The translations under genes and the position numbers were made by a program. The notes below the pieces were generated by a model, which had not been told where the DNA came from, did no database searches, and saw only the letters and a program-made list of their open reading frames with translations. This document shows, piece after piece, positions 1-64,000 of a stretch of 64,000 nt of DNA (its first letter is position 1; every line of letters starts with the position of its first letter). This DNA is from Lentisphaeria bacterium (GTDB lineage Bacteria > Verrucomicrobiota > Lentisphaeria > Victivallales > Victivallaceae), in assembly GCA_017457105.1 (NCBI GenBank), contig JAFTIA010000009.1, forward strand, positions 1-64,000, read 5' to 3'.

Positions 1-301
1 AGTTGTGATTTGATGTTTTTCTGAAGTGTGTTATATTTCTGCAAAGAATGTGGTGATACTCCCAGCAGTTGTGATTTGATGTTTTTCTGAAGTGTGTTAT
101 ATTCTGAACAAATGGCGGCTCTTGATGCAATTAGTTGTGATTTGATGTTTTTCTGAAGTGTGTTATATTTCAGCGGTCTTGCCGACATACGCCACATTAG
201 TTGTGATTTGATGTTTTTCTGAAGTGTGTTATATTCCCGTCAATGGTGTAGTCGGATAACAGCAAGTTGTGATTTGATGTTTTTCTGAAGTGTGTTATAT
301 T
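1..301 (+). CRISPR. Type II-C CRISPR array, five repeats seen, open at the left edge
   Basis: Five perfectly conserved repeats begin at 1, 67, 133, 199 and 265, giving a strict 66-bp period. A 37-nt block is invariant, starting AGTTGTGATTTGATG and ending TGTGTTATATT, so the true repeat is 36-37 nt and the four spacers are 29-30 nt. No spacer resembles another or any other part of the window that I can see. The array probably continues to the left, because the first repeat starts exactly at base 1. The orientation, GTTGTG at the repeat 5' end, is set by the tracrRNA anti-repeat at 5411-5431 and fits plus-strand transcription, convergent with the cas genes. Each repeat ends in TGT-TATATT, an extended -10 box, with TTGATG 16 bp upstream, so each repeat can act as a promoter for the following spacer. 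Confidence 0.97.
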
Positions 302-412
302 ATTGATGGTATAACATCTTTAATATAAGTCGCTTTAGTGTGATTTTTCGAGCACGGATTTTTGATTTGTTTTGATATCATGGTCGATAAAATTGAAATT
401 ATGGGTGATGAT
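301..412. other. Gap between CRISPR array and cas2
   Basis: This AT-rich stretch separates the last intact repeat from the cas2 stop codon. No gene is visible. About 35 bases after the last repeat there is a short stretch (AGTGTGATTTT, from 337) resembling the start of the repeat, which could be a decayed terminal repeat. The similarity is only about ten bases, so this is weak. Confidence 0.4.
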
Positions 413-757
413 TCAGAACAATTCCAATTGTGCCGGAGCCGGGGGCGGAGCTGTAGATTTGCTGCCGATAAAAGTATATGTGTCTCCAAACTGGCGGTCG
501 GTTATGCACAAAACAGAAACGACTCCTTCTGGCGGAACGGCGTTTTTAATTCTCCTTATATGCACATTTGTATTAGCAAATGATGCACAATGGCGGATGT
601 AAACAGAATATTGAAGCATGGAAAATCCATCTTGGATCAGCGTTTTTCTGAATAAAGTCGCGTTTTTTCGTTGTTGTTTCGTATTTGTAGGCAAATCAAA
701 CATGACATAAATCCACATATATTTATACCTGTTCAATGCGTTATATTCAGCAGGCAT
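413..757 (-). CDS. cas2: CRISPR-associated endonuclease Cas2
   Basis: Cas2 is the small structural partner of Cas1 in spacer acquisition; a Cas2 dimer bridges two Cas1 dimers in the integrase. From the ATG at 757 the protein has 114 residues, normal for the family. It shows the first beta strand and catalytic-type Asp in YMWIYVMFDLPTNT (Asp20), followed by the FRKTLIQDGFSMLQYSVYIR helix-strand unit typical of type II Cas2. The open frame extends upstream to 805, but 757 is preferred because its ATG overlaps the cas1 stop in TGATG, implying translational coupling, and because the added residues match nothing in the family. The C-terminal APPPAPAQLELF tail is proline-rich. It is the last gene of the cas operon. 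Confidence 0.95.
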   Translation of the reverse strand: MPAEYNALNRYKYMWIYVMFDLPTNTKQQRKNATLFRKTLIQDGFSMLQYSVYIRHCASFANTNVHIRRIKNAVPPEGVVSVLCITDRQFGDTYTFIGSKSTAPPPAPAQLELF

Positions 758-1650
758 CAAGTAAACTCCGGATATATGATTTCTTTTTCTTTTTTCAGAA
801 AACATTTGGCTAGCGAAGCCGTTGTATAAGATAATGCATTAGCTAGGGGGCGTCTTTCTCCGGAAATTAAAATATCCCTGGTCAAAAGGTGCAGTAATTT
901 TGCCTTGTGATCTCGCCTTAACTCATCTGTACAAAAAAAATTGCGGTTTTCAAAAATTACTTCATCTACGAACGGACGGTATGGTTCCATAATATCATCA
1001 GCAAGAGCAAAGGCATTATATTGATTGCAATGGTGTATTCCATTGATGCAAAGCATTCCTGATCCAACTATCGCCCTAGCGGTTGCCGCACGTAAAATCG
1101 CATATCCGTAATTAAGAGCGTTGTTGGGCGGGAGTCCATATCTGTCTCTGGAAAAATTTTCCATTATTCCCAGTTGTTTGAAATAAAATCTTGCTCCAGT
1201 TGCCTCTTTGTTGTCTCTGTCTTCATTTTTTACAGCCCTGCTTAAAACTTCGATGTTTTTATATTCCAGATTCAATCTTTTGAGACATTTTGCCTGATTT
1301 TTTAATTTTGCTTGTATAGTCTGTTTCCACAAACGACCGCGCAATGCGTTGCTGGCTGTTAATTGCGAAGAAATAACAGCGGCAGATAGCGAATTGGCTG
1401 AATATGGCACCAACTGGCCGGATGGCATATGGGACGCATCGCATATAATTATTGCAACATTGTTTTCGACAAGCATGTTCAACGCATATGATGTTATCTG
1501 CATCTGCTGAGATTCAATAACAATAAACCCAATATCCTCTATTGCAAAGGTGTGTTTGCCTACTACAGAATCAATTGACTCATACCTCAATAAATTTTCC
1601 TTTATGGATAGATTACCGCCTGTTGAGAAAAACAGTGTGCGTTTTAACAT
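757..1650 (-). CDS. cas1: CRISPR-associated endonuclease Cas1, type II
   Basis: Cas1 is the metal-dependent integrase that inserts new spacers at the leader end of the array. The product has 297 residues, matching type II Cas1. Visible features are the N-terminal beta-rich part ending in the IIICDASHMPSG segment, the catalytic Glu149 in NKEATGARFYF, the His206/His207 pair in GIHHCNQYNAFALADD, and Glu222 in MEPYRPFVDE. The start codon lies 3 bases after the cas9 stop, and the ribosome binding site AAGGAG is made of the last codons of cas9, so translation of cas9 and cas1 is probably coupled. No csn2 or cas4 gene is present, which places the locus in subtype II-C. Confidence 0.97.
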   Translation of the reverse strand: MLKRTLFFSTGGNLSIKENLLRYESIDSVVGKHTFAIEDIGFIVIESQQMQITSYALNMLVENNVAIIICDASHMPSGQLVPYSANSLSAAVISSQLTASNALRGRLWKQTIQAKLKNQAKCLKRLNLEYKNIEVLSRAVKNEDRDNKEATGARFYFKQLGIMENFSRDRYGLPPNNALNYGYAILRAATARAIVGSGMLCINGIHHCNQYNAFALADDIMEPYRPFVDEVIFENRNFFCTDELRRDHKAKLLHLLTRDILISGERRPLANALSYTTASLAKCFLKKEKEIIYPEFT

Positions 1651-1653
1651 ATT

Positions 1654-4600
1654 TTACTCCTTGAAGATAATTTCTCCATTTATTGAGATGTCAAAATCAA
1701 TTCCGGCAAATAATGTATGGTTTTGGTATGTACTTTGACTGAGGCACAGAAGAGGAACGCCCGTTTCCCATTCAATGTTGTATGATTCTTGCAAATATTT
1801 TTTGGCGCGAGCTTCCCGATGCCAGCGTAAACAAATTCGAAGATCCTTTTTTAATTCGGTAACGATATATAAGCGTTTACTGAGCTGTTCTTTCGGCATT
1901 ATTTTCAACTCTTCCGGGGCATTTCGGTAAAATAATACCGCAACGCCTGGATTGATTATGCCAACGAAATCTCCTTTTTCATCGCGCATCTGCGGTGGAA
2001 TATAATCCGGCGAACGATGTTCTTTAGCCCATTCCCACAACGAAATAGGTTCATAATGGTAAGTGTGTTGAGTTGTCGGAGTTTTATTATCTCGATAAAG
2101 GGCGATCATAAAATTTCCGCCTTTAGCCGTTTCTGCATAATAACTATTTTTGTATTCTTTTGTGCTGATATAACTCTGCCTTTTAATAGGCAGCAGAGTT
2201 CTTTTGTTTTCTTGGATTTTCCAAGCTCCATCATCTTGTTTTTTGATCTTGATATCCCTATAAATTCTGACTTTTTTAATGACAGGGCCATTGAATGAGC
2301 CATCTTTCGTCTTCATGTAAAATGCAGTAGAAAATATATCTTTAAATATTACACCTGTTTGCATCTTTGAATTAGCTTGAGCAATAATTGATTCTCGAAC
2401 TGTTTTATCAACGATAAGTTCAAATGAATCCATTGTTTTAAAATAATCAGCATTCAATGGAGTACGAAGTACTGTGCGAATATTTTGTTTGTTATCCATT
2501 ATTTTGCCGTAATAGGTTAAATCATGCAGTTGACCGCGGACGGTATCGCCGGCGGCCTTGACATTTTTCACGATATCTCCATCTTTGGTCTGGAGAGGAG
2601 ATGCAAGGTAAACCTTGTTTCGTTTTGTTTGTTTTGTTTCATTGTGTTTTTTTAGGTGTTTAACTAATACACCTTCAACCGTTTTGCGAACATCTTCAGG
2701 GAAGGTTGGCCAGGGATATGTTAATTCTAACGCCAGTTTCCCTCCACTGTAAGATTTTTCGTCATGATAAGCACAAGATATTTTGTTTAATGCATCTCGA
2801 TCAAGAGCGGCAATAACTAAAGCATCAATTATGTGATGTGTATAATCTATACGGTCTTTCTTTGCTGATTGCTCCTGCAAGCCCCACTCTTTACGAGCGA
2901 AGGCTGTTGCTGTTCCGCTGTTTGCAAAAACATTTTCGTATCTTGATTTTAGAAATTGCAATGCATGCCTGGTCATTACTCCTGTTGCCGCCAGTTGCCG
3001 ACGACTGAAATCACCATCTAATTCTTCACGGCAAATCGTGAACGATAGAAGCTTTTTTCGCCAATATTTCCTTTTTTCATATGTTTCTATCACTTTTTGT
3101 CTGGCTTCTGCACGTGCCGGTGATGATGGGGGAGTTGATTTTAATTTGTTTACCGCTGCAGCATGAGCTTTTTCGGCATTTTCAAGTTTTTCATAAAAAC
3201 CTGCTGTCGCTAAATTATTTTCTATTGTATCAAATCCCAATGCTGGAATATTGTAATTCGGACATTCCGTGGGCAATTTGCCGATTTTAATATCTCGATT
3301 ATATGTACTGTTGCAAAGGGTCAGATTTTCCAAATTATTTTCGCCCCCAATAGAGCGGGGGATCGTATGTTCTATATCAAGTAATTTAAACTCATTGGTG
3401 AAAATTTCACTTTGCGTAATCATTTTTCCGGTATACAGGCAGCGGTGATTTTGTTCCTCCCATAACCGCCAACGCAAAATCTGCTCATCGGAGGGGATGA
3501 TGTTATATTCGGCAAATTCCTCAATTGCTTGTTTGCGCAATTTTTCATTGTCGCGTTGTATTCCTGCGATTGCCATACGCGTGGCTTTATCATTGACACT
3601 GCGGGCAAGTTCAATATGGATTTCTGTTTTTTCATCTATCTTTCCAGTTTTACGCAAATCATTTACCAATCTGCGTAAGATGGTCAGAGAACGGTGTACC
3701 ATCGGATTATAGATCATGCCGAGGTCAATATGCGGCAATTTGCAGTCATCATCAAAAACTGCTTCATAATTTGAAGGTTCTTTAAATTCATAAAGAGCAT
3801 TAACTTGAGATTGCGTGCACTGCCATTTTTCTTCAAGGAGCTGTTTAAATCGGGCTGTCAAGCTGAGCAAATGCTTTTTTTCGTGCGAAGCAAGGTTGTT
3901 TTTCTCCCAGTTATAGTCATCAAGGCATTGTTCAAAATCAGCAAGAACTTCGTCCTTGACAGATATGTATCTTTCATGCCCGAAAATATCTGGTAGTTTG
4001 GCAAGAAGTACTGCGTATGGTTCAATATATCCGGCTTCCAGGAACGGTAATATTTTTTTGATGGCATATAAACTGTACTTTGCATACCCTTCTGCAATAT
4101 TTATCTTTATAAATTTATCTGCTTGTTCATCTGATAATCCAAGACGTTCTCGTGCGAATTTTTTGAATGCGATGCTTTCTCCATCAAAATCACACTTAAA
4201 ATATTTTAAGCCGTCAAAGACCGTTTGAATGTCCATCACCTTTTCATGTTGTTTCACATCAAGATAATTACGCGTCCAGGAGAATATATTTTCGCAATCA
4301 AGAATATTCTGCAGTTGATAAATTAATGCGGAAGAAGAGCACGATTGGTCATCTCGATAGTTAAATTCGGTCAATTTCCCCTTGAAGAATTTTTTATTCA
4401 GAGTACTTTTGATTTTTTCAAATTTGAAACTTGGGCTTTTGACCATAAAACACGATAAGGCTGTCTGCCGCTCATTAAAATCAAGAAAGCGTTCTGGAGC
4501 ACCATCAACCCTGACTTTTATAGTATTTACGAAGCAATACATCCTGTATTTTTCAAAAAGAGGGTGAGCCTTTAATGCTCTTGAATATTTTTTCTCAAGA

Positions 4601-5352
4601 GAACATTTACCAAGAAGAAAACTTTTTGTGCGTAAGGGGCGTTGTAAGAAGAGCGCATCGTATAATTTTTTTCTTAATTCGCTATTTATTCCCTGCGTTT
4701 TACATATTTTTTCAAATTCAGGTATATAATGTTCCACTCGTCCGCATTTTATAATACCGCGAATTTTTGAATTTTCTTTTGCCAGTTCATATAGATGTTG
4801 CCCCAGTGTCTGACCTGTTAAAAGCAGGTTATCATTCAAATTTTGGATTTTATTTTTTAATTCGCTGGTTTCTTTGGCATTGCAGGCGTTTTGATCCTTT
4901 TTTGAACTTTTAACTCCACGGCGAATTGCAATATGATAAAAGGCTCGTCCAAGTTCTAGCGGATTAATTTTTTCTGTTGCCGCTTTTGCCCGGAAATAGT
5001 ACGGATTGTTCTCTTGAGTGCTGTTCAACCAATTGATAAAGTTCTTGTTGTTTATGGGGAAATCCCCCCGCCTTATCCAGCCTTGCAACTCGGGGAGAGT
5101 TAAAGGACACATGCCGTTTTCAAGCAAAATTTTTAGAGTGTGATATTTTCTCAATCTGCGGCGGAACTTGAGGCGTCTTGCTGCGCGAAAAGCAGTTCTT
5201 TGGGCGGCGGGTGACTTATCCGCTTCTCTGCCTTGATCTAGAGGTATGCCTTGGTCAAAAATCAGAACGCCGCAAGCAATAATTTTATTTCCTTCAATGA
5301 TAGCCCAACCCAGAGAGTTTGTTCCTAAATCTATCCCAAGAACTCGCTTCAT
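1654..5352 (-). CDS. cas9: CRISPR RNA-guided endonuclease Cas9, subtype II-C
   Basis: Cas9 cleaves DNA targets with RuvC and HNH nuclease sites under guidance of a crRNA:tracrRNA duplex. The protein has 1232 residues. RuvC-I lies at the N-terminus with Asp8 in LGIDLGTNSLGWAI. The arginine-rich bridge helix spans about 50-75 (FRAARRLKFRRRLRKYH). RuvC-II has Glu581 in IHIELARSVND. The HNH motif DIEHTIPRS runs from 659 with catalytic His662, followed by the Asn-bearing NSTYNRD. RuvC-III has His840 and Asp843 in HHIIDALVIAA. All key residues are intact, so it should be active. The start ATG follows AAGAGG at a good distance. The length and the three-gene cas operon fit II-C rather than II-A. Base composition is much more AT-rich than the genes beyond 7 kb, suggesting horizontal acquisition. 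Confidence 0.98.
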   Translation of the reverse strand: MKRVLGIDLGTNSLGWAIIEGNKIIACGVLIFDQGIPLDQGREADKSPAAQRTAFRAARRLKFRRRLRKYHTLKILLENGMCPLTLPELQGWIRRGDFPINNKNFINWLNSTQENNPYYFRAKAATEKINPLELGRAFYHIAIRRGVKSSKKDQNACNAKETSELKNKIQNLNDNLLLTGQTLGQHLYELAKENSKIRGIIKCGRVEHYIPEFEKICKTQGINSELRKKLYDALFLQRPLRTKSFLLGKCSLEKKYSRALKAHPLFEKYRMYCFVNTIKVRVDGAPERFLDFNERQTALSCFMVKSPSFKFEKIKSTLNKKFFKGKLTEFNYRDDQSCSSSALIYQLQNILDCENIFSWTRNYLDVKQHEKVMDIQTVFDGLKYFKCDFDGESIAFKKFARERLGLSDEQADKFIKINIAEGYAKYSLYAIKKILPFLEAGYIEPYAVLLAKLPDIFGHERYISVKDEVLADFEQCLDDYNWEKNNLASHEKKHLLSLTARFKQLLEEKWQCTQSQVNALYEFKEPSNYEAVFDDDCKLPHIDLGMIYNPMVHRSLTILRRLVNDLRKTGKIDEKTEIHIELARSVNDKATRMAIAGIQRDNEKLRKQAIEEFAEYNIIPSDEQILRWRLWEEQNHRCLYTGKMITQSEIFTNEFKLLDIEHTIPRSIGGENNLENLTLCNSTYNRDIKIGKLPTECPNYNIPALGFDTIENNLATAGFYEKLENAEKAHAAAVNKLKSTPPSSPARAEARQKVIETYEKRKYWRKKLLSFTICREELDGDFSRRQLAATGVMTRHALQFLKSRYENVFANSGTATAFARKEWGLQEQSAKKDRIDYTHHIIDALVIAALDRDALNKISCAYHDEKSYSGGKLALELTYPWPTFPEDVRKTVEGVLVKHLKKHNETKQTKRNKVYLASPLQTKDGDIVKNVKAAGDTVRGQLHDLTYYGKIMDNKQNIRTVLRTPLNADYFKTMDSFELIVDKTVRESIIAQANSKMQTGVIFKDIFSTAFYMKTKDGSFNGPVIKKVRIYRDIKIKKQDDGAWKIQENKRTLLPIKRQSYISTKEYKNSYYAETAKGGNFMIALYRDNKTPTTQHTYHYEPISLWEWAKEHRSPDYIPPQMRDEKGDFVGIINPGVAVLFYRNAPEELKIMPKEQLSKRLYIVTELKKDLRICLRWHREARAKKYLQESYNIEWETGVPLLCLSQSTYQNHTLFAGIDFDISINGEIIFKE

Positions 5353-5380
5353 AAAATACCTCTTTTTTTTATAATAATGC

Positions 5381-5408
5381 TTGATATTTTATTTTTTACT
5401 GCTATAGT
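5381..5408 (+). promoter_or_regulatory. tracrRNA promoter
   Basis: TTGATA (5381-5386), a 16-bp spacer, and TATAGT (5403-5408) preceded by TGC form an extended -10 promoter. Its layout and even its TTGATxTTTT start mirror the promoter-like part of the CRISPR repeat. The expected transcript start is near 5414. Confidence 0.75.
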
Positions 5409-5413
5409 ACAGT

Positions 5414-5495
5414 TAAACATCTTATCACAACAAGGCTATATGCCGTAGGTGATACACCTGTTATCCCGGTCATTCAGTTGGCCGGGATATTTTTT
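5414..5495 (+). ncRNA. tracrRNA of the type II-C system
   Basis: This RNA would pair with the repeat part of the crRNA to load Cas9. The anti-repeat CATCTTATCACAAC at 5418-5431 is the complement of the repeat start apart from a 2x2 TT/TT mismatch. Complementarity continues to about 5411 after a second 2x2 mismatch. It is followed by AAGGCTATATGCCGT, which can form the short nexus hairpin seen in II-C tracrRNAs, then AGGTGATACACCT, another small hairpin. The end is a strong terminator: an 11-bp stem with one G-T pair (5462-5472 with 5479-5489), six-base loop and six Ts. It lies divergent to cas9 with its own promoter. The exact 5' end is inferred. Confidence 0.88.
5462..5495 (+). terminator. 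Rho-independent terminator of the tracrRNA
   Basis: TATCCCGGTCA pairs with TGGCCGGGATA around the loop TTCAGT and is followed by six Ts. In II-C systems the terminator hairpin is also a functional 3' module of the tracrRNA. Confidence 0.9.
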
Positions 5496-5636
5496 ATGCT
5501 TGTTCATTAAATATACTTGCCCTACTGGACATTTTGTGTCCACTCTGTTTTGGTTTTGCAATTTTTTTTTGATTTTTTTAGCCAGATGGTAAATGGCTGC
5601 TGAAAATCTCTGTTTCAATCCGTTCTTATCCGTTTT
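5496..5636. other. AT-rich intergenic stretch between the tracrRNA and the glyoxalase relic
   Basis: I see no gene here. It contains homopolymer T tracts and a small hairpin, TGGACA/TGTCCA at 5526-5542, of unknown role. Together with the tracrRNA and relic this fills the gap between cas9 and the RhuM gene. Confidence 0.5.
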
Positions 5637-5707
5637 TTACCGTTTGGCGGGGAGGACCTCCAGCCAGTAATTGTTGGGCACACTTGTCATAACAGATAGT
5701 TCCCCAT
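5637..5707 (-). pseudogene. Decayed 3' end of a glyoxalase-family gene
   Basis: Read on the minus strand, this stretch encodes MGNYLL in one frame and then, after an indel, TSVPNNYWLEVLPAKR and a stop in another frame. The intact glyoxalase gene at 6746-7120 ends MGIYFVTDPNNYWLEVIPENRY, so the relic matches its last 20 or so codons and stops at almost the same point. It begins at the very base where the RhuM gene ends. I infer a former second glyoxalase gene, or a duplicated 3' end, that was disrupted when the RhuM gene or a larger segment arrived. Only the tail is left and it is frameshifted. Confidence 0.65.
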
Positions 5708-6723
5708 TATTCATCTTTTGGACGGTTGCGGAGCGATTCTTCAAGCAGTTTCAACTCCTGTAAATCTTCCCAATCAGCCTGTTTGGCAGCTTCTGTTTTA
5801 CGCCTTTGGTTGAATACTTCGTAGCGTTCGCTTACGATTGTTTTCATCTCATTATTGCTGATTGAACCCGCGTTGTTCAATATTTCAAAACCGTTGAACT
5901 CCAATAACTGATTGACATTATTCCGCCAAAAATTCATGGTTAGAGAACGACGATTTTTGATCCGCAATTCAGCCGACTCCAAAAAGATCATGACCAGGCG
6001 GTTGAGCGAATCGATTTCATCGTTGTTCAAAAAGTTTTTGGCAATGAATATATCCCCTTTGCGGACGATCGATCCAGCCCAACTGGTCGCACCGAAATTT
6101 GGCAGTTCGGCTTGGGCTCGTTGAACAATGATCTCTGCAGCTGTAAGATGAGTTACCGCATAAAGCAGTTTATTCTGCGTTTCAGCAAAGAACATCTGGG
6201 TCGATTTGTCAGTAGCATCGTAATCACTGCTCAAACTGAATAATTCCCGAACCTTTTGGTAAAAACGTTTTTCCGAAGCCCGGATCTCCCGGAGGCGTTC
6301 CAGCAATTCATCAAAATAATCAGGGCGACCGTCAGGATTTTTCAAACGGTCATCGTCAATGACAAAACCTTTCCGCATAAATTCAACAAGATTGCGGTTC
6401 GCCCATTGCCGGAATTGCACGCCCCGCTTGCTCCGCACCCGAAACCCAATGGCAAGGATCATATCAAGCGAGTAATAGGCAACATTGTAATCTTTGCCGT
6501 CGGCGGCAGTTGTTAAATAAAACTTAACAACTGAATTTTTTTGCAACTCGTTGTCTTCAAATATGTTGGATATATGAGTTGATATATTTGCTTTAGAGGT
6601 GGCAAAAAGTTCGGCAAGCTGATTTTGGTTCAGCCAAACGCTGCCGTCTTTAGCCAATAAAGAGATATTCGCCTTGCCGTCAGCGGTTGAATAAATGATG
6701 ATTTCTTCTGAACTATTGTCCAT
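5707..6723 (-). CDS. RhuM-family protein
   Basis: This 338-residue protein belongs to the virulence RhuM family, named after a Salmonella pathogenicity-island gene and common in genomic islands and near defence genes; its biochemical role is unknown. The N-terminal part (IIIYSTADGKANISLLAKDGSVWLNQNQLAELFATSKANISTHI, in short pieces) looks like a winged-helix DNA-binding segment. It is followed by the family hallmark YNVAYYSLDMILAIGFRVRSKRG and a charged helical C-terminal half with a glutamate- and lysine-rich end. The open frame extends to a TTG at 6774, but the ATG at 6723 is preferred because it lies 22 bases after the glyoxalase stop and avoids overlap. The flanking glyoxalase relic suggests an inserted gene. 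Confidence 0.85.
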   Translation of the reverse strand: MDNSSEEIIIYSTADGKANISLLAKDGSVWLNQNQLAELFATSKANISTHISNIFEDNELQKNSVVKFYLTTAADGKDYNVAYYSLDMILAIGFRVRSKRGVQFRQWANRNLVEFMRKGFVIDDDRLKNPDGRPDYFDELLERLREIRASEKRFYQKVRELFSLSSDYDATDKSTQMFFAETQNKLLYAVTHLTAAEIIVQRAQAELPNFGATSWAGSIVRKGDIFIAKNFLNNDEIDSLNRLVMIFLESAELRIKNRRSLTMNFWRNNVNQLLEFNGFEILNNAGSISNNEMKTIVSERYEVFNQRRKTEAAKQADWEDLQELKLLEESLRNRPKDE

Positions 6724-6745
6724 ACTATTGTCTTTCTGAAAATCA

Positions 6746-7120
6746 TCAATACCGGTTTTCCGGAATGACTTCAAGCCAGTAGTTGTTCGGGTCGGTTACA
6801 AAATAAATTCCCATTTCCGGGTTTTCAAAACAGATACAGCCCATTTCTTCGTGGCGTTTGTGCGCTCCTTCGTAATCATCCACCTTGAACGCCAGATGGA
6901 ATTCATTATCCCCCAAATCGTAGGGCCTGTCCATTTCCCGCAACCACGTCAATTCCAACTGATGGCTGCTGTTGCCGTCCTCCAGATACACAATGATAAA
7001 ACTGCCGTCTTTCGCTTCGATCCGCCGTACTTCGTGCATATCAAAAGCATCCTGATAAAATTGAATACTTTTAGCCAGATCAAAAACATTCAGATTGTTG
7101 TGGACCATACGGAATTTCAT
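6746..7120 (-). CDS. Glyoxalase I-like (VOC family) protein, probable lactoylglutathione lyase
   Basis: The 124-residue protein is a single vicinal oxygen chelate domain. It begins MKFRMVHNNLNVFDLAKSIQFYQDAF with a metal-binding His8, and carries HLAFKVDDYEGAHKRHEEMG and a closing FVTDPNNYWLEVIPE with the last metal-binding Glu. This pattern is closest to lactoylglutathione lyase (GloA), which removes methylglyoxal, but VOC proteins vary and the substrate is not certain. AAAGGGG precedes the ATG. It lies 17 bases downstream of the beta-helix gene and may share its transcript. Confidence 0.85.
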   Translation of the reverse strand: MKFRMVHNNLNVFDLAKSIQFYQDAFDMHEVRRIEAKDGSFIIVYLEDGNSSHQLELTWLREMDRPYDLGDNEFHLAFKVDDYEGAHKRHEEMGCICFENPEMGIYFVTDPNNYWLEVIPENRY

Positions 7121-7137
7121 TTTTTATACCCCTTTTT

Positions 7138-9786
7138 TTATTTCTTCTCTGGCATGATGGTAAAGTTGTCGATCCAATAGCAATCCCCCGGTTTGCCGTT
7201 GACGGCAGGTGTCCAGAACCGGCAGAGCGAAAGCATTTTTACATTCGGAAAATGTTTCCGGATCGCCCGCACATCCACCGTGACTGTGTGCCATTTATCA
7301 TCATCAATCAGGGGGATCAGATTCATATTGATATATTTGGTGTATTTTGATTGCGTACTCAATGCCGGACTTCCTCCCAGAAATACCACCGGCGGATTTT
7401 TTGCTCTGCCGATCATGGATGTTTCGTGTATGGAGACCCTCACCGGAACCCCTTTCGGGACACGGTAGGAGAAGCGGAGATACGGGAATCGGTCGATCAT
7501 CCAGTTCGCCGGAACTATGTGGGTGGAAAGCTGGGAGCCACCGTCTTTTTTGCCGTAACTGTTGGGGCGGTAATAAACTTTCCACGAGCCTTTCCCCGTT
7601 GCCGCCGTCGTCAGATCGTGTTTTGCCGAACTGTTGGGTTTCCGGGTGTGATTCCAGAAATAGAACCAGTCTTCCAGTGAATTTTCTTCAAAGGTGCAGT
7701 TGATCACTGTTTTGACTGCGGTATCCATTTTTTCGATCCGGTACTGCGACGGATCAGTAGTCGGTCCCGTTTCCATTCCGCGCTCAAAACACCCCAGATC
7801 CGGGGCTTTGCCCGCATAAGGCAGGTTCACTGCATCGCCTTTTTTTACCGTGACCCGACGGTCCAGCACCAATATTTTTTCTTCCGGCAGGTTCAAAATC
7901 ACTTTGGCTGTGACTTTGTCCGGCCCGATCATCAGCGTATCTCCGGATTCGCCGGGAATGCTGTACCCGTCATAAAAATAACGGGTGTCCTTTACGCTCA
8001 AATAAATCCCGCTGCTGTCCTCTGTTGCCACGGTCAGCGGTTCCGCACGGTCCACTGCCGCACTGGCGGCTTTCAGGCGGTAATTGTCTTTTTCGGGATT
8101 TTCAAAGCCGGGATCTGCATCAAAGTTGCCGGAGAACTGTGCCGGCTTGTCCTTTTCCGCGGCTTCCGGAGTGTAGGTGTCCACCTGCATCCAATTCCAT
8201 TTGATGGTCTTGTCCCCGGGCGCATTTCCCCGGAGCAGATTGTTGCGGAAACAGTTGTCCGGCGCAATGTTGCGGGTCAGCAGCAAAGCCGTGCCGTCCG
8301 CAGGATTGTTGGCAGACATGATGTTGTTTTTCACCATATTTCCCTGTACCATGAAACTGCCGTCCGGCGTTTTCATATCTACCATTTGCCATGCCGCATC
8401 CTGATTGTAGTGCCATGTGTTGAAATAGAGGCAGCTGCGGCGCATCATCTGCATTGGAGAATCTTTATAACGGTATGCATTGATGATAAGCGGGCAGGAG
8501 TTGTTACGGATCATCAGGTTATAGCGGAAGATCCCGTCGATCGTAAAAAGTTTCGCCCGGCCGTCAAAAGAGCCGGAGCCTTCGTAACTGTTGGTGATGA
8601 TGCACCGTTCCACCAGAATATTTTTTGTGGAGAAAAATTCAAAATTTCTGCCCCAGCGGCAATCAAAAACGCAATCACGCACCACGTTGTTCGAGCTTGT
8701 GCGGGCAATTCCAAGCGGACGGTGCCCGTTACGGCTGAAATAGATCCGGCTGAAAACCGTGTGGGTCACAAAATCATTGTTCCACATATCCCCGGAGACC
8801 TGTCTGTCGCTCCCGCGAGCCTGACTGCGGAAAACTTTCAGATTATCAAATTTGCTGTAATGAACATTGTTGCAGCGGATGGGGTTGGGGATCGTTGCCA
8901 GTTCCATGTGGCAGTTCTGCACCGTGCAGTACCAGGCATTCTGCACCAGAAGCCAGCGGCGATCAGGCTTGACATCAAACTTGAAGCCATCCAGCTGCAC
9001 ATAATGGCAATCCCGGATGACAACCGTGTATTCCCGGGATTTCCCCCCTGTAAAAACGGCCTGACCCGGTTTTTCTGAACGGAAGATGATGGGTGCTTCC
9101 GGTGTGCCGGAATGGGTGATATCCATATTTCCTTCATAACGCCCCGGCTTGAAAAGAACCGTTGTCCCGGCTGTGACTGTGCTGGCTTTGGCAAGCGTTT
9201 TCCACGGCTTTGCTTCCGTGCCCGGGTTTGCGTCATTGCCGTCCGGCGCCACATAAAAAATTTGGGGTTTGATGGCCATGCGGGCGGGCGGCGTGTAAGT
9301 GATTTGCTGTTGCGGGAACGGTTTGTCGGAAACTTCCCCTTCCATGCCATAGATCGTTGTGGTGTTGATGGCGGGTTTCATGGAGTAGAAAAAGATCGTC
9401 ACCCGCTCCGCGCCCTGCGGCACAGGCCCGAATGACACAGTCGTTTTGCCGGTGGGGGAAATCAGTGCTTTGCCGGCTCGTTTGTGGATTTTTCCGCCAT
9501 AATATGCCGTGACCTCCATGCCGCGCAGGGGTTCCGGTGTATGACTTACCGTAAATTTGTAATGTTTTCCTGTTATGACCGGGAAATTTCGGCTGACTCC
9601 AGCTTCCGCACCATGGGAGTTGTCTGCGATTTTGATGCCGCCCTTGACGGCTGTAACAGAACACTTCGCTTTTTCTTTCGCCGCCCCTGTGAGGTATGCC
9701 CGCCACCCGTCCGGCAGTGCCGCCGCATTCAGGCAAAGACAGATCCCCAAAAGATAACACGCTGACAACCAAGCCGTTTTACGCAT
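7138..9786 (-). CDS. Secreted right-handed parallel beta-helix protein with C-terminal carbohydrate-binding-like domain
   Basis: The protein has about 882 residues from the ATG at 9786, which has AAAGGG 7 bases upstream; the neighbouring ATG at 9789 is also possible. A signal peptide (WLSACYLLGICLCLNAAALPDGW) shows export. Next is a beta-sandwich-like segment (about 25-165), then YVAPDGNDANPGTEAKPWKTL, the classic start of DUF1565/pectate-lyase-like beta-helices. Several hundred residues of short turns with N-rich ladders (CTVQNCHMEL, NNVVRDCVFDC, NILVERCIITN) follow. A small insert, RYFYDGYSIPGESGDTL, comes before a last beta-sandwich domain that ends WIDNFTIMPEKK. The gene at 53836 has the same order of parts. 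A polysaccharide lyase or glycan-binding role is likely, but no catalytic residues can be assigned. Confidence 0.85.
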   Translation of the reverse strand: MRKTAWLSACYLLGICLCLNAAALPDGWRAYLTGAAKEKAKCSVTAVKGGIKIADNSHGAEAGVSRNFPVITGKHYKFTVSHTPEPLRGMEVTAYYGGKIHKRAGKALISPTGKTTVSFGPVPQGAERVTIFFYSMKPAINTTTIYGMEGEVSDKPFPQQQITYTPPARMAIKPQIFYVAPDGNDANPGTEAKPWKTLAKASTVTAGTTVLFKPGRYEGNMDITHSGTPEAPIIFRSEKPGQAVFTGGKSREYTVVIRDCHYVQLDGFKFDVKPDRRWLLVQNAWYCTVQNCHMELATIPNPIRCNNVHYSKFDNLKVFRSQARGSDRQVSGDMWNNDFVTHTVFSRIYFSRNGHRPLGIARTSSNNVVRDCVFDCRWGRNFEFFSTKNILVERCIITNSYEGSGSFDGRAKLFTIDGIFRYNLMIRNNSCPLIINAYRYKDSPMQMMRRSCLYFNTWHYNQDAAWQMVDMKTPDGSFMVQGNMVKNNIMSANNPADGTALLLTRNIAPDNCFRNNLLRGNAPGDKTIKWNWMQVDTYTPEAAEKDKPAQFSGNFDADPGFENPEKDNYRLKAASAAVDRAEPLTVATEDSSGIYLSVKDTRYFYDGYSIPGESGDTLMIGPDKVTAKVILNLPEEKILVLDRRVTVKKGDAVNLPYAGKAPDLGCFERGMETGPTTDPSQYRIEKMDTAVKTVINCTFEENSLEDWFYFWNHTRKPNSSAKHDLTTAATGKGSWKVYYRPNSYGKKDGGSQLSTHIVPANWMIDRFPYLRFSYRVPKGVPVRVSIHETSMIGRAKNPPVVFLGGSPALSTQSKYTKYINMNLIPLIDDDKWHTVTVDVRAIRKHFPNVKMLSLCRFWTPAVNGKPGDCYWIDNFTIMPEKK

Positions 9787-9835
9787 CATAGAACCCTTTC
9801 TTTTGTATTGGATTTGAAAAAAGAAACATTGATGT

Positions 9836-9863
9836 ACTATACCAACTGCTGGCATTTTTTCAA
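9836..9863 (-). promoter_or_regulatory. Promoter of the beta-helix/glyoxalase transcript
   Basis: On the minus strand, TTGAAA (9863-9858), 16 bp, then TGG-TATAGT (ending at 9836). It lies about 50 bases ahead of the start codon. Confidence 0.65.
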
Positions 9864-9912
9864 GTCACTGCTGTTGTGCAGTAGAGAATTTCGGGAAAAC
9901 CCGTTCCGGCTC

Positions 9913-9941
9913 TTGAAAATTACCGCAAGAAGGGTTATATT
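9913..9941 (+). promoter_or_regulatory. Promoter of yajC-secDF
   Basis: TTGAAA (9913-9918), 17 bp, TATATT (9936-9941), about 65 bases before the yajC start codon. Confidence 0.7.
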
Positions 9942-10005
9942 ACACATTATTTATTGAAGTACAGTCTGTAAGTAGACATTAATTATTAAAAAAAGGAGAA
10001 AAATT

Positions 10006-10356
10006 ATGATGTTGACACTGTTTACTGCCGCTGCCGCCCCTGCTGCTGCCGGAGCTTCCGCTCAAGCCGCCCCCGCCGGTGGCGGTCTGATGGGTATGCT
10101 GCCCATTTTCATCATTTTCGGTGTGATGATTTTCTTTATGATGCGCAGCCAGAAGAAGCAGCAGCAGAAGCGTGAACAGATGCTTTCCAAGATCGCCAAA
10201 GGCTCCAAAGTCGTGCTTGCCAGCGGGTTCCTCGGCACCATCGCCGAAGTCCGCGAAAAGACTTTTCTGGTGGAAATCGCCAACAATGTCCGTGTGGAAG
10301 TCGTGCAGGCCGGTATCGGTGATGTGATCCCGGAAGAAGCCCCGGAAAAGAAGTAA
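10006..10356 (+). CDS. yajC: Preprotein translocase subunit YajC
   Basis: YajC is a small inner-membrane partner of SecDF in the Sec holotranslocon. The 116-residue product has an alanine-rich N-terminus (AAAAPAAAGASAQAAPAGG), one membrane helix (MLPIFIIFGVMIFFMMRSQ) and the conserved cytoplasmic stretch SQKKQQQKREQMLSKIAKGSKVVLASGFLGTI (in pieces), typical of the family. An AAAGGAG site lies 8 bases before the ATG. secDF follows closely and the pair is a common operon. Confidence 0.95.
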   Translation: MMLTLFTAAAAPAAAGASAQAAPAGGGLMGMLPIFIIFGVMIFFMMRSQKKQQQKREQMLSKIAKGSKVVLASGFLGTIAEVREKTFLVEIANNVRVEVVQAGIGDVIPEEAPEKK

Positions 10357-10384
10357 CGCCTCCGGAAATAGGAGAATGGCAACT

Positions 10385-12961
10385 ATGAATAATCGCCCCT
10401 GGATGCTGCGGGCAGCTATCGCAGTCATCGTGATTTTGGTTTTTGTGTGCTCCATGTACCCGCTGATGCAGCGGGATTTCTACGAAACTTTCCGGAAACT
10501 GCTGGCGGATCCCAAAGATCCTGTGGCGGAACAGCTGATCGCTGATGCCAAAGCCATGCAGCAGAAAAATCCGGAACTCTTTGCTTCCCAGGCTCTTCTT
10601 GCGGCTACGGAAAGCAAAGGGATCGTGCTGAAAGATCATTTGAAAGACAAGTCCCTGACCGATAACCGGGATGTGATGAGCCGTGTCCGCAAGGATGCTT
10701 CCAGCTCCATCCGTCTGGGCTTGGACCTGAACGGCGGTGTGGAATTTATGCTCCAGCTGATCCCCGATCAGGAATTTCTGGATCGCCTCGGTGCCTCCGA
10801 AGGTGCCGGTGACCGCGAGGAAGTGGAAGCCCGTATGACCAGTGAATTCAACCGTTACCGGGATATCGCCATCGAAATCCTGCGTAAGCGTTTGGAAGGT
10901 CAGAAGATTTTTGAAGCGGAAATTTCTCCGACCGGCGACCGTTATGTTTCCATCAAGGCCCCGATCGTTGCCAAGGATGAAAAGGTCAAACTCCTGAACC
11001 TGATCTCCATGAGTGCCAAACTCCGGTTCCGTCTGGTTCACCCCGAAAATCAGTCGCTTGTCAATGCTTATCTGGAAAATCCGGATGCGTTCACCATGCC
11101 CATCGGCTATGAATTGATGAGCACTTCCGAATTCCGTCCCGGCCAGAAGCCGCTGGTCCAACACTACTTTGTGAAGTATGACTGGGTCATGGACGGCAAA
11201 GGCGTCCGGGATGCGTTCCCGGTGCGGGATCAGTTCGGCCAGCGGCAGATCTCCCTTTCTTTCAACCCCGAAGGTGCGGACCGTTTCGCCCGGGTGACTA
11301 CCGAAAATGTGGGCCGCCAGCTTGCCATCGTGCTGGACGGCAAACTTTATTGCGCCCCCAATATCAAGGAACCCATTACCGGCGGTAATGCCTCCATTTC
11401 CGGGTCCTTCTCCGAAGAAGAATGCAAGAACATTTCCGATGCTCTTGTTTCCGGCAGTTTCCCCTTCCAGATCAAGGTGGATGCCGTGTTTGACACCGAC
11501 CCGAAACTCGGTGCGGACAACGTTTCCAATGGCGTGTGGGTCGCCTTGTGGTCCATGGCAGGCGTGATCGTCTTTATGGTTGCCTACTATCTGGTGGGCG
11601 GCGTGATCTCCGTGATCGCACTGATCATCAATTTGCTGGTGCTGCTGGGTGCCATGGCGGCATTTGATGCCACGCTGACACTGCCCGGTATCGCCGGTAT
11701 CGTGTTGACCATCGGTATGGCGGTGGACGCCAACGTGCTGATTTTTGAACGCATCCGGGAAGAACTCAAAAACGGCAAGTCCCTGATCCCCGCTGTGGAT
11801 GCAGGTTATCAGAACGCTCTTTCTGCTGTTATCGACTCCAACTTGACGACGTTGATCACCTCCGTGATCCTGATGTCTGTCGGGACCGGTGCCATCAAAG
11901 GGTTTGCTGTGGCATTGAGCATTGGTATTCTTTCCACGCTCTTTACCGCACTTTTCCTGACCCGTTTGATGTTTGACATTCTCTTCATGCTGTTCCCGAA
12001 CATGCCGACCTTGAAGATGAACCAGTTCTTTTCTGCTGCTAATGTTGACTTCAAGCGGTTGTGGAAGATCTTTATGCCTGTTTCTGCGGCTCTGGTACTG
12101 GCAAGTTTTGCCATTTTCTGCGTGAAAGGCTCCTCTATGCTTGGGGTGGACTTCACCGGTGGTACGCAGGTGATGTTTGACTATGTCAAGCAGGTTCCCG
12201 CTGCCGAAATGGAAAAGGCCTTGAACTCCATCAACTATAAAGCCGTGGTGACTTACAAGTCCAGCGCATCTGCGCAGGACAGCCGCAAGGTGGAGATCCT
12301 GATCCGTGACGATATGACGCAGAAAAACAGCAATCCGAAAGAAGTTCTTCAGAAATATCTGAATGAACGCTTCCCGGAAGCCCAGTTCACCGGCGGGCAG
12401 GAAAATTCTGTTGGCGGTTTGATCGGTTGGGAATTCAGCAAATATGCTATTATCGCCATCATCCTTTCCACCATCGGTATCGGTGCGTATGTGACATTGC
12501 GTTACGAATTGTCTTATGCTGCGGCAAGTATCCTTGCCCTGCTGCATGACGTGATCATCGTTATGGGGCTCTATATCCTTGTCGGCCGGACGATTTCTCT
12601 CTCTGTGGTTGCCGCTATTCTGACGGTTCTCGGGTACTCCATCAACGACAAGGTGGTGGTTTTTGACCGTGTCCGTGAAAACGTTAAGAAAGATCCCAAG
12701 GCGGATTATCTGACAACCGTGGTCGGTTCCATCAATCAGACATTGAGCCGTACGGTGCTGACAAGTTTGACCACATTGATCGTGGTGGTGGTGCTTTTCA
12801 TCTGGGGCGGTATCGCCATCAATGACTTCGTGTTCATCATGCTTCTGGGTATCATTGTAGGGACCTATTCCTCCATGTTTGTGGCTGCGCCCACCGTGGT
12901 TTGGATCCGTACCCGCAAGAAGCATCAGGCGGCTCTTCCTGCAAAAGATGCCGGGAAGTGA
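10385..12961 (+). CDS. secDF: Protein translocase subunit SecDF (fused)
   Basis: SecD and SecF use the proton motive force to pull exported proteins through SecYEG. Here they are one chain of 858 residues, as in several phyla. The SecD half shows an N-terminal membrane helix, LGLDLNGGVEFMLQL, the P1 periplasmic domain, GAMAAFDATLTLPGIAGIVLTIGMAVDANVLIFERIREEL (in pieces, with the conserved Asp/Asn) and the first helix set. The SecF half begins with a second helix and LGVDFTGGTQVMFDYV, and ends with GYSINDKVVVFDRVREN. The ATG at 10376 is only one base from GGAG, so 10385, ten bases away, is the better start. It is downstream of yajC and 7 bases before the SDR gene. Confidence 0.95.
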   Translation: MNNRPWMLRAAIAVIVILVFVCSMYPLMQRDFYETFRKLLADPKDPVAEQLIADAKAMQQKNPELFASQALLAATESKGIVLKDHLKDKSLTDNRDVMSRVRKDASSSIRLGLDLNGGVEFMLQLIPDQEFLDRLGASEGAGDREEVEARMTSEFNRYRDIAIEILRKRLEGQKIFEAEISPTGDRYVSIKAPIVAKDEKVKLLNLISMSAKLRFRLVHPENQSLVNAYLENPDAFTMPIGYELMSTSEFRPGQKPLVQHYFVKYDWVMDGKGVRDAFPVRDQFGQRQISLSFNPEGADRFARVTTENVGRQLAIVLDGKLYCAPNIKEPITGGNASISGSFSEEECKNISDALVSGSFPFQIKVDAVFDTDPKLGADNVSNGVWVALWSMAGVIVFMVAYYLVGGVISVIALIINLLVLLGAMAAFDATLTLPGIAGIVLTIGMAVDANVLIFERIREELKNGKSLIPAVDAGYQNALSAVIDSNLTTLITSVILMSVGTGAIKGFAVALSIGILSTLFTALFLTRLMFDILFMLFPNMPTLKMNQFFSAANVDFKRLWKIFMPVSAALVLASFAIFCVKGSSMLGVDFTGGTQVMFDYVKQVPAAEMEKALNSINYKAVVTYKSSASAQDSRKVEILIRDDMTQKNSNPKEVLQKYLNERFPEAQFTGGQENSVGGLIGWEFSKYAIIAIILSTIGIGAYVTLRYELSYAAASILALLHDVIIVMGLYILVGRTISLSVVAAILTVLGYSINDKVVVFDRVRENVKKDPKADYLTTVVGSINQTLSRTVLTSLTTLIVVVVLFIWGGIAINDFVFIMLLGIIVGTYSSMFVAAPTVVWIRTRKKHQAALPAKDAGK

Positions 12962-12968
12962 TTGCACC

Positions 12969-13664
12969 ATGGATCTTGCCGGAAAACGGGTTCTGATCAC
13001 CGGCGGTGCCGTCCGTGTGGGGGCGGCACTTGCGGAAGGATTTGCCCGTTCCGGTGCCAAAATTTCGATTCATTACCGCCGTTCTGCTGAAGAAGCGGAA
13101 CGGCTTCTTTGTACCCTGCCGGGGGAGGAGCACGACTGCATTGCGGCGGATCTTTCTGACCCGGAAGAGGCTCAAACGCTGATTGCCCGTACGGGGCATT
13201 GCATTGATATTCTGGTAAACAATGCTTCTTATTATGTACGGGATGCCGCAGATGCGGCGGTTTGCAGGCAGGTGAATGTGTTTTCCCCCGTGGAATTGAT
13301 GACGCAGTTTTCCGCACAGGAAGGGCTGGAAAACGGTGTTATTCTGAATTTTCTTGACGGGGCAGCTCTGCGGGCTGTGCCGGATGGGGATTTTTATACC
13401 GCAAGCCGGGTGGAATTTGCCCGGATGACGGTGGAGTTCGCCAGGCGTTTTGCCCCGAAGATCCGGGTCAACGGCATTGCTCCCGGTCCGGTTCTGCCTC
13501 CTGTCTGGCTGCCGGAAAGCCGCATGGCAAATATTTCACAGAAACTGCCCCTGAAACACCCTGTGGATTTAACGGAGCTGGTGGAAACAGCATTGCTTTT
13601 GTGCCGTGCGGAATCCATGACGGGGGTGCTGCTTCCGGTGGATTGCGGGTTGCATCTTACCTGA
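12969..13664 (+). CDS. Short-chain dehydrogenase/reductase, possibly pteridine-reductase-like
   Basis: The 231-residue protein is a classical-size SDR. The cofactor motif is TGGAVRVGAALAEGFARSG (residues about 11-29), the basic HYRRSAEEAE after strand 2 suggests NADPH, and ILVNNASYY is the structural NNA motif. The active-site segment reads FYTASRVEFARM: the tyrosine is present but the usual lysine of YxxxK is an arginine. It resembles FolM/pteridine-reductase-like SDRs in its start and length, but the substrate is not known. It begins 7 bases after the secDF stop and ends 2 bases before a convergent gene, so it probably shares the yajC-secDF transcript. Confidence 0.8.
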   Translation: MDLAGKRVLITGGAVRVGAALAEGFARSGAKISIHYRRSAEEAERLLCTLPGEEHDCIAADLSDPEEAQTLIARTGHCIDILVNNASYYVRDAADAAVCRQVNVFSPVELMTQFSAQEGLENGVILNFLDGAALRAVPDGDFYTASRVEFARMTVEFARRFAPKIRVNGIAPGPVLPPVWLPESRMANISQKLPLKHPVDLTELVETALLLCRAESMTGVLLPVDCGLHLT

Positions 13665-13666
13665 TT

Positions 13667-14080
13667 TCAGTATTCCGGAAAGTCACCTTCTATAGCGGTG
13701 ATTTGATCGGCCGGGATGAGTGTGCCGTCCTCCATGGCGATCCATTTTTTCTGCATGGAAAATTTCTGCACCACCCCGGAAATTTCTTTGATGCATCCGC
13801 CTGATTTTCTTTCATCCGGAACAAAATAGCGGATTTTTACTTGCATTTTTTCTGCAGAATGGCAAGAAAGCCAGTTCAGTTTCCGGTCCAGTTGAATCAA
13901 TTCGGCTTCGTCCAGCATTTCTTTCTGATCGGTCAGCCGGGCGGTTTCCGCCACGGCATCATCGTAACCTGTCAATGCTGCAAACGGGGCAAATTGTGCC
14001 GCCCGGTTCTGCATGGGCATGGGGGGATGATTGCCGGAAACATGATGCGGCAGATGGATGATATCCTGATACGGATTCAT
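13667..14080 (-). CDS. YolD-like protein
   Basis: YolD-like proteins are small partners encoded beside Y-family polymerases, mainly in Firmicutes and on mobile elements, and are thought to act with the polymerase in an unknown way. The 137-residue product shows the family opening MNPYQDIIHLPHHVS, then RAAQFAPFAALTGYDDAV and DRKLNWL, with a small beta domain to the C-terminus (KIRYFVPDERKSGG, GDFPEY). The start at 14080 is chosen because the ATG overlaps the stop of the preceding 59-residue gene in ATGA and has GGAAAAAG upstream. It is the last gene of a coupled four-gene operon. Confidence 0.85.
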   Translation of the reverse strand: MNPYQDIIHLPHHVSGNHPPMPMQNRAAQFAPFAALTGYDDAVAETARLTDQKEMLDEAELIQLDRKLNWLSCHSAEKMQVKIRYFVPDERKSGGCIKEISGVVQKFSMQKKWIAMEDGTLIPADQITAIEGDFPEY

Positions 14081-14256
14081 TTCTTTTTCCAGATCAGTTG
14101 ATAGTTCAATATGACCAGCAGGATCACTGCCAGTCCGAGTCTGCTGCAGATCCCCCATGGCGTACGGTTGTAAAAAGGCAGCAAAGATTTTGCTGTCCCG
14201 GCGGCGATCACCAGCAACAGGATCACGGAGTACAGGATTTTCTCCCGGATCTTCAT
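14077..14256 (-). CDS. Small two-helix membrane protein, unrecognised
   Basis: This 59-residue protein begins MKIREKILYSVILLLVIAAG and ends in NYQLIWKKK. It has two hydrophobic helices (about 7-22 and 40-53) separated by a short polar loop, with basic ends. GGAGG lies 9 bases before the ATG. Its ATG overlaps the polymerase stop (ATGA) and its own stop overlaps the YolD-like start (ATGA), so it is translated within the operon. I do not recognise the family. A membrane protein between a Y-family polymerase and its YolD-like partner is unexpected; it might serve the EamA transporter encoded first in the operon instead. Confidence 0.75.
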   Translation of the reverse strand: MKIREKILYSVILLLVIAAGTAKSLLPFYNRTPWGICSRLGLAVILLVILNYQLIWKKK

Positions 14257-15743
14257 TTTTTATGACCTCCAATTTGTTGATTTCTTTCCCGGGCGGTTGC
14301 CCCCTCCTGCAAACTCATGGCTTTTAAAACAGCGTTTTTGCCGAATTTTTTCTTGATTTTCAGCAAAGCCTGTTGAAGACGGTGTTCTTTCGCTTCTTTT
14401 TCTTTTTGGATGGATTGCTGTTCATTATCGGCAAAAAGATCCTGCTGCTCAAAGAGGTTCTTTCGGGCAAGATCGCTTTGCAGCAGAACATGGTTGGCAG
14501 TTACCGTCAGTTTGCGGACAAGCAGTTCCGGGGCGGCGACCCGGTTAAACAGGTCCAGCATCCGTTCCTGCAGATATTGTGCTGATGCCGTGTGTCTGCC
14601 GAGCTGGATGGAGCCGTGAGCATCCTGCGGCGAGCGTCTGCCGTAGGGATCCACTTTTACCGCTCCGCTGTACGTTGTCCGGGATGAGGCGGAAAGATTG
14701 GCGGCATCGTAGGCAATATTCAGGACGAGCTGGTCGGTCACAAGTCCTTTTTCCACCAGATCCAAAGCAAGTTGGTCCACCATTTCCATCACTACCAGAC
14801 GGGCCTTTTCATATTCATAAGGTTCCTGCAGGACCTGGCCGGAACTGAGGCTGTTGTTTTCCGGCTTGTAATTTTTGATATCCGCAATGGTACAGGGTTC
14901 CCAGCCCCATGCGTGATCGATCAGGAGTTCCGCATTCACGCCGAACATCCGGTAAAGGAGTTCTTCATTTTGGACGGACATCCGCGCCACATCCCCCATG
15001 GTCCGCATCCCGGCGGATTCCAGTTTTTCGGCGTAGCCTTTTCCGACCCTCCAGAAGTCCGTAAGCGGGCGGTGCTGCCAGAGTTTTTCCCGGTAAGTTA
15101 GCTCATTGAGTTCTGCAATACGGACACCGTCTGCATCGGCAGGAATGTGTTTGGCTTCGATATCCATAGCGATTTTGCAGAGATACAGATTGGGGCCGAT
15201 CCCGGCAGTGGCGGTGATGCCGGTTGTCTGCAAAACGTCCCGGATCACTTTCCCGGCAAATTCCCGGGCTGTCAGATGATAGAGTTTCAAATAATTTGTT
15301 GCATCAATAAAGACTTCATCAATGGAATAAACATGGATATCTTCCGGCGCGATGTATTTCAAATATATGCCATAAATGGCGGAACTTACTTCCATATAAC
15401 GCCCCATACGGGGAACTGCAACGATATAATCCAGTTCCAGAGCCGGATTCTGTTTCAATTCCACTGCACTGGCTGATTTGCCGGAAAAACATCTCCGGGG
15501 TGCTTTGCTTTTGCGGGCAAGGTTGATGTCCCGGACTTTCTGCACGACTTCAAACAACCGGGCCCGCCCGGGGAGTCCGCAGGATTTGAGAGAGGGGGAA
15601 ACTGCAAGGCAGATGGTCTTTTCCGTCCGGCTTGAGTCAGCCACCACAAGGTGCGTTGTCATGGGATCCAGTTTGCGGTCCGTGCACTCCACAGAGGCGT
15701 AAAAGGATTTCAAGTCGATGGCGATGTAAGTTCGTGCCGTCAT
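14253..15743 (-). CDS. Y-family DNA polymerase, UmuC/UvrX-like
   Basis: Y-family polymerases copy past damaged template bases. The 496-residue protein has the first catalytic Asp in YIAIDLKSFYASVEC, the second pair in VYSIDEVFIDATNY (SIDE motif), the TGITATAGIGPNLYLCKIAMD stretch (in pieces), and a helix-hairpin-helix-like GYAEKLESAGMRTMGDVARMS thumb region. The little-finger domain follows, then a basic, glutamine-rich tail (QQSIQKEKEAKEHRLQQALLK) where a clamp-binding QQDLFAD segment is plausible. The long SKAPRRCFSGKSASAVELKQ insert is a feature of the UmuC/UvrX branch. Its ATG overlaps the EamA stop (TGATG). No LexA box was recognised upstream of the operon. Confidence 0.9.
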   Translation of the reverse strand: MTARTYIAIDLKSFYASVECTDRKLDPMTTHLVVADSSRTEKTICLAVSPSLKSCGLPGRARLFEVVQKVRDINLARKSKAPRRCFSGKSASAVELKQNPALELDYIVAVPRMGRYMEVSSAIYGIYLKYIAPEDIHVYSIDEVFIDATNYLKLYHLTAREFAGKVIRDVLQTTGITATAGIGPNLYLCKIAMDIEAKHIPADADGVRIAELNELTYREKLWQHRPLTDFWRVGKGYAEKLESAGMRTMGDVARMSVQNEELLYRMFGVNAELLIDHAWGWEPCTIADIKNYKPENNSLSSGQVLQEPYEYEKARLVVMEMVDQLALDLVEKGLVTDQLVLNIAYDAANLSASSRTTYSGAVKVDPYGRRSPQDAHGSIQLGRHTASAQYLQERMLDLFNRVAAPELLVRKLTVTANHVLLQSDLARKNLFEQQDLFADNEQQSIQKEKEAKEHRLQQALLKIKKKFGKNAVLKAMSLQEGATARERNQQIGGHKK

Positions 15744-16666
15744 CAGTCCACCCGGGGCGGCAGCTGTTTTTTATCTGTTCCGGCAGCTGGACTGCTGATC
15801 ACAATGGAAACGGCTGAAAGAATGATGATGATCCCGAGAATGATTTTCCAGTTCATGGTTTCGTGAAAGAAAAAAGCGCCGATCACGACTGCCGTAACCG
15901 GTTCCAACGCTCCCAGCACAGCTACGGTTGTCGGGCCGATGCGGCGTATGGCAAGTGCCGTAAAGAGGAAACTGCAGAGCGATGGAAAAAGGGCAAGCCC
16001 CAGCGCATTCCCCCACGCTTTCACGCTGGGGAGCATTTGCAGATCCAGCCCCATTTTCAAAGGGATCAAAAAGACCGGGACGGAAAAAAGCAATGCGTAA
16101 AATGTCAATGTACTGTCCGGCAATTCCCGGAGTTTGGATTTTTTGAGTGCAACCATGTAAATGGCGTACACCAACCCGGAAAGCAGGAGGTAGATGATCC
16201 CTTTGAGGGGGACATGACTGCCCGTTCCCGGCTGGCAGAGCAGTGCCACGCCGCCAAGGGCTGTGATGATCCCGATGATGGTGCGGAGACTCATCTTTTC
16301 GTGGTAAAAGATCCGCATGATCATTGCCACCATGACCGGATAGATAAAAAGGATCGTTGCGGCGATCCCGGAATCCATGATTTTGAATGTAAGAAACCAG
16401 AAAAGGCAGGTCAATGCCAGCAGTATCCCGCTGATTATGACATGCGGCAGACAGCAAAGGGGCAGTTTAAAACTTTCTTTCCGGCAGAGCATCGCCGCTG
16501 CAATCAGGATCGAGGCAAAGAAAAACCGGTAGAACAGAACCGATAACGGCTGCAGCCCTTCCTGATACAGCGGTATCCCGAAAAAAGGGTTCATGCCAAA
16601 TGTAATGGCCGCCAGTGAGGCAAAAATAACCCCGGCGGTTTTGCCGGATCCTGCAAACATTTTCAT
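15743..16666 (-). CDS. EamA/DMT-family transporter
   Basis: The 307-residue protein has ten hydrophobic segments arranged as two EamA repeats (first about 10-150, second about 160-295), the architecture of drug/metabolite transporters. The second repeat carries GLVYAIYMVALKKSK and RIGPTTVAVLGALEPVTAVVIGAFFFHE, the usual proline-glutamate-rich hallmark. It would export or import a small metabolite across the inner membrane; the substrate cannot be read. The gene opens the four-gene operon with the polymerase, which is an odd pairing. The ribosome binding site is weak (AAAAAG). Confidence 0.88.
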   Translation of the reverse strand: MKMFAGSGKTAGVIFASLAAITFGMNPFFGIPLYQEGLQPLSVLFYRFFFASILIAAAMLCRKESFKLPLCCLPHVIISGILLALTCLFWFLTFKIMDSGIAATILFIYPVMVAMIMRIFYHEKMSLRTIIGIITALGGVALLCQPGTGSHVPLKGIIYLLLSGLVYAIYMVALKKSKLRELPDSTLTFYALLFSVPVFLIPLKMGLDLQMLPSVKAWGNALGLALFPSLCSFLFTALAIRRIGPTTVAVLGALEPVTAVVIGAFFFHETMNWKIILGIIIILSAVSIVISSPAAGTDKKQLPPRVD

Positions 16667-16691
16667 ACTTTTTAGAGTTGAAACAGTTGAG

Positions 16692-16731
16692 AAAAAAAGT
16701 CCCGGGATCTTATGATAAAAGACACCGGGAC
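16692..16731 (-). terminator. Rho-independent terminator of argG
   Basis: On the minus strand, GTCCCGG pairs with CCGGGAC over a 19-base loop and is followed by seven Ts. A second 9-bp hairpin (16741-16772, TATCTGCGG arms) lies between it and the argG stop and lacks a T tract. Confidence 0.85.
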
Positions 16732-16789
16732 CTTATCCTGTATCTGCGGCCGGCGGAAACTGACCGCAGATATGCCGGAAAAGTCCGGA

Positions 16790-17992
16790 TCAATAACGCT
16801 TCTGCTTGCTGCGGGCGAGAACACGCAGACGCAGGGCGTTCAATTTGATGAAGCCCGCGGCATCCTTGTGATCGTAGGTATCCGCATCTTCAAAGCTGGC
16901 AATGGCATCATCGTACAGGCTGTACGGGGAGCGGCGGCCGGTAACGTGGCAGGCGCCTTTGTAGAGTTTCACGCGGACATCGCCGGTGACGAATTTCTGG
17001 CTTTCGGTGATCATCACCTGCAGCATTTCCCGTTCCGGAGCGAACCAGAAGCCGTTGTAGATCATATCCGCATAGCGGGGGATCAGGCTGTCACGCAGGT
17101 GCATGACTTCACGGTCCAGCGTGATTTCTTCCAGACCGCGGTGTGCCAGATGCAGGATGGTGCCTGCGGGCGTTTCATACACGCCGCGGGACTTCATGCC
17201 CACAAAACGGTTTTCCACAATGTCCACGCGGCCGACAGCGTGTTTTTTGCCCATGGCATTGAGTTTGCGCATCAAATCAGCGGGGCTGTATTCCACACCG
17301 TCGATCTTCTTGGGAATGCCCTGTTCAAAGGTGATGATCACATCTTCGGCCGTATCGGCGGCCTTGCTCAGGGGATCGGTCATCACGGAGATTTCTTCCG
17401 GCAGTTCGTTCCACGGATCTTCCAGAATACCGCCTTCAAAGCTGATGTGCAGCAAATTGCGGTCCATGCTGTACGGTTTCTTTGCAGAAACATTGATCGG
17501 AATATTCTGGGCCTTGGCATATTCGATCATGTCCAGGCGGCCGGTGAATTTCCAGTTGGGGTCACGCCATGCGGCAATGACTTTGACATCCGGATCGATG
17601 GCGTTGGCGTTCAGCTCAAAACGGACCTGGTCATTGCCTTTGCCGGTGGCACCGTGGCAGATGGCATCCGCGCCTTCGGCTTTGGCAACTTCCACCAGAC
17701 GCTTGGCGATGAGCGGACGGGCAATGGAGGTGCCCAGAAGATAGTTCCCTTCGTAGATCGCGCCGCCCTGCAGCATCGGGAAAATGAAGTCACGGGCAAA
17801 TTCTTCGTTCAGATCATCAATGATGCACTTGCTGGCACCGGTGGCAATGGCTTTGGCTTCCAGACCGTCCAGTTCTTCCTCCTGGCCGACGTCTGCACAA
17901 TAGCAGATCACTTCAGCATTGTAGGTTTCCTTGACCCACTTGACGATGACGGACGTGTCCAGACCGCCGGAATAGGCTACGACGACTTTCAT
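16790..17992 (-). CDS. argG: Argininosuccinate synthase
   Basis: ArgG joins citrulline and aspartate with ATP to give argininosuccinate, the penultimate step of arginine synthesis. The 400-residue protein has the PP-loop [16 protein letters not shown] at its N-terminus, the citrulline/aspartate-binding [14 protein letters not shown], and [16 protein letters not shown] and GRRSPYSLY further on, all typical. AAGGGAG precedes the ATG. It faces the uracil-DNA glycosylase gene across a divergent promoter region and ends before a strong terminator, so it is a single-gene transcript. Confidence 0.97.
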
Positions 17993-18051
17993 GTTTGACT
18001 CCCTTTATCGTTAGTTCTGCCGGAAACTTGCGCCCCCGGCTGTTTTTGGAC

Positions 18052-18111
18052 TTGCAATCCTGTTTTGACTCTGTATATTTATAATATACACCGCAAGTCG
18101 TCTTACGGCAA
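18052..18111. promoter_or_regulatory. Overlapping divergent promoters for argG and the uracil-DNA glycosylase
   Basis: Plus strand: TTGCAA (18052-18057), 16 bp, TATATT (18074-18079). Minus strand: TTGCCG (18111-18106), 17 bp, TATATT (18088-18083). The two -10 boxes form a perfect palindrome, TGTATATT-TAT-AATATACA, at 18072-18090. The part GTATATTTAxAATATACACCGCAA recurs almost unchanged at 41973-41996. Confidence 0.65.
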
Positions 18112-18126
18112 GTGAAAGATTGAACG

Positions 18127-18951
18127 ATGAGTGATGATTTTTTTGATCAAATGATGAAGATTCTGGCTTCCGGGGCGCAAAACCGTGCCGCCGATGTGGA
18201 TGAAGCCGTTTTGAAAGAGCTGATGAGTGACCGTCCGGCACCGGTCGAACGGGTTCCGCAGCCCGCTCCGCCGCCGGAACGGCGTTCTGTTCCCGGTCCT
18301 CCGCCGGTCCGGGAGATCCGGGAAAGCCGTGACGGGCATGAATTTTCTGAAAGGGCTCCGGCTGTGCCGCCGGTTTCACGCCCGTCTGTGGCGGGGATGG
18401 ATTGGGACGCATTGCAGCAGACCGTAGCATCCTGCAGGCAGTGCGGGTTGTGCCGTTCCCGGAATCACACGGTATTCGGCGAAGGCAATATCCATGCAGA
18501 ATTGATGTTTATCGGGGAAGGCCCCGGCGCAGATGAAGATGCTTCCGGGCGCCCCTTTGTTGGCCCTGCCGGGCAGCTCCTGACCAAAATGATCGCTGCT
18601 ATGACTTATACCCGGGAAGAAGTTTATATTGCCAATGTGGTGAAGTGCCGTCCTCCCGGGAACCGGAATCCAGCTCCGGATGAGGCACTTGCGTGTCTGG
18701 ATTATCTGAAACGGCAGATCGCATTGATCCGACCCAAAGTCATTGTTTGTCTGGGGGGCGTGGCATTGACTTTCCTGTGCCGGAACGCTGCAAATATTTC
18801 CAGAGCAAGAGGGCATTGGCTGGAATTTGAAGGGATTCCTGTGATGCCCACATTTCACCCCGCCTATCTTCTGCGGCAGGCGTCTGCCAAGCGGGAGGTT
18901 TGGAGCGATTTGCAGCAGGTTATGCGGGCACTTGGGCGTACCCGCAAATAA
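18127..18951 (+). CDS. Uracil-DNA glycosylase, family 4 type (iron-sulfur)
   Basis: It removes uracil from DNA at the start of base-excision repair. The 274-residue protein has a poorly conserved proline-rich N-terminal part (to about residue 90, with repeated PAPPPERR-like runs). The catalytic core starts with CRQCGLCRSR, which gives cysteines for the 4Fe-4S cluster, then GEGPGADEDASGRPFVGPAGQLL (motif A, in pieces), VVKCRPPGNRNPAPDEALAC (two more cysteines) and HPAYLLRQ (motif B). The motifs fit family 4; some related proteins are annotated as SPO1-type polymerase fragments. The long N-terminal linker is unusual. Its stop is 5 bases from that of the convergent glycosyltransferase. Confidence 0.9.
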   Translation: MSDDFFDQMMKILASGAQNRAADVDEAVLKELMSDRPAPVERVPQPAPPPERRSVPGPPPVREIRESRDGHEFSERAPAVPPVSRPSVAGMDWDALQQTVASCRQCGLCRSRNHTVFGEGNIHAELMFIGEGPGADEDASGRPFVGPAGQLLTKMIAAMTYTREEVYIANVVKCRPPGNRNPAPDEALACLDYLKRQIALIRPKVIVCLGGVALTFLCRNAANISRARGHWLEFEGIPVMPTFHPAYLLRQASAKREVWSDLQQVMRALGRTRK

Positions 18952-18956
18952 TTCAT

Positions 18957-19772
18957 TCAGCAGTCTTCCATGGGGGAATCCAGAATTTCCCGGTAGTGCA
19001 TTTTATTCAATGCTTTCTGCAGCTGACGGCGTGCCGCCGGTTTCGTGGTCTTGCGGCCGCCGGTTTCCGGGTTCAGGATCATGGTGGCGTGATCCAGATG
19101 GATCATGTGTTTCATCAGATTTTCTGACGGGATAAACAACATTTTGTATCCGGCATTTTCCAGTTTCCGGTGCATGGCTTTCCCCGCTGTTTCGCCATCT
19201 CCAAAACTCAAATTCATATCTTTGAGGAGTTTTGTCCGGTATACGGCACAATGACTGCGCAGAAACCAGTGTTCTTTGTGTTCCTGTGCAATGCTGCCCG
19301 GAGCTTTGCCGGTCAGAGGTGCCTTGATGTAGTTTCTGACAAGATTTTCCATTCCCTTTCCGAATTGCTTCAGAGGGGAAATGTATTCGAGTTTCCAACT
19401 GCCGGTCCCTGCGACTTGGGGATCTTCAAAGGGGTTCAACAACAAATTCAGGGCTCCTGCATCCAGAAAGAAGGTGTCGGTATGCATGGACATCACAAAT
19501 TCCGTATCCGTGATTTCCAGTGCCATATCCAGTGCCCGGGTGTGCGCCTCCGGGGGCTTTTCCCCGGGAATGGCTTTCCGTTCAATCAGTGTGATCCACG
19601 GGACAGTCCGCAGATATTCCAGAGAGGCATCTCCGGAGTCATTGTCGATCACGATTACTCTGACATTTTTCAGATCCAGATTTTTACGGATCATCCGCAA
19701 GCAGAGTTTGGTCAATTCCAGTGTTTTGTATTGCGGCAGAAGAATCGTCAGCCGGGAATCAGAAGAGGTCAT
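18957..19772 (-). CDS. Glycosyltransferase family 2 protein
   Basis: The protein has 271 residues from the second of two adjacent ATGs (19772; the first is 19775), with AAGGGG 6 bases upstream. It shows a GT-A fold start (LTILLPQYKTLELTKLCLRMI), the nucleotide-binding VIVIDNDSGDAS, and the metal-site variant SMHTDTFFLDAG. C-terminal parts include WFLRSHCAVYRTKLL and HMIHLDHATMILNPETG. It may add a sugar to a surface polymer, but donor and acceptor are unknown. The start lies inside the 3' end of the TPR gene (14-base overlap), so the two are translated together. Confidence 0.85.
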   Translation of the reverse strand: MTSSDSRLTILLPQYKTLELTKLCLRMIRKNLDLKNVRVIVIDNDSGDASLEYLRTVPWITLIERKAIPGEKPPEAHTRALDMALEITDTEFVMSMHTDTFFLDAGALNLLLNPFEDPQVAGTGSWKLEYISPLKQFGKGMENLVRNYIKAPLTGKAPGSIAQEHKEHWFLRSHCAVYRTKLLKDMNLSFGDGETAGKAMHRKLENAGYKMLFIPSENLMKHMIHLDHATMILNPETGGRKTTKPAARRQLQKALNKMHYREILDSPMEDC

Positions 19773-21087
19773 CATTTGCCCCTTTTTGCGTTTTATCCTC
19801 TTCTTCCACAATGACTTCTTCCGGATGCGCCGCTTCATATTCGGCTACCCGTTTGGCCGCATCCATAAAACGGGCACTGCGGCGGACGATTTCATGCATC
19901 AATTCATAATAACGTTTTTCGTTGCCTTGGGCAAGATGATATTCCGCAAGAGTGTACATCCCGGTAAGAAGGGTGCGTCCGGCTTCCATGTTGGGATAAA
20001 ATTCCTCCATAATATCCAACCCCCGCTGAATATCGCCGGATTCATACAAACATTGGCCGATGGCGAAACGGCTTTCCGCTTCTTTCTGCAGACTGCGACC
20101 GGAAAGTTTGAATTCTTCCATGGCGGCTGCGTAGTTTTTGAGCTCAAAATAAATCTGCCCCAATTCAAAATGCAATATGGCATCTTTGGGATAGACTTCG
20201 CTGCGTTTTTTTGCTTTTTTAAGGCGGTATGCCTGCCGATGGGCTTCCAGTTCGGCGATTTGTCCTTCGGCGTCTTCATATTCTTCCGGGGTGGCACGCA
20301 GGAGTTTCAGCGATTCATCGATCTGGCAGAGATAGGCTTTTTCAGTAGCCTTGTCGATCATGGGGTCCAGTGCGCCGAGGCGTTCGGCAACGGCCTTGTA
20401 TTCTTTCTGGGCATTTTCGTAATCTTCGGCAACCATGTAGGCTTCGGCAAGTTTTTTACGCATGTCCACAGAGTCGTTGTGCATCAGTTCTTTGGTGAAC
20501 CGCTTGATCAAAATCTGTGCTTGATCCGCATCGTAAATGTTTCCGTCGATCAACTGCTGAATAACAGCTTCCCCATCCGCATCATTGATTTTCTTCGTGG
20601 GACGCCGGATCCGTTCCAGTTTATCTTTTGCGACAGCCATTTTTGCGGCAAGTTTGCTGTCTTTGGGCGAAAAACGCTTGACAAAGGAGAGTGCTTCCAC
20701 CGCAATAAACGGTGCATCCATCGCCAGTGCCGCATCTGCCATGGCATAAAGAACCGCCGTATTATTAAGGTTGATCGCCAGCAGATCTTCGCAAACCGCA
20801 ATAGCAGCCAAGGGGTCAGTGTAGGTCAGATTTTTGATTTTGGGCAGTTTCACGGCAGTCATGACAGCACCGATCAATTGGGCGGCAATGCTGTTTTTTT
20901 TCAGTTTTTCCAGTTCCAATTCCCGCAGTTTTTCCCGGGCGGGTTCCAAATCGGGGAAATCCTGTACAACTTTCTTGAAACGCTGCAGGACGACTTCCCC
21001 TTTCATCAACGCCGCAACGCTCCGGGCGTGATTGAATTCATCTTTCGCCTTGATGGAGGACTGCTCCAGTGTCTTAAGGTCCAGCAT
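19759..21087 (-). CDS. TPR-repeat protein, cytoplasmic
   Basis: The 442-residue protein lacks a signal peptide and is almost all alpha-helical. Recognisable tetratricopeptide units include DSVDMRKKLAEAYMVAEDYENAQKEYK (in pieces), AILHFELGQIYFELKNYAAAMEEFK and ESRFAIGQCLYESGDIQRGLDIM, with the usual A/Y spacing. An acidic tail (EEVIVEEEDKTQKGANDDLF) closes the protein. TPR proteins scaffold other proteins; the partner may be the glycosyltransferase encoded 14 bases inside its 3' end. AGGGAG lies before the ATG. I cannot assign a specific role. Confidence 0.85.
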   Translation of the reverse strand: MLDLKTLEQSSIKAKDEFNHARSVAALMKGEVVLQRFKKVVQDFPDLEPAREKLRELELEKLKKNSIAAQLIGAVMTAVKLPKIKNLTYTDPLAAIAVCEDLLAINLNNTAVLYAMADAALAMDAPFIAVEALSFVKRFSPKDSKLAAKMAVAKDKLERIRRPTKKINDADGEAVIQQLIDGNIYDADQAQILIKRFTKELMHNDSVDMRKKLAEAYMVAEDYENAQKEYKAVAERLGALDPMIDKATEKAYLCQIDESLKLLRATPEEYEDAEGQIAELEAHRQAYRLKKAKKRSEVYPKDAILHFELGQIYFELKNYAAAMEEFKLSGRSLQKEAESRFAIGQCLYESGDIQRGLDIMEEFYPNMEAGRTLLTGMYTLAEYHLAQGNEKRYYELMHEIVRRSARFMDAAKRVAEYEAAHPEEVIVEEEDKTQKGANDDLF

Positions 21088-21129
21088 AAAAATTCAACTC
21101 CCTGTTTTCTGCATTACATTTATCTTTAT

Positions 21130-21158
21130 AATGTAGCATAAGATGGTATAAAATGCAA
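21130..21158 (-). promoter_or_regulatory. Promoter of the TPR gene
   Basis: On the minus strand, TTGCAT (21158-21153), 17 bp and TGC-TACATT (ending at 21130), about 40 bases ahead of the start codon. Confidence 0.55.
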
Positions 21159-21163
21159 ATTTA

Positions 21164-21197
21164 TGCAAGAAACGGTAAATTTCATCCGTTCCTTGCA
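21164..21197 (-). terminator. Possible terminator hairpin after the large catabolic gene
   Basis: TGCAAG..ACGG pairs with CCGT..CTTGCA around a ten-base loop, with one 2x2 internal loop. The sequence after it on the minus strand is T-rich but has no clean T run, so activity is uncertain. Confidence 0.4.
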
Positions 21198-21216
21198 TCT
21201 ATTTGCTGTGATCAGG

Positions 21217-24200
21217 TCAGAGTTCCAGGAAAAAGATCCTGTTTCCCCGGGTGACATAGATTTTGCCATCGCTGCACCAGAGGTCATTGATTCTGCTTTC
21301 CAGTCTGAACTCTGCAAGGAGTTTTCCGGCGCCGTTCAGCTTGCAAACTGTTTGCATATCTGAAACAATGATTTCCTGTGTTTTGCTGTTGACTGCCAGA
21401 TGTGTTCCTTTGCAGGGAATATCTGCGGTCCAGAGCGGACGGCACTCGCCATCAATGGCAAGAAGCTGATTGCTCCATGTGGCAACAAGGATCTCCGGAC
21501 GGGCATCCCCGGTGAATTTCCCGGTGGTCCAGGTGCGGATGATTATGCCCGGACCAAGATTGACTTGTTTCAGCGGTACGCCTTGAGCGTTGTAGAGATT
21601 CAGCCATGTGTACAACCCCTGTGCATCTGCAAGGAGTTCCGGTTTGCCGTCTCCGTTGAAATCATCCACAAAAGCCTTTGTGCGCTGCAGAGAACCGAAA
21701 CTTGGGAAATGCCGGTATCCGGGAACATTGCTGGAAAAACTGGAAACATTTTTTCCTGTCTTGCTGTTTACTGTCCACATGTAAACGCCGTCAGACCCAC
21801 TGTGGCGGAGCCCCACGGCATGGTGGGAACCATCCGGCTGATCGACGATGCAGATCTGGCGGCATGGGCCCCATGTTTGAGGATAACGGCCAAGCAGTTT
21901 GCCGTTCAGGTCAAGCACTTCCATGGTACATGCACTGCCTGCATAGAGGCGGCCTGCTTTATATTCCAGTGCAAAAATCCCGGGATAAGGTTTCTTGAAC
22001 CAGTAATATTTCTGGGTGGCTTCCACTTCCGGCGCAAGGACGGAAGTGAAACTCCAGCATTTTTTCCCTTGCATATCAAAAGCGGCAATTTCTTCCCCTT
22101 TTGTCCCAGCGATCAGAAAATTTTCTGCCTGCACCGCACACTGAACGGGGGCGGATAAACTCCATTGCTGCTTGATCCGGTATTTTTTATCCAGCAGCAG
22201 GAGGTTGTTTCCGGCTCCGGCAAGGAAGCCCGCCCGGACAGGGCGGATAAATTGTATATTTGCCGGGAGCGTGCATATTTTTGTTTCTTTTGCCGGGACA
22301 GGCTTGACCTTTTTGCCGTCTGCAGACTGTTTGCTCTGCTGAACCGGCTGAAGGGCATTTTTTATTGTCCGGGCAGCAAATGTTTTATCTGCCGGGGAAA
22401 TGCGGGAAAGTTGTAAACTGCCCTTGTTATCCAGCGTGTATTTTTGCCCGTTGATGGTGATCACAGAACCGGGCTTGCCGGAGAGGCGGAGCAACTTGCT
22501 GAATTCCCAATCCATCCCGACCGGGTGTTCTGCCGCAAAGAAGGTGCCAAGTTTGGTCACACCCTGGCCGGAGATCCGGTCTTTTTCCACCGTTACCAGA
22601 GTTCCCTTGCCGACTCCGGCAAGTTCCCTGCAGAAAACCAGCATGGGGGCCGGCATTTGGAACAAGGCCGCGTTGTCTGCAACGGTTCCGCTTTTTACCG
22701 GATCGTCGGGATCGTTGCGGCAGAAAAGCTGGAAGGTGGTGACGGGCTTTGCCGGATCACATGCCATGGTTCGCTTGATTGCCGCATCCGAACCGGTTTT
22801 GAGGACGATCTCACCGTCGCTTACTGTCATGGTGACGGGCTGGATTTCTGTCGCCGCCTGCGCTCCGGCATTGAGGGCAAGATGTCCAACGCCGATCCAG
22901 TTTGCCGCAGATTGAGAGGAGGTGGCCGCCACTTCCAGTTCAAGAACATGTTCGCCTTTGTTCAATTTTTGAGTCCCGAAATGGATGGTATTGGCTGCCA
23001 GTTCCGAAGTGGCTGAAAAATGGGGTATATTGGAGAGGATTTTCTTCCCGTCCAGATACACATTCAAAGCGGCCGCACGGCTGTTGTGGTCGTACAAAGT
23101 CAGTGCCGGATTGCATGTCATGCTCTGCGGCACCTGGAAATAGATCACAGCTTTGTCGCCGATCTTACTGGTTTCAAAGAGGGTATTGCGTGCGCCGGAA
23201 GACACGGGACATGCGGGGACTCCTTTATGTTTCAGCGCACTGATTTTGGTAAAATCTCCGGAGTTTGCCCCGGTACCGGCAAACTGGATCTGTTTGCCAT
23301 CCTGTATGGACTTGACCCGGGATTTTGTCTGCATATTGATCTGGATCGTCAGGGGCAGACCGGATTTTTCTGCAGGTGTGATGGTATCTGCCAGAAGAAC
23401 GAAGGTCCGGTTCCGCAGAAGAAGATCCCGCTGCCACGCAGAAAATGCGTGATCCGGCACGCCGCCGGAGAAATACACCGTTTCACCCGCCTGACCGTAA
23501 TGATAGACTTGCCCCACCGTGGGGATCTCCCGGGCGGTCACGCCGCTTTGGGTGGGCTGGACGTAATTGCCGAACCCGTGGAGGAGATTCACGCCGTCCA
23601 GCCGGAGTCCGCTCAAACTCAAAAGTTTGAAAGGCGTCCGGTAACTCTCGTTAAAGCAGTTGAAACTGATCCAGTCGCCGGTGGTGTCCAGCGTATTCCG
23701 CCAGCCAAGACCGAGGAAACAATTTTCCTTCGGGGCCGTGACACGGAAGAACCTGCGTTCCCCTTCCATCATGGGGGCGGTGGTCCATGTATTCAGGAGT
23801 TCCGTCGGCGGGCGGGGTTGAAGTTTGCCGGTTGGGGCGTAGGAGGCTCCGAATTTGTAGAATCCATTCTGATCCTTTGCCAGAAGATTGGCAAACCAGA
23901 GATATTTGCCGTCACCGGTATGTTCGGCAGCCAGATGGAAGGTCTGCCGGTAAGCCGTGCCGAGGATCTCGCTGTTGCGGGAGCCATCCCATTGGGTCTG
24001 CATGAACCGGAGCGCATTGGCAAGTGCGCCATCGGGATTGAATTCGGCGCCGCCGGAGAGCCCGAAAAACTGGCAGGCGGGATTGATGGAGCCGGAAACG
24101 AACCATGAAACGATCCCCCGTTCCCCTTCGATCCAGCTGTTGAGTTTGTTTGCCACGGCAAATTCACTTTCTGCCCGGGCAATGGCATTTTCCCATGCCG

Positions 24201-25599
24201 GGGCCGGATAATCCCGCATAAAATAGCGACCGAGGGCGTAGTTGGAGATTTGCGCCCACTGCCCGTGACGGCTGCTGGTGGTCAGGCTTTTGGGGTTGAC
24301 CGGCCGGGTCCAGTGGACATGGTGTTTCCACTGGCGGGCGAAAGCGTTGGTAATATCCAGCCGTTGCTTATCCGTAAAAAACGGGTGTTCCTCCACCAGA
24401 TCCCACAGCAGGATCATGTGGTGGGCGGCGTAGTGATAGGGCCCCGCCAGAGGGTCGTTGGGCAGTTCAATACTTTCTGCGTTGAACCGTTTGAAATCCC
24501 GGATGGCTTGTGCGTCCGGAAACGCCAGTCGGAGAAATTCCCCGGCATAAAAGGTGTCCCCCGTCTGGTAAAAGAGAGCGAGAACGCCGGAAATGTAGTT
24601 CCAGCCGTAGTATGTACCAGTGGTGTAGTAGTGGGAGGCGTTGGCGGGATCGACCTTGCTTTTGTCAAAGCCCGGTACATGGAGCTTCATCAGCACGTTC
24701 GCAGTGTCAGAGCCTTTTTTCAAAAGACCTGCCGCCTGAACGGCTCCGGCATCCTCACTGCCGCCGCAGAGGATCACATTCCAGCCGCCGCCGGTGGGAT
24801 TGTGGATGCTGCGAAGTTCATAGCCGCCTTTGCCGGGATAGATTTTGTCGGTATAACAGAATCCCCGCTTGTACAATTTGTCGATAAACGGGTTGTTGAT
24901 GCGGTTGCCGAGGGCGATTACATGCTGTTTCAGAGGAATGGAGATCGTTTCCGCCGGGACGATTTTTGATCCGAACCGTGCTGCAAGTTCACGGGCGGCT
25001 TGTTGAAGATCCGGGGTGTTTCCGGCGGCGATCACCGCCTCCTTCAATGGCGTTGTCCGGTAAAGCGGCTTTAATTTCTGAATGACCGGCGGTGGCGGAG
25101 GATTGCCGGTTGCTGCCGTTTTCCGGAGTCGGGTAATTTCTTTTACCCGGGCAACATCAATATTACGGATGAGAAAATCCGGTTTTCCTGTGTAAGTTCC
25201 GTAAATATAAAGGGTGAAGTGTTTGCATCCTGCAGGGATTTCCAGCTGCATGATAAATTTTTCAAATTCGCCCGTGTTGGTGTCGGCAAAGCGGAGAACC
25301 GCCAGCTTTTGACCGGCGGGGATGATGACCATCTGGGCCCCGTCAAGATTGCCGGATGCTTCTACGGTGATTTCGTATTTCCCGGGTTCAGGGGAGGGGA
25401 TCAGACGGCGGATCCCCCATTCGTTGACATCACTCTGATCTGCGATCCGGAGCAGTTTATTGGTGATTTTTGCGATTCCCGGGCCTTTGCCGTAAGTATT
25501 CCAGCCTTGCGGAAATCCTTTGGCATCCGGCTCAAGGGACAATGGCGCGGCGGCGGCACTGAGGCACAATGCGGCCGGAATGAGGTATTTCAATATCAT
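21217..25599 (-). CDS. Large secreted heparinase/alginate-lyase-like protein with C-terminal beta-propeller
   Basis: The 1460-residue protein has a signal peptide (ILKYLIPAALCLSAAAAP). Residues about 20-150 form a beta-sandwich-like domain nearly matching the separate small protein at 25662-26126. About 185-310 is an alpha/beta segment (HVIALGNRINNPFIDKLYKRG, LCGGSEDAGAVQAAGLL) like those before glycosidase domains. About 315-700 is a helical toroid-like region (YTTGTYYGWNYISGVLALFYQTGD, HYAAHHMILLWDL), then a beta-rich part (FISFNCFNESY and DHAFSAWQRDLLL), together like heparinase II/III or alginate lyases. The last 300 residues read as propeller blades (VDDFNGDGKPELLADAQG, GKFTGDARPEILVATW). 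It probably degrades a complex polysaccharide outside the cytoplasm; the substrate is not readable. GAAGGGG precedes the ATG. Confidence 0.8.
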   Translation of the reverse strand: MILKYLIPAALCLSAAAAPLSLEPDAKGFPQGWNTYGKGPGIAKITNKLLRIADQSDVNEWGIRRLIPSPEPGKYEITVEASGNLDGAQMVIIPAGQKLAVLRFADTNTGEFEKFIMQLEIPAGCKHFTLYIYGTYTGKPDFLIRNIDVARVKEITRLRKTAATGNPPPPPVIQKLKPLYRTTPLKEAVIAAGNTPDLQQAARELAARFGSKIVPAETISIPLKQHVIALGNRINNPFIDKLYKRGFCYTDKIYPGKGGYELRSIHNPTGGGWNVILCGGSEDAGAVQAAGLLKKGSDTANVLMKLHVPGFDKSKVDPANASHYYTTGTYYGWNYISGVLALFYQTGDTFYAGEFLRLAFPDAQAIRDFKRFNAESIELPNDPLAGPYHYAAHHMILLWDLVEEHPFFTDKQRLDITNAFARQWKHHVHWTRPVNPKSLTTSSRHGQWAQISNYALGRYFMRDYPAPAWENAIARAESEFAVANKLNSWIEGERGIVSWFVSGSINPACQFFGLSGGAEFNPDGALANALRFMQTQWDGSRNSEILGTAYRQTFHLAAEHTGDGKYLWFANLLAKDQNGFYKFGASYAPTGKLQPRPPTELLNTWTTAPMMEGERRFFRVTAPKENCFLGLGWRNTLDTTGDWISFNCFNESYRTPFKLLSLSGLRLDGVNLLHGFGNYVQPTQSGVTAREIPTVGQVYHYGQAGETVYFSGGVPDHAFSAWQRDLLLRNRTFVLLADTITPAEKSGLPLTIQINMQTKSRVKSIQDGKQIQFAGTGANSGDFTKISALKHKGVPACPVSSGARNTLFETSKIGDKAVIYFQVPQSMTCNPALTLYDHNSRAAALNVYLDGKKILSNIPHFSATSELAANTIHFGTQKLNKGEHVLELEVAATSSQSAANWIGVGHLALNAGAQAATEIQPVTMTVSDGEIVLKTGSDAAIKRTMACDPAKPVTTFQLFCRNDPDDPVKSGTVADNAALFQMPAPMLVFCRELAGVGKGTLVTVEKDRISGQGVTKLGTFFAAEHPVGMDWEFSKLLRLSGKPGSVITINGQKYTLDNKGSLQLSRISPADKTFAARTIKNALQPVQQSKQSADGKKVKPVPAKETKICTLPANIQFIRPVRAGFLAGAGNNLLLLDKKYRIKQQWSLSAPVQCAVQAENFLIAGTKGEEIAAFDMQGKKCWSFTSVLAPEVEATQKYYWFKKPYPGIFALEYKAGRLYAGSACTMEVLDLNGKLLGRYPQTWGPCRQICIVDQPDGSHHAVGLRHSGSDGVYMWTVNSKTGKNVSSFSSNVPGYRHFPSFGSLQRTKAFVDDFNGDGKPELLADAQGLYTWLNLYNAQGVPLKQVNLGPGIIIRTWTTGKFTGDARPEILVATWSNQLLAIDGECRPLWTADIPCKGTHLAVNSKTQEIIVSDMQTVCKLNGAGKLLAEFRLESRINDLWCSDGKIYVTRGNRIFFLEL

Positions 25600-25619
25600 T
25601 TTTTCCCCTTCAAGATGCT

Positions 25620-25648
25620 AAAAAAAGGCACCCCGGCAGGGATGCCTT
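25620..25648 (-). terminator. Rho-independent terminator after the small beta-sandwich gene
   Basis: On the minus strand, AGGCATCCC pairs with GGGGTGCCT (one mismatch) around a four-base loop and is followed by seven Ts. It sits between two genes of the operon, so it may lower expression of the large downstream gene relative to the small secreted proteins. Confidence 0.8.
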
Positions 25649-25661
25649 CGGGTAATTGTTT

Positions 25662-26126
25662 TTATTTTGCCGGAGCAAAATCCACACTGCGGATAATAAA
25701 ATCCGCTTGCGGCTTGTACTGGCTGTAAATATAGAATGTGAAGGAATGGACTCCTTCCGGAATATCCGCCGTAAAGACGGTCTTTTGGAATTTATCTGCC
25801 GCTCCTGTAAGAGGAATGGAGGTGCGGGAAACTTTTTTGTTGATCACCGTTACCATCTGGGCACCGGCAACCGTGCAGGAGGCATCCAGCGTGATCGTAT
25901 ATTTCCCCGGCTGATCGACGGTGATTTGGCGTGAGATCCCCCATTCTTTTCCGTCACTGGTATCCACGATCCGGAGGAGGTTATTTTCGTACCGGATGAT
26001 CCCGGGGCCCTTGCCGTAAACTTTCCAGCCCTGCGGAAACCCTTTGGCATCCGGCGTCAGCGGGAGTTCTGCCGCCGCTGCAGTGAGTCCAAGCGCAAAC
26101 AATGCCGGCAAAAAAATCTTATTCAT
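25662..26126 (-). CDS. Small secreted beta-sandwich protein, stand-alone copy of the neighbour's N-terminal domain
   Basis: The 154-residue protein has a signal peptide (MNKIFLPALFALGLTAAAAE) and then a single domain. Shared runs with the first 150 residues of the 1460-residue neighbour include PDAKGFPQGW, YGKGPGI, NLLRI/KLLRI, PGKYxIT, GAQMV and FYIY/LYIY, so one arose from the other. The fold is probably a carbohydrate-binding-module-like jelly roll. It could hold the substrate outside the cell, but binding is inferred only from context. AAAAGGA lies before the ATG, and a terminator follows the gene. Confidence 0.75.
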   Translation of the reverse strand: MNKIFLPALFALGLTAAAAELPLTPDAKGFPQGWKVYGKGPGIIRYENNLLRIVDTSDGKEWGISRQITVDQPGKYTITLDASCTVAGAQMVTVINKKVSRTSIPLTGAADKFQKTVFTADIPEGVHSFTFYIYSQYKPQADFIIRSVDFAPAK

Positions 26127-26159
26127 TTTAATGTATCCTTTTTATTTGAGGGTAAGAGA

Positions 26160-26933
26160 TCACCAATAAGCACCGGTACTGCCGCTGGGACCTTCCACAT
26201 AGTAGTACCAGACATTTTTTCCGGAAATAACGGTTGCCGTACGGGGCTGATATTTGAACGCGGAGGTGTGTCCGTCCAGGTGAACCACATTGATGGAATC
26301 GCCGCCATGGGTCCCCCACGGGATTGCATCGTATGTTTCGCCGCGCCCCCACCAGTTACTGTTATATGCCCCCCACAGTGCTTCATTGATATCCCATTTG
26401 ACCGATGGAACTTTACAGCTGGTGATTTTGACACCTTTCAGGACGGACGAAGCATTGACCCAATACCCGAAGGCACTTTGGGGCCTTCCGTAACTGCCGC
26501 TGGACGCAAGAACGGAACCACTCATACTCCACGGCTGCCAGTTTGATTTCTCCGGCCATCCGGAAATGGAAAGTTTGGTGTCATAGCCGATCCATTTGGT
26601 GTAGCCCTGACAGAGCGGGGCTGCGGCATAGGTTTTGCCATCGCTTTTCGCTTTGCGGGAGCACAGGGTTTTATCGTAGTTGTTTTCATAAAGAGTCCGG
26701 AACCACCAGGATTGTAAGCTGTTTTTATCGGCTACTGCAGTCGGCAGAATATAGTCATCAAAGTCTGCTGTGTAAGCCTGCCGTGCCTGACTTAACTGTT
26801 TGAGATTGCTTATACAGCTGGCGGAGTACGCTTTTTCCCGTGCCTGCTGCAGTGCCGGGAGCAGCATGGCGGCGAGGATCGCAATAATGGCGATCACAAC
26901 CAGAAGTTCGATCAGTGTAAATTGTTTTTTCAT
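26160..26933 (-). CDS. Type II secretion/type IV pilin-like pseudopilin (second of a pair)
   Basis: The 257-residue protein begins [20 protein letters not shown], a prepilin leader without a leading Gly but with the conserved FTLIE start and hydrophobic helix, followed by [12 protein letters not shown]. After a conserved N-terminal third ([29 protein letters not shown]) comes a tryptophan-rich variable region and a closing [13 protein letters not shown], the pattern common in PVC bacteria. The ATG at 26933 has AAGGAA upstream; the open frame extends further but without support. Such proteins occur in large numbers in Lentisphaerota and may form short surface pseudopili. Here the gene lies in a glycan-degradation operon. 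Confidence 0.88.
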
Positions 26934-26967
26934 TGTAATTTCCTTAATATTAATGAAGGTTGATTTA

Positions 26968-27762
26968 TTACCAGTCTGCATTGGCATCGTCAGACGGAGA
27001 GACGCAATAGGTTCTCCAAACCGTTTTCCCGGAGGAGAGAACCGTATTGTATGTTACCGCCTGAAAACTTTCTGCGTGACCATCCAGATGGACCGTGTTG
27101 ATGGCATTATTGCCATGGACACCCCAGGGAATGGAGCTGTAAGTCGTCCCCATGCCCCACCAGCCGGCGAGATAGGCGACCCACAGATTATCATTGAAGT
27201 CCCACTGTTCGGAGGGCTTTTTGCAGGAGGTGATTTTCTGCCCCGGGTTGATCCAGGAGGTGTTGTTGAAATATCCGGCAAATCCCTGCGGACGGCCATA
27301 GCCGCCATTGGAGCCCAGAACGGTGCCATCCTGTTTATACTGCTGATACGTTCCGCTGGTGGGATAACCGTTGATGGAAAGGTTGGTTTCCCATGCCCCT
27401 ACCAACCGGTTGCTGCCGGGGCAGAGAGGAGCTGCCGCAACAACATTGTTGTTTTGCTTGTATTTCCGGGAGCACATGCTCTTCAGATAATTTCCGTAGA
27501 AAAAGACACCGGGCCACCACAATTGCTGACCGTATGTCAGGGCTGTGGTCAGGGAATTGGCAACAGCGGTCGGCAGGATATAATCGTCATAGTCCGCCGT
27601 ATAGGCCTGCCGTGCCTGCGCCATTTGTTTCAGGTTGCTCAAACAACTGGTAGCATGGGCCTTGTCCCGGGCTTTGTTCAGTGCAGGAAGCAGCATGGCC
27701 GCAAGAATGGCGATGATGGCGATCACAACCAACAGTTCGATCAGTGTGAAATGCTTTTTCAT
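26968..27762 (-). CDS. Type II secretion/type IV pilin-like pseudopilin (first of a pair)
   Basis: The 264-residue protein starts [20 protein letters not shown], continues [23 protein letters not shown], then [20 protein letters not shown], almost the same as the next gene through about residue 68. The middle differs (many Gly, Asn, Tyr), and the end [13 protein letters not shown] is shared. The split between constant ends and a variable middle suggests a common assembly mode with different exposed surfaces. AAAGGA precedes the ATG. The gene lies 38 bases after the regulator gene and 34 bases before its paralogue. Confidence 0.9.
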
Positions 27763-27800
27763 TCGCAGTCCTTTCTCTTTTGTTTTGTTCCGTTAAAATC

Positions 27801-28826
27801 TTATCGCTCTATCAAACTTACATTTGCATAAATACGCTTTGCCATATAACCGGGATTGGCAGCTCTGCGCTCCGCTTCCTCCAGGGCAAGGATGCCCACC
27901 TGCCGCCAATCCGGCCCGATGGTGGTTACATGCCGGTAATCCGGCAAAAGTTCCGATTTGGCATCCAGCGTGATCACACACCTTTCGTGCGCCAGATCCC
28001 CCTGCCAGCGGATCGCCTGTTGTTGGAAATTTTCTCCGCCGGTAAAAAGGTAACCAAACTCTTCCGGCATTGCAGGCGGATCCAGGAATTGGGGCAGGAC
28101 GGGGGATTCCCGCAGTTCCGCCTTGCCCCCCGCATCGGCAAAAATGGCCTGAAAAACTTGCGCACGGAAGAGGTGCAGGGGCGTGGTATCCACATAGACC
28201 CGGACTGCTTTTTTCCCGTGTTTCAGAAAATAATCCGCTGCCAGTTCCGCCGCATTGACCGGGTCCATGGAAACCACAGAAAACAATCCGCCGTGCATCC
28301 GGTGCATTTCCACACCCACTGCCGGGACCTGCAGCCAGGAAAAATCACAGTTGTTCCGGTCGTAATTCCCCAGCATGATGATGCTCTGCTGTGCATTGAC
28401 TTCATCCACACACTTTCTGAATTCGGCAGATGCTTCTCCCCGGGAATACGGGATTGCAATATCCCGCAGCTCTGTTTTGTCACCCTGCTGCTGGCGGATG
28501 CCCCGCAGTGCATGAGCGCAGTAAGAACGCTCCAGATCCTGCGAGGCAAAGACCAGTCCTATCTGCAGAGAACCGGCGTGATTCTGCCGGACTTTGCCGA
28601 AATCCCGGACATAAACTCCGGAGCCCCGGCGGCATTCCACCAGTCCCTTTCCCTGCAAATACCACATCCCCCGCCGTGCCGCATCCAGATTGATGTCAAA
28701 CTCTTCACTCCACTGGCGCAAGGGGGCCAGCCGGTCATTGGGCTTGAGTGCGCCGCTGGCGATCTGCGACTCAATGTACCGGGTCATGGGGGTGAAAAGT
28801 TTACTGCGGACGCTGGAAGGTGCCAT
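27801..28826 (-). CDS. GntR-type transcriptional regulator with LacI-like sensor domain
   Basis: The 341-residue protein has an N-terminal winged helix of the GntR type (LFTPMTRYIESQIASGALKPNDRLAPLRQWSEEF, in pieces; ending GSGVYVRDFG) and, from about residue 85, a periplasmic-binding-protein-like domain (LQIGLVFASQDLERSYCAHALRG) of the LacI/GalR type. This arrangement is that of AraR-like sugar-responsive repressors. It likely senses a product of the encoded degradative enzymes and controls this operon, including its own gene. The start lies 6 bases after the MocA-like stop, and its ribosome binding site AAAAAAGGA lies in the end of that gene. Confidence 0.88.
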   Translation of the reverse strand: MAPSSVRSKLFTPMTRYIESQIASGALKPNDRLAPLRQWSEEFDINLDAARRGMWYLQGKGLVECRRGSGVYVRDFGKVRQNHAGSLQIGLVFASQDLERSYCAHALRGIRQQQGDKTELRDIAIPYSRGEASAEFRKCVDEVNAQQSIIMLGNYDRNNCDFSWLQVPAVGVEMHRMHGGLFSVVSMDPVNAAELAADYFLKHGKKAVRVYVDTTPLHLFRAQVFQAIFADAGGKAELRESPVLPQFLDPPAMPEEFGYLFTGGENFQQQAIRWQGDLAHERCVITLDAKSELLPDYRHVTTIGPDWRQVGILALEEAERRAANPGYMAKRIYANVSLIER

Positions 28827-28832
28827 ATTGTT

Positions 28833-29831
28833 TTATCCTTTTTTCCAGAACTCCCGCTGATGCCGGATACAGTCCGCCAGTTCCACAGCATCCAAAGACA
28901 TTTCCAGATCATTGAATGCCGGGAATCCGTTTCGCAGTCGGTCCGCAAAGGCGGCATTTTCGCCGTAGTATCCTGCCAGATAAACATCGTACCGGTTCAG
29001 CCAGGTGGGTTTGGCGTAATCGTTCCGCAAACGGGAACCGTCTTTGAAAATTTCAATATGTCCCGGCACATCACAGCCGCCCCCGGGGATGACCGTGTGG
29101 GCGATCAACGTCCAGTGGCGTGTGGTAATAGTATAACGCTCAAACGCCGCCGCCGTGGAGGGAATAAAATGGACGGAACCATATACCCCGTTGTCAAACC
29201 GGCAGTTCATGTAAATATTCCGGGCGGGTTTTTCCCGCTGAAGCTCCTGATAACGGAAATCCGCATCCACATACGCCCCGCCGGAAAGATGCCGGATGGC
29301 GTCAATGCCGTGGATACTGGTGGTGGAGAAGTCGTCATCCATCCGTTCGTACCGGTAAAATTCGGCGTGAACATGTTCAATGGGTTCTCCGCACTCTTTT
29401 TCCCGGATCTCCAACATCTGGTTCAGGAGGGGGGAGTAGCGGCGGTTGAATGCCACCATGGCGGGGGCGTTGCCTTTTTTTGCCGCATCAATGAGGGCAA
29501 GAATTTCTTCCCGGTTGCGCCCCGGAGGTTTTTCCATCATTACGGGGATTCCTTCCAGAAGAACTTCGCTGGCGGTTCTGCTGGTGGCGGCGACACCCGT
29601 CAGCACGCAGATCCCGTCCGGTTTTTCTTTTTCCGCCATTTCCCGCCAGTCACTGTAAGAACGGGGGATGTTGAACATGGCGGCAAAATGAGCGGCCTTT
29701 TCCCCATCCAGATCGGCGACTGCGGCATATTCCACATCAGGATCTTCGTTTCGCAGATAATTGTAAGACGGCCCATGGACAGCCCGGGCAAAACTGCCGG
29801 TGCCGAGGACACATATTTTGACTTTTTTCAT
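28833..29831 (-). CDS. Gfo/Idh/MocA-family oxidoreductase
   Basis: The 332-residue protein has an N-terminal Rossmann fold (VKICVLGTGSFARAVHGPS, with GxGxxA) and the family signature EKPPGRNREEILALIDAAKKG (in pieces), in which EKP provides the cofactor-site lysine. The middle has NRRYSPLLNQMLE, and the conserved HGIDAIRHLSGG supplies an active-site histidine. Such enzymes oxidise or reduce sugars and inositols with NAD(P). It is the first gene of the operon with the regulator, pseudopilins and the large lyase-like protein, so it likely handles a released sugar. AAGGA lies upstream of the ATG. Confidence 0.9.
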   Translation of the reverse strand: MKKVKICVLGTGSFARAVHGPSYNYLRNEDPDVEYAAVADLDGEKAAHFAAMFNIPRSYSDWREMAEKEKPDGICVLTGVAATSRTASEVLLEGIPVMMEKPPGRNREEILALIDAAKKGNAPAMVAFNRRYSPLLNQMLEIREKECGEPIEHVHAEFYRYERMDDDFSTTSIHGIDAIRHLSGGAYVDADFRYQELQREKPARNIYMNCRFDNGVYGSVHFIPSTAAAFERYTITTRHWTLIAHTVIPGGGCDVPGHIEIFKDGSRLRNDYAKPTWLNRYDVYLAGYYGENAAFADRLRNGFPAFNDLEMSLDAVELADCIRHQREFWKKG

Positions 29832-29888
29832 GAACTTCTGTCCTTATTGTGTTTGCAAAAGTGTTGTATTTTGTTTGATTCAGAAATA

Positions 29889-29917
29889 ATTATACATCAT
29901 TTTCTTTTGAAAGGCAA
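29889..29917 (-). promoter_or_regulatory. Promoter of the catabolic operon
   Basis: On the minus strand, TTGCCT (29917-29912), 17 bp and a perfect TATAAT (29894-29889). The 55 bases between it and the start codon contain repeated TTTG/CAAA runs that may bind the encoded regulator, though no clean operator can be fixed. Confidence 0.75.
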
Positions 29918-29997
29918 GTGTTTTTCCGGAAATTTTTGCTTTTTTTTCTGTGAATGATTCATATCGGGACAAAATCGGGGAAAAACTGGTTTTTGAC

Positions 29998-30026
29998 TTG
30001 ACGAAACGCTGTTTAAGTTGTATTGT
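29998..30026 (+). promoter_or_regulatory. Promoter of the epimerase gene
   Basis: TTGACG (29998-30003), 17 bp, TATTGT (30021-30026), about 70 bases ahead of the start codon. Confidence 0.6.
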
Positions 30027-30097
30027 TATAAGCAAGAGCAATTTCAAAAATCCGTCTGATATTGGCGGGAAACATTAAAGTACAGGAGTATAAGGTT

Positions 30098-31138
30098 ATG
30101 TTTCAGTATCCGAAGACTATTGAGAATGAAGTGCAGCTGGATGAGATCCTTTCCATGCCGGATCAGCAGTTGATCGACTTTATGAAGCGTCTGGATGGCG
30201 ATATCGCCATCCTGGGTATCGGCGGGAAGATGGGCCCCACGCTGGGCCGTCTGGCTGTGAACGCCATCAAGGCCGCCGGGGTGAACAAGACCGTGTACGG
30301 TGTTTCCCGTTTCAGCAATGCCGCTGCCCGTCAGCAGTTGGAAGACTGGGGCGTAAAGACCATCAGCTGTGATCTTATGAATCGTGAAGCTGTTGCACAG
30401 CTTCCGGATTTCCCCAACATCATCTACATGGCAGGCCGCAAGTTCGGTACGGGCGGGACGGAAAACCTCACCTGGGCGATGAATGTGATCGTGCCGACCA
30501 TCGTTGGTGAACGCTTCAAGAACAGCCGTATCACCGCTTTCTCCACCGGCTGTGTTTATCCGCTGGTCGGGCCGGAAACCTGCGGCTGTACCGAAGAAAC
30601 CCCGCTGGATCCGGTGGGTGAATATGTGCAGAGCTGTCTGGGCCGTGAACGCATGTTCGGCTTTGCTTCCCAGACTTACGGCACCAAAGTGTTGCTGTAT
30701 CGCCTGAACTACGCCATCGATCTGCGTTACGGCGTTCTGCACGATATCGGGAAGCAGGTCTGGAACGATGAACCCGTGACCAACTCCGTCGGCTATTTCA
30801 ATGTGATCTGGCAGGGGGATGCCAATAAGATCGCTCTGCTTTCTCTGGAAGAAGCCGCCAGCCCGGCTGTTCCGCTGAATGTCACCGGTCCGGAAATCAT
30901 CCGTACCGAATACATTGCGGAACGCTTTGCTGCGATCATGGGCAAAAAGGTCACCTACACCCAGCCGGTGAGCGGTGCCAAGTGCTATCTGAACAATGCC
31001 GGCAAGGCAATGCGCCTGTACGGCTATCCCCGTGTTTCTCTGGACCAGATGATCGCCTGGCAGGCGGCGTGGTTCATGCAGGGCGGCCGTTCTCTGGGCA
31101 AGCCCACCCACTTTGAAGTCAACGACGGGAAGTTTTAA
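30098..31138 (+). CDS. NAD-dependent epimerase/dehydratase-like protein
   Basis: The 346-residue protein has the glycine-rich start IAILGIGGKMGPTLGRLAVNAIKAAG (in pieces), a Rossmann fold of the extended SDR type, followed by IIYMAGRKFGTGGTENLTWAMNV and the catalytic region FSTGCVYPLVG. The expected Tyr-x3-Lys is seen as YVQSCLGRE, with the lysine replaced by arginine at most, so catalysis is unproven. Such proteins act on nucleotide sugars or sugars in sugar catabolism. The ATG at 30098 has AGGAG and AAGG upstream; a TTG at 30062 is less likely. Highly biased codon use (few rare codons) suggests strong expression. Confidence 0.75.
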   Translation: MFQYPKTIENEVQLDEILSMPDQQLIDFMKRLDGDIAILGIGGKMGPTLGRLAVNAIKAAGVNKTVYGVSRFSNAAARQQLEDWGVKTISCDLMNREAVAQLPDFPNIIYMAGRKFGTGGTENLTWAMNVIVPTIVGERFKNSRITAFSTGCVYPLVGPETCGCTEETPLDPVGEYVQSCLGRERMFGFASQTYGTKVLLYRLNYAIDLRYGVLHDIGKQVWNDEPVTNSVGYFNVIWQGDANKIALLSLEEAASPAVPLNVTGPEIIRTEYIAERFAAIMGKKVTYTQPVSGAKCYLNNAGKAMRLYGYPRVSLDQMIAWQAAWFMQGGRSLGKPTHFEVNDGKF

Positions 31139-31948
31139 GTGAAAAAGATGCGCCCGTTTTCCGGCGCAGCAGTTCTTTCTGCGCTTCTGGCGGCGGTACT
31201 CCTGGCGGGGTGCTGTACCGAAGCGCAGTACGAAGAGCGTGCCGTTGCCCGTGCCAGAGAATTTCTTCTGGAAAATTCCCCGGAACTCTCTGTGGAGCAA
31301 CGGGCGTTTGTGCGTTATAATCTGCCTGTGCTGCTGGTGGAAGGTATTTTTGGCGGCAGCGGTGTGGCAGTCAGCGACATGAGCCAGATTTGCATCACCT
31401 GGGTGATCCCCGGGGAAAAGGATGCTTATCTGGTATTCGGTGCCAGTGACGGCAGATTGCAGTCCTGGTACCCCAACCGCCTGATCCGGAAAACATTCCT
31501 GAAAGAGGAAAATTCCATTATTGCGGCGGTCAACACTGCCCGGAAATATGTGATGAACGGGCAGTATTACCAGATTTCCCGGCACGAATATAATTGTGTG
31601 CGTTTTGAAAATCCGCAGGTGATCCGGAGTCATTTTGAACTGCCGCTGGATCCGGAAGGGACCGCCACTGCTGAAGAGCTTGAGGCCCGGAAAGAGTTGA
31701 CCCAGTTTTCGCTGGTGTGGGCTCCCTCCAAGCAGGCGAACAAAGTGGTTGTCAGCGGTCTTGCCAAGTCGGATTTGAGCGGATTTACCGTTTACGGCGG
31801 CGGCTTGATGAGTCCGGAATATTTGCAGAAACACACATTGAATGTGGATCGGGTCATTGTTCCTGTTGTCAGGGAAGAGAAATCTTCCAGTGAGGCAGAC
31901 TCTTCCGGCAAGGAAGAAATGGTGGAATCTTCCGGAAAGGAAAAGTAA
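31139..31948 (+). CDS. Putative lipoprotein
   Basis: The 269-residue protein starts with GTG immediately after the epimerase stop (an in-frame ATG lies at 31148). Its signal peptide ends in LLAGCC, a lipobox, so it is probably a membrane-anchored lipoprotein. The rest is a mixed alpha/beta domain that I do not recognise, with VSDMSQICITWVIPGEKDAYLVFGASDG and a serine/glutamate-rich tail (SSSEADSSGKEEMVESSGKEK, in pieces). It sits between the epimerase and yicC on the same strand and may be cotranscribed. Confidence 0.75.
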   Translation: MKKMRPFSGAAVLSALLAAVLLAGCCTEAQYEERAVARAREFLLENSPELSVEQRAFVRYNLPVLLVEGIFGGSGVAVSDMSQICITWVIPGEKDAYLVFGASDGRLQSWYPNRLIRKTFLKEENSIIAAVNTARKYVMNGQYYQISRHEYNCVRFENPQVIRSHFELPLDPEGTATAEELEARKELTQFSLVWAPSKQANKVVVSGLAKSDLSGFTVYGGGLMSPEYLQKHTLNVDRVIVPVVREEKSSSEADSSGKEEMVESSGKEK

Positions 31949-31949
31949 T

Positions 31950-32822
31950 ATGCTCCGCAGTATGACCGGTTTTGGGAAAGGTTCGGCAACGGCCCCGGAT
32001 GGCACTGTTCTTGTGGTGGAATTGAGTGCCGTAAACCGGAAGCAGTTGGAGCTGCGTTTTTCCATGCCCCAGGAATTTGCCCCGTGGGAACCGGAGGCCC
32101 GCAAAAAAATTTCCTCCCTTGTCAGCCGGGGTTCTCTGCTGGTGCGGGTGAATATGTCCCAGTCTGCCGCCGGATTGGCGGATTTGAACCGGGAGCGGCT
32201 GGAAGCATTGATCCGGCTTTGTGACGAATATGCTCCGGAGGAGAAAAAGGGGCAGGTGAATGTGGCAACACTTCTTGGCTTGCCCGGTATTTTCGGATCT
32301 TCCGAAAATAAAGATATTTCCGCATTTCTTCCCGCATTGAATGACGCACTGGATCAGGCTCTGGCCGGATTCAATGCCATGCGGGAATGTGAAGGTTCTG
32401 CGCTTCAGCAGGAGTTGGGCGGCAGGTTGAATGGATTGCGGGATCTGCTTGCCCAGATCGAACCCCAGACTGCCGGGTTGGCAGATGCGGCAAAGGCGAA
32501 GATCCTTGCCCGGCTTGCAGATGAAAAATTGCCGGTGGATCTGAATGACGAGCGTTTCCTGCGGGAAGTGCTTTATTACGCGGACCGGGCAGATGTGACA
32601 GAAGAAGTGACCCGGCTCAAGAGTCATTTTGCACAGTTTGACCGTTTCCTTTCTGAAACGCCGGAATCCGCCGGGCGCAGTATGGATTTCCTTCTTCAGG
32701 AGATGTTCCGGGAGATCACTACTTTGGGCAACAAAGCCGGCAGCAGCGGAGTTTCCCCCCATGTGGTTGCGTTCAAAACGGAACTGGAAAAACTGCGTGA
32801 ACAGGTTCAGAATGTAGAATAA
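31950..32822 (+). CDS. yicC: YicC family endoribonuclease
   Basis: YicC proteins are conserved RNA-processing endoribonucleases that, in E. coli, help degrade the small RNA RyhB. The 290-residue protein has the family start MLRSMTGFGKGS, the typical EFAPWEPEARKKI, and the C-terminal signature LREVLYYADRADVTEEVTRLKSHFAQF (in pieces) and LLQEMFREITTLGNKA. AAAGG lies before the ATG, one base after the lipoprotein stop codon. Confidence 0.93.
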   Translation: MLRSMTGFGKGSATAPDGTVLVVELSAVNRKQLELRFSMPQEFAPWEPEARKKISSLVSRGSLLVRVNMSQSAAGLADLNRERLEALIRLCDEYAPEEKKGQVNVATLLGLPGIFGSSENKDISAFLPALNDALDQALAGFNAMRECEGSALQQELGGRLNGLRDLLAQIEPQTAGLADAAKAKILARLADEKLPVDLNDERFLREVLYYADRADVTEEVTRLKSHFAQFDRFLSETPESAGRSMDFLLQEMFREITTLGNKAGSSGVSPHVVAFKTELEKLREQVQNVE

Positions 32823-32841
32823 TTTTTTTTTGAGGTCATTT

Positions 32842-33789
32842 ATGCAGCTGGATCGCAAGTGCGGCATTGTGCCGCCGCTTTTTTCGGATAAAGATTTTGA
32901 CAAACTCGTGGAGGAGATCGGTGCCACCTATCAGGATCGGGTGGGGGTCAATCTGCAGGAGGCGCACAATCTTCCCGGTCAGCGGGAGGTTTTGGAGATC
33001 GTCAACAAGCTTCTGGAAGTTATTTTCCCGGGGTTCAGCGAAGCCCCCCGGCACCATGAGTCTTTGAATGCCGAAACTGCCGTTTTGCTCAGTGAGATCC
33101 GCCATGCGTTGTACGACCAGATCATGCGGGCAGTGCGGTTCAAGTGCCATAATGATACATTGTGCTGCAGCGATTGCGATTCTCTTGCCCGCAGTACCGG
33201 TATTGTGAATCACTTGCTGGAAGCCATTCCCGGCATCCGTGAAACCATGAAAAAGGATGTCGCCGCCGCCTATAACGGCGACCCGGCGGCAACATCTTAT
33301 GATGAAGTGATCCTTTCTTATCCCTGTATCAAAGCCATCACCATCCAGCGGCTTGCGCATGTGCTTTATTGCGAAAAGGTCCCGCTGATCCCCCGGATGA
33401 TGACGGAATTTGCTCACGCCGCCACCGGGATCGATATTCACCCGGGTGCCACATTGGGGCAGGGGGTTTTCATTGATCACGGGACAGGGGTCGTTATTGG
33501 CGAAACCGCCACCATCGGGGACAATGTCCGGATCTATCAGGGGGTGACACTGGGTGCGTTGTCCTTCCCCAAAGATGCCCATGGCAATGTGGTCAAGGGG
33601 AACAAACGCCATCCCACTGTGGGGGACAATGTTACGATCTATGCAAACGCTACAGTGCTGGGCGATATCGTTATCGGTGCCGGTTCTGTGATCGGCGGTA
33701 ACGTGTGGCTGACGGAAAGTCTGCCGCCGGGATCCCGCATTTCCATCTGCCCTCCGGAACAACTGGTCCGTTCTCCGGAAAAGAAGTGA
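32842..33789 (+). CDS. cysE: Serine O-acetyltransferase
   Basis: This enzyme makes O-acetylserine, the cysteine precursor. The 315-residue protein has an N-terminal helical part (about 1-180) with a cysteine pair cluster (LCCSDCDSL) and a C-terminal left-handed beta helix, with hexapeptide repeats in GIDIHPGATLGQGVFIDHGTGVVIGETATIGDNV (in pieces). The active-site His lies in the FIDHGTG motif. The chain is longer than E. coli CysE and closer to the long EpsC/SrpH branch. The ATG at 32842 follows TGAGG; an earlier TTG at 32830 is unlikely. The Cys cluster in the helical part is uncommon and may bind metal or sense redox state. Confidence 0.9.
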   Translation: MQLDRKCGIVPPLFSDKDFDKLVEEIGATYQDRVGVNLQEAHNLPGQREVLEIVNKLLEVIFPGFSEAPRHHESLNAETAVLLSEIRHALYDQIMRAVRFKCHNDTLCCSDCDSLARSTGIVNHLLEAIPGIRETMKKDVAAAYNGDPAATSYDEVILSYPCIKAITIQRLAHVLYCEKVPLIPRMMTEFAHAATGIDIHPGATLGQGVFIDHGTGVVIGETATIGDNVRIYQGVTLGALSFPKDAHGNVVKGNKRHPTVGDNVTIYANATVLGDIVIGAGSVIGGNVWLTESLPPGSRISICPPEQLVRSPEKK

Positions 33790-33804
33790 TCAATGGAGCC
33801 TGAT

Positions 33805-34494
33805 ATGGCTGGTTTGGCGGAAAATTACCATGGATTTCTCCGGGAGATCCGGCAGGTTGCGGAAGCGGCAAACCGTGATCCGGAAGGCGTCCGTCTTCTG
33901 GCAGTAAGCAAAACTTTTCCCAAAGAAGATATTGCAGAACTCTATCAGGGCGGATGCCGTGATTTCGGTGAAAACCGTATCCCGGAACTTCAGGAAAAAA
34001 AATCGGCATTGCCGGAGGATATCCGCTGGCATTTTATCGGGCAGTTACAGTCGAATAAAGTGCGGAAAGTGGTTCTGCTGGCAGATGTGATCCACGCTGT
34101 GGATACCCCGGCTCTGGTGGAGCGGCTGGACCGTATTTGCGGCGAAGAGGGGAAGACTCCGGCGTTTCTTCTGGAAGTCAATGTTTCCGGGGAAGCCAGC
34201 AAGAGCGGCTGTACGCCGGATGCCCTGCCGGAACTTGCCGCCGCCGCATTCCGCTGTCAATATGCCCGTTTTCAGGGGTTGATGACTATGGCTCCTGCGG
34301 ATGCGCCGGAAGTCGTGCTGCATCAGGTTTTCGGCACATTGCGGCAGTTGCGTGACAGACTTGCAGAAGAGTACCGGCAGAAACTCCCGATCCTCTCCAT
34401 GGGGATGAGCGGGGATTGGCAGATCGCCGTTCAGGAAGGCGCAACCGTTCTCCGTATCGGCAGTGCGCTTTTCGGCAGACGGGTTTACGCCTGA
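33805..34494 (+). CDS. YggS-type pyridoxal-phosphate homeostasis protein
   Basis: This 229-residue single-domain protein has the alanine-racemase-like TIM barrel of the YggS/PLPBP family, which binds pyridoxal phosphate and keeps free PLP balanced. The lysine of LLAVSKTFPKEDI is the PLP-bonding residue; other family marks are DFGENRIPELQEK, WHFIGQLQSNKVRKV and LSMGMSGDWQIAVQEGATVLRIGSALFG (in pieces). The ATG at 33805 has GGAG 6 bases upstream; one at 33793 is possible. It overlaps the convergent phosphoesterase gene by 10 bases. Confidence 0.92.
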   Translation: MAGLAENYHGFLREIRQVAEAANRDPEGVRLLAVSKTFPKEDIAELYQGGCRDFGENRIPELQEKKSALPEDIRWHFIGQLQSNKVRKVVLLADVIHAVDTPALVERLDRICGEEGKTPAFLLEVNVSGEASKSGCTPDALPELAAAAFRCQYARFQGLMTMAPADAPEVVLHQVFGTLRQLRDRLAEEYRQKLPILSMGMSGDWQIAVQEGATVLRIGSALFGRRVYA

Positions 34495-35963
34495 AGCATG
34501 ATCTCCTGCGGATCACTCCGCCAGCCGGGGGCGATTTTATCCAGAAATTTCACATGCGGGTAAAATTCGCCGACTTCATAGAGATTGTGAGTATCTGAAC
34601 CCAGAGAGATTTTTACGCCTTTCTGCAGGCAGAGCGCAAAAAATTCTTCATCCGGCTGATTGCAGTGGAAGTTGATTTCTGCGGCGGTATCGTATTTTTT
34701 CAGCAGATCTGCCAGCGGCTCAAACAATTCGGCCGGCGCAGGATATTTCACCTTGCTGCTGTTGAAGCTGAAGATGCGGAAGGGATGGGCCAACGCCTGC
34801 ACGCCATCACGCAGGATCGCTTCATTCAGAGCCATGAATTCCTCATTCATTTTGGAGAGATCTCCGCCGGGGCATAATGAGTCCATAGCGTGGATCGCGC
34901 CATTGCAGAACTGTAATTTCGCCCGGTCTGCCGGGTGAACTACCGGTCTGCCGTACTGGTCGTAATCCAGTTCCGAGCCGGTCATTTCAAAGCTTTTTTC
35001 GATTTCCTGCTGCTCTGTAAAATAGTCCGGCGTCCGGTTGGATGAGGGATTGGCGGCGGAAGTTCCAATGTAAAAAGGCAGTTTCTGCACACATTCATCT
35101 TTGGTAAAGAGGAGATGGGAGGAGTGTTCCGTATAGACGATCCGGGAAAGTCCGAAGAGTTTTCCCAACTCCCGGGTTTTATGCAGTGCCAGATTTTCGT
35201 TGCAGTACGCAAAGGTGGTGTGTACATGATGATCCTCCAGCCGCAGCGCCGGTTCCATAGCAAGGTTTTCCCGGGTGACGGTTACTGCTCCGGCTTCATC
35301 AATATCAAGGATAAGATAGGAGAAGGGCGATTCACAAAGCCCGGGCGCGGTCACCAATGTGATGCCGTTCCATTCCCGCGTCGGCAGTCCGGCATGTTCA
35401 TGACCGGAGATGCAGAGTTTGAAATCGTATTTTTTCATGGCCTCAAGCACTGCATCCGCATTGTCAAAATTGTATTCGCATGGGTGATTGTCTGCCGGCC
35501 CCACCGGGACATGCTGCAGGGCAATGAGTTCTCCGGCCCAGTTTTCCCGCGCCTGACGCATACGGTCAAAATCTTCCGGAAGGCGGCAGGCATTATTGAT
35601 CGGAGTTTCCGGATCAGCAAAGGGGAGGATGCGGAATTTGCCCACATCCAGCGGCTCTTTATGATCGGCAAAGACTTTGTAAAAAAGTTCATGTGCCGGA
35701 TCATGATTGCCGGGGATCACCAGATAAGGGACTGTGAGGATGTTCAGTGTTTTTTTCAGTTCTTCCAGCAGCCCTTCTGCGGCGGGATCGTTGGGGTCAT
35801 GGAGCAGATCCCCTGCCACCAGTACCGCATCCGGCTTGATAAAACGGTTGAAACGGTGAACCGCCCGCAGCAAAAAGGTGTCGCCATATTCGCCGCGTCT
35901 GGCAAAAGGTTTGGCCGGGGGCGCAGACATGTAATGGATATCGGAAAGAATGGCAAGTCTCAT
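34485..35963 (-). CDS. Fusion of calcineurin-like metallophosphoesterase and PHP domain
   Basis: The 492-residue protein joins two metal-dependent phosphoesterase folds. Residues 1-235 are a calcineurin-like domain: LSDIHYM (DxH), VAGDLLHD, VIPGNHDPAHE, and SGHEHAGLP. From about 240 a PHP domain starts with DHHVHTTFAYC (HxH), then YTEHSSHL, QALAHPFR and LGSDTHNLYEVG, which complete a three-metal site. PHP domains hydrolyse phosphate esters, e.g. histidinol phosphate or nucleotides. Both halves keep their metal ligands, so both may be active. The ATG lies 4 bases after the radical SAM stop with AAGGAT upstream, so it belongs to the operon with the copper ATPase. The natural substrate is unknown. 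Confidence 0.85.
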   Translation of the reverse strand: MRLAILSDIHYMSAPPAKPFARRGEYGDTFLLRAVHRFNRFIKPDAVLVAGDLLHDPNDPAAEGLLEELKKTLNILTVPYLVIPGNHDPAHELFYKVFADHKEPLDVGKFRILPFADPETPINNACRLPEDFDRMRQARENWAGELIALQHVPVGPADNHPCEYNFDNADAVLEAMKKYDFKLCISGHEHAGLPTREWNGITLVTAPGLCESPFSYLILDIDEAGAVTVTRENLAMEPALRLEDHHVHTTFAYCNENLALHKTRELGKLFGLSRIVYTEHSSHLLFTKDECVQKLPFYIGTSAANPSSNRTPDYFTEQQEIEKSFEMTGSELDYDQYGRPVVHPADRAKLQFCNGAIHAMDSLCPGGDLSKMNEEFMALNEAILRDGVQALAHPFRIFSFNSSKVKYPAPAELFEPLADLLKKYDTAAEINFHCNQPDEEFFALCLQKGVKISLGSDTHNLYEVGEFYPHVKFLDKIAPGWRSDPQEIMLQA

Positions 35964-35967
35964 AAAA

Positions 35968-36885
35968 TCATCCTTCTCCAGCTACACCGGTCCCGTCAAA
36001 GACCGGGATAAATTGACTGCTGGCGGCATCTCCGCCCTGAAAATATCCATCGGTAATGCCGGATTTGAGCAGGGCATCCCGCACCCGGCAGTATTCTTTG
36101 TAAGTCACCTTCCGGTTGATTTCCGGGAATTCCGTATCGGAAACTCTGCCGCAGGGCATGTATTGCCGCATGAGGCTGAAAAAGATATCGCCGGGCTTGA
36201 AATGATCCGCCACCCATTGAATGACCTGGAGCGTATCTTTGACATGCCCCGGCAGAAGCAGATGACGGATCACCACGCCGCGGGTCAGCAGGCCTTCGCT
36301 GTTCAGTTGATAAGGCCCTGTCTGCCGGAACATTTCCAGAATGGCTTCTCTTGCCCGTTCGCAATAGTCTTTTACGCCGCTGTAACGGTGGGCAACGGCA
36401 TTGTCCGCATATTTGCAGTCCGGGAGATAAATCTGCACTTTCCCCTCAAAACGGCGCAGGGTTTCCACAGAATCGTACCCGTTGGTATTGTAAACCACCG
36501 GCACCGGGAGCGGTTCAGCCAGACTTTCCAGAATACTTTCCGTAAAGTGCTGGGGCGTTACCAGATTGATGTTATGCGCCCCGAGGCCGATCAACTCCAT
36601 ATAAATTTCCCGCAGTCGGGCCGGAGTGATCTGGATGCCTTCTTTTTGGGAACTGATGTTGTAGTTCTGGCAGAACACGCATTGCAGATTGCAGCCGCTG
36701 AAAAACACCGTTCCGGAACCTTTGGTGCCGCTGATGACCGGTTCTTCCCAGTGATGCAATCCTGCCCGGGCCACCACCGGATTGCGGGGCAGACCGCAAA
36801 TGCCCGGAATGGATTCTCCTTCAACCCGGTTCAACGGCCGTAACGCATGACATTTGCGGGGGCATAAATTGCAAGGTTCGCTCAT
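35968..36885 (-). CDS. Radical SAM protein of the PflX-like (COG1313) family
   Basis: The 305-residue protein has the radical SAM cysteine motif CNLQCVFCQNY, in the form CxxxCxxC, preceded by VFFSGCN. Two cysteine groups at its N-terminus (CNLCPRKCHALR and IPGICGLP) may hold another cluster. It matches the PflX-like group, related to pyruvate formate-lyase activases, with unknown targets. Its ATG overlaps the copper ATPase stop (ATGA), and the phosphoesterase-PHP gene follows 4 bases later, so the three are one operon. The link to copper transport is not explained. Confidence 0.88.
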   Translation of the reverse strand: MSEPCNLCPRKCHALRPLNRVEGESIPGICGLPRNPVVARAGLHHWEEPVISGTKGSGTVFFSGCNLQCVFCQNYNISSQKEGIQITPARLREIYMELIGLGAHNINLVTPQHFTESILESLAEPLPVPVVYNTNGYDSVETLRRFEGKVQIYLPDCKYADNAVAHRYSGVKDYCERAREAILEMFRQTGPYQLNSEGLLTRGVVIRHLLLPGHVKDTLQVIQWVADHFKPGDIFFSLMRQYMPCGRVSDTEFPEINRKVTYKEYCRVRDALLKSGITDGYFQGGDAASSQFIPVFDGTGVAGEG

Positions 36886-39314
36886 TTTTTAAACGCCGTT
36901 CTCTTTAACCGCAAGGCATTGGTGATCACGGAAACGGAGGATAAACTCATGGCAAGACTGCCAAGTACCGGGCTGAAATGCCAGCCGAAAAGGGGATACA
37001 GCACCCCCGCCGCCACCGGGACAGCCAGAATGTTGTAGAAAAAGGCAAAAAAGAGGTTCTGCCGGATATTCCGGTGCAGAGCGTGGCTCAAATCCAGTGC
37101 TTTGACGATGCCGTTCAAATCCTTCCCCATCAGGGTGATCCCGGCATTTTTCATTGCCACATCCGCGCCGCCGCCCATGGCGATGCCGACATCTGCGGCG
37201 GCAAGAGCGGCGGCATCGTTGATGCCATCCCCCACCATGGCTGTTTTTCCGGAGAGTTGCAGCCGGTGGATCGTTTCAAACTTCTTTTCCGGGAGGACAT
37301 TGCCAACCGCTTCTGTGATACCGAGTTTGGCCGCCGCGGATTCTGCGGCAATTTGCTGATCGCCGGAGAGGAGGACGACCCGCACCTTGCGTGCCTGCAA
37401 TGCGGCAATCACTCCCGGGGCTTCTTTGCGAATGGGATCCATCAGGACAAGGATACCGAGGAAACGGCCGTCTTCCGCCACATAAACCGGCGTTTGACCC
37501 GCTTCAAGAATACGATCCAATCCTGTTTGCGGGGCGAGGGGGATATTGTTTTCCTGCATCCATCCGGCATTGCCTGCCAGAACGGTTTTTCCGGCAACAA
37601 CGGCCCGGATACCTTTCCCCGGAGTTCCTGCAAAATCTCCGGCTTCCGGAATGGCAAGATTCCGTTCCGATGCGGCATCAACCACCGCCCGGGCAAAGGG
37701 GTGTTCACTGAAATTTTCTGCCGCCGCCGCAATGGCAAGCAGGTGATCCCGTTCTGCCTGACCGCCTTCGGAAAGGACTTCCGTCAAACGGGGTTTTCCT
37801 TCTGTGACGGTACCGGTTTTGTCTAAAACGATGGTTTTGACCTGCCGGAAGACTTCCAGTGCCCCCGCATCCCGGATCAGAATTCCTGCCCGGGCTCCCA
37901 CGCCTGCGGCCACGGCAATGGACATGGGAGTCGCAAGCCCCAGCGCACAGGGGCAGGCGATCAAAAGAACTGCAATGGCACTGGTAAGCCCCATGACAGG
38001 ATTTCCTGCACCCCATGTCCAGACTGCAAAGGCGGCAATGGCACAAATCAGCACCACGGGGCCAAAGACGGCTGAAACTGTGTCCACCAGTTTCCGGGCG
38101 GGGGGACGGCTTGTTTGAGCCTCTGCCACCAGAGAAATCATGCGGCTCAACATGGTATCCTTGCCCACTTTTTCGGCGGTAAAATCGAAAGAGCCCGCCA
38201 GATTGACAGTTCCGGAAATGACCTGACTGCCAACGGAACACTCTTCCGGGACCGGTTCGCCGGTCAGGAGGGATTTATCGATAGAGCCGCTGCCGGAAAG
38301 GATCACGCCGTCCAGCGGGACTTTATCGCCGGGCATCACACGGATGCGGTCGCCGATTTGAATTTCATCCAGAGGTACGGTTTTGACGGTTCCGCAGCAG
38401 CATACTTTCCGGGCGGTCGGCGGTGCCAGATCCAGCAGTGCCCGCAGAGCCTCGGAAGTTTTGGCTCTGGCTCGGGATTCCAGCATCTGCCCCAGAAGAA
38501 CCAGAGTGGCGATCATAGCCGCTTCCATAAAAAAGACTTTGGGGAAACCGTTCTGCATCATTGTTTCCGGGAGAAAACGGCAGAAAATCAGATTGCCCAA
38601 ACTGACACCCCATGCCGTGCCGATCCCCAGAAGGATCAGGGTAAACATGTTGAAGTGCCATGTCTTCACAGAATCCACACCCCGCTTCAGCAGGAAACGG
38701 GCGGGCCATGCCAGAAGGAGAGTGGTGATGATGCCGCCGGAAAGGATTTGCCAGCCGGGATGAGCCGCCTGCATGTGCAAAAGGATTTTGAGAACCAGCA
38801 TGATCACTGTAAGTGCCAGTGCCAGTACGAATTTTCTCCGCAACGACCGGAATTCCCGGTCTTCATTCTGTGCGGCGGCTTGAGCAGCGGCAATACCGCC
38901 GGAGGAAAGTTTCGGTTCCAGATCCATCCCGCAAACCGGGCAGGAGCCAAAGTGATCCTGTTCCACGCCGGGGCACATGGGGCAGAAATAAACGGTTCCG
39001 TCAGGGGCAGGTGCCGCCGGTTCCGGATGGAGGGCTTTTTCGGGGTCAGCAAGGAATTTATCCTTGCACCGTTCACAGCAGAACCCGTATGTTTTGCCGT
39101 TATAGCGGCATGAAATTTTCGGCGGCTGCGCCACCGTCATCCCGCAAATGGGATCGATCATAGGGGGATGGAGAGCTTTTTCGGGGTCGGCAAGGAATTT
39201 ATCCTTGCACCGTTCGCAGCAGAATCCGTATGTTTTACCGTTATACCGGCATGAAATTTTCGGCGGTTGCGCCACCGTCATCCCGCAAATGGGATCGATC
39301 ATTTCAGAAGACAT
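36882..39314 (-). CDS. P1B-type copper-transporting ATPase with two YHS domains
   Basis: The 810-residue protein would pump Cu(I) across the inner membrane using ATP. It starts with two nearly identical 47-residue YHS-type units (from residues 5 and 52; DPICGMTV, CCERC), then a heavy-metal-binding segment with CPMCPGV and CPVCGMDL (109-136). The membrane part holds the transport site CPC (454-456) in IACPCALGLATPM, phosphorylation at Asp498 in DKTGTVTEG, and the GDGINDAAAL hinge. The last helix has SSVSVITNALRLKR. This is a CopA/CopB-like arrangement with YHS instead of the usual CxxC domains. AAAGGGGG precedes the ATG. Confidence 0.93.
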   Translation of the reverse strand: MSSEMIDPICGMTVAQPPKISCRYNGKTYGFCCERCKDKFLADPEKALHPPMIDPICGMTVAQPPKISCRYNGKTYGFCCERCKDKFLADPEKALHPEPAAPAPDGTVYFCPMCPGVEQDHFGSCPVCGMDLEPKLSSGGIAAAQAAAQNEDREFRSLRRKFVLALALTVIMLVLKILLHMQAAHPGWQILSGGIITTLLLAWPARFLLKRGVDSVKTWHFNMFTLILLGIGTAWGVSLGNLIFCRFLPETMMQNGFPKVFFMEAAMIATLVLLGQMLESRARAKTSEALRALLDLAPPTARKVCCCGTVKTVPLDEIQIGDRIRVMPGDKVPLDGVILSGSGSIDKSLLTGEPVPEECSVGSQVISGTVNLAGSFDFTAEKVGKDTMLSRMISLVAEAQTSRPPARKLVDTVSAVFGPVVLICAIAAFAVWTWGAGNPVMGLTSAIAVLLIACPCALGLATPMSIAVAAGVGARAGILIRDAGALEVFRQVKTIVLDKTGTVTEGKPRLTEVLSEGGQAERDHLLAIAAAAENFSEHPFARAVVDAASERNLAIPEAGDFAGTPGKGIRAVVAGKTVLAGNAGWMQENNIPLAPQTGLDRILEAGQTPVYVAEDGRFLGILVLMDPIRKEAPGVIAALQARKVRVVLLSGDQQIAAESAAAKLGITEAVGNVLPEKKFETIHRLQLSGKTAMVGDGINDAAALAAADVGIAMGGGADVAMKNAGITLMGKDLNGIVKALDLSHALHRNIRQNLFFAFFYNILAVPVAAGVLYPLFGWHFSPVLGSLAMSLSSVSVITNALRLKRTAFKK
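39021..39302 (-). repeat. Two tandem 141-bp copies encoding YHS domains
   Basis: Copy 1 covers 39162-39302 and copy 2 covers 39021-39161, in frame within the copper ATPase gene. They differ at only about ten bases, almost all silent, so the duplication looks recent or is kept alike by conversion. Confidence 0.9.
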
Positions 39315-39338
39315 TTTTACCCCCTTTTTCTTTTTGAA

Positions 39339-39366
39339 AAGATACCACGAAAAGATGTTTTTTCAA
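39339..39366 (-). promoter_or_regulatory. Promoter of the copper ATPase operon
   Basis: On the minus strand, TTGAAA (39366-39361), 16 bp, TGG-TATCTT (ending at 39339). Two direct copies of AAAACATCT lie about 20 bases apart around the -35 box and may be binding sites. Confidence 0.6.
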
Positions 39367-39417
39367 GTAAAACAGATGTTTTTTGAGCGTATTTTTGTTT
39401 GATGAAGGGATGGGGGG

Positions 39418-39451
39418 ATCAGCAGGAAACGGCGTGACGGCTCCTGCTGAT
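39418..39451. other. Perfect 10-bp hairpin after the acetyltransferase gene
   Basis: ATCAGCAGGA pairs with TCCTGCTGAT around a 14-base loop. It lies 18 bases after the acetyltransferase stop, but no T tract follows on either strand, so it is a processing or mRNA-end hairpin rather than a standard terminator. Confidence 0.5.
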
Positions 39452-39469
39452 CGGGATGGGGGATGGCAG

Positions 39470-40108
39470 TTATTTCAGAAGCTGATTATCTGCCATGATC
39501 TCCGGTTTGTGGACCATGCTGTCTTTTTCGGTGATCTCCCGGATGACTCTGGCGGGATTTCCTGCCGCAAAACAGTTGGCGGGGATGTCCCGGGTGACAA
39601 CGCTTCCCGCTCCGATAACACAGCCGTCTCCAATCGTCACGCCCGGACAAACCACTACATTGGCACCAAACCAGCAGTCATTGCCGATCTTCACCGGCTT
39701 GGCATAGCAGAAGCGTGTCGGGGTCCCGTTTTTATCTGCCATGAGCCGCCGCTCGGAGGCCACCATGGGGTGACAGGGGGTGACGATGGTGAAGTTGGGA
39801 CCGAAGTTGTTGTCGTTGCCGATCTCCACTGCTGCATCATCCTGAATGGTAAGGTTGTAGTTGAAGAAACAACGTTCCCCGATGGATGTGTGTTTGCCGT
39901 AATGAAAAAAGACCGGACCCTGAATGAAACTTTTTTCGCCGAAGGATTTCAGGATCAATTTCAGGAGTTCCGCACGGGCTTCTGTATCATCTTCATTGGT
40001 GCTGTTGTAGATCCCGCTCAATTTGTGGGAGCGCAGCTTGATGGCTTTCAATTCCGGATCCCCGGGACAGAAAAGAACGCCCTGAAAAATCTTCTCTTCT
40101 TCACGCAT
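39470..40108 (-). CDS. Maltose/galactoside O-acetyltransferase family protein
   Basis: The 212-residue protein is a hexapeptide-repeat acetyltransferase of the Maa/LacA type. The left-handed helix shows SIGERCFFNYNLTIQDDAAVEIGND, the conserved FTIVTPCHPM (with catalytic His), and VKIGNDCWFGANVVVCPGVTIGDGCVIGAGSVVTRDIP (in pieces). It transfers acetyl groups from acetyl-CoA to sugars; the acceptor is unknown. The start at 40108 is supported by AAAGGA upstream and the homologous MREEEKIFQG opening; upstream in-frame codons are not. It lies downstream of a terminator that closes the GGGtGRT operon. Confidence 0.88.
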   Translation of the reverse strand: MREEEKIFQGVLFCPGDPELKAIKLRSHKLSGIYNSTNEDDTEARAELLKLILKSFGEKSFIQGPVFFHYGKHTSIGERCFFNYNLTIQDDAAVEIGNDNNFGPNFTIVTPCHPMVASERRLMADKNGTPTRFCYAKPVKIGNDCWFGANVVVCPGVTIGDGCVIGAGSVVTRDIPANCFAAGNPARVIREITEKDSMVHKPEIMADNQLLK

Positions 40109-40132
40109 GATGTTTTCCTTTATTTCTGCAAT

Positions 40133-40163
40133 AAAAAAACCGCCGGAAAATCCGGCGGTTTTG
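40133..40163 (-). terminator. Rho-independent terminator of the GGGtGRT operon
   Basis: AACCGCCGGA pairs with TCCGGCGGTT around an AAA/TTT loop. On the minus strand it is followed by a T run. It can work on both strands. Confidence 0.9.
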
Positions 40164-40193
40164 AGGATGCTTAACACATCTTGCTGGAAATGC

Positions 40194-41195
40194 TTACTGC
40201 ATTGCCTGGGCAACTGCCACGGCCACGTCCACGCTGGCGCCGACCATGGGGTTGTTCCCCATACCGATGAGACCCATCATTTCCACGTGAGCAGGAACGC
40301 TGGAGGACCCGGCGAACTGCGCATCGCTGTGCATACGGCCCATGGTATCGGTCATGCCATAGCTGCCGGGACCGGCGGCCATGTTGTCCGGATGCAGGGT
40401 ACGGCCCGTGCCGCCGCCGGAAGCCACAGAGAAGAACTTGCGGCCGGCTTCAAGGCGTTCCTTCTTGTAGGTACCCATCACCGGGTGCTGGAAGCGGGTC
40501 GGGTTGGTGGAGTTGCCGGTAATGGCAATATCCACATCTTCCTGCCACATGATGGCAACGCCTTCACGGACGTCATCAGCACCGTAGCAGCGGACAGCCA
40601 GACGGTCCGGATTGCTGCCGAAAGCAGTTTCGGAAACGATCTGGAGCTTGCCGGTGGCGTAGTCAAACTTGGTTTCCACGCCGGTGAAGCCGTTGATACG
40701 GGCAATGATCTGGGCGGCATCTTTGCCGAGACCGTTCAGGATCACCCGCAGTTTGTTCTTGCGGACTTTGTTGGCGGATTTGGCCAGACCGATGGCGCCT
40801 TCGGCGGCGGCAAAGGATTCGTGACCGGCGGTGAAGGCGAAGCACTTGGTGTCTTCGGAGAGCAGCATGCTGGCCAGATTGCCATGGCCGATACCGACCT
40901 TGCGGTCATCCGCCACAGAACCGGGGATGCAGAAGCTCTGGAGACCTTCGCCCAGAGTTTTGGCGATTTCGCTGGCGACCGTCTGACCACGCTTGATGGC
41001 CACAGCCGCACCCACCAGGTATGCCCAGCAGGCGTTTTCAAAGCAGATGGGCTGGATGTCCTTCACGCGCTGGTAAATATCCAGACCTTTGGCTTTGGTG
41101 ATCTGTTCCGCTTCTTCGATGGAAGCGATGCCGTTGTCGTTCAAAAACTTATTGACCTGAGCGATCCGGCGTTCGTAGCTTTCAAAAAGTGCCAT
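40194..41195 (-). CDS. GGGtGRT protein
   Basis: The 333-residue protein belongs to the family named for the sequence SGGGTGRTLHPDNMAAGPGSYG, here near residue 270. Other conserved runs are FENACWAYLVGAAVAIKRG, PGSVADDRKVGIGHGNLASMLL, GHESFAAAEGAIGLAKSANKVRKNKLRVILNGLGKDAAQ (in pieces) and GMGNNPMVGASVDVAVA. The family is conserved mostly in anaerobes and, as far as I know, has no assigned reaction. The glycine-rich loop resembles a nucleotide- or phosphate-binding element. It lies 12 bases after the NifU-like gene and shares its transcript. Strong codon bias suggests high expression. Confidence 0.93.
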   Translation of the reverse strand: MALFESYERRIAQVNKFLNDNGIASIEEAEQITKAKGLDIYQRVKDIQPICFENACWAYLVGAAVAIKRGQTVASEIAKTLGEGLQSFCIPGSVADDRKVGIGHGNLASMLLSEDTKCFAFTAGHESFAAAEGAIGLAKSANKVRKNKLRVILNGLGKDAAQIIARINGFTGVETKFDYATGKLQIVSETAFGSNPDRLAVRCYGADDVREGVAIMWQEDVDIAITGNSTNPTRFQHPVMGTYKKERLEAGRKFFSVASGGGTGRTLHPDNMAAGPGSYGMTDTMGRMHSDAQFAGSSSVPAHVEMMGLIGMGNNPMVGASVDVAVAVAQAMQ

Positions 41196-41207
41196 GATAT
41201 GCTCTCC

Positions 41208-41930
41208 TTATGCCTTGCGCGGGTTGATGACTTTTTCGGCATCGGCAAACCGGCCGTAGGACTTCTGGAATTTCTTGACGAAATCCTTGACGGACATCTT
41301 TTCCAGTTCTTCGGTGGTGGAATTGTTCACAAATTCCATCATCTTGCCAAGGTTGACAAATTCGTAACCGATGATCTTGTCTTCCTTGTCCAGAGCCAGA
41401 CCGGTCACATAGCCTTCGGCCATTTCCAGGTAACGCACACCCTTCTGGGCGGTGCTGTACATGGTACCGGTGATGGAACGCAGCTGCTTCAGGTCTTCCA
41501 GACCGGCGCCGATGGGCAGCCCGCCTTCGGAGAAGGCAGTCTGGGTGCGGCCATAGACGATCTGCAAAAAGAGTTCGCGCATGGCGGTGTTGATGGCATC
41601 GCAGACCAGGTCGGTATTCAGAGCTTCCAGAATGGTCTTGCCGGGCAGGATTTCAGCAGCCATGGCGGCGGAGTGGGTCATCCCGCTGCAGCCGATGGTT
41701 TCCACCAGTGCTTCCTGGATGATACCGTCTTTCACGTTCAGCGTGAGTTTGCAGGCACCCTGCTGGGGGGCGCACCAGCCCACACCGTGGGTCAGGCCGG
41801 AAATATCTTTGACTTCTTTCGCCTGGGTCCAGGCACCTTCCTGCGGGATCGGAGCAGGACCGTGGTTCGGCCCCTGGGCGACGCAGACCATCTGCTCGAC
41901 TTCATGCGAGCACAGATAGGGACAGCTCAT
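41208..41930 (-). CDS. NifU-like iron-sulfur scaffold protein, partner of GGGtGRT
   Basis: The 240-residue protein is annotated in its family as an iron-sulfur assembly scaffold related to the NifU/IscU N-terminal domain. Cysteines lie at MSCPYLCSHEV (3, 7), VGWCAPQQGACKL and the IscU-like GCSGMTHSAAMA, in positions that could hold a cluster. The middle helix has ILPGKTILEALNTD, and the C-terminal half (GVRYLEMAEGYVTGLALDKED) is specific to this family. It precedes the GGGtGRT gene by 12 bases in the same orientation. The pair is conserved and probably functions together; a role in building or using a cluster is inferred. Confidence 0.88.
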   Translation of the reverse strand: MSCPYLCSHEVEQMVCVAQGPNHGPAPIPQEGAWTQAKEVKDISGLTHGVGWCAPQQGACKLTLNVKDGIIQEALVETIGCSGMTHSAAMAAEILPGKTILEALNTDLVCDAINTAMRELFLQIVYGRTQTAFSEGGLPIGAGLEDLKQLRSITGTMYSTAQKGVRYLEMAEGYVTGLALDKEDKIIGYEFVNLGKMMEFVNNSTTEELEKMSVKDFVKKFQKSYGRFADAEKVINPRKA

Positions 41931-41972
41931 GTTTTTTTCTCCTCATTTTATGTGTAGATGTGGTTGAAAACC

Positions 41973-41996
41973 GTATATTTACCAATATACACCGCA
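41973..41996 (-). promoter_or_regulatory. Shared promoter element ahead of the NifU-like gene
   Basis: GTATATTTACCAATATACACCG, followed by CAA, repeats the core of the argG/udg promoter (18073-18096). On the minus strand it gives TTGCGGTG-TATATT, with the TATATT as the likely -10. The start codon is about 40 bases further. Confidence 0.5.
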
Positions 41997-42070
41997 AAAC
42001 GGATTTTTTCCAGTTGATTTTCAGTTTTTTTCAGGAAAAGAGGAGGCGCGCATAAGGCGAACCGGAGAGA

Positions 42071-42175
42071 ATGGACAAGATGGACAAGATGGACAAGATG
42101 GACAAGATGGACAAGATGGACAAGATGGACAAGATGGACAAGATGGACAAGATGGACAAGATGGACAAGATGGAC
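42071..42175 (+). repeat. 9-bp minisatellite, 11 copies plus a partial
   Basis: ATGGACAAG is repeated without error from 42071 to 42169, followed by ATGGAC. It is in frame as Met-Asp-Lys but has no coding context. Slippage would be expected to change the copy number. Confidence 0.97.
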
Positions 42176-42196
42176 GTCGGCGGCATGGTATTGGGT

Positions 42197-42223
42197 ATGT
42201 CCATTATGTCCATTATGTCCATT
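42197..42223 (+). repeat. Second 9-bp block, ATGTCCATT, three copies
   Basis: Three perfect units lie 21 bases after the first block. Its GTCCAT core is the complement of ATGGAC, so the two blocks can pair as a long hairpin in single-stranded nucleic acid. Confidence 0.95.
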
Positions 42224-42346
42224 ATTCCTACGGTTACAGAAAAAATCCCAATTCAAACTTGACATTTTGAAAAATAAGTTTAGTTTAAATCTGATGTTTC
42301 AGTGGAGTAACCTCTTGTTTCTGAAATTTTTGATTTGAGTCAAAAT

Positions 42347-42931
42347 ATGAAGCCTGATTTTCAACCTTCTCTTTTGCCGCTTCATGGGGGATACCGGCAC
42401 TTGAAATCTTTTCAGATCGCACGGTTGGTGTATGATCTTACTGAGTATTTCGTCTGGCGTTATATTCCCCGGAATTCCCGAACTTGTGATCAGATGGTTC
42501 AGGCTGCCCGTTCCGGCGTTCAGAACATAGCTGAAGGAAGTTTAGCCTCCGGAACCAGCAAAAAAACAGAATTAAAATTGACAAATGTTGCCCGGGCAAG
42601 TTTGGAAGAACTGAAACTTGATTATGAGGATTTTATCCGTCAGCGGAATTTGCAGTTATGGGATGCTGCGGATTTGCGGTGCAAGTCTTTGATCTCTGCC
42701 AGATGCCGTTCTTTGGGGGCGATTCGGGCGTGGGTGAATGGCCCGGCTGGACAGAATTCTCCTGTTCCGGAGGTTGCTGCCAACGCTGCTTTGATATTGA
42801 TCCGGGTTGCAAGTTCACTTCTTGCCCGGCAAATTGTTCGTCTGGCTACTGATTTTGAAGAGAAGGGCGGCTTTACTGAACGGCTCTATCAGGTTCGAAG
42901 TAAAGCTCGCCGGAACAAAACCGGTCTCTGA
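42347..42931 (+). CDS. Four-helix-bundle (S23/23S rRNA-intervening-sequence-type) protein
   Basis: The 194-residue protein has the family signature HLKSFQIARLVYDLTEYFVWRYIP, MVQAARSGVQNIAEGSLASGTSKKTELKLTNVARASLEELKLDYEDF (in pieces). Related small proteins were first found in intervening sequences of 23S rRNA genes, but most copies are scattered in genomes of PVC and Bacteroidetes bacteria with unknown role. The first 120 residues are the bundle; the rest (residues 130-194) adds two more helices and a basic end. The ATG at 42347 is used because the upstream codon at 42335 is TTG; no strong ribosome binding site is visible. It follows a minisatellite. Confidence 0.85.
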   Translation: MKPDFQPSLLPLHGGYRHLKSFQIARLVYDLTEYFVWRYIPRNSRTCDQMVQAARSGVQNIAEGSLASGTSKKTELKLTNVARASLEELKLDYEDFIRQRNLQLWDAADLRCKSLISARCRSLGAIRAWVNGPAGQNSPVPEVAANAALILIRVASSLLARQIVRLATDFEEKGGFTERLYQVRSKARRNKTGL

Positions 42932-42953
42932 TTTCTTCAAAAAGCCTATACCC

Positions 42954-45173
42954 TCACTCCCCGTAGGGGATAAAGAGGATGTGCCCTTTGACTTTGCCTT
43001 TTTCCACGGTGCGCTCAAAGACCCGCCACAGAAAACGGAAACGGCTGTCTTCTCCATCTTTCTGGATCGCCACAAAGGGGAAATAGATCGTTTCCGATTT
43101 CTTCCCCCGGCGTTTGTGACGGTACAGAAATTGCAATATCTGAACATCTTCCCGTTCCGTCGTACCCTCGCCGGATGCCAGTTTCAGTAAAAATTTCCAG
43201 CTGTAATCCCCGTTGCTGATATGGATCCGGTTGAAGAAAAAGAGATTGCCGAATTCACTCCTTGTAAGGGGCGTGCACGCCTGATAAACCGCCTGTTTCG
43301 CTTTTGCCGGATCCGTCATATCCAGCGATACATGGGCATCGGCCGCCTGCCGGGTGATTTCTCCCGCGCGTTTGCGCAGTTTTGCCTGTTCTTTCCCGAT
43401 GGCTTCTTCTTCCAGACGGATGCGTTCCTGTTCAATGAGATAGGTATATTTTTCAATTTTCGTTTTCTGCGGCCACTTCTTTGCCCGGCGTTCTTCCAGT
43501 TTTTTCCTGCGTCTGGCAAGATTGCCGGTATCCCGCTGAACTTTTTGGATATCCTGCCGGAGTTTTTCCAGCGTTTGAGCATCATAACCTTTTTTTGCCG
43601 TGTAAAATGTTTTGATTTCCCGGTGGAAAAGACCGCAGGCGGCAAATGTTTTGTCCTGCGAAAGAAGCTGTCTTTCCGGATCGGCGGCAGGGGAATAAAT
43701 GGCGGCTGTATTTTGATCATGCTCCTTTGTCCGTCTGTAATACCCCATGGGCCAGAAAACCGCAGTGGTACTGTTTCCTTTGGTTCGGCTGCCCCACGAA
43801 AGAAGCGGCAGGGAATAGAATTCCGACCGGTGTGGTGTTTTTTCAAACCATGTCAGCAGGACCGGCAACAGGCGGAAAGTACAGTCCCTGCGGCTGTGCT
43901 GGAAATACAGCGGTATAAATCCGCCGGTGGTATAAGATTCTGTGGGCAATGTCACCTTTTGCTGCAATTCCTGCAGAAAAAGGTTCAATGTGGGACTGTC
44001 CACTACCGAATCCGGCAGTTTGGCTTCCGGATCAATGATTTGCAGTTCCTGCCGGATCCTCTGCCTGCCGGAGGGGGAATATTTTATTTTGTTTAACCGC
44101 TCAAACGCCCGGGTTTTCGGATTTTCGGCATAAATGCGGGAGGTTTCAAAGCCGCTCAAAAGAAGCCATGCGTGCAAACTGGTTTCTCCGGCATAACCGT
44201 GCACATGGGGATTGCCCGTTATGAACGCATTTCTCCGGGTATAACCGCAAAGAAGATTGCTTAAAATGGAAAAACGGGTTCTGTATTCCGTTTTCTTGAA
44301 ATAGGGGAATCCCAGCAGGATGTTGAATTCAGCATTTTCGCTGTCTGTTTCAAAACCGAACAGCGGAAAAAGTCCGCCGCTCACGGTTTTCTGCTGAACA
44401 AAAGATTCTGCGACTTTGGCTCGGATCCTGTCCCAGGCGGCTTTGTCCGTCCTGGGGGGCAGGGGGGCTTGGATGCCGTAGGGTGCAAGTTTGTAGGCAA
44501 GGGTGGTATCCGGCGTGATTTGCTGCAAACTTAAAAGCCGGCGGAGATCATACGGGCCCGGATCACTCCAGTTGATCTCTGTTTTGCCGTATCCCAGAAG
44601 ACTGATCAGATGAAAATCGGATGAGATAAATGGACTCTTATACGGATCATGCTTGCAGTTTTCTTTATGTTGGCGTATCCAGAATGGGATATACATGCTG
44701 AAGTCGGGCGAGTGATGGATCAGCGGGAAAAATCCGTAACCTTTGACTTCATTATTCCAGTAGGTGTTGAAGATCCAGCCGTGGCGCTTTGCCGGATTCC
44801 AGGCAATCAGGGGGAAGAGGATGGAGTAATCATCCCCTTCCTGATTGTAAAAGGGGCGCACTGCAAAGCCGTAGGGGTCGGCATCGATCATGGGCCACAG
44901 GCAGGAGATGTAATCCCGGTTGCGGAAAAAGAAGGGCCAGACATTGATGAGTGTATCGTGGATCCCTCCCAATTCCTGCCGTTGATCCCGTTTGGTATGC
45001 GCAGGGTGAACTGCTTTTTCCGGGAATTTACCGGAAGTCAGGCGGGACTTGGAGGGGGCGGAGTAGTCCTGAAAAACACCGCCGGAAGTGCGCAGCATCC
45101 TTTCGCTGGAAGCACAGCCTGCCAGCAGAAATGCCGATAAGCAAACCGCAGTTCCCGCAAGATACTTTTTCAT
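42954..45173 (-). CDS. Large lipoprotein with repeated beta segments, unrecognised
   Basis: The 739-residue protein has a signal peptide and lipobox, LLAGCASSERML, so it is membrane-anchored. Through its length, short segments such as WPFFFRNRDY, ILFPLIAWN, YGFFPLIHH, GLFPLFGFE, GFIPLYFQH and FYSLPLLSW recur with spacing that suggests a beta-barrel or stacked beta hairpins. From about 520 to 640 it has a charged coiled-coil-like stretch (TLEKLRQDIQKVQRDTGNLARRRKKLEERR, in pieces), then another beta-like part. I do not recognise the family. AAAAGGA lies before the ATG, and the FtsZ-like gene ends 26 bases upstream, so the two are probably cotranscribed. Confidence 0.75.
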   Translation of the reverse strand: MKKYLAGTAVCLSAFLLAGCASSERMLRTSGGVFQDYSAPSKSRLTSGKFPEKAVHPAHTKRDQRQELGGIHDTLINVWPFFFRNRDYISCLWPMIDADPYGFAVRPFYNQEGDDYSILFPLIAWNPAKRHGWIFNTYWNNEVKGYGFFPLIHHSPDFSMYIPFWIRQHKENCKHDPYKSPFISSDFHLISLLGYGKTEINWSDPGPYDLRRLLSLQQITPDTTLAYKLAPYGIQAPLPPRTDKAAWDRIRAKVAESFVQQKTVSGGLFPLFGFETDSENAEFNILLGFPYFKKTEYRTRFSILSNLLCGYTRRNAFITGNPHVHGYAGETSLHAWLLLSGFETSRIYAENPKTRAFERLNKIKYSPSGRQRIRQELQIIDPEAKLPDSVVDSPTLNLFLQELQQKVTLPTESYTTGGFIPLYFQHSRRDCTFRLLPVLLTWFEKTPHRSEFYSLPLLSWGSRTKGNSTTAVFWPMGYYRRTKEHDQNTAAIYSPAADPERQLLSQDKTFAACGLFHREIKTFYTAKKGYDAQTLEKLRQDIQKVQRDTGNLARRRKKLEERRAKKWPQKTKIEKYTYLIEQERIRLEEEAIGKEQAKLRKRAGEITRQAADAHVSLDMTDPAKAKQAVYQACTPLTRSEFGNLFFFNRIHISNGDYSWKFLLKLASGEGTTEREDVQILQFLYRHKRRGKKSETIYFPFVAIQKDGEDSRFRFLWRVFERTVEKGKVKGHILFIPYGE

Positions 45174-45199
45174 GACTGGTTTCCTTTTGCTGAAAAGAA

Positions 45200-46420
45200 T
45201 TATTCTGCAGCGATCACTGTACCTTTATCGATGGGGGTGGAACGCCGCCGCCAGGTGGGATCATCCAGATCTTCTCCGTTCCAGATGACCGGCTGGGTTT
45301 TTTCCATCATGCCTTTAGACTGATTTTCAAAGGCGAATTCCTGCTGGGCATTGTTGGCGGGCTGCTTTGTTGTCTTTTGTTTTGCCTGCCGGGGTTTGCG
45401 GGCCGTTGCACCGGCTGCAGCGGGCAGCTCGGTCCGGAGAACCTGTTCATCGGCAGAGTCGTCAAATTTCACTGTGACACAACAGACCATCACCCGGTCG
45501 CCGAATGTGGGTTCCACCGATGCCCCGCTGAGGATCTTTGCAGATGGTCCGATAAATTCCATGGCGGCATCCAGTGTCTGCCGGACTTCCCCGATGGAGA
45601 GGTCGCTGCCGCCAATGAGGGACATGATCACGGCATCCGCATTCCAAATCTTGTCGGCGCCGCCCAGCAGGGGGGCCTGAAGCATTTTTTCCAGTGCTTT
45701 CAAACAGCAATCCGCGCCGTCTGCCCGGACGGCATGACCCACGCCGATACTGCAGAATCCCTTTTTCCGGTGCAGGATCGCCGCCAGATCCCCTGTTTCC
45801 GGAGCCAGAATATTGTTCTGCGTCAAAAGCAGGGTAATGGCAAGAGCTGTTTCCGCCAGTTCCCGGTTCGCCATGTCGTATGCCTGCAAAACCGGTGTGG
45901 CGGGAGGCAATACGGAATAAAGCAGATCGTTGGGCAGGGCAAGGACTGCCTCTGCGCCCGTAAGCAGATCCTGCCGGATGGCCTCTTCTGCCGCCTGTCT
46001 GCGGCTGTGCCCTTCCTGCGAAAAAGGCAGCGTTACCAGAAAGATCACCGGAATATCGTTTTTCCGGCAGATGCTTTGAATGATCCCGGCCCCGCCGGTA
46101 GCTGTGCCGCCGCCGAAAGCCGCTGTAACCAGCAGAAATTCCGGGGTGCCGATCAGTTTTTCAATCGAACTGCGTTCGTGGGAAAGCGCGCGTTGTCCAT
46201 CCAGAACTTCTCCTCCGCACCCGCGGCCATTGCGCCAATCCTGTGCGGCAAGAAGCCGGTTTTCCGGAGCTACACCGGAATTTTCCAGTTTATTTTTATC
46301 CGTATCGATCGCCAGTACCCGTACCTGGAGTCCTTCCGGAAGCATATTCTGCAGCCGCCCTGCGGTAGCGACACCTACGCTGCCAAGCCCCAGAACGGTA
46401 AGACCCTGTTGAACCGTCAT
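45200..46420 (-). CDS. Divergent FtsZ-like GTPase
   Basis: The 406-residue protein has the tubulin/FtsZ fold. Its N-terminus VLGLGSVGVATAGRL replaces the canonical GVGGGG loop, and the GTP signature is FGGGTATGGAG (103-110) instead of GGGTGTG. The catalytic T7 region reads ILAPETGDLAAIL: Asp211 is kept but a canonical Asp is Glu208 and the Asn is missing. GGSDLSIGEVRQTLDAAMEFIG is the expected C-domain strand, and the end DLDDPTWRRR resembles the FtsZ C-terminal anchor peptide after a Gln/Lys-rich linker. It may be the only FtsZ of this lineage or a paralogue; it is outside a cell-wall cluster. GTP hydrolysis is uncertain. Confidence 0.85.
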   Translation of the reverse strand: MTVQQGLTVLGLGSVGVATAGRLQNMLPEGLQVRVLAIDTDKNKLENSGVAPENRLLAAQDWRNGRGCGGEVLDGQRALSHERSSIEKLIGTPEFLLVTAAFGGGTATGGAGIIQSICRKNDIPVIFLVTLPFSQEGHSRRQAAEEAIRQDLLTGAEAVLALPNDLLYSVLPPATPVLQAYDMANRELAETALAITLLLTQNNILAPETGDLAAILHRKKGFCSIGVGHAVRADGADCCLKALEKMLQAPLLGGADKIWNADAVIMSLIGGSDLSIGEVRQTLDAAMEFIGPSAKILSGASVEPTFGDRVMVCCVTVKFDDSADEQVLRTELPAAAGATARKPRQAKQKTTKQPANNAQQEFAFENQSKGMMEKTQPVIWNGEDLDDPTWRRRSTPIDKGTVIAAE

Positions 46421-46432
46421 TCTTTTTTGCCT

Positions 46433-47317
46433 TTATTTGAGGTATTTGCCGAAAATAAGAGAACATTTTTCCCGGGTTTCCGGCGGGATACATGCCGGAT
46501 CTGTCACAACTGCGCTTGCCATAGCGTGAGGACACGCACATTTCCGGGGGAGTTTGCTGAATTCCTGCGCTGCTATCTGAACAAGTTTGCAGGAGAGATC
46601 TTTGTTTGCCGCCATGTGCCCCAGGATCATTTCCAGCGTGACCGGTTCTTTGGATTCATGCCAGCAGTCAAAATCGGTTACAAATGCCGCAGTGGCATAG
46701 CAAATTTCCGCTTCTCTTGCCAGTTTTGCTTCCGTCAGATTGGTCATGCCGATCACCGAAAAGCCCATGGCACGGTAAAAACGGGATTCCGCCCGGGTGG
46801 AGAATGCGGGACCCGCCATATTGACATACGTTCCCGAACGGAAGACCCGGCGGCGGGGATCGTCGCTGTCTTTGATTGCTTTTTCCAGCGCATCGGCCGC
46901 CAGAGCGCTCAATTCCGGACAGACCGGGTCGGCAAAGGTGATATGCCCCACGATGCCGTCCCCGAAAAAAGTCTGATCCTGCGGCGGCTGTTTACTGCGG
47001 TCAAAATACTGATCCACGATCACCACATCCCGCGGGCGGATCTTTTTCCGCAGACTGCCCACTGCTGAAATGCTTAAAATATGAGTGACCCCCAGCATTT
47101 TCATGGCGGCGATATTGGCTTTGTAATTGATTTCGTGAGGCTGGATGGTGTGGCCCTTGCCGTGACGGGAGAGGAAAATCAGTTCACAGCCACCGTATTT
47201 GCCGGTTTGAAGCGGGGCAGAGGGGCGCCCGTAAGGGGTTTCCGGGAATTCCTCCCGGGTTTCGGTCATTCCCAGCAGTTCATTGAGGCCGCTTCCGCCG
47301 ATAATTCCAAGTTTCAT
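46433..47317 (-). CDS. mtnP: S-methyl-5'-thioadenosine phosphorylase
   Basis: It splits methylthioadenosine with phosphate into adenine and methylthioribose-1-phosphate, in methionine salvage. The 294-residue protein has the PNP-family start LGIIGGSGLNELLG, the phosphate/ribose motifs FLSRHGKGHTIQPHEINYKANIAAMK (in pieces), and GTYVNMAGPAFSTRAESRFYR and GMTNLTEAKLARE for the base site. A related family-2 purine phosphorylase cannot be excluded. The FtsZ-like gene begins 12 bases after its stop. AGGAA precedes the ATG. Confidence 0.92.
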   Translation of the reverse strand: MKLGIIGGSGLNELLGMTETREEFPETPYGRPSAPLQTGKYGGCELIFLSRHGKGHTIQPHEINYKANIAAMKMLGVTHILSISAVGSLRKKIRPRDVVIVDQYFDRSKQPPQDQTFFGDGIVGHITFADPVCPELSALAADALEKAIKDSDDPRRRVFRSGTYVNMAGPAFSTRAESRFYRAMGFSVIGMTNLTEAKLAREAEICYATAAFVTDFDCWHESKEPVTLEMILGHMAANKDLSCKLVQIAAQEFSKLPRKCACPHAMASAVVTDPACIPPETREKCSLIFGKYLK

Positions 47318-47371
47318 AGGTTCCTGTCCTTGCTTTTTCCTGAAATGATTCTATTTTACTAACAGGAAAAG

Positions 47372-47400
47372 AATATAATTCATATCATTGCAAAATGCAA
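47372..47400 (-). promoter_or_regulatory. Promoter of mtnP and the FtsZ-like gene
   Basis: On the minus strand, TTGCAT (47400-47395), 17 bp, TATATT (47377-47372). A TATAAT at 47374-47379 on the plus strand overlaps it and may serve mcsA. Confidence 0.65.
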
Positions 47401-47427
47401 TCTTTTTTTGTGAGAGGAGATTGAAAA

Positions 47428-47976
47428 ATGCTTTGCGATATCTGCAAAAAAAATGAAGCAACGATCCATTACAAGGAGATCGTGGGCGGTCAGCAGAAAT
47501 CGTTGAATGTTTGTGCTGAATGTGCCCAGAAACATGAGAAGGCCTCCGGAATGAATTTCGGCGCCTTCAATCTGGCGGAAATGCTTTTTAATCTGGGGAA
47601 ACTTTCCGGCGGTCCGGAAATGGAAAAAGAGGCTTCTTTGCCGGAACAGCTGACTTGTCCCCAATGCGGGAGAACGGTCAAGGATCTGCATGATTCCGGC
47701 GGTCGGCTGGGGTGCGCGGCATGCTACAAGAGTTTTGCACCGCTTCTGGAAGATGTGTTGAACCGGGTGCAGCGGGGCAGAGTCCATGTGGGCAAACGCC
47801 CCGGAGTCAAACGGCGCAATATCGCCGGAAATGCGGCGGTCACAGCCGCCAAACTGGCCGCCCTCAGGGAAGAACTTGCCCGTTTGGTGAAAGTGGAAAA
47901 TTATGAAAAGGCCGCCCAGGTGCGGGATGCCATCCGGGAATTGGAAAAAGCGGCGAAGCCGGAGGGGGAAGTATGA
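47428..47976 (+). CDS. mcsA: McsA-like zinc protein, activator of the protein arginine kinase
   Basis: McsA activates McsB. The 182-residue protein has two pairs of CxxC motifs (MLCDICKKNEATIHY and VCAECAQKH; LTCPQCGRT and GCAACYKSF) for zinc and a C-terminal UVR motif, LAALREELARLVKVENYEKAAQVRDAIREL (in pieces). This is the McsA/UvrB-UvrC motif protein form. GAGAGGAG precedes the ATG. Its stop overlaps the mcsB start (ATGA), so the pair is coupled. No ctsR or clpC gene is seen here, unlike in Firmicutes. Confidence 0.92.
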   Translation: MLCDICKKNEATIHYKEIVGGQQKSLNVCAECAQKHEKASGMNFGAFNLAEMLFNLGKLSGGPEMEKEASLPEQLTCPQCGRTVKDLHDSGGRLGCAACYKSFAPLLEDVLNRVQRGRVHVGKRPGVKRRNIAGNAAVTAAKLAALREELARLVKVENYEKAAQVRDAIRELEKAAKPEGEV

Positions 47977-49046
47977 GCATTTCTCCTATGGAGCGGCTGT
48001 TGCGGAATCCGGTAAGTTTTCTCGGTGAATCGGGGGATGACGGGCTGGTGGCTGTGAGTTCCCGTATCCGGTTGGCTCGGAATCTGGCAGATTTTCCCTT
48101 TCCGCCAGCGGCGGCGCCGGAACAGTTGACGGCGGTCCGGGATCTGGTGGCGGAGGCGGTACAGCGCGGCCGCATCTTCGGTGCCGGAACATTCCGTTTT
48201 GATGTGGCGGATCTTCTTCCGCTGGATCAGGAAATTCTGTTTGAGCGGCGGCTGGTCAGCAGGGATTTTCTGAACAATCCTGCCGCCGGAGCGTTGCTTG
48301 CCCGGGCAGATGAAAGTGTGTCGCTGATGGTCAATGAAGAGGATCATTTGCGTTTGCAGGCATTCAAACCCGGTTTTGCGCTGGAGGAAGTCTGGCAGGA
48401 AGTCGATAAGGTGGACAGTAAACTGGATGGGAAACTTTGTTTTGCTTTTGATGATACACTGGGGTATCTGACAAGCTGTCCCACCAATGCGGGGACGGGG
48501 ATGCGGGCCTCGGTGATGCTGCATCTGCCGGGGCTGGTGATGACAGGGCGTATTGCTCCTCTGGTTCAGGGGGCCGCCAAACTGAATCTTGCCGTCCGGG
48601 GGGCGTACGGCGAAGGAACGGAAAATCAGGGGGATCTGTACCAGATCTCCAATCAGGCGACTCTGGGGGAAAGTGAAGTTGAGATCGTGGAACATCTTTC
48701 CCGTGTGATCCGGCAGATCATTTCTTTTGAATTGCAGGCCCGGGAAACGGTGCAGAAAAAGGACCGGAACAACCTGTGTGATCTGGTTGGCCGTGCCTAC
48801 GGCTTGCTCCGTCATGCTTACACACTTTCGCTGGCGGAATCTTTGCAGGCATTGTCCTGTCTCCGGCTCGGGGTCGGTTTGAACATGTTTCAATCGGTGG
48901 ATTTGGAGATGGTGAACCGTCTTTGGGTCTATACCAACCCTGCTCACTTGAGCAAATTGGCGGGGCATCCTCTTTCCGGGGGGGAGGCAGATGTGGAACG
49001 GGCCCGTCTTTTCCGGGATACTTTTGCCGGAAAAAGGGCAGAATAA
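47973..49046 (+). CDS. mcsB: Protein arginine kinase McsB
   Basis: McsB phosphorylates arginine residues, marking proteins for ClpCP degradation in Firmicutes. The 357-residue protein has the guanidino-kinase start SSRIRLARNLADFPFP, the catalytic loop CPTNAGTGMRASVMLHLP, and GLYQISNQATLGESEVEIVEHL-like sequence near the ATP site. The active glutamate and cysteine region is intact in form. It would act on protein arginine, aided by McsA encoded just upstream. Its partner protease is not in this window. Confidence 0.93.
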   Translation: MSISPMERLLRNPVSFLGESGDDGLVAVSSRIRLARNLADFPFPPAAAPEQLTAVRDLVAEAVQRGRIFGAGTFRFDVADLLPLDQEILFERRLVSRDFLNNPAAGALLARADESVSLMVNEEDHLRLQAFKPGFALEEVWQEVDKVDSKLDGKLCFAFDDTLGYLTSCPTNAGTGMRASVMLHLPGLVMTGRIAPLVQGAAKLNLAVRGAYGEGTENQGDLYQISNQATLGESEVEIVEHLSRVIRQIISFELQARETVQKKDRNNLCDLVGRAYGLLRHAYTLSLAESLQALSCLRLGVGLNMFQSVDLEMVNRLWVYTNPAHLSKLAGHPLSGGEADVERARLFRDTFAGKRAE

Positions 49047-49058
49047 GGCGGCTTGAGC

Positions 49059-50888
49059 ATGGTATTTTCTATTGGGAATCTGGTGCTTTACAAGCAGAAA
49101 GCCGCTATTGTACGCAGTGTTTCTGCTGACAAACTGGAAATTTCCATCGAGGGCGGTTCCGGTAAAAATGTCCGCCCCAAAGATATTTCGTTGATCCACC
49201 CCGGTCCGGCGGGGGCATTGCCTCCGGCTGTTTTGCCGAAACCGGATTGCGGCGAATTGGCGGAATTGATGGATGGCGAAACGCTGTCCTTTGCTGAATT
49301 TCTGGATTGTGCCTACGGCGAAAATACGCCGTCCGCCGCCTGGAGTGCGTGGCAGTTGCTGGTGGAGGGGATTTTCTTTACCGGTTCGCCGGAAGACGGC
49401 GTAAAAGCCCGTTCACCGGAGGAGGTGGCGGCATCTCTGGCGGTTATTCAGGCAAAAGAAAAGGAGGCCGCAGAGCGGGCCGCTCTTTTGGAACGCATCC
49501 GCACCGGTGCGGTGGATCCGGAAAAAGACCGGGGGGCGATCCGTGAATTGGAACAAGTGGCTCTGGGGGCACTTGCTTCCAGCCGCCTTATGCGGGATCT
49601 GGGGATGGAAAGTGCTCCGGATACCGCGCACATGCTGCTTTTGAAATTGGGGTGTTGGGATGAATTCCGCAATCCTTTTCCCGCCCGTGCCGGGGTGGAA
49701 TTGGGGGAACCTGCTTTCTGCCTGGATGCCGAAGTGCAGGATGTCCGGCGGGATATGACCGGGCAGGAAGCCTATGCCATTGACGATGCCGGAAGTGAAG
49801 ATCCGGACGATGCCATCGCTTTTTCGGACGGGATTTTGTATGTTCATGTGGCGGACCCCGGAGCGGCTGTTGCGCCGGAGGGAGAGGCGGATCTGGAAGC
49901 CCGTACCCGGGGAGGCAATCTCTATTTGCCGGATGGTGTGACACCCATGCTCCCGCGGGAGGCGACTTCCCGGTTCGGGTTGGGGCTGGCAGAAACGGGA
50001 CCGGCGTGGACATTTGCCATATCTTTTGCGGAGGATGGTCAGGCTGTGCTGCAGGATTTCTTTCTTTCCACTGTGCGGGTTTCCCGGCATGATTACGACA
50101 GTGCCCAGGTGCTTCTTGCCGGACCTCTTGCCCCGGCGGCAGAGGCGCTGGAAAAATTCAAGGAATACCGGAAAAGCCAGGGGGCACTTTTTATCCGGAT
50201 GCCGGAAGTGAAAGTGCGTTTGGACAATGGAGAGATCCAAATCACGCCATTGCCCTTTTCTCCGGTACGGGAATTTGTGGCCAATGCCATGATCTCTGCC
50301 GGGTTTGCGGTGGCAAAATATACGGCAGAACGGGAAATCGCCATGCCATACGTTACGCAGGTCCCGGCGGATCTGCCGGAGCCTCCGGCGGAGGATGCTT
50401 CTCTTCCTGTGATGCACGCTGCCCGGCGGGCCTGTTCCCCGGGGATGCTGGATCCGTGGCCGGGGAAACATGCCGGATTGGGGTTGGAACCCTATGTGCG
50501 GGTAACCAGTCCTCTGCGGCGGTACGAAGATTTGCTGGCTCAACGGCAGCTGCGCCGGATCTTGCGGGGGGAAACCCCCATGAGTTCCGAAGAAATGGCA
50601 TCCTGTTTTGCTCCTGCAGAGGAGGGGGCGTATCTGCGGAGCCGGCTGGAACGGCAGGTGAATGAGTTTTACAAGATTTTGTGGTTCAAACAGCATCCGG
50701 ACTGGCAGGGGGAAGCTGTGGTGCTTGCCAATCTGGATGGCGGCAGATCGGTGTGTATTCTGCCTGAATTTGCCTATGAATTCACTACCCGTTACGGCAA
50801 TGGAGAGTTGATGCCGGGGGAACGCCTGCCTGTGGCAGTGGAACTGGCGGACCCGGTGACATTGACCTGCCGTTTCCGTTTTGTGTAA
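49059..50888 (+). CDS. RNB-domain exoribonuclease (RNase II/R family)
   Basis: It would degrade RNA from the 3' end in the cytoplasm. The 609-residue protein has an N-terminal region without strong similarity (about 1-230; a beta-rich start SIGNLVLYKQKAAIVRSV, then charged helices), and an RNB catalytic domain with the metal-binding AYAIDDAGSEDPDDAIAFSDG (DxxxxxDDxxS-like) and the C-terminal signature YVRVTSPLRRYEDLLAQRQL, plus an S1-like end. Residues typical of activity are present. The ATG at 49059 is chosen; TTG at 49053 is possible. It follows mcsB by 12 bases. Confidence 0.9.
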   Translation: MVFSIGNLVLYKQKAAIVRSVSADKLEISIEGGSGKNVRPKDISLIHPGPAGALPPAVLPKPDCGELAELMDGETLSFAEFLDCAYGENTPSAAWSAWQLLVEGIFFTGSPEDGVKARSPEEVAASLAVIQAKEKEAAERAALLERIRTGAVDPEKDRGAIRELEQVALGALASSRLMRDLGMESAPDTAHMLLLKLGCWDEFRNPFPARAGVELGEPAFCLDAEVQDVRRDMTGQEAYAIDDAGSEDPDDAIAFSDGILYVHVADPGAAVAPEGEADLEARTRGGNLYLPDGVTPMLPREATSRFGLGLAETGPAWTFAISFAEDGQAVLQDFFLSTVRVSRHDYDSAQVLLAGPLAPAAEALEKFKEYRKSQGALFIRMPEVKVRLDNGEIQITPLPFSPVREFVANAMISAGFAVAKYTAEREIAMPYVTQVPADLPEPPAEDASLPVMHAARRACSPGMLDPWPGKHAGLGLEPYVRVTSPLRRYEDLLAQRQLRRILRGETPMSSEEMASCFAPAEEGAYLRSRLERQVNEFYKILWFKQHPDWQGEAVVLANLDGGRSVCILPEFAYEFTTRYGNGELMPGERLPVAVELADPVTLTCRFRFV

Positions 50889-51620
50889 ATGAAAATCGCA
50901 GTTTATAATATCGCTTACGGAACAGGCAGTCCCAAGGGGGAGGCGCGGCGGCTGATCACGGGACATCATTATCTTGCTGCACCGGAACGACCGCTCCGGA
51001 AGATCGGTACATTTTTTCAGGGGGAGAACCCGGACATTATCGGTTTATTGGAAACGGATCTTGGCAGTCCGAGAACGCACGGAGTCAATCAGGCGGAAGT
51101 CCTTGCCGGGTTGACGGGGCTGACGCCGGTCTGGTTCCGGAAATACGCTCCCGATTCCAAATTGCTTTCACTTCCCTACTGGCGGAGTCAGGGGAATGCC
51201 GTGCTGGTTCCGGAACGGGAGCCGGATGCCGTCGCCGGTTTCATGCCTTGCGGGATGAAGAAACTTGTGTTATCGGTACGGAGTTGCGGGATCCGTTTTT
51301 TTCTGGTGCATCTGGCATTGACCTATCCGGTGCGGCAGAGGCAGATCCGGTGGCTTGCGGAAACGCTGGAAGGTGTGAAAGAACCCATGATCCTTGCGGG
51401 GGATTTCAATACCTTCCGCGGGGCAGGGGAGTTGGCGGAATTGTGTCGCAGATGCGGGTTGCATTCTGCCAACAGGGAACTGCATGCAACATATCCAGCG
51501 TGGAAACCGGTGAAAGTGCTGGATCACATTCTTTATTCCGGCGAGCTGAAACTGGTGGATTTTCAGGTGCCGCACCTGCCTTTTTCCGACCATCTCCCGC
51601 TGGTGGCGGAGTTTGCGTAA
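50889..51620 (+). CDS. Endonuclease/exonuclease/phosphatase-family protein
   Basis: The 243-residue protein has the EEP fold: start MKIAVYNIAYGTG, IIGLLETDLGS with the metal-binding Glu, the catalytic His in VHLALTYP, AGDFNTFRGAGE, and the end VLDHILYS and SDHLPLVAEF. It could act on a nucleic acid, sugar phosphate or phospholipid; the family cannot tell. Its ATG follows the RNB stop codon directly, so it is in the same operon as mcsA-mcsB-RNB. The stop TAA starts the A-tract at which the left MITE-like element was inserted. Confidence 0.9.
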   Translation: MKIAVYNIAYGTGSPKGEARRLITGHHYLAAPERPLRKIGTFFQGENPDIIGLLETDLGSPRTHGVNQAEVLAGLTGLTPVWFRKYAPDSKLLSLPYWRSQGNAVLVPEREPDAVAGFMPCGMKKLVLSVRSCGIRFFLVHLALTYPVRQRQIRWLAETLEGVKEPMILAGDFNTFRGAGELAELCRRCGLHSANRELHATYPAWKPVKVLDHILYSGELKLVDFQVPHLPFSDHLPLVAEFA

Positions 51621-51625
51621 AAAAA

Positions 51626-51918
51626 GGCTGTGTACTAAACAATGACTGATTTTTCTATATAGCAATTTATTTGCTATACACCTGGTCTCTGCGAGGCTGG
51701 GTTCCGCGTGCTGAACGCACGCAGAACCGCAAGGCCCCGGAAAAAATCGCAAGCTGATTGCTTGCTGATTTTTTATTGGCGCGGGGGGCCGGGGCTTGCT
51801 ATTTAAGGGCTGCTCGCCCTTAAAAATCCCCGCAAGGGGCGGTTGCCCCTTGACCCGTCGCTTGACGATTAAAAATCGTCTGCGCTCCATAATATCAGTC
51901 TATGTTTAGTACAGAGCC
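51626..51918 (+). mobile_element. MITE-like element, left copy
   Basis: This 293-bp element has 25-bp terminal inverted repeats (GGCTGTGTACTAAAC.. and GGCTCTGTACTAAAC.., 22 of 25 identical), no coding capacity and many internal hairpins. A second copy lies inverted at 56024. It is flanked by A-tracts (7 As left, 9 right), which may be the target duplication. It separates the EEP gene from the rhaA terminator. Confidence 0.85.
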
Positions 51919-51959
51919 AAAAAAAAACTGCCGCAACCTTTAGCGGTCTGCGGCAGTTT
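51919..51959 (-). terminator. Rho-independent terminator of rhaA
   Basis: On the minus strand, AAACTGCCGCA pairs with TGCGGCAGTTT (11 bp) over a 13-base loop, followed by nine Ts. The MITE-like element abuts the T tract. Confidence 0.93.
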
Positions 51960-51976
51960 GTATGGACCCGGAAAAG

Positions 51977-53224
51977 TTACTTGCGTTCCGCCAGTGTTTT
52001 CTTTTCGTAGGAACGGATCATTTCCAGCCATTCCCCGTCGGTGGGGACTCCGGCTCGGCGGCAGTATTCGTTCCAAACAGCCTGAACCGGCATGGTTTTC
52101 ATGGTTTCCATGGTGACAAGGCGGCCGGTGAAATCTCCTTTCTTTTCCATTTCTGCCAGTGCCTTTGCCGGGGCAAGCATGGCTGTCAGCAGGGCAAGAC
52201 GGGTGGCTCGGGCCCCGATGGCCCATGCAGCGATCCGGTTGATGCTGCCGTCAAAGTAATCCAGCCCGATATGCACCTTGTTGTCCAGCTGGTGGCGGAC
52301 TACTTCTTCGGCAATGGCGCGGAGTTCATCGTTGAGGATCACGGCGTGGTCACTGTCCCAGCGGACGCCGCGGCTCACATGAAGCATCAACTCATTGCTG
52401 AAAAGCATCAGGGAACTGATTTTGTCCGCAATGGATTCGGTGGGGTGGAAGTGACCGGAGTCCAGACAGATCATCTTGCCGCGGCTCAAGGCATAGCCCA
52501 TATAGAATTCATGGGAGCCGGTGACATAACTTTCACTGCCGATACCGAAAAGTTTGCTTTCCAGAGAATCCCGGTTGCATTTCTGATCGATTTTTTCAGC
52601 AAAGATCTCATCCAGAGATTCGATCAGCCGCTTGCGTGGGGCCATGCGGTCTGCGGCAATATCTTTGTACCCGTCCGGGATCCAGAAATTGGTGATGCAG
52701 CAGTTTTTCAGGCGTTTGCCGAAGGCTTCTGCAATTTTCCGGCAGGCGATGCCGTGGCGGATCCAGTATTTGCGGACAGCCTTATCCGGGCTGCTCAAAG
52801 TCATGCCGCTTGCCGCCATGGGGTGTGCAAAGAATGTGGGGTTGAAGTCCAGCCCGATCCTGCGGTCCGCCGCCCAGTCCATAAAGGGGGCAAAATCGTC
52901 CGCTGTAAGTTCATCCCGGCCCGGTTTTTTCTTGCCGGAGGGTTCTGCATAAATGGCGTGGAGATTGACCCGTTTGGGGCCGGGGATCAGGGTAAAAGCG
53001 AAATCCAGATCCGCACGCAGTTCATTTCCGTTGCGGGCTCGGCCGGGGTGGTTTCCGGTCACGGCAAGGCCGCCATCCAGAGCCCCTGCATTTTCAAATC
53101 CGGCAACATCGTCTCCCTGCCAGCAATGCAGGCTCAAGGCGATTTTGTCCAGCCGGGCGAGAACCTTTTCTGTATCCACGCCGATTTCCTGAAATCTGGT
53201 GTTTGCCATTTTGTAGCAATTCAT
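51977..53224 (-). CDS. rhaA: L-rhamnose isomerase
   Basis: RhaA converts L-rhamnose to L-rhamnulose in the cytoplasm. The 415-residue protein matches E. coli RhaA in length. It shows SLHCWQGDDVAGFE near the N-terminus, GLDFNPTFFAHPMAASGMTLSSPDKAVRKYWI (in pieces), the TNFWIPDGYKD motif, LCLDSGHFHPTE-like ICLDSGHFHPTESIADK for metal binding and VRWDSDHAVI. No rhaB, rhaD, rhaM or transporter gene is nearby, so the rest of the pathway must be elsewhere. The ATG at 53224 follows AGAGG; the longer open frame to 53293 is not supported. Confidence 0.95.
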   Translation of the reverse strand: MNCYKMANTRFQEIGVDTEKVLARLDKIALSLHCWQGDDVAGFENAGALDGGLAVTGNHPGRARNGNELRADLDFAFTLIPGPKRVNLHAIYAEPSGKKKPGRDELTADDFAPFMDWAADRRIGLDFNPTFFAHPMAASGMTLSSPDKAVRKYWIRHGIACRKIAEAFGKRLKNCCITNFWIPDGYKDIAADRMAPRKRLIESLDEIFAEKIDQKCNRDSLESKLFGIGSESYVTGSHEFYMGYALSRGKMICLDSGHFHPTESIADKISSLMLFSNELMLHVSRGVRWDSDHAVILNDELRAIAEEVVRHQLDNKVHIGLDYFDGSINRIAAWAIGARATRLALLTAMLAPAKALAEMEKKGDFTGRLVTMETMKTMPVQAVWNEYCRRAGVPTDGEWLEMIRSYEKKTLAERK

Positions 53225-53265
53225 TATAAACCTCTTTTTTGTGATTGAACTGAATTTTGTTGAAA

Positions 53266-53293
53266 AATATATCACAGGAGAAATATCTTGCAA
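53266..53293 (-). promoter_or_regulatory. Promoter of rhaA
   Basis: On the minus strand, TTGCAA (53293-53288), 16 bp, TATATT (53271-53266), about 40 bases ahead of the start codon. Confidence 0.65.
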
Positions 53294-53311
53294 GTTTTTC
53301 CGGAAAGAAAC

Positions 53312-53339
53312 TTGTTTTTTTGTTTTTTCTTGCTATAAT
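53312..53339 (+). promoter_or_regulatory. Promoter of the receiver protein gene
   Basis: TTGTTT (53312-53317), 16 bp, TGC-TATAAT (53334-53339), an ideal extended -10, about 30 bases ahead of the start codon. Confidence 0.75.
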
Positions 53340-53369
53340 GTATGCGGACAAATAAGGAGAGAACAGCTC

Positions 53370-53771
53370 ATGACAGAACGCCTGAAAGATTTGCCGCAGG
53401 GCACCGAAACGATTTTGATCGTGGACGATCACGAAACGATCTGGGATTTTCTGGTGGAAGCATTGCAGATGCTCGGATATTCGGTGCTTCTGGCGGAAAA
53501 TGGCGAAGATGCCGTCAGTATTTACCGCGAAAATCCCGGTGCCATCGATCTTGTTTTGCTGGATATGATCATGCCCAAACTGGGGGGGCATCAGGCATTT
53601 TACCAGTTGCGTGCCATTGATCCGGATGTAAAGGTTCTGCTGTCCAGCGGGTTTGTATCCGAAGAAGAGGTCAATGACCTGCTTCAGCAGGGGGCGTGCG
53701 GCTTCCTGCCGAAACCCCACCGCCTGCCGCAGGTGGCAAAAGCCATCCGGAATGCTCTGGACGGAAAATAA
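53370..53771 (+). CDS. Stand-alone response regulator receiver protein
   Basis: This 133-residue protein is a single CheY-like receiver: ILIVDDHETIWDFL has the acidic pair, VLLDMIMPKLGG the phosphorylatable Asp, LLSSGFVSEE the Ser/Thr switch and GFLPKPHRLPQ the conserved Lys. There is no output domain. Its sequence is typical of receivers attached to hybrid kinases. No kinase gene lies beside it. The ATG at 53370 has AAGGAG upstream; earlier in-frame codons are not used. It stands between rhaA (divergent) and the second beta-helix gene, 64 bases downstream. Confidence 0.9.
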   Translation: MTERLKDLPQGTETILIVDDHETIWDFLVEALQMLGYSVLLAENGEDAVSIYRENPGAIDLVLLDMIMPKLGGHQAFYQLRAIDPDVKVLLSSGFVSEEEVNDLLQQGACGFLPKPHRLPQVAKAIRNALDGK

Positions 53772-53835
53772 TTTTTTCTGCAGTATTTTCAACCATTTAT
53801 TGCCTGCCGATATTTCGGCACGGGAGGAGTTTTTT

Positions 53836-55977
53836 ATGAAAAAAACATTGCTGCACAGTGTTTGTGCCATTGGTGTTTGTGCCGGGATGCAGCTTGCTGC
53901 TGCTGAATACCGTGTGTCGGCCGGGATGGATCTGGAGGAAGTGAATCAGAAAGTCCAGCCGGGGGATACGGTCATTTTGTCAAAAGGCCGCCATGTGGGA
54001 CAGATCAAGCCCCACCGTTCCGGAGAGCCCGGCAAACCCATTGTCTACCGCGGGGAAGCCGGGGCTTTGCTTTATAACGACAAAGTTTCTGTGATCGAAC
54101 TCCATAATCTTGCTTATATCACGCTGGAAAATCTGGCCGTGACCGCCGGGCCCGGTAAAGCCTGGTTCGATCAGGTGAATTGCAAATATATCACGGTGCG
54201 GAAATGCAGTTTTACGAATGCTTCCGGCTTGTGGGCGCCTTTCAAGGTGAACGGTGCGGAATTCTGCCGGTATGAAGATATTCTGGCGGACGGCTGCATC
54301 AAGGCCCCGGAGGCTCTGGATGGCCGCAGCGGTTTTACCGGGGCCAATCTGATGGATATCCACAAGGCGCAGAAGTGTGTGTTTGAGCGCATCCATACCA
54401 TGCGGGGCGGGCATACGCCTTTTGTGCAGTGGTACACTTGCAGTGATAATGTGATCCGTGACTGCATGTTTGATTCCCGCTGGGCCCGGAATTTTGAATT
54501 TTTCAATGCCCCGGGGATGTTGATCGAACGGTGTGTTATTGTGAATGCGTATCATGGTGCCAGCAGTGCGGATACCGGGGCGAAACTTTTTATTCACAAC
54601 TCTATTTTCCGCCGGAATCTTATTGTCCGGAATGCGGATATACCTCTGGTGGCAAACAGTTACACTTATCCCGGAATGCCGCCCTTCAGTATCCGGGACA
54701 GCCGTCTTTACTTCAATACCTGGAGCGAAAACGGCACTGGCGGTTTCTCTCTCTACGATGCTTGGCAGGGGGAACAGCGGGTGTTGAACAATGTTTTCAA
54801 AAACAACATCTGGAGCCGTAATAATCCGGGCGGCGATCCCATTTGCCTTTTTGTCAATCGCACCGTGCGCGGGGAGGAAAACCAATTTCGCGGAAATATC
54901 TTTTTCGGCAGAAAAACCGGTGATCCTGTAATCTGGCATTCCGGGCAGTATCTTTCGCTGGAAAAAGCCTCTTTTTTCTGTCCTGAAATGTTCAAAGGCA
55001 ATTACGATCTGGATCCGGAATTTAGCGATCCGGATCAGGATCAATTCAGTCTGAAAGAAACAAGTCCTGCCCGTAACCGGGGCGTGGCTCTGACGGTGAC
55101 CCGCTCTGCCGGAAAGGGCCGAACGGTGGAAGTTGCAGATGCCCGGTATTTTTATGACGGATTCGGTATTCCCGGGGAAAAGGGGGATGAGATCCGCATC
55201 GGTACCAAAACTGCCCGGGTCGTTGCCCGGGATCTGGAAAAGAATACGCTGACATTGGATCGGGATTTGGCTTGGGTGATCCATGAAGAGGTGAATTTGC
55301 CATTCTATGGATCTGCACCGGATCCCGGTGCTTATGAGTACGGGATGGAAACTGGACCGTTTTTGAAGGATCGGGTGGGGTCGGTTCCTTCGGATTACAA
55401 GTGTGATTATGAGCCGGAGCATATCAAAGAATGGGCGGCGTGGTGGTTTGCGGGCCGTCAGGGACCCAGTGCCATGGCGCTGGACTTGAAAGAACCGGCG
55501 GCGAAAGGGAAAGGTTCGGCAAAAGTATTGTATGTGTACCGTCATCCGAAGTTTGCGGACCGGGTGCTGGCGGTGGGATACAGCGATGAGCATCCTGCGA
55601 AGCCCTCCAATCTCTCCTGTTATATCAGCCCGGCCAATTGGGATGTGACGAAATATCCTTATGTCAAATTTTTCTATCGTATTCCGAAAGATGTTCCTGT
55701 AGGGTTGACGGTTCGTTTCTTCGGGAAAGCCGGACGGCCGGAACGGGTTTATCTGGGCGGCAGTCCTGCTTACAGTTCCGGCAAAGCTCCCCGCGCGGAT
55801 CTTTATCCGTTGAGGGATGACGGTAAGTGGCATGAAATCACGGTGGATCTGCGGAAGGCTCTGCAGTTTGCCCCGGACACAGCAATCATTCAGGATTTTG
55901 GCTTCCGTACCGAAGGCAATGGCAAACCCGGCCAGTGTTTCTGGTTTGACGAGTTTGAGATCCTGCCTGAAAAGTAG
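53836..55977 (+). CDS. Secreted right-handed beta-helix protein, paralogue of the gene at 7138
   Basis: The 713-residue protein has a signal peptide (TLLHSVCAIGVCAGMQLAAAE) and then AGMDLEEVNQKVQPGDTVILSKGRHVGQI, the opening of a parallel beta-helix with many short ladders (NLAYITLENLAVTAG, CKYITVRKCSFTNASG, NVIRDCMFDSR, MLIERCVIVN). Next are DARYFYDGFGIPGEKGDE, a GAYEYGMETGP linker, and a C-terminal beta-sandwich ending WFDEFEILPEK. The order matches the protein at 7138-9786, which has an extra N-terminal domain. It probably acts on or binds plant-type polysaccharide. The ATG at 53836 has GGAGGAG upstream. Confidence 0.85.
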   Translation: MKKTLLHSVCAIGVCAGMQLAAAEYRVSAGMDLEEVNQKVQPGDTVILSKGRHVGQIKPHRSGEPGKPIVYRGEAGALLYNDKVSVIELHNLAYITLENLAVTAGPGKAWFDQVNCKYITVRKCSFTNASGLWAPFKVNGAEFCRYEDILADGCIKAPEALDGRSGFTGANLMDIHKAQKCVFERIHTMRGGHTPFVQWYTCSDNVIRDCMFDSRWARNFEFFNAPGMLIERCVIVNAYHGASSADTGAKLFIHNSIFRRNLIVRNADIPLVANSYTYPGMPPFSIRDSRLYFNTWSENGTGGFSLYDAWQGEQRVLNNVFKNNIWSRNNPGGDPICLFVNRTVRGEENQFRGNIFFGRKTGDPVIWHSGQYLSLEKASFFCPEMFKGNYDLDPEFSDPDQDQFSLKETSPARNRGVALTVTRSAGKGRTVEVADARYFYDGFGIPGEKGDEIRIGTKTARVVARDLEKNTLTLDRDLAWVIHEEVNLPFYGSAPDPGAYEYGMETGPFLKDRVGSVPSDYKCDYEPEHIKEWAAWWFAGRQGPSAMALDLKEPAAKGKGSAKVLYVYRHPKFADRVLAVGYSDEHPAKPSNLSCYISPANWDVTKYPYVKFFYRIPKDVPVGLTVRFFGKAGRPERVYLGGSPAYSSGKAPRADLYPLRDDGKWHEITVDLRKALQFAPDTAIIQDFGFRTEGNGKPGQCFWFDEFEILPEK

Positions 55978-55985
55978 GCAGACTG

Positions 55986-56023
55986 CAACAAAAAAGGACC
56001 TTGCAAAGGGTCCTTTTTTGTTG
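55986..56023 (+). terminator. Bidirectional rho-independent terminator
   Basis: CAACAAAAAAGGACC pairs perfectly (15 bp) with GGTCCTTTTTTGTTG around TTGCAAAG. It follows the beta-helix gene. The last 8 bases form the left copy of the target duplication of the right MITE-like element. Confidence 0.93.
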
Positions 56024-56315
56024 GGCTCTGTACTAAACATAGACTGATATTATGGAGCGCAGACGATCTGGATCGTCAAGCGACGGGTCAAGGGGCAACC
56101 GCCCCTTGCGGGGATTTTTAAGGGCGAGAAGCCCTTAAAAGATAAGCCCCGGCCCCCCGCTCCAATAAAAAATCAGCAAGCAATCAGCTTGCGATTTTTT
56201 CCGGGGCCTTACGGTTCTGCGTGCGTTCAGCACGCGGAACCCAGCCTCGCAGAGACCAAGTGCATAGCAAATAAATTGCTATATAGAAAAATCAGTCATT
56301 GTTTAGTATACAGCC
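56024..56315 (-). mobile_element. MITE-like element, right copy with 8-bp target duplication
   Basis: This 292-bp copy is the reverse complement of the left copy, with about 15 differences mostly in hairpin loops. TTTTGTTG flanks it directly on both sides (56016-56023 and 56316-56323), a perfect 8-bp duplication. Termini are GGCTCTGTACTAAAC.. and GGCTGTATACTAAAC.. It has no gene. Confidence 0.88.
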
Positions 56316-56335
56316 TTTTGTTGTTGATAATTTGC

Positions 56336-56983
56336 CTATTTTCCCGGGAAAATCTCCAGAAAACAGCGGAATCCAGCCGATTCCGGAAGTTCAAAGGCCG
56401 GTGTGATCCGGCAGCGGGCTTTTTGCAGCTGCGTCGAATCGGCTTCCGCCCGTTCCGGGGACTGGTAGAGAATGTACCTTCCGCCGGGAGCCGGGAATTT
56501 GGAGGTGTCACGGTAAATACTTGCCGCTTCCGCTACCGCCCGGGCCGTAATAATATCAAATTTCCGCATAAATTCCTGTTTGCGGTTCAGTTCATTGGCT
56601 CTGCCATGGATGGCGGTCAGGTTGGTCAACCCCAGTTTCTTTGCGGCATCAGCCACAAAGGCGATTTTTTTCCCCGTGGAATCAATGCTGGTAATGGTCA
56701 ACTGCGGATAGGCAAGGGCAAGGATCAGCGACGGAAAACCCGCTCCGCAGCCGATGTCAGCGATCCGGAGCGTTTTCTCTGCCAACTCCGGAAAAAATTT
56801 GCCGATACTCAAACTGTCTGCCGCATGTTTTATAGCAAAATCCTGTTCGCCAAGGATACGGGTCAGGTTGGTGATCTTATTGGCTTCTTCCAGAATTTCC
56901 CGGAGTCTGGCACATTGAATGGCAAATTCCGGGGCATTTTTTACATGACACTCCTCTGCAAAGGCGGCAAGATCAAAATTCAT
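56336..56983 (-). CDS. rsmG: 16S rRNA (guanine-N7) methyltransferase RsmG
   Basis: RsmG methylates G527 of 16S rRNA using SAM. The 215-residue protein shows the Rossmann motif IADIGCGAGFPSLILALAYP, NLTRI at the N-terminal helix, DSTGKKIAFVADAAKKLGL and the family FDIITARAVAE. Loss of RsmG gives low-level streptomycin resistance in other bacteria. Its ATG overlaps the stop of the upstream membrane-protein gene (ATGA). The right MITE-like element lies 20 bases after its stop. Confidence 0.95.
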   Translation of the reverse strand: MNFDLAAFAEECHVKNAPEFAIQCARLREILEEANKITNLTRILGEQDFAIKHAADSLSIGKFFPELAEKTLRIADIGCGAGFPSLILALAYPQLTITSIDSTGKKIAFVADAAKKLGLTNLTAIHGRANELNRKQEFMRKFDIITARAVAEAASIYRDTSKFPAPGGRYILYQSPERAEADSTQLQKARCRITPAFELPESAGFRCFLEIFPGK

Positions 56984-57531
56984 CGTGCGATCCCTCCTGT
57001 CAGCACCGCAGCCAGAATACTGGCGGCGGAAAGAAGAAACAAAAATCCGGAAACGATCAGGCGATACCGGGGCGAATCACAGCATTTCCGTAAAAGATCC
57101 CGCATCCAGCAGGGTTTCCCGGAGAAACAGATCCCCACGATCCCCAAAATCCAGTAGAGGATGGAGAATATCGCCAGATACGGCGTGTGCCATGTGAAGG
57201 CACTGTAAACAAAATAGTAGGCACTCAAAATAAACAGCCCCCCCAATGCCCTGCTCAAGAGATAGTCCAGAAAAAACCACCCGAGTACGGTAAAAACGAC
57301 CACCGCCGGATACAGCAGCGGCAGCATCCAGTTGAATACAATGGGTTCTGCATGGGGGACGCACCAGAGCAGTGCCAGAAAGCCCAGCACTGCTCCCGCT
57401 TTTTTATGCCGGGGGATACGGTCGGTCCACTCTTTGTCTGCCGGTCTCCTGCGTAAGAGCCAGACGCCGGTTCCGGATTCCAGAATCGCGGCAAAAATCA
57501 ATGCCGCCAGATATATTGCCTGATCACTCAT
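56980..57531 (-). CDS. Membrane protein of unknown function
   Basis: The 183-residue protein has five to six hydrophobic helices (e.g. AIYLAALIFAAILES, AGAVLGFLALLWCV, ALGGLFILSAYYFVYSAF, YLAIFSILYWILGIVGICF, LIVSGFLFLLSAASILAAV), joined by short basic loops. I do not recognise the family. Its ATG lies within the end of the lipoprotein gene (8-base overlap), and its stop overlaps rsmG, so the three genes form one transcript. Confidence 0.75.
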   Translation of the reverse strand: MSDQAIYLAALIFAAILESGTGVWLLRRRPADKEWTDRIPRHKKAGAVLGFLALLWCVPHAEPIVFNWMLPLLYPAVVVFTVLGWFFLDYLLSRALGGLFILSAYYFVYSAFTWHTPYLAIFSILYWILGIVGICFSGKPCWMRDLLRKCCDSPRYRLIVSGFLFLLSAASILAAVLTGGIAR

Positions 57532-58627
57532 TTTCCCATTTCTCCAAAAGTTCCAATAGTTTCATAAGCTGTGCCGGTGGTTCCGGACGGCTCCCCGTCT
57601 GCGGATAATCTCCACTCCAACTGCCGAGCGTTGCGGCAAGATGTGCCCGTGCTGTGGCGACTTTTGCCTGCATTTTTGCTGTTATTGCTTTGCTCCGGGG
57701 ATCATCTCCCGCAAGAAGTGCGGCAGTTTCTGCGGCTTTTTGAGCCTCCTGATATTCAGCCTGTGCCAGTTCCAGTTCGGCGGCAATGCCGATAGCAGTC
57801 AAAAGTTCCCGCATTCCTTCCAATTCATTCCGGTCAGCCAGTTCTCTTTTGTACAGTTCCCGCGGTGCCCGCAAAAGTGTCCGGGCTGCCGCCAGTGCCC
57901 GGTGGCGGGTTGTGGAGAATTTGCCGCTTGACCACGCACGGACGGCGGCGGCAAGTTCTGCCGGGGAAAGTTTGCTTCCCTGTAATTCCTTCCGGCAGGC
58001 GAGTGCCGTTTCCAGTTTCCGGTCCGGCGGCAGCGGGGCGGGGAGAACGGTGTCTTTCTGCAATACGAAAGGCAGTCCGGCCGGGAGCCCCAGCATGGTG
58101 CGGATACCCATCCGGGTTTCGGCAAGTTCTTCCCGGGCCCGGGCAAGTTCCTGTTGAAGCGCCGGAGCATTTTCTTCTTTCTTCAATGCCTCTTCAAGAG
58201 CGTTGATCTCCTGTTCTTTTGAAAACAGGAGGGTGGTCAGTTCCGCCAACTCCATATCCAGCAGTTCGGCGGATCGGGAACGCAGGAGATTGCGGGCTGT
58301 GGCGGTATCCGGTGCCGTCAATTCCTGCAAAAAGAGTTGGGCGGTATGCAGAGCTTTCCGGACGGATTGGTATTCTGCGGCATCCGGAACCGTGGAAAGG
58401 GTGGCGACACGACCGGCAAGAGAGTGTTCCAGCGTTTGCTTCTGCAATTCCTCCCGGAGCATCTGCCAATTTTCTTCGATCCGGATATCCAGCAGATTTT
58501 CCCGGCATTTCTGCCGTGCCGTACTTTCTTTGAATACCGGATCGGTCGCATGATTTTCCGCGGTGGGGACGCTTACGGTGCATCCGGCGCAAAAAATCAG
58601 CAAAATGAGTGTAAAAAGTCTGAACAT
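57524..58627 (-). CDS. Alanine-rich lipoprotein, TolC-like
   Basis: The 367-residue protein has a signal peptide ending in FCAGC, a lipobox. The rest is alpha-helical and rich in Ala, Glu and Leu, with long helices ([35 protein letters not shown], in pieces) and [10 protein letters not shown] turns, a pattern like the helical hairpins of TolC/outer-membrane efflux lipoproteins. The usual barrel is not evident, so it may be a coiled-coil envelope lipoprotein. It starts the minus-strand operon with the membrane protein and rsmG. It lies divergent to arnB. Confidence 0.7.
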
Positions 58628-58631
58628 TTCT

Positions 58632-58659
58632 TTGCAACTTTCATAAGATGTGGTAAATT
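58632..58659 (+). promoter_or_regulatory. Promoter of the arn-holA-comF cluster
   Basis: TTGCAA (58632-58637), 16 bp, TGG-TAAATT (58654-58659). A hairpin GCAGC..GCTGC just upstream of the AGGAG of arnB could affect its translation. Confidence 0.55.
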
Positions 58660-58750
58660 ACACTTGGAATCTGTAAATACAAGTATTTTTTTTAAAAAAG
58701 CAGCTGCCTCTCCGGTTTTTCCGGTATCCCGGCTGCAGGAGAATCATAAA

Positions 58751-59893
58751 ATGAGACAGGATTTTCTGCCGTTCACCCGGCCCGCCATTACCGAGTCGGA
58801 CATCCATGCCGTGGTGGATGTTTTGCGTTCCGGCTGGATTACCAACGGTCCCAAAAATCAGGAGTTGGAGCAGGGGATCTGCGAACTGACCGGGAGCAAA
58901 TATGCTATTGCTTTATCCAGTGCCACTGCCGGGATGCACCTTTTGCTGAAAGCTATGAAGATCGGTCCCGGGGATGAGGTGATCACGCCTTCCATGACCT
59001 GGGTATCCATGGTCAATATGATCGTCCTTGCCGGAGCGACGCCGGTTTTTTGCGATGTGGACAAAGATACCATGCTGGTTACGCCGGAATCCGTGAAGCA
59101 GGCGATCACGCCCCGGACCCGGCTGATCGTGCCGGTACATTTTGCCGGGGCTCCCTGTGATCTGGACGGTATCCGGGCCGTGGCGGGTGCCATTCCTGTG
59201 GTGGAAGATGCCGCCCACGCTTTGGGGACGTATTACAAAGGCCGCCATGTGGGGCAGGGGAACTCGGCGATCTATTCTCTGCACGCCATCAAGAATGTGA
59301 CCGCCGGAGAAGGCGGCATTTTCTGTACGGACGATAAAGAGTTGGCAGATGAGATCCGGCTGATGAAATTTCACGGGATCAAGGTGGATGCTTTTGACCG
59401 GGAAAATCGCGGGCGTGCGCCGCAGGCGGAAGTATTTGAGCCCGGATTCAAGTATAATCTTACGGATATGCAGGCGGCTCTTGCCGCCAGCCAGCTGCAG
59501 CGGGTGGTGAATATCAACCGCAAGCGGCAGGAACTTGCCATGCGTTACCGGGAGCTTCTGGCAGATGTGCCGGGGGTTCAGCCGTTGAGTGATCCGGCCG
59601 GTTACGGTTTTACCCATGCGTGGCATCTCTTTATCGTGCGGGTGACAGCGGATGATATCACCCGGGATGTATTTATGAGTGAACTCAAAAAACGCAATAT
59701 CGGCACCGGGCTGCATTTCCGCTGTGCGCATCTTCAGCGTTATTACCGGGAAGTTATGGGGTTCAAGGCAGGGATGCTGCCGAATACAGAGTTTAACAGC
59801 GACCGCATTTGTTCCCTGCCGCTTTTCCCGGATATGAAGCGCGAAGATGTGGATGATGTTGCAGCGGTCATCCGGGAAGTGTTGGCACATTGA
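58751..59893 (+). CDS. arnB: UDP-4-amino-4-deoxy-L-arabinose aminotransferase (ArnB-like)
   Basis: ArnB is a PLP-dependent aminotransferase that makes UDP-L-Ara4N from the 4-keto sugar, for modification of lipid A. The 380-residue protein follows E. coli ArnB along its length: [70 protein letters not shown], the PLP-lysine segment [14 protein letters not shown], and [21 protein letters not shown] lies before the ATG. Arn cluster genes arnT-like and arnC follow. A closely related DegT-family enzyme with another sugar cannot be excluded. Confidence 0.92.
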
Positions 59894-61209
59894 TCACGCG
59901 CAAGTTCCAGCTTGATGAACAGAACCGTCCGCGGATCCTTCTGTGGGTCTTTGCGGCAGGGGCACTTTTGTATCATCTCGGGGCGGAGCAACTGACTGCC
60001 ACGGAGCAGATCTACATCAAACTGGTGAAAGAGATCTGGGAAAAAAAGGATTTGTTTTATCCGGTTCTGCAAAGCGGTTCCGAAACGCCTCTGTGGTTTT
60101 TGTGGAGCGGGACTCTGACTGTGGGGCTTGGCCCACAGCCATTGGAACATTTTCTGCTGCGCCTGCCGTCTGTACTGGCGGCACTGGCGATGCTGGCAGT
60201 AACGCTGCAGCTTGCCCGCAAATTGTATGACCGGCATACTGCGGCAGCGGCAGGCTGGATGATTGCCGGGTCCTGTGTTTTTTTGTATATCGGCCGCCTT
60301 GGTGTGCCGCTGATGATGGTAAGTGCGATCTCCATGCTGACAGTGGGATGTTTCTTTTTGGAAAAAAGCGGGCACAGTGCCGGAAAATTTTACCGGTTTT
60401 GGCTCTTGTTTTTCTGCGGGGCATGGAGCGGCGGGCTTTCCACCCAGTGTGCCGTGCTGCCCTTTTTTCTTCCGTTCTGTTTTTTGCGGGGATTGCGGAA
60501 GAGTTTGATTTCCTGGCACCAGATCCCGGCGTTTCTTCTGGGGGCGTTGCTGTATCTGGTTCCGCTGGCCGTGGTCAGTGATTGGGGGGATATTGCCGGA
60601 TTCGGGCGTTTTATCTGGTCGGAACTGGTGCGGGACTTCGGGCTGGCGACTCCGTTGCGGACTTCGGCACAGGATTTGTGGTTTTATTGTCTTCTTCCCT
60701 TCTTTGCTCTGCAGATTGCGGCTTTGTGGGCGGCAGTATTGCATTGGAAAAAGCTGGATAAACTTACGCAGGCGTGGGGGATCGGGCTCTTATTTGCCGC
60801 CGGGTATTGGAGCGTGCTGCCCGCCGAGGGGACGGCTCCGGCTTTGTTACTGCCGGGCGGGACGGTTTTTTTTGCGGCGGTTTTGAATTCTCCTGCGTTT
60901 GCCCCCTGCCGGACAACGGTGTTGAAGGGGACCCGTCTGCTGGCGATTTTGACTTCTGCCGCATTGCTGTGCAGTCTTTGCTTTTTTGCCGCCGGGCAAA
61001 TGCTGTTCCGGCTGGATCTCTTGGGCGGTGCCGCTTTCCGTGTGGCGGGGGGCGGTCTTCTTGGGTTGCTGGTGATGCTGCTGGATGAGTTGCGGCCTTC
61101 GTTCTGGTGCCGCCACAGTTGGCTTTCCCGGGATATTGCCGCCCAGATCTTGTGTCTTGCGTTGATTACGGCAACGATCCTCTGCTGGGTTTTGCCTGAA
61201 ATACCATAA
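59890..61209 (+). CDS. ArnT/PMT-like glycosyltransferase (GT39/GT83-type membrane enzyme)
   Basis: The 439-residue protein has about 11 membrane helices. The first periplasmic loop, [35 protein letters not shown] (in pieces), is the acidic catalytic loop of the ArnT/PMT/STT fold. The polypeptide is shorter than ArnT, which has about 550 residues. A TTG start at 59890 overlaps the arnB stop in TTGA and is the only start upstream of the first membrane helix. It could transfer L-Ara4N or a related sugar from undecaprenyl phosphate to an envelope acceptor. No DE pair is found in the loop, so activity needs proof. Confidence 0.75.
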
Positions 61210-61226
61210 AATATGGGAGTAGAATG

Positions 61227-62189
61227 ATGAGCAATAACAAAGTTGAATTTATTTCCGTCGTTGTTCCTGTTTACAACGAAGAGGGCTGTCTGGAAGAGCT
61301 GATCCGGCGCAGTCTGGCGGCACTGGAAAAAACAGAACGCCGCTATGAGTTGATTTTGATCGATGACGGCAGCCGTGACCGTTCGCCGGAAATCATGACA
61401 GCGGCTTCTGAAGCAAACCCGGACAAAGTGATCAGCTGTTTTCTGAACAGGAATTACGGTCAGCATTCTGCGATCATGGCCGGTTTTTCACTGGTGCGGG
61501 GGGATTTGATCATTACGATTGACGCCGATTTGCAGAATCCTCCGGAGGAATTCGGCCGTCTGGTGGAAGCCGCAGAACAGGGCAACGATGTGGTGGGGAC
61601 CATCCGGCAGAACCGCAAGGATTCCATTTTACGGACACTGCCCTCCAAGGTGGTGAACAAGGCCGCACAGGCGGCTACCGGGGTAAAGATGCACGATTAC
61701 GGCTGTATGCTCCGGGCGTACCGGCGGCATGTGGTGGAAGCCATGAAACAGTGCCATGAGCGCAGTACCTTTATTCCGGTTCTGGGGAACAGCTTTGCGC
61801 GCAACACCTGTGAGATCCCGGTGGGGCACAGCGAGCGTGCCGCCGGGGAATCCAAGTATTCTTTCTGGAAACTGATCAATCTGCAGTTCAATCTTTTGAC
61901 CTGTATGACCACCTTCCCCCTGCGGATCCTGACCTATTTCGGGATTTTGTCCGGATTGGCCGGGTTTCTCTTGAGTCTTTACATCATCATCCGGCGGTTT
62001 GTGATGGAAAACGGGGATGCGTGGGGTGCTTTCGGTGTCTTTACCCTTTTTGCGGTACTTTTCATCTTTGTGGGGATCCAAATGTTCGGCATTGGTCTGA
62101 TCGGAGAATATATCGGACGGATCTATACAGACGTACGGGCACGGCCTGCATTCTTTATTGACCGGGTTCTCGGGCGCAAAGATCAGTAA
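61227..62189 (+). CDS. arnC: Undecaprenyl-phosphate 4-deoxy-4-formamido-L-arabinose transferase (ArnC-like)
   Basis: ArnC links L-Ara4FN to undecaprenyl phosphate on the inner face of the membrane. The 320-residue protein starts with a GT2 domain: ISVVVPVYNEEGCLEEL, LIDDGSRDRS, LNRNYGQHSAIMAGFS, IITIDADLQNPPEEF and GDVVGTIRQNRKDS, all very like E. coli ArnC, with DYGCMLRAYRRHVV and GESKYSFWKLI. Two membrane helices follow (ILSGLAGFLLSLYIIIRRF, TLFAVLFIFVGIQMFGIGLIGEY) and YTDVRARPAFF. The ATG at 61224 is also possible. arnA, arnD, arnE and arnF are not in the window. Confidence 0.9.
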   Translation: MSNNKVEFISVVVPVYNEEGCLEELIRRSLAALEKTERRYELILIDDGSRDRSPEIMTAASEANPDKVISCFLNRNYGQHSAIMAGFSLVRGDLIITIDADLQNPPEEFGRLVEAAEQGNDVVGTIRQNRKDSILRTLPSKVVNKAAQAATGVKMHDYGCMLRAYRRHVVEAMKQCHERSTFIPVLGNSFARNTCEIPVGHSERAAGESKYSFWKLINLQFNLLTCMTTFPLRILTYFGILSGLAGFLLSLYIIIRRFVMENGDAWGAFGVFTLFAVLFIFVGIQMFGIGLIGEYIGRIYTDVRARPAFFIDRVLGRKDQ

Positions 62190-62203
62190 CGGGAAACGGC
62201 ATC

Positions 62204-63280
62204 ATGGGGAAATTATACATCATCAGCGGAGATGACGATTTCACCGTCAAGGCGAAAGCCCGGGCGGCGGCCGCCGAATTGTGCCGGGGCGAACCGGATG
62301 GATCGGATATGGAGATCATTGATGCGGATGCGGATTCCATCAAATTTCCGGAGCTGACAGCCCGTTTGCTGGAAACCTTGCGGACTCCGCCCATGTTTGC
62401 CGACAACCAGTATATCTGGATCCGGAATTTCGGCTATTTTGCGGAACTTGCGGATTCTTACAAGGAAAAGGGAGCCGCCGGAGTTCTGGCGGAAATGCTT
62501 GCTTCACCGCTTCCGGAGGAACAGACCATTATTCTGAACGGTTCCGGTTTGGATCAGCGCAAGAGCTGGGCAAAAGCGGTCAAAGCCGCCGGGGCGTCTA
62601 TTGAAATTTGTTCTTCCGGCAAGGCGGGGGACCGGAATTTTGCGGAAAACCGGAAAGTCCGGATCCGGGATTGGTGCCGGGAGGCCGGAAAAAGTATTGA
62701 GCCGGGGGCGGTGCAGTATATCGAGGAAACGGCGGGGAGTGATCCCGGTCTCTTGTATCAGGAAGTGGAAAAAGTCATTACCTACGCCGGTCTTGCGCCG
62801 GAGATCACGCTGGATGACTGCCGTGCCATCTGCAGCCGTACGCCGGAAACGGCAGGCTGGAATTTTACCGGCGCATTGGTGGCGCGCAATACCCGTGCGG
62901 CATTGATCGAACTGGATACGCTTCTCCGGCAGGGCGATGCGGAAATGCGGGTGCTTGCCATGGTGTCCGGGGAGTTTCAGGGGATGATCAAACTCCGGGA
63001 AGCCATGAAGGAACTGAATGTTACCCGGGTCCATCCCCGGACCTTTGACAATATTCCGCAGGATATCCGGGAAAAACATCCGAACAACATGTTGCTGAAA
63101 ATGCACCCGTACCGGGCGTTCAAGATGTGTGAAAATGCCGCTAAATTTACGGAACAGGAGTTGGCAAAAGCACTGCATTCCATTCTGATCGCCAACCGTG
63201 CTATGGTTTCCGGCGGCTGTACGCCCCGGCTTGCCATGGAGCAGATGGTGTTTGAAATTACGGGAGATACCGGCCGCTGA
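62204..63280 (+). CDS. holA: DNA polymerase III delta subunit
   Basis: The delta subunit opens the sliding clamp. The 358-residue protein has the typical start LYIISGDDDFTVKAKARA, the clamp-contacting region PMFADNQYIWIRNFGYF, VQYIEETAGSDPGLLYQEVEKVITYAG (in pieces), and the C-terminal collar ELDTLLRQGDAEMRVLAMVSGEFQGMIKLREA (in pieces). GGGAAAC lies upstream of the ATG. Its stop overlaps the comF start (TGATG). Confidence 0.9.
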   Translation: MGKLYIISGDDDFTVKAKARAAAAELCRGEPDGSDMEIIDADADSIKFPELTARLLETLRTPPMFADNQYIWIRNFGYFAELADSYKEKGAAGVLAEMLASPLPEEQTIILNGSGLDQRKSWAKAVKAAGASIEICSSGKAGDRNFAENRKVRIRDWCREAGKSIEPGAVQYIEETAGSDPGLLYQEVEKVITYAGLAPEITLDDCRAICSRTPETAGWNFTGALVARNTRAALIELDTLLRQGDAEMRVLAMVSGEFQGMIKLREAMKELNVTRVHPRTFDNIPQDIREKHPNNMLLKMHPYRAFKMCENAAKFTEQELAKALHSILIANRAMVSGGCTPRLAMEQMVFEITGDTGR

Positions 63281-63957
63281 TGTTCAAGGCATTGGGTTTC
63301 TTTCCCTGCCCGGTTTGCGGCGGGGACGGTGCGGGGTGCAACGATTTCTGCCCGGAATGTATGAAGCGTTTCCGCAGGTTTGCATCGCCCCGTTGTCCCG
63401 GTTGCGGAGGCACGGTCGATGGCATTCTTGCCCAGTGTTCCAGTTGTGTGCAGGAACCTATGCGGCCATGGCTCTATGCGGTGACATGTTTCCGATATGA
63501 TTCTTTCGGGCGGGAAGTGATCCACAAGTTCAAGTTCGGCAATTTTCCGGAGTTGGCAAGGCCTCTTGGCAGGATGGCGGCGGCAGAAATGCGGAAGTGT
63601 TCGGAGCCGATCGATTTGCTGACGTCAGTTCCGTTGCATTGGACGCGTTATTGGCGACGGGGCTACAATCAGTCGGTTTTGTATGCGGAACTTTGCGCGG
63701 CGGAATTGGGCGTTCCTTTCCGGCAGGTCCTCCGGAGGACAAGGCCCACGCCCCATCAGGCGGATCTGCCGAGAAAAGAACGGTTGAAAAATTTGAAAGG
63801 GGCTTTTGCGGTGAAGCGGGGCGAACACATCAAAGGCTTGCATATATGGCTTGCTGACGATGTTTTTACCACCGGTGCCACACTGCATGAAGCGGCAAAA
63901 ACATTGTTGAAAGCGGGCGTTGCCGATGTGCGGGTATTGACCCTTGCCCGGGTATAA
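63280..63957 (+). CDS. comF: ComF-family phosphoribosyltransferase-like protein
   Basis: ComF helps DNA uptake in competent bacteria and is related to phosphoribosyltransferases. The 225-residue protein has an N-terminal zinc-ribbon part (FPCPVCGGD, CPECMKRF, CPGCGG, CSSC), then YDSFGREVIHKFKFGNFPEL, VPLHWTRYWRRGYNQS and the PRPP motif WLADDVFTTGATLHEA. It is short-spaced with holA and its own start overlaps holA's stop. Competence genes other than this are not in the window. Confidence 0.92.
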   Translation: MFKALGFFPCPVCGGDGAGCNDFCPECMKRFRRFASPRCPGCGGTVDGILAQCSSCVQEPMRPWLYAVTCFRYDSFGREVIHKFKFGNFPELARPLGRMAAAEMRKCSEPIDLLTSVPLHWTRYWRRGYNQSVLYAELCAAELGVPFRQVLRRTRPTPHQADLPRKERLKNLKGAFAVKRGEHIKGLHIWLADDVFTTGATLHEAAKTLLKAGVADVRVLTLARV

Positions 63958-63975
63958 ATGATTGCGAGGTGTGAT

Positions 63976-64000
63976 ATGATGGAATTTTTGAAAAAATTGG
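63976..64000 (+). CDS. Start of a gene cut by the window edge
   Basis: An ATG at 63976 (or 63979) has GAGGTG upstream, in the same direction and 18 bases after the comF stop. Only MMEFLKKL can be read, so no function can be given. Confidence 0.5.

Follow-up and report, generated by a model that had tools for sequence, protein, structure and literature searches.

A new MITE family in a Lentisphaeria draft genome, with an insertion bias at intrinsic terminators

Two short repeats in a 64,000-nucleotide stretch of DNA from a Lentisphaeria bacterium (hereafter the window) were found to be copies of a MITE family that is new, of a known kind, and marked by an insertion bias at intrinsic terminators. 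The element shows the defining features of a MITE: it is 292-293 bp long without a transposase gene, is bounded by 28-nt terminal inverted repeats, makes a fixed 8-bp target duplication (TSD), and is dispersed, multi-copy and recently moved. As a whole, the observations are best explained by a MITE with shared termini and an 8-bp TSD that has spread recently, uses A/T-rich intergenic targets and is over-represented at terminators; we assign this reading a probability of about 0.92. The window is contig C56 of a draft genome (G000) of 2.68 Mb in 114 contigs, 87% complete and with 52% GC.

The two window copies are inverted relative to each other, are separated by a spacer of 4,105 bp, and show 95.2% identity over the 293 columns of a pairwise comparison. 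These values agree with an earlier sequence-only reading, in which the pair was described as about 95% identical, in opposite directions and about 4.1 kb apart. The length of 292 bp given there was correct for the right copy, while the left copy measures 293 bp; likewise, the terminal inverted repeats are imperfect as described, but extend over 28 nt instead of 25 bp, with complementarity of 86% and 82%. The proposed terminus GGCT(G/C)TGTACTAAAC holds except at one end of the right copy, which reads GGCTGTATACTAAAC. For the 10-mer TGTACTAAAC, the window has 3 occurrences where 0.03 would be expected. The features of both copies and of their surroundings are as follows.

51619-51625, no strand: left-hand target duplication of the left copy, 7 A, matching the other side at 7/8
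51626-51918, minus strand: left MITE copy, 293 bp; R end at 51918, L end at 51626
51626-51653, plus strand: L-end terminal inverted repeat of the left copy, GGCTGTGTACTAAACAATGACTGATTTT
51749-51765, no strand: internal palindrome of the left copy, GCAAGC-TGATT-GCTTGC with T-runs on both sides, terminator-like on both strands, one of the interior palindrome chain
51891-51918, minus strand: R-end terminal inverted repeat of the left copy, GGCTCTGTACTAAACATAGACTGATATT
51919-51927, no strand: A-tract (T-tract of the minus strand), target duplication and U-tract of the rhaA terminator
51925-51959, minus strand: rhaA intrinsic terminator hairpin, AAACTGCCGCAGACCGC...GCGGCAGTTT, -21.8 kcal/mol, abutting the R end of the left copy
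55991-56018, plus strand: intrinsic terminator hairpin 3' of gene 53836-55977, AAAAAGGACC...GGTCCTTTTT, -15.0 kcal/mol, abutting the R end of the right copy
56016-56023, no strand: target duplication on the left side of the right copy, TTTTGTTG
56024-56315, plus strand: right MITE copy, 292 bp; R end at 56024, L end at 56315
56176-56192, no strand: internal two-way terminator-like palindrome of the right copy
56316-56323, no strand: target duplication on the right side of the right copy, TTTTGTTG

Neither copy holds a plausible gene, as had been claimed from the sequence: both are intergenic by codon-based gene finding, and the ORFs that cross them are chance ones. For the gene calls, a codon model was trained on the window; among the genes it recovers are rhaA, rsmG and their neighbours. 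The left copy occupies the gap between the convergent genes 50889-51620(+) (endonuclease/phosphatase-like) and 51977-53224(-) (L-rhamnose isomerase, rhaA), and the right copy that between 53836-55977(+) (beta-helix protein) and 56336-56983(-) (rsmG), again convergent. The segment between the inverted copies carries rhaA, a response regulator and the beta-helix protein gene, and inversion of this segment could occur by recombination between the two copies. Composite transposition of the 4.1-kb segment was ruled out, since the outer flanks mismatch and a separate duplication accompanies each copy.

The window copies are two of many. A search of the genome with the full element gave 42 matches, with 40 candidates scored; as the scored matches understate copy number, insertions were counted from the termini. 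The 16-base terminus gave 85 matches in the genome at no more than 1 mismatch and its reversed control gave 0, and all 85 proved to be ends of the MITE, of its derivatives or of other gene-less elements. From the distinct flanks (48 at R ends and 41 at L ends), the number of insertions is at least 48 and at most about 75, far above chance. Of the 228 contig ends, 58 lie inside a copy, as is to be expected when short reads are assembled across a short repeat. Recent movement is indicated by several copies with 98-99% identity to the left one of the window, and insertions inside genes called by the codon model numbered 0.

The perfect 8-bp duplication of the right copy and the position of the left copy in an A-tract, both pointed out from the sequence alone, were confirmed, with TTTTGTTG on both sides of the former and flanks matching at 7/8 for the latter. 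The TSD length was tested on 42 complete copies with both flanks, taken from this genome and related ones, the expectation being obtained by shuffling flanks between copies. The best length was exclusively 8 bp: 26 of the 42 match at 7/8 or better, against 2.2 expected, and no copy in this set gave a duplication of 9-11 bp. Several complete copies are without duplication, as expected for old or recombined ones. The 8 junction bases are 90% A+T in this 52% GC genome and 91% in relatives. The earlier description of the elements as non-autonomous and MITE-like with 8-bp duplications stands.

The interior of the element was absent from the 100 related genomes searched, in which its termini are present. 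Termini are high-copy in four other genomes of the same family (matches per strand: G037, 92 + 90; G050, 48 + 44; G030, 26 + 35; G034, 14 + 10). These four are the Lentisphaeria bacterium MAGs RGIG5419, RGIG4167, RGIG5270 and RGIG5319, from sheep and roe-deer colon. An order-wide terminus search found one to few copies in nine more genomes and 0 in the same-genus genome G001. The MITE interiors fall into separate groups, and the termini are conserved over copies and genera; shared termini on differing interiors have the appearance of elements mobilised in trans. Lengths of about 275-310 bp are the commonest, and shorter and longer forms exist, down to 98 bp. In a different family of the order, a 40-bp element consisting of two facing termini only (GGCTGTATACTAAAAATCAGTCTTCTTTTAGTACAGAGCC; G120:C175, L290, 573-612) is apparently the smallest relative. 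RGIG5270 has a possible composite unit (contig JAFVPG010000009.1, L132 / L150), in which a complete MITE and an inverted solo terminus enclose a sodium/glutamate-symporter-like membrane gene.

A transposase partner was sought by several routes. No pair of termini enclosing a transposase gene was found in the genome or its relatives. When pairs 0.4-4 kb apart were screened, a 1,830-bp span in RGIG5270 proved to be no IS: it combines a MITE and a solo terminus with a symporter-type gene. The IS with the same ends that the sequence-only reading had expected elsewhere in the genome was not recovered, all terminus matches being gene-less. Thus, of the two things on which that reading had staked its case, further copies are present and a matching IS was not found in the genome or the relatives searched. 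More widely, no autonomous partner with these ends was detected in the MAG (87% complete) or its relatives, or among plasmids, phages and viral contigs; its absence from MAGs is weak evidence, because binned assemblies readily lose IS elements that are present in many copies. No related element appeared in the plasmid, phage and viral collections, and 23 matches of the 16-mer in viral contigs look like chance, 0 being paired with a second terminus. Candidate IS families were rejected in turn: IS1595 (transposase in 3 of 78 genomes, none with MITE ends), IS6/IS240 (IS6 domain in 0 high-copy genomes), IS4/IS5 (DDE_Tnp_1; no element with matching ends in MITE-bearing genomes) and IS256 (transposases in the genome and relatives inspected; ends mismatch). 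The sole DDE_Tnp_1 match of G000 belongs to an IS1380 element whose ends differ from the MITE termini. On G000:C86 (L311, 171-1574) lies an IS1380-family transposase gene that looks complete (468 aa). A living partner is no strict requirement for a MITE; here, it has probably been lost from the genome or is too repetitive or too short for binning.

Because its interior is a chain of palindromes, the element folds on either strand far more strongly than shuffled sequence does (z -10.8 and -12.6). A palindrome of this chain, with T-runs on both sides, is predicted to be terminator-like in both directions. Copies vary by entire palindromic blocks, such as GCAAGC-GCTTGC replaced by GCCAGT-ACTGGC in two copies; the GGTTC hairpin has several palindromic versions among copies, and some larger forms have extra blocks. 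Such hairpin swaps were noted by eye, without statistical count. A palindromic module, TCGGCTGTCGCTTCGCTCTCGAGCCTCC, is present in some MITE copies and in other gene-less elements of G000 (L017, L066, L091, L100, L075), which suggests that REP-like blocks are exchanged between repeats. One gene-less element of about 0.8 kb (G000:C77, L100, 1548 to about 2400) has a MITE-type terminus, GGCTGTGTACTAAACATAGACTGAT, and a degenerate other end, ACATTAGTACAGGGCC, with GC-rich tandem repeats, CCCGTCTCCGCTACGCTACGCCGTGGCAAG, inside and nearly matching 8-mers as flanks. Pairs of termini in the same orientation, a solo one and a second only 32-34 bp after it, were seen in G000:C52 (L086, 1500-1600), G000:C110 (L126, 1529-1562), G037:C133 (L031, 1501-1533) and L132 (about 3380-3440); they may represent an insertion nested in an older terminus, within its T-rich inner portion, or else what a recombination event left behind.

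Two other identities were weighed against that of a MITE family of its own. Strong folding on both strands, the exchange of two hairpins between copies for other palindromes and the intergenic location would fit a structured RNA or regulatory repeat of the REP/BOX kind. Such a repeat does not account for precise 8-bp target duplications or for termini conserved over genera on differing interiors; moreover, the element has no match to an Rfam family, and RNAalifold on the gapped alignment gave 0 pairs with compensatory change, so that a conserved single RNA fold is not claimed. We therefore regard a non-transposable repeat as highly improbable. Derivation from ISL3, the kinship suggested by the sequence-only reading, is just as hard to uphold. 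ISL3 makes 8-bp duplications, its ends begin with GGC or GGT, and ISL3 transposases are present in 27 of 78 genomes of the family. The readable ISL3 ends of these relatives, however, are GG(C/T)TCTTC... and do not match the MITE termini GGCTsTGTACTAAAC, and no ISL3 transposase was found in this MAG.

Both window copies adjoin the foot of an intrinsic terminator and lie in its T-tract, and in both the R end faces the hairpin. The idea of a terminator bias arose from these two copies and was then tried on the remaining ones. A terminator, defined as a hairpin of -7 kcal/mol or lower with a T-tract and with its end 3-16 nt before the junction, was present at 23 of 89 ends, compared with a rate of 3% over all positions and 7% over A/T-rich ones; the junctions lay 3-13 nt from the hairpin foot. 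Among T-rich junctions, 22 of 40 had a terminator hairpin; of 342 distinct intergenic T-tracts, 50 had one (p=5e-8). For sites behind gene 3' ends, the figures were 18 of 26 junctions and 15 of 55 T-tracts (p=4e-4). This control was counted by tracts, not by positions, which avoids control inflation, and a tract was scored positive if any of its positions was positive; counts by position pointed the same way. Without the two window copies, the counts were 20/38 for T-rich junctions and 16/24 for those behind gene 3' ends. Orientation was also biased: R ends faced gene 3' ends at 37:11 and L ends at 16:21 (p=0.002, the two ends of one copy being not fully independent). In the relatives with the same termini, no clear enrichment was observed, either pooled (terminator at 7/47 T-rich junctions against 11%, p=0.25) or one by one (G037, 5/24 against 9% of T-tract positions, p=0.07; G050, 0/6; G030, 0/2). 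The terminator bias is thus a property of this element in this genome.

Because the bias was unseen in relatives sharing the termini, it may come from selection rather than targeting. Under pure selection, insertion would be random in A/T-rich DNA and copies would survive best behind terminators, where the 8-bp duplication restores the T-tract. The absence of insertions from called genes, the TSD of 8 bp and the lack of clear bias in relatives fit this account, as do both window sites, where the joined flanks give an uninterrupted, complete hairpin with its T-tract. Against it, other harmless A/T-rich intergenic spots behind genes are under-used compared with T-tracts beside hairpins, and selection should operate in relatives too. 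The alternative is an active preference of the element or its transposase for intrinsic terminators, that is, for a hairpin foot with T-tract beyond A/T-rich DNA as such, perhaps via an extruded hairpin or a paused transcription complex. The enrichment does hold when the T-tracts used for comparison are matched in composition and in their location behind gene ends, the placing of junctions 3-13 nt from the hairpin foot and the biased orientation point the same way, and both window copies and many others fit. However, the preference was not reproduced in three relatives with the same termini, which offer few T-rich junctions, and only 23/89 ends show a terminator at all. On balance, we consider it probable that terminators are tolerated and rather doubtful that they are sought out.

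The anatomy of the element suggests how it would move. A DDE transposase acting in trans would bind the ends of about 28 bp, GGCTsTGTACTAAACAwwGACTGATwTT, excise or copy the element, and join it to an A/T-rich 8-bp target via an 8-bp staggered cut. Mobilisation in trans is proposed because no transposase with these ends was found. Where the target is a T-tract, the 8-bp duplication would return the T-tract to the hairpin and the gene would keep its terminator; with its own two-way terminator-like hairpin on board, insertions should cost the host little. A stronger version, in which the MITE or its transposase has a built-in preference for the terminator foot or T-tract, the TSD regenerates that tract, and the two-way terminator aboard lets the element spread without harm to transcription units, appears unlikely to us.

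The literature searched gave no published use of this terminus, and none of the papers listed for Lentisphaerae and MITEs described such an element. With prokaryotic MITEs such as MITEAba12 (PMC6382973; review PMC10969869), the element shares a short, gene-less form of about 0.3 kb, terminal inverted repeats, TSDs, A/T-rich intergenic targets and many near-identical copies. MITEAba12 is 113 bp long, makes a 9-bp duplication and has a known IS partner, ISAba12 (PMC6382973); in contrast, the present element has GGCTsTGTACTAAAC... termini, an exact 8-bp duplication, a palindrome-chain interior, and no partner found. IS5-group elements with GGCTTTGTTGCACAAA ends, listed in the same paper (PMC6382973), make a 9-bp duplication; their first bases, GGCTNTGT, are alike and the rest of the terminus is different, a resemblance only. 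The BOX, RUP and SPRITE repeats of pneumococcus are small, structured and intergenic, SPRITEs being terminator-like (PMC10969869, PMC3049150). The element may be likened to them in form by description, while its termini and 8-bp duplications are its own. By analogy, the nearest known case of terminator insertion is IS1272/TnSha1 of the IS1182 family, which inserts at transcription-terminator hairpins; it cuts within the stem, part of which is deleted, and leaves no duplication (PMC4923244). Such a mode was ruled out here by the 8-bp duplications and intact hairpins: the present element lies at the hairpin foot or in the T-tract, spares the hairpin and generates an 8-bp duplication.

If true targeting is involved, it would represent a safe-site strategy for a DDE transposon in which, unlike with IS1272, the target terminator stays intact. 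The element explains about a quarter of the contig ends of the draft genome, and its termini are common to several genera. These findings describe a large and recently active MITE family in a little-studied gut lineage, the Lentisphaeria.
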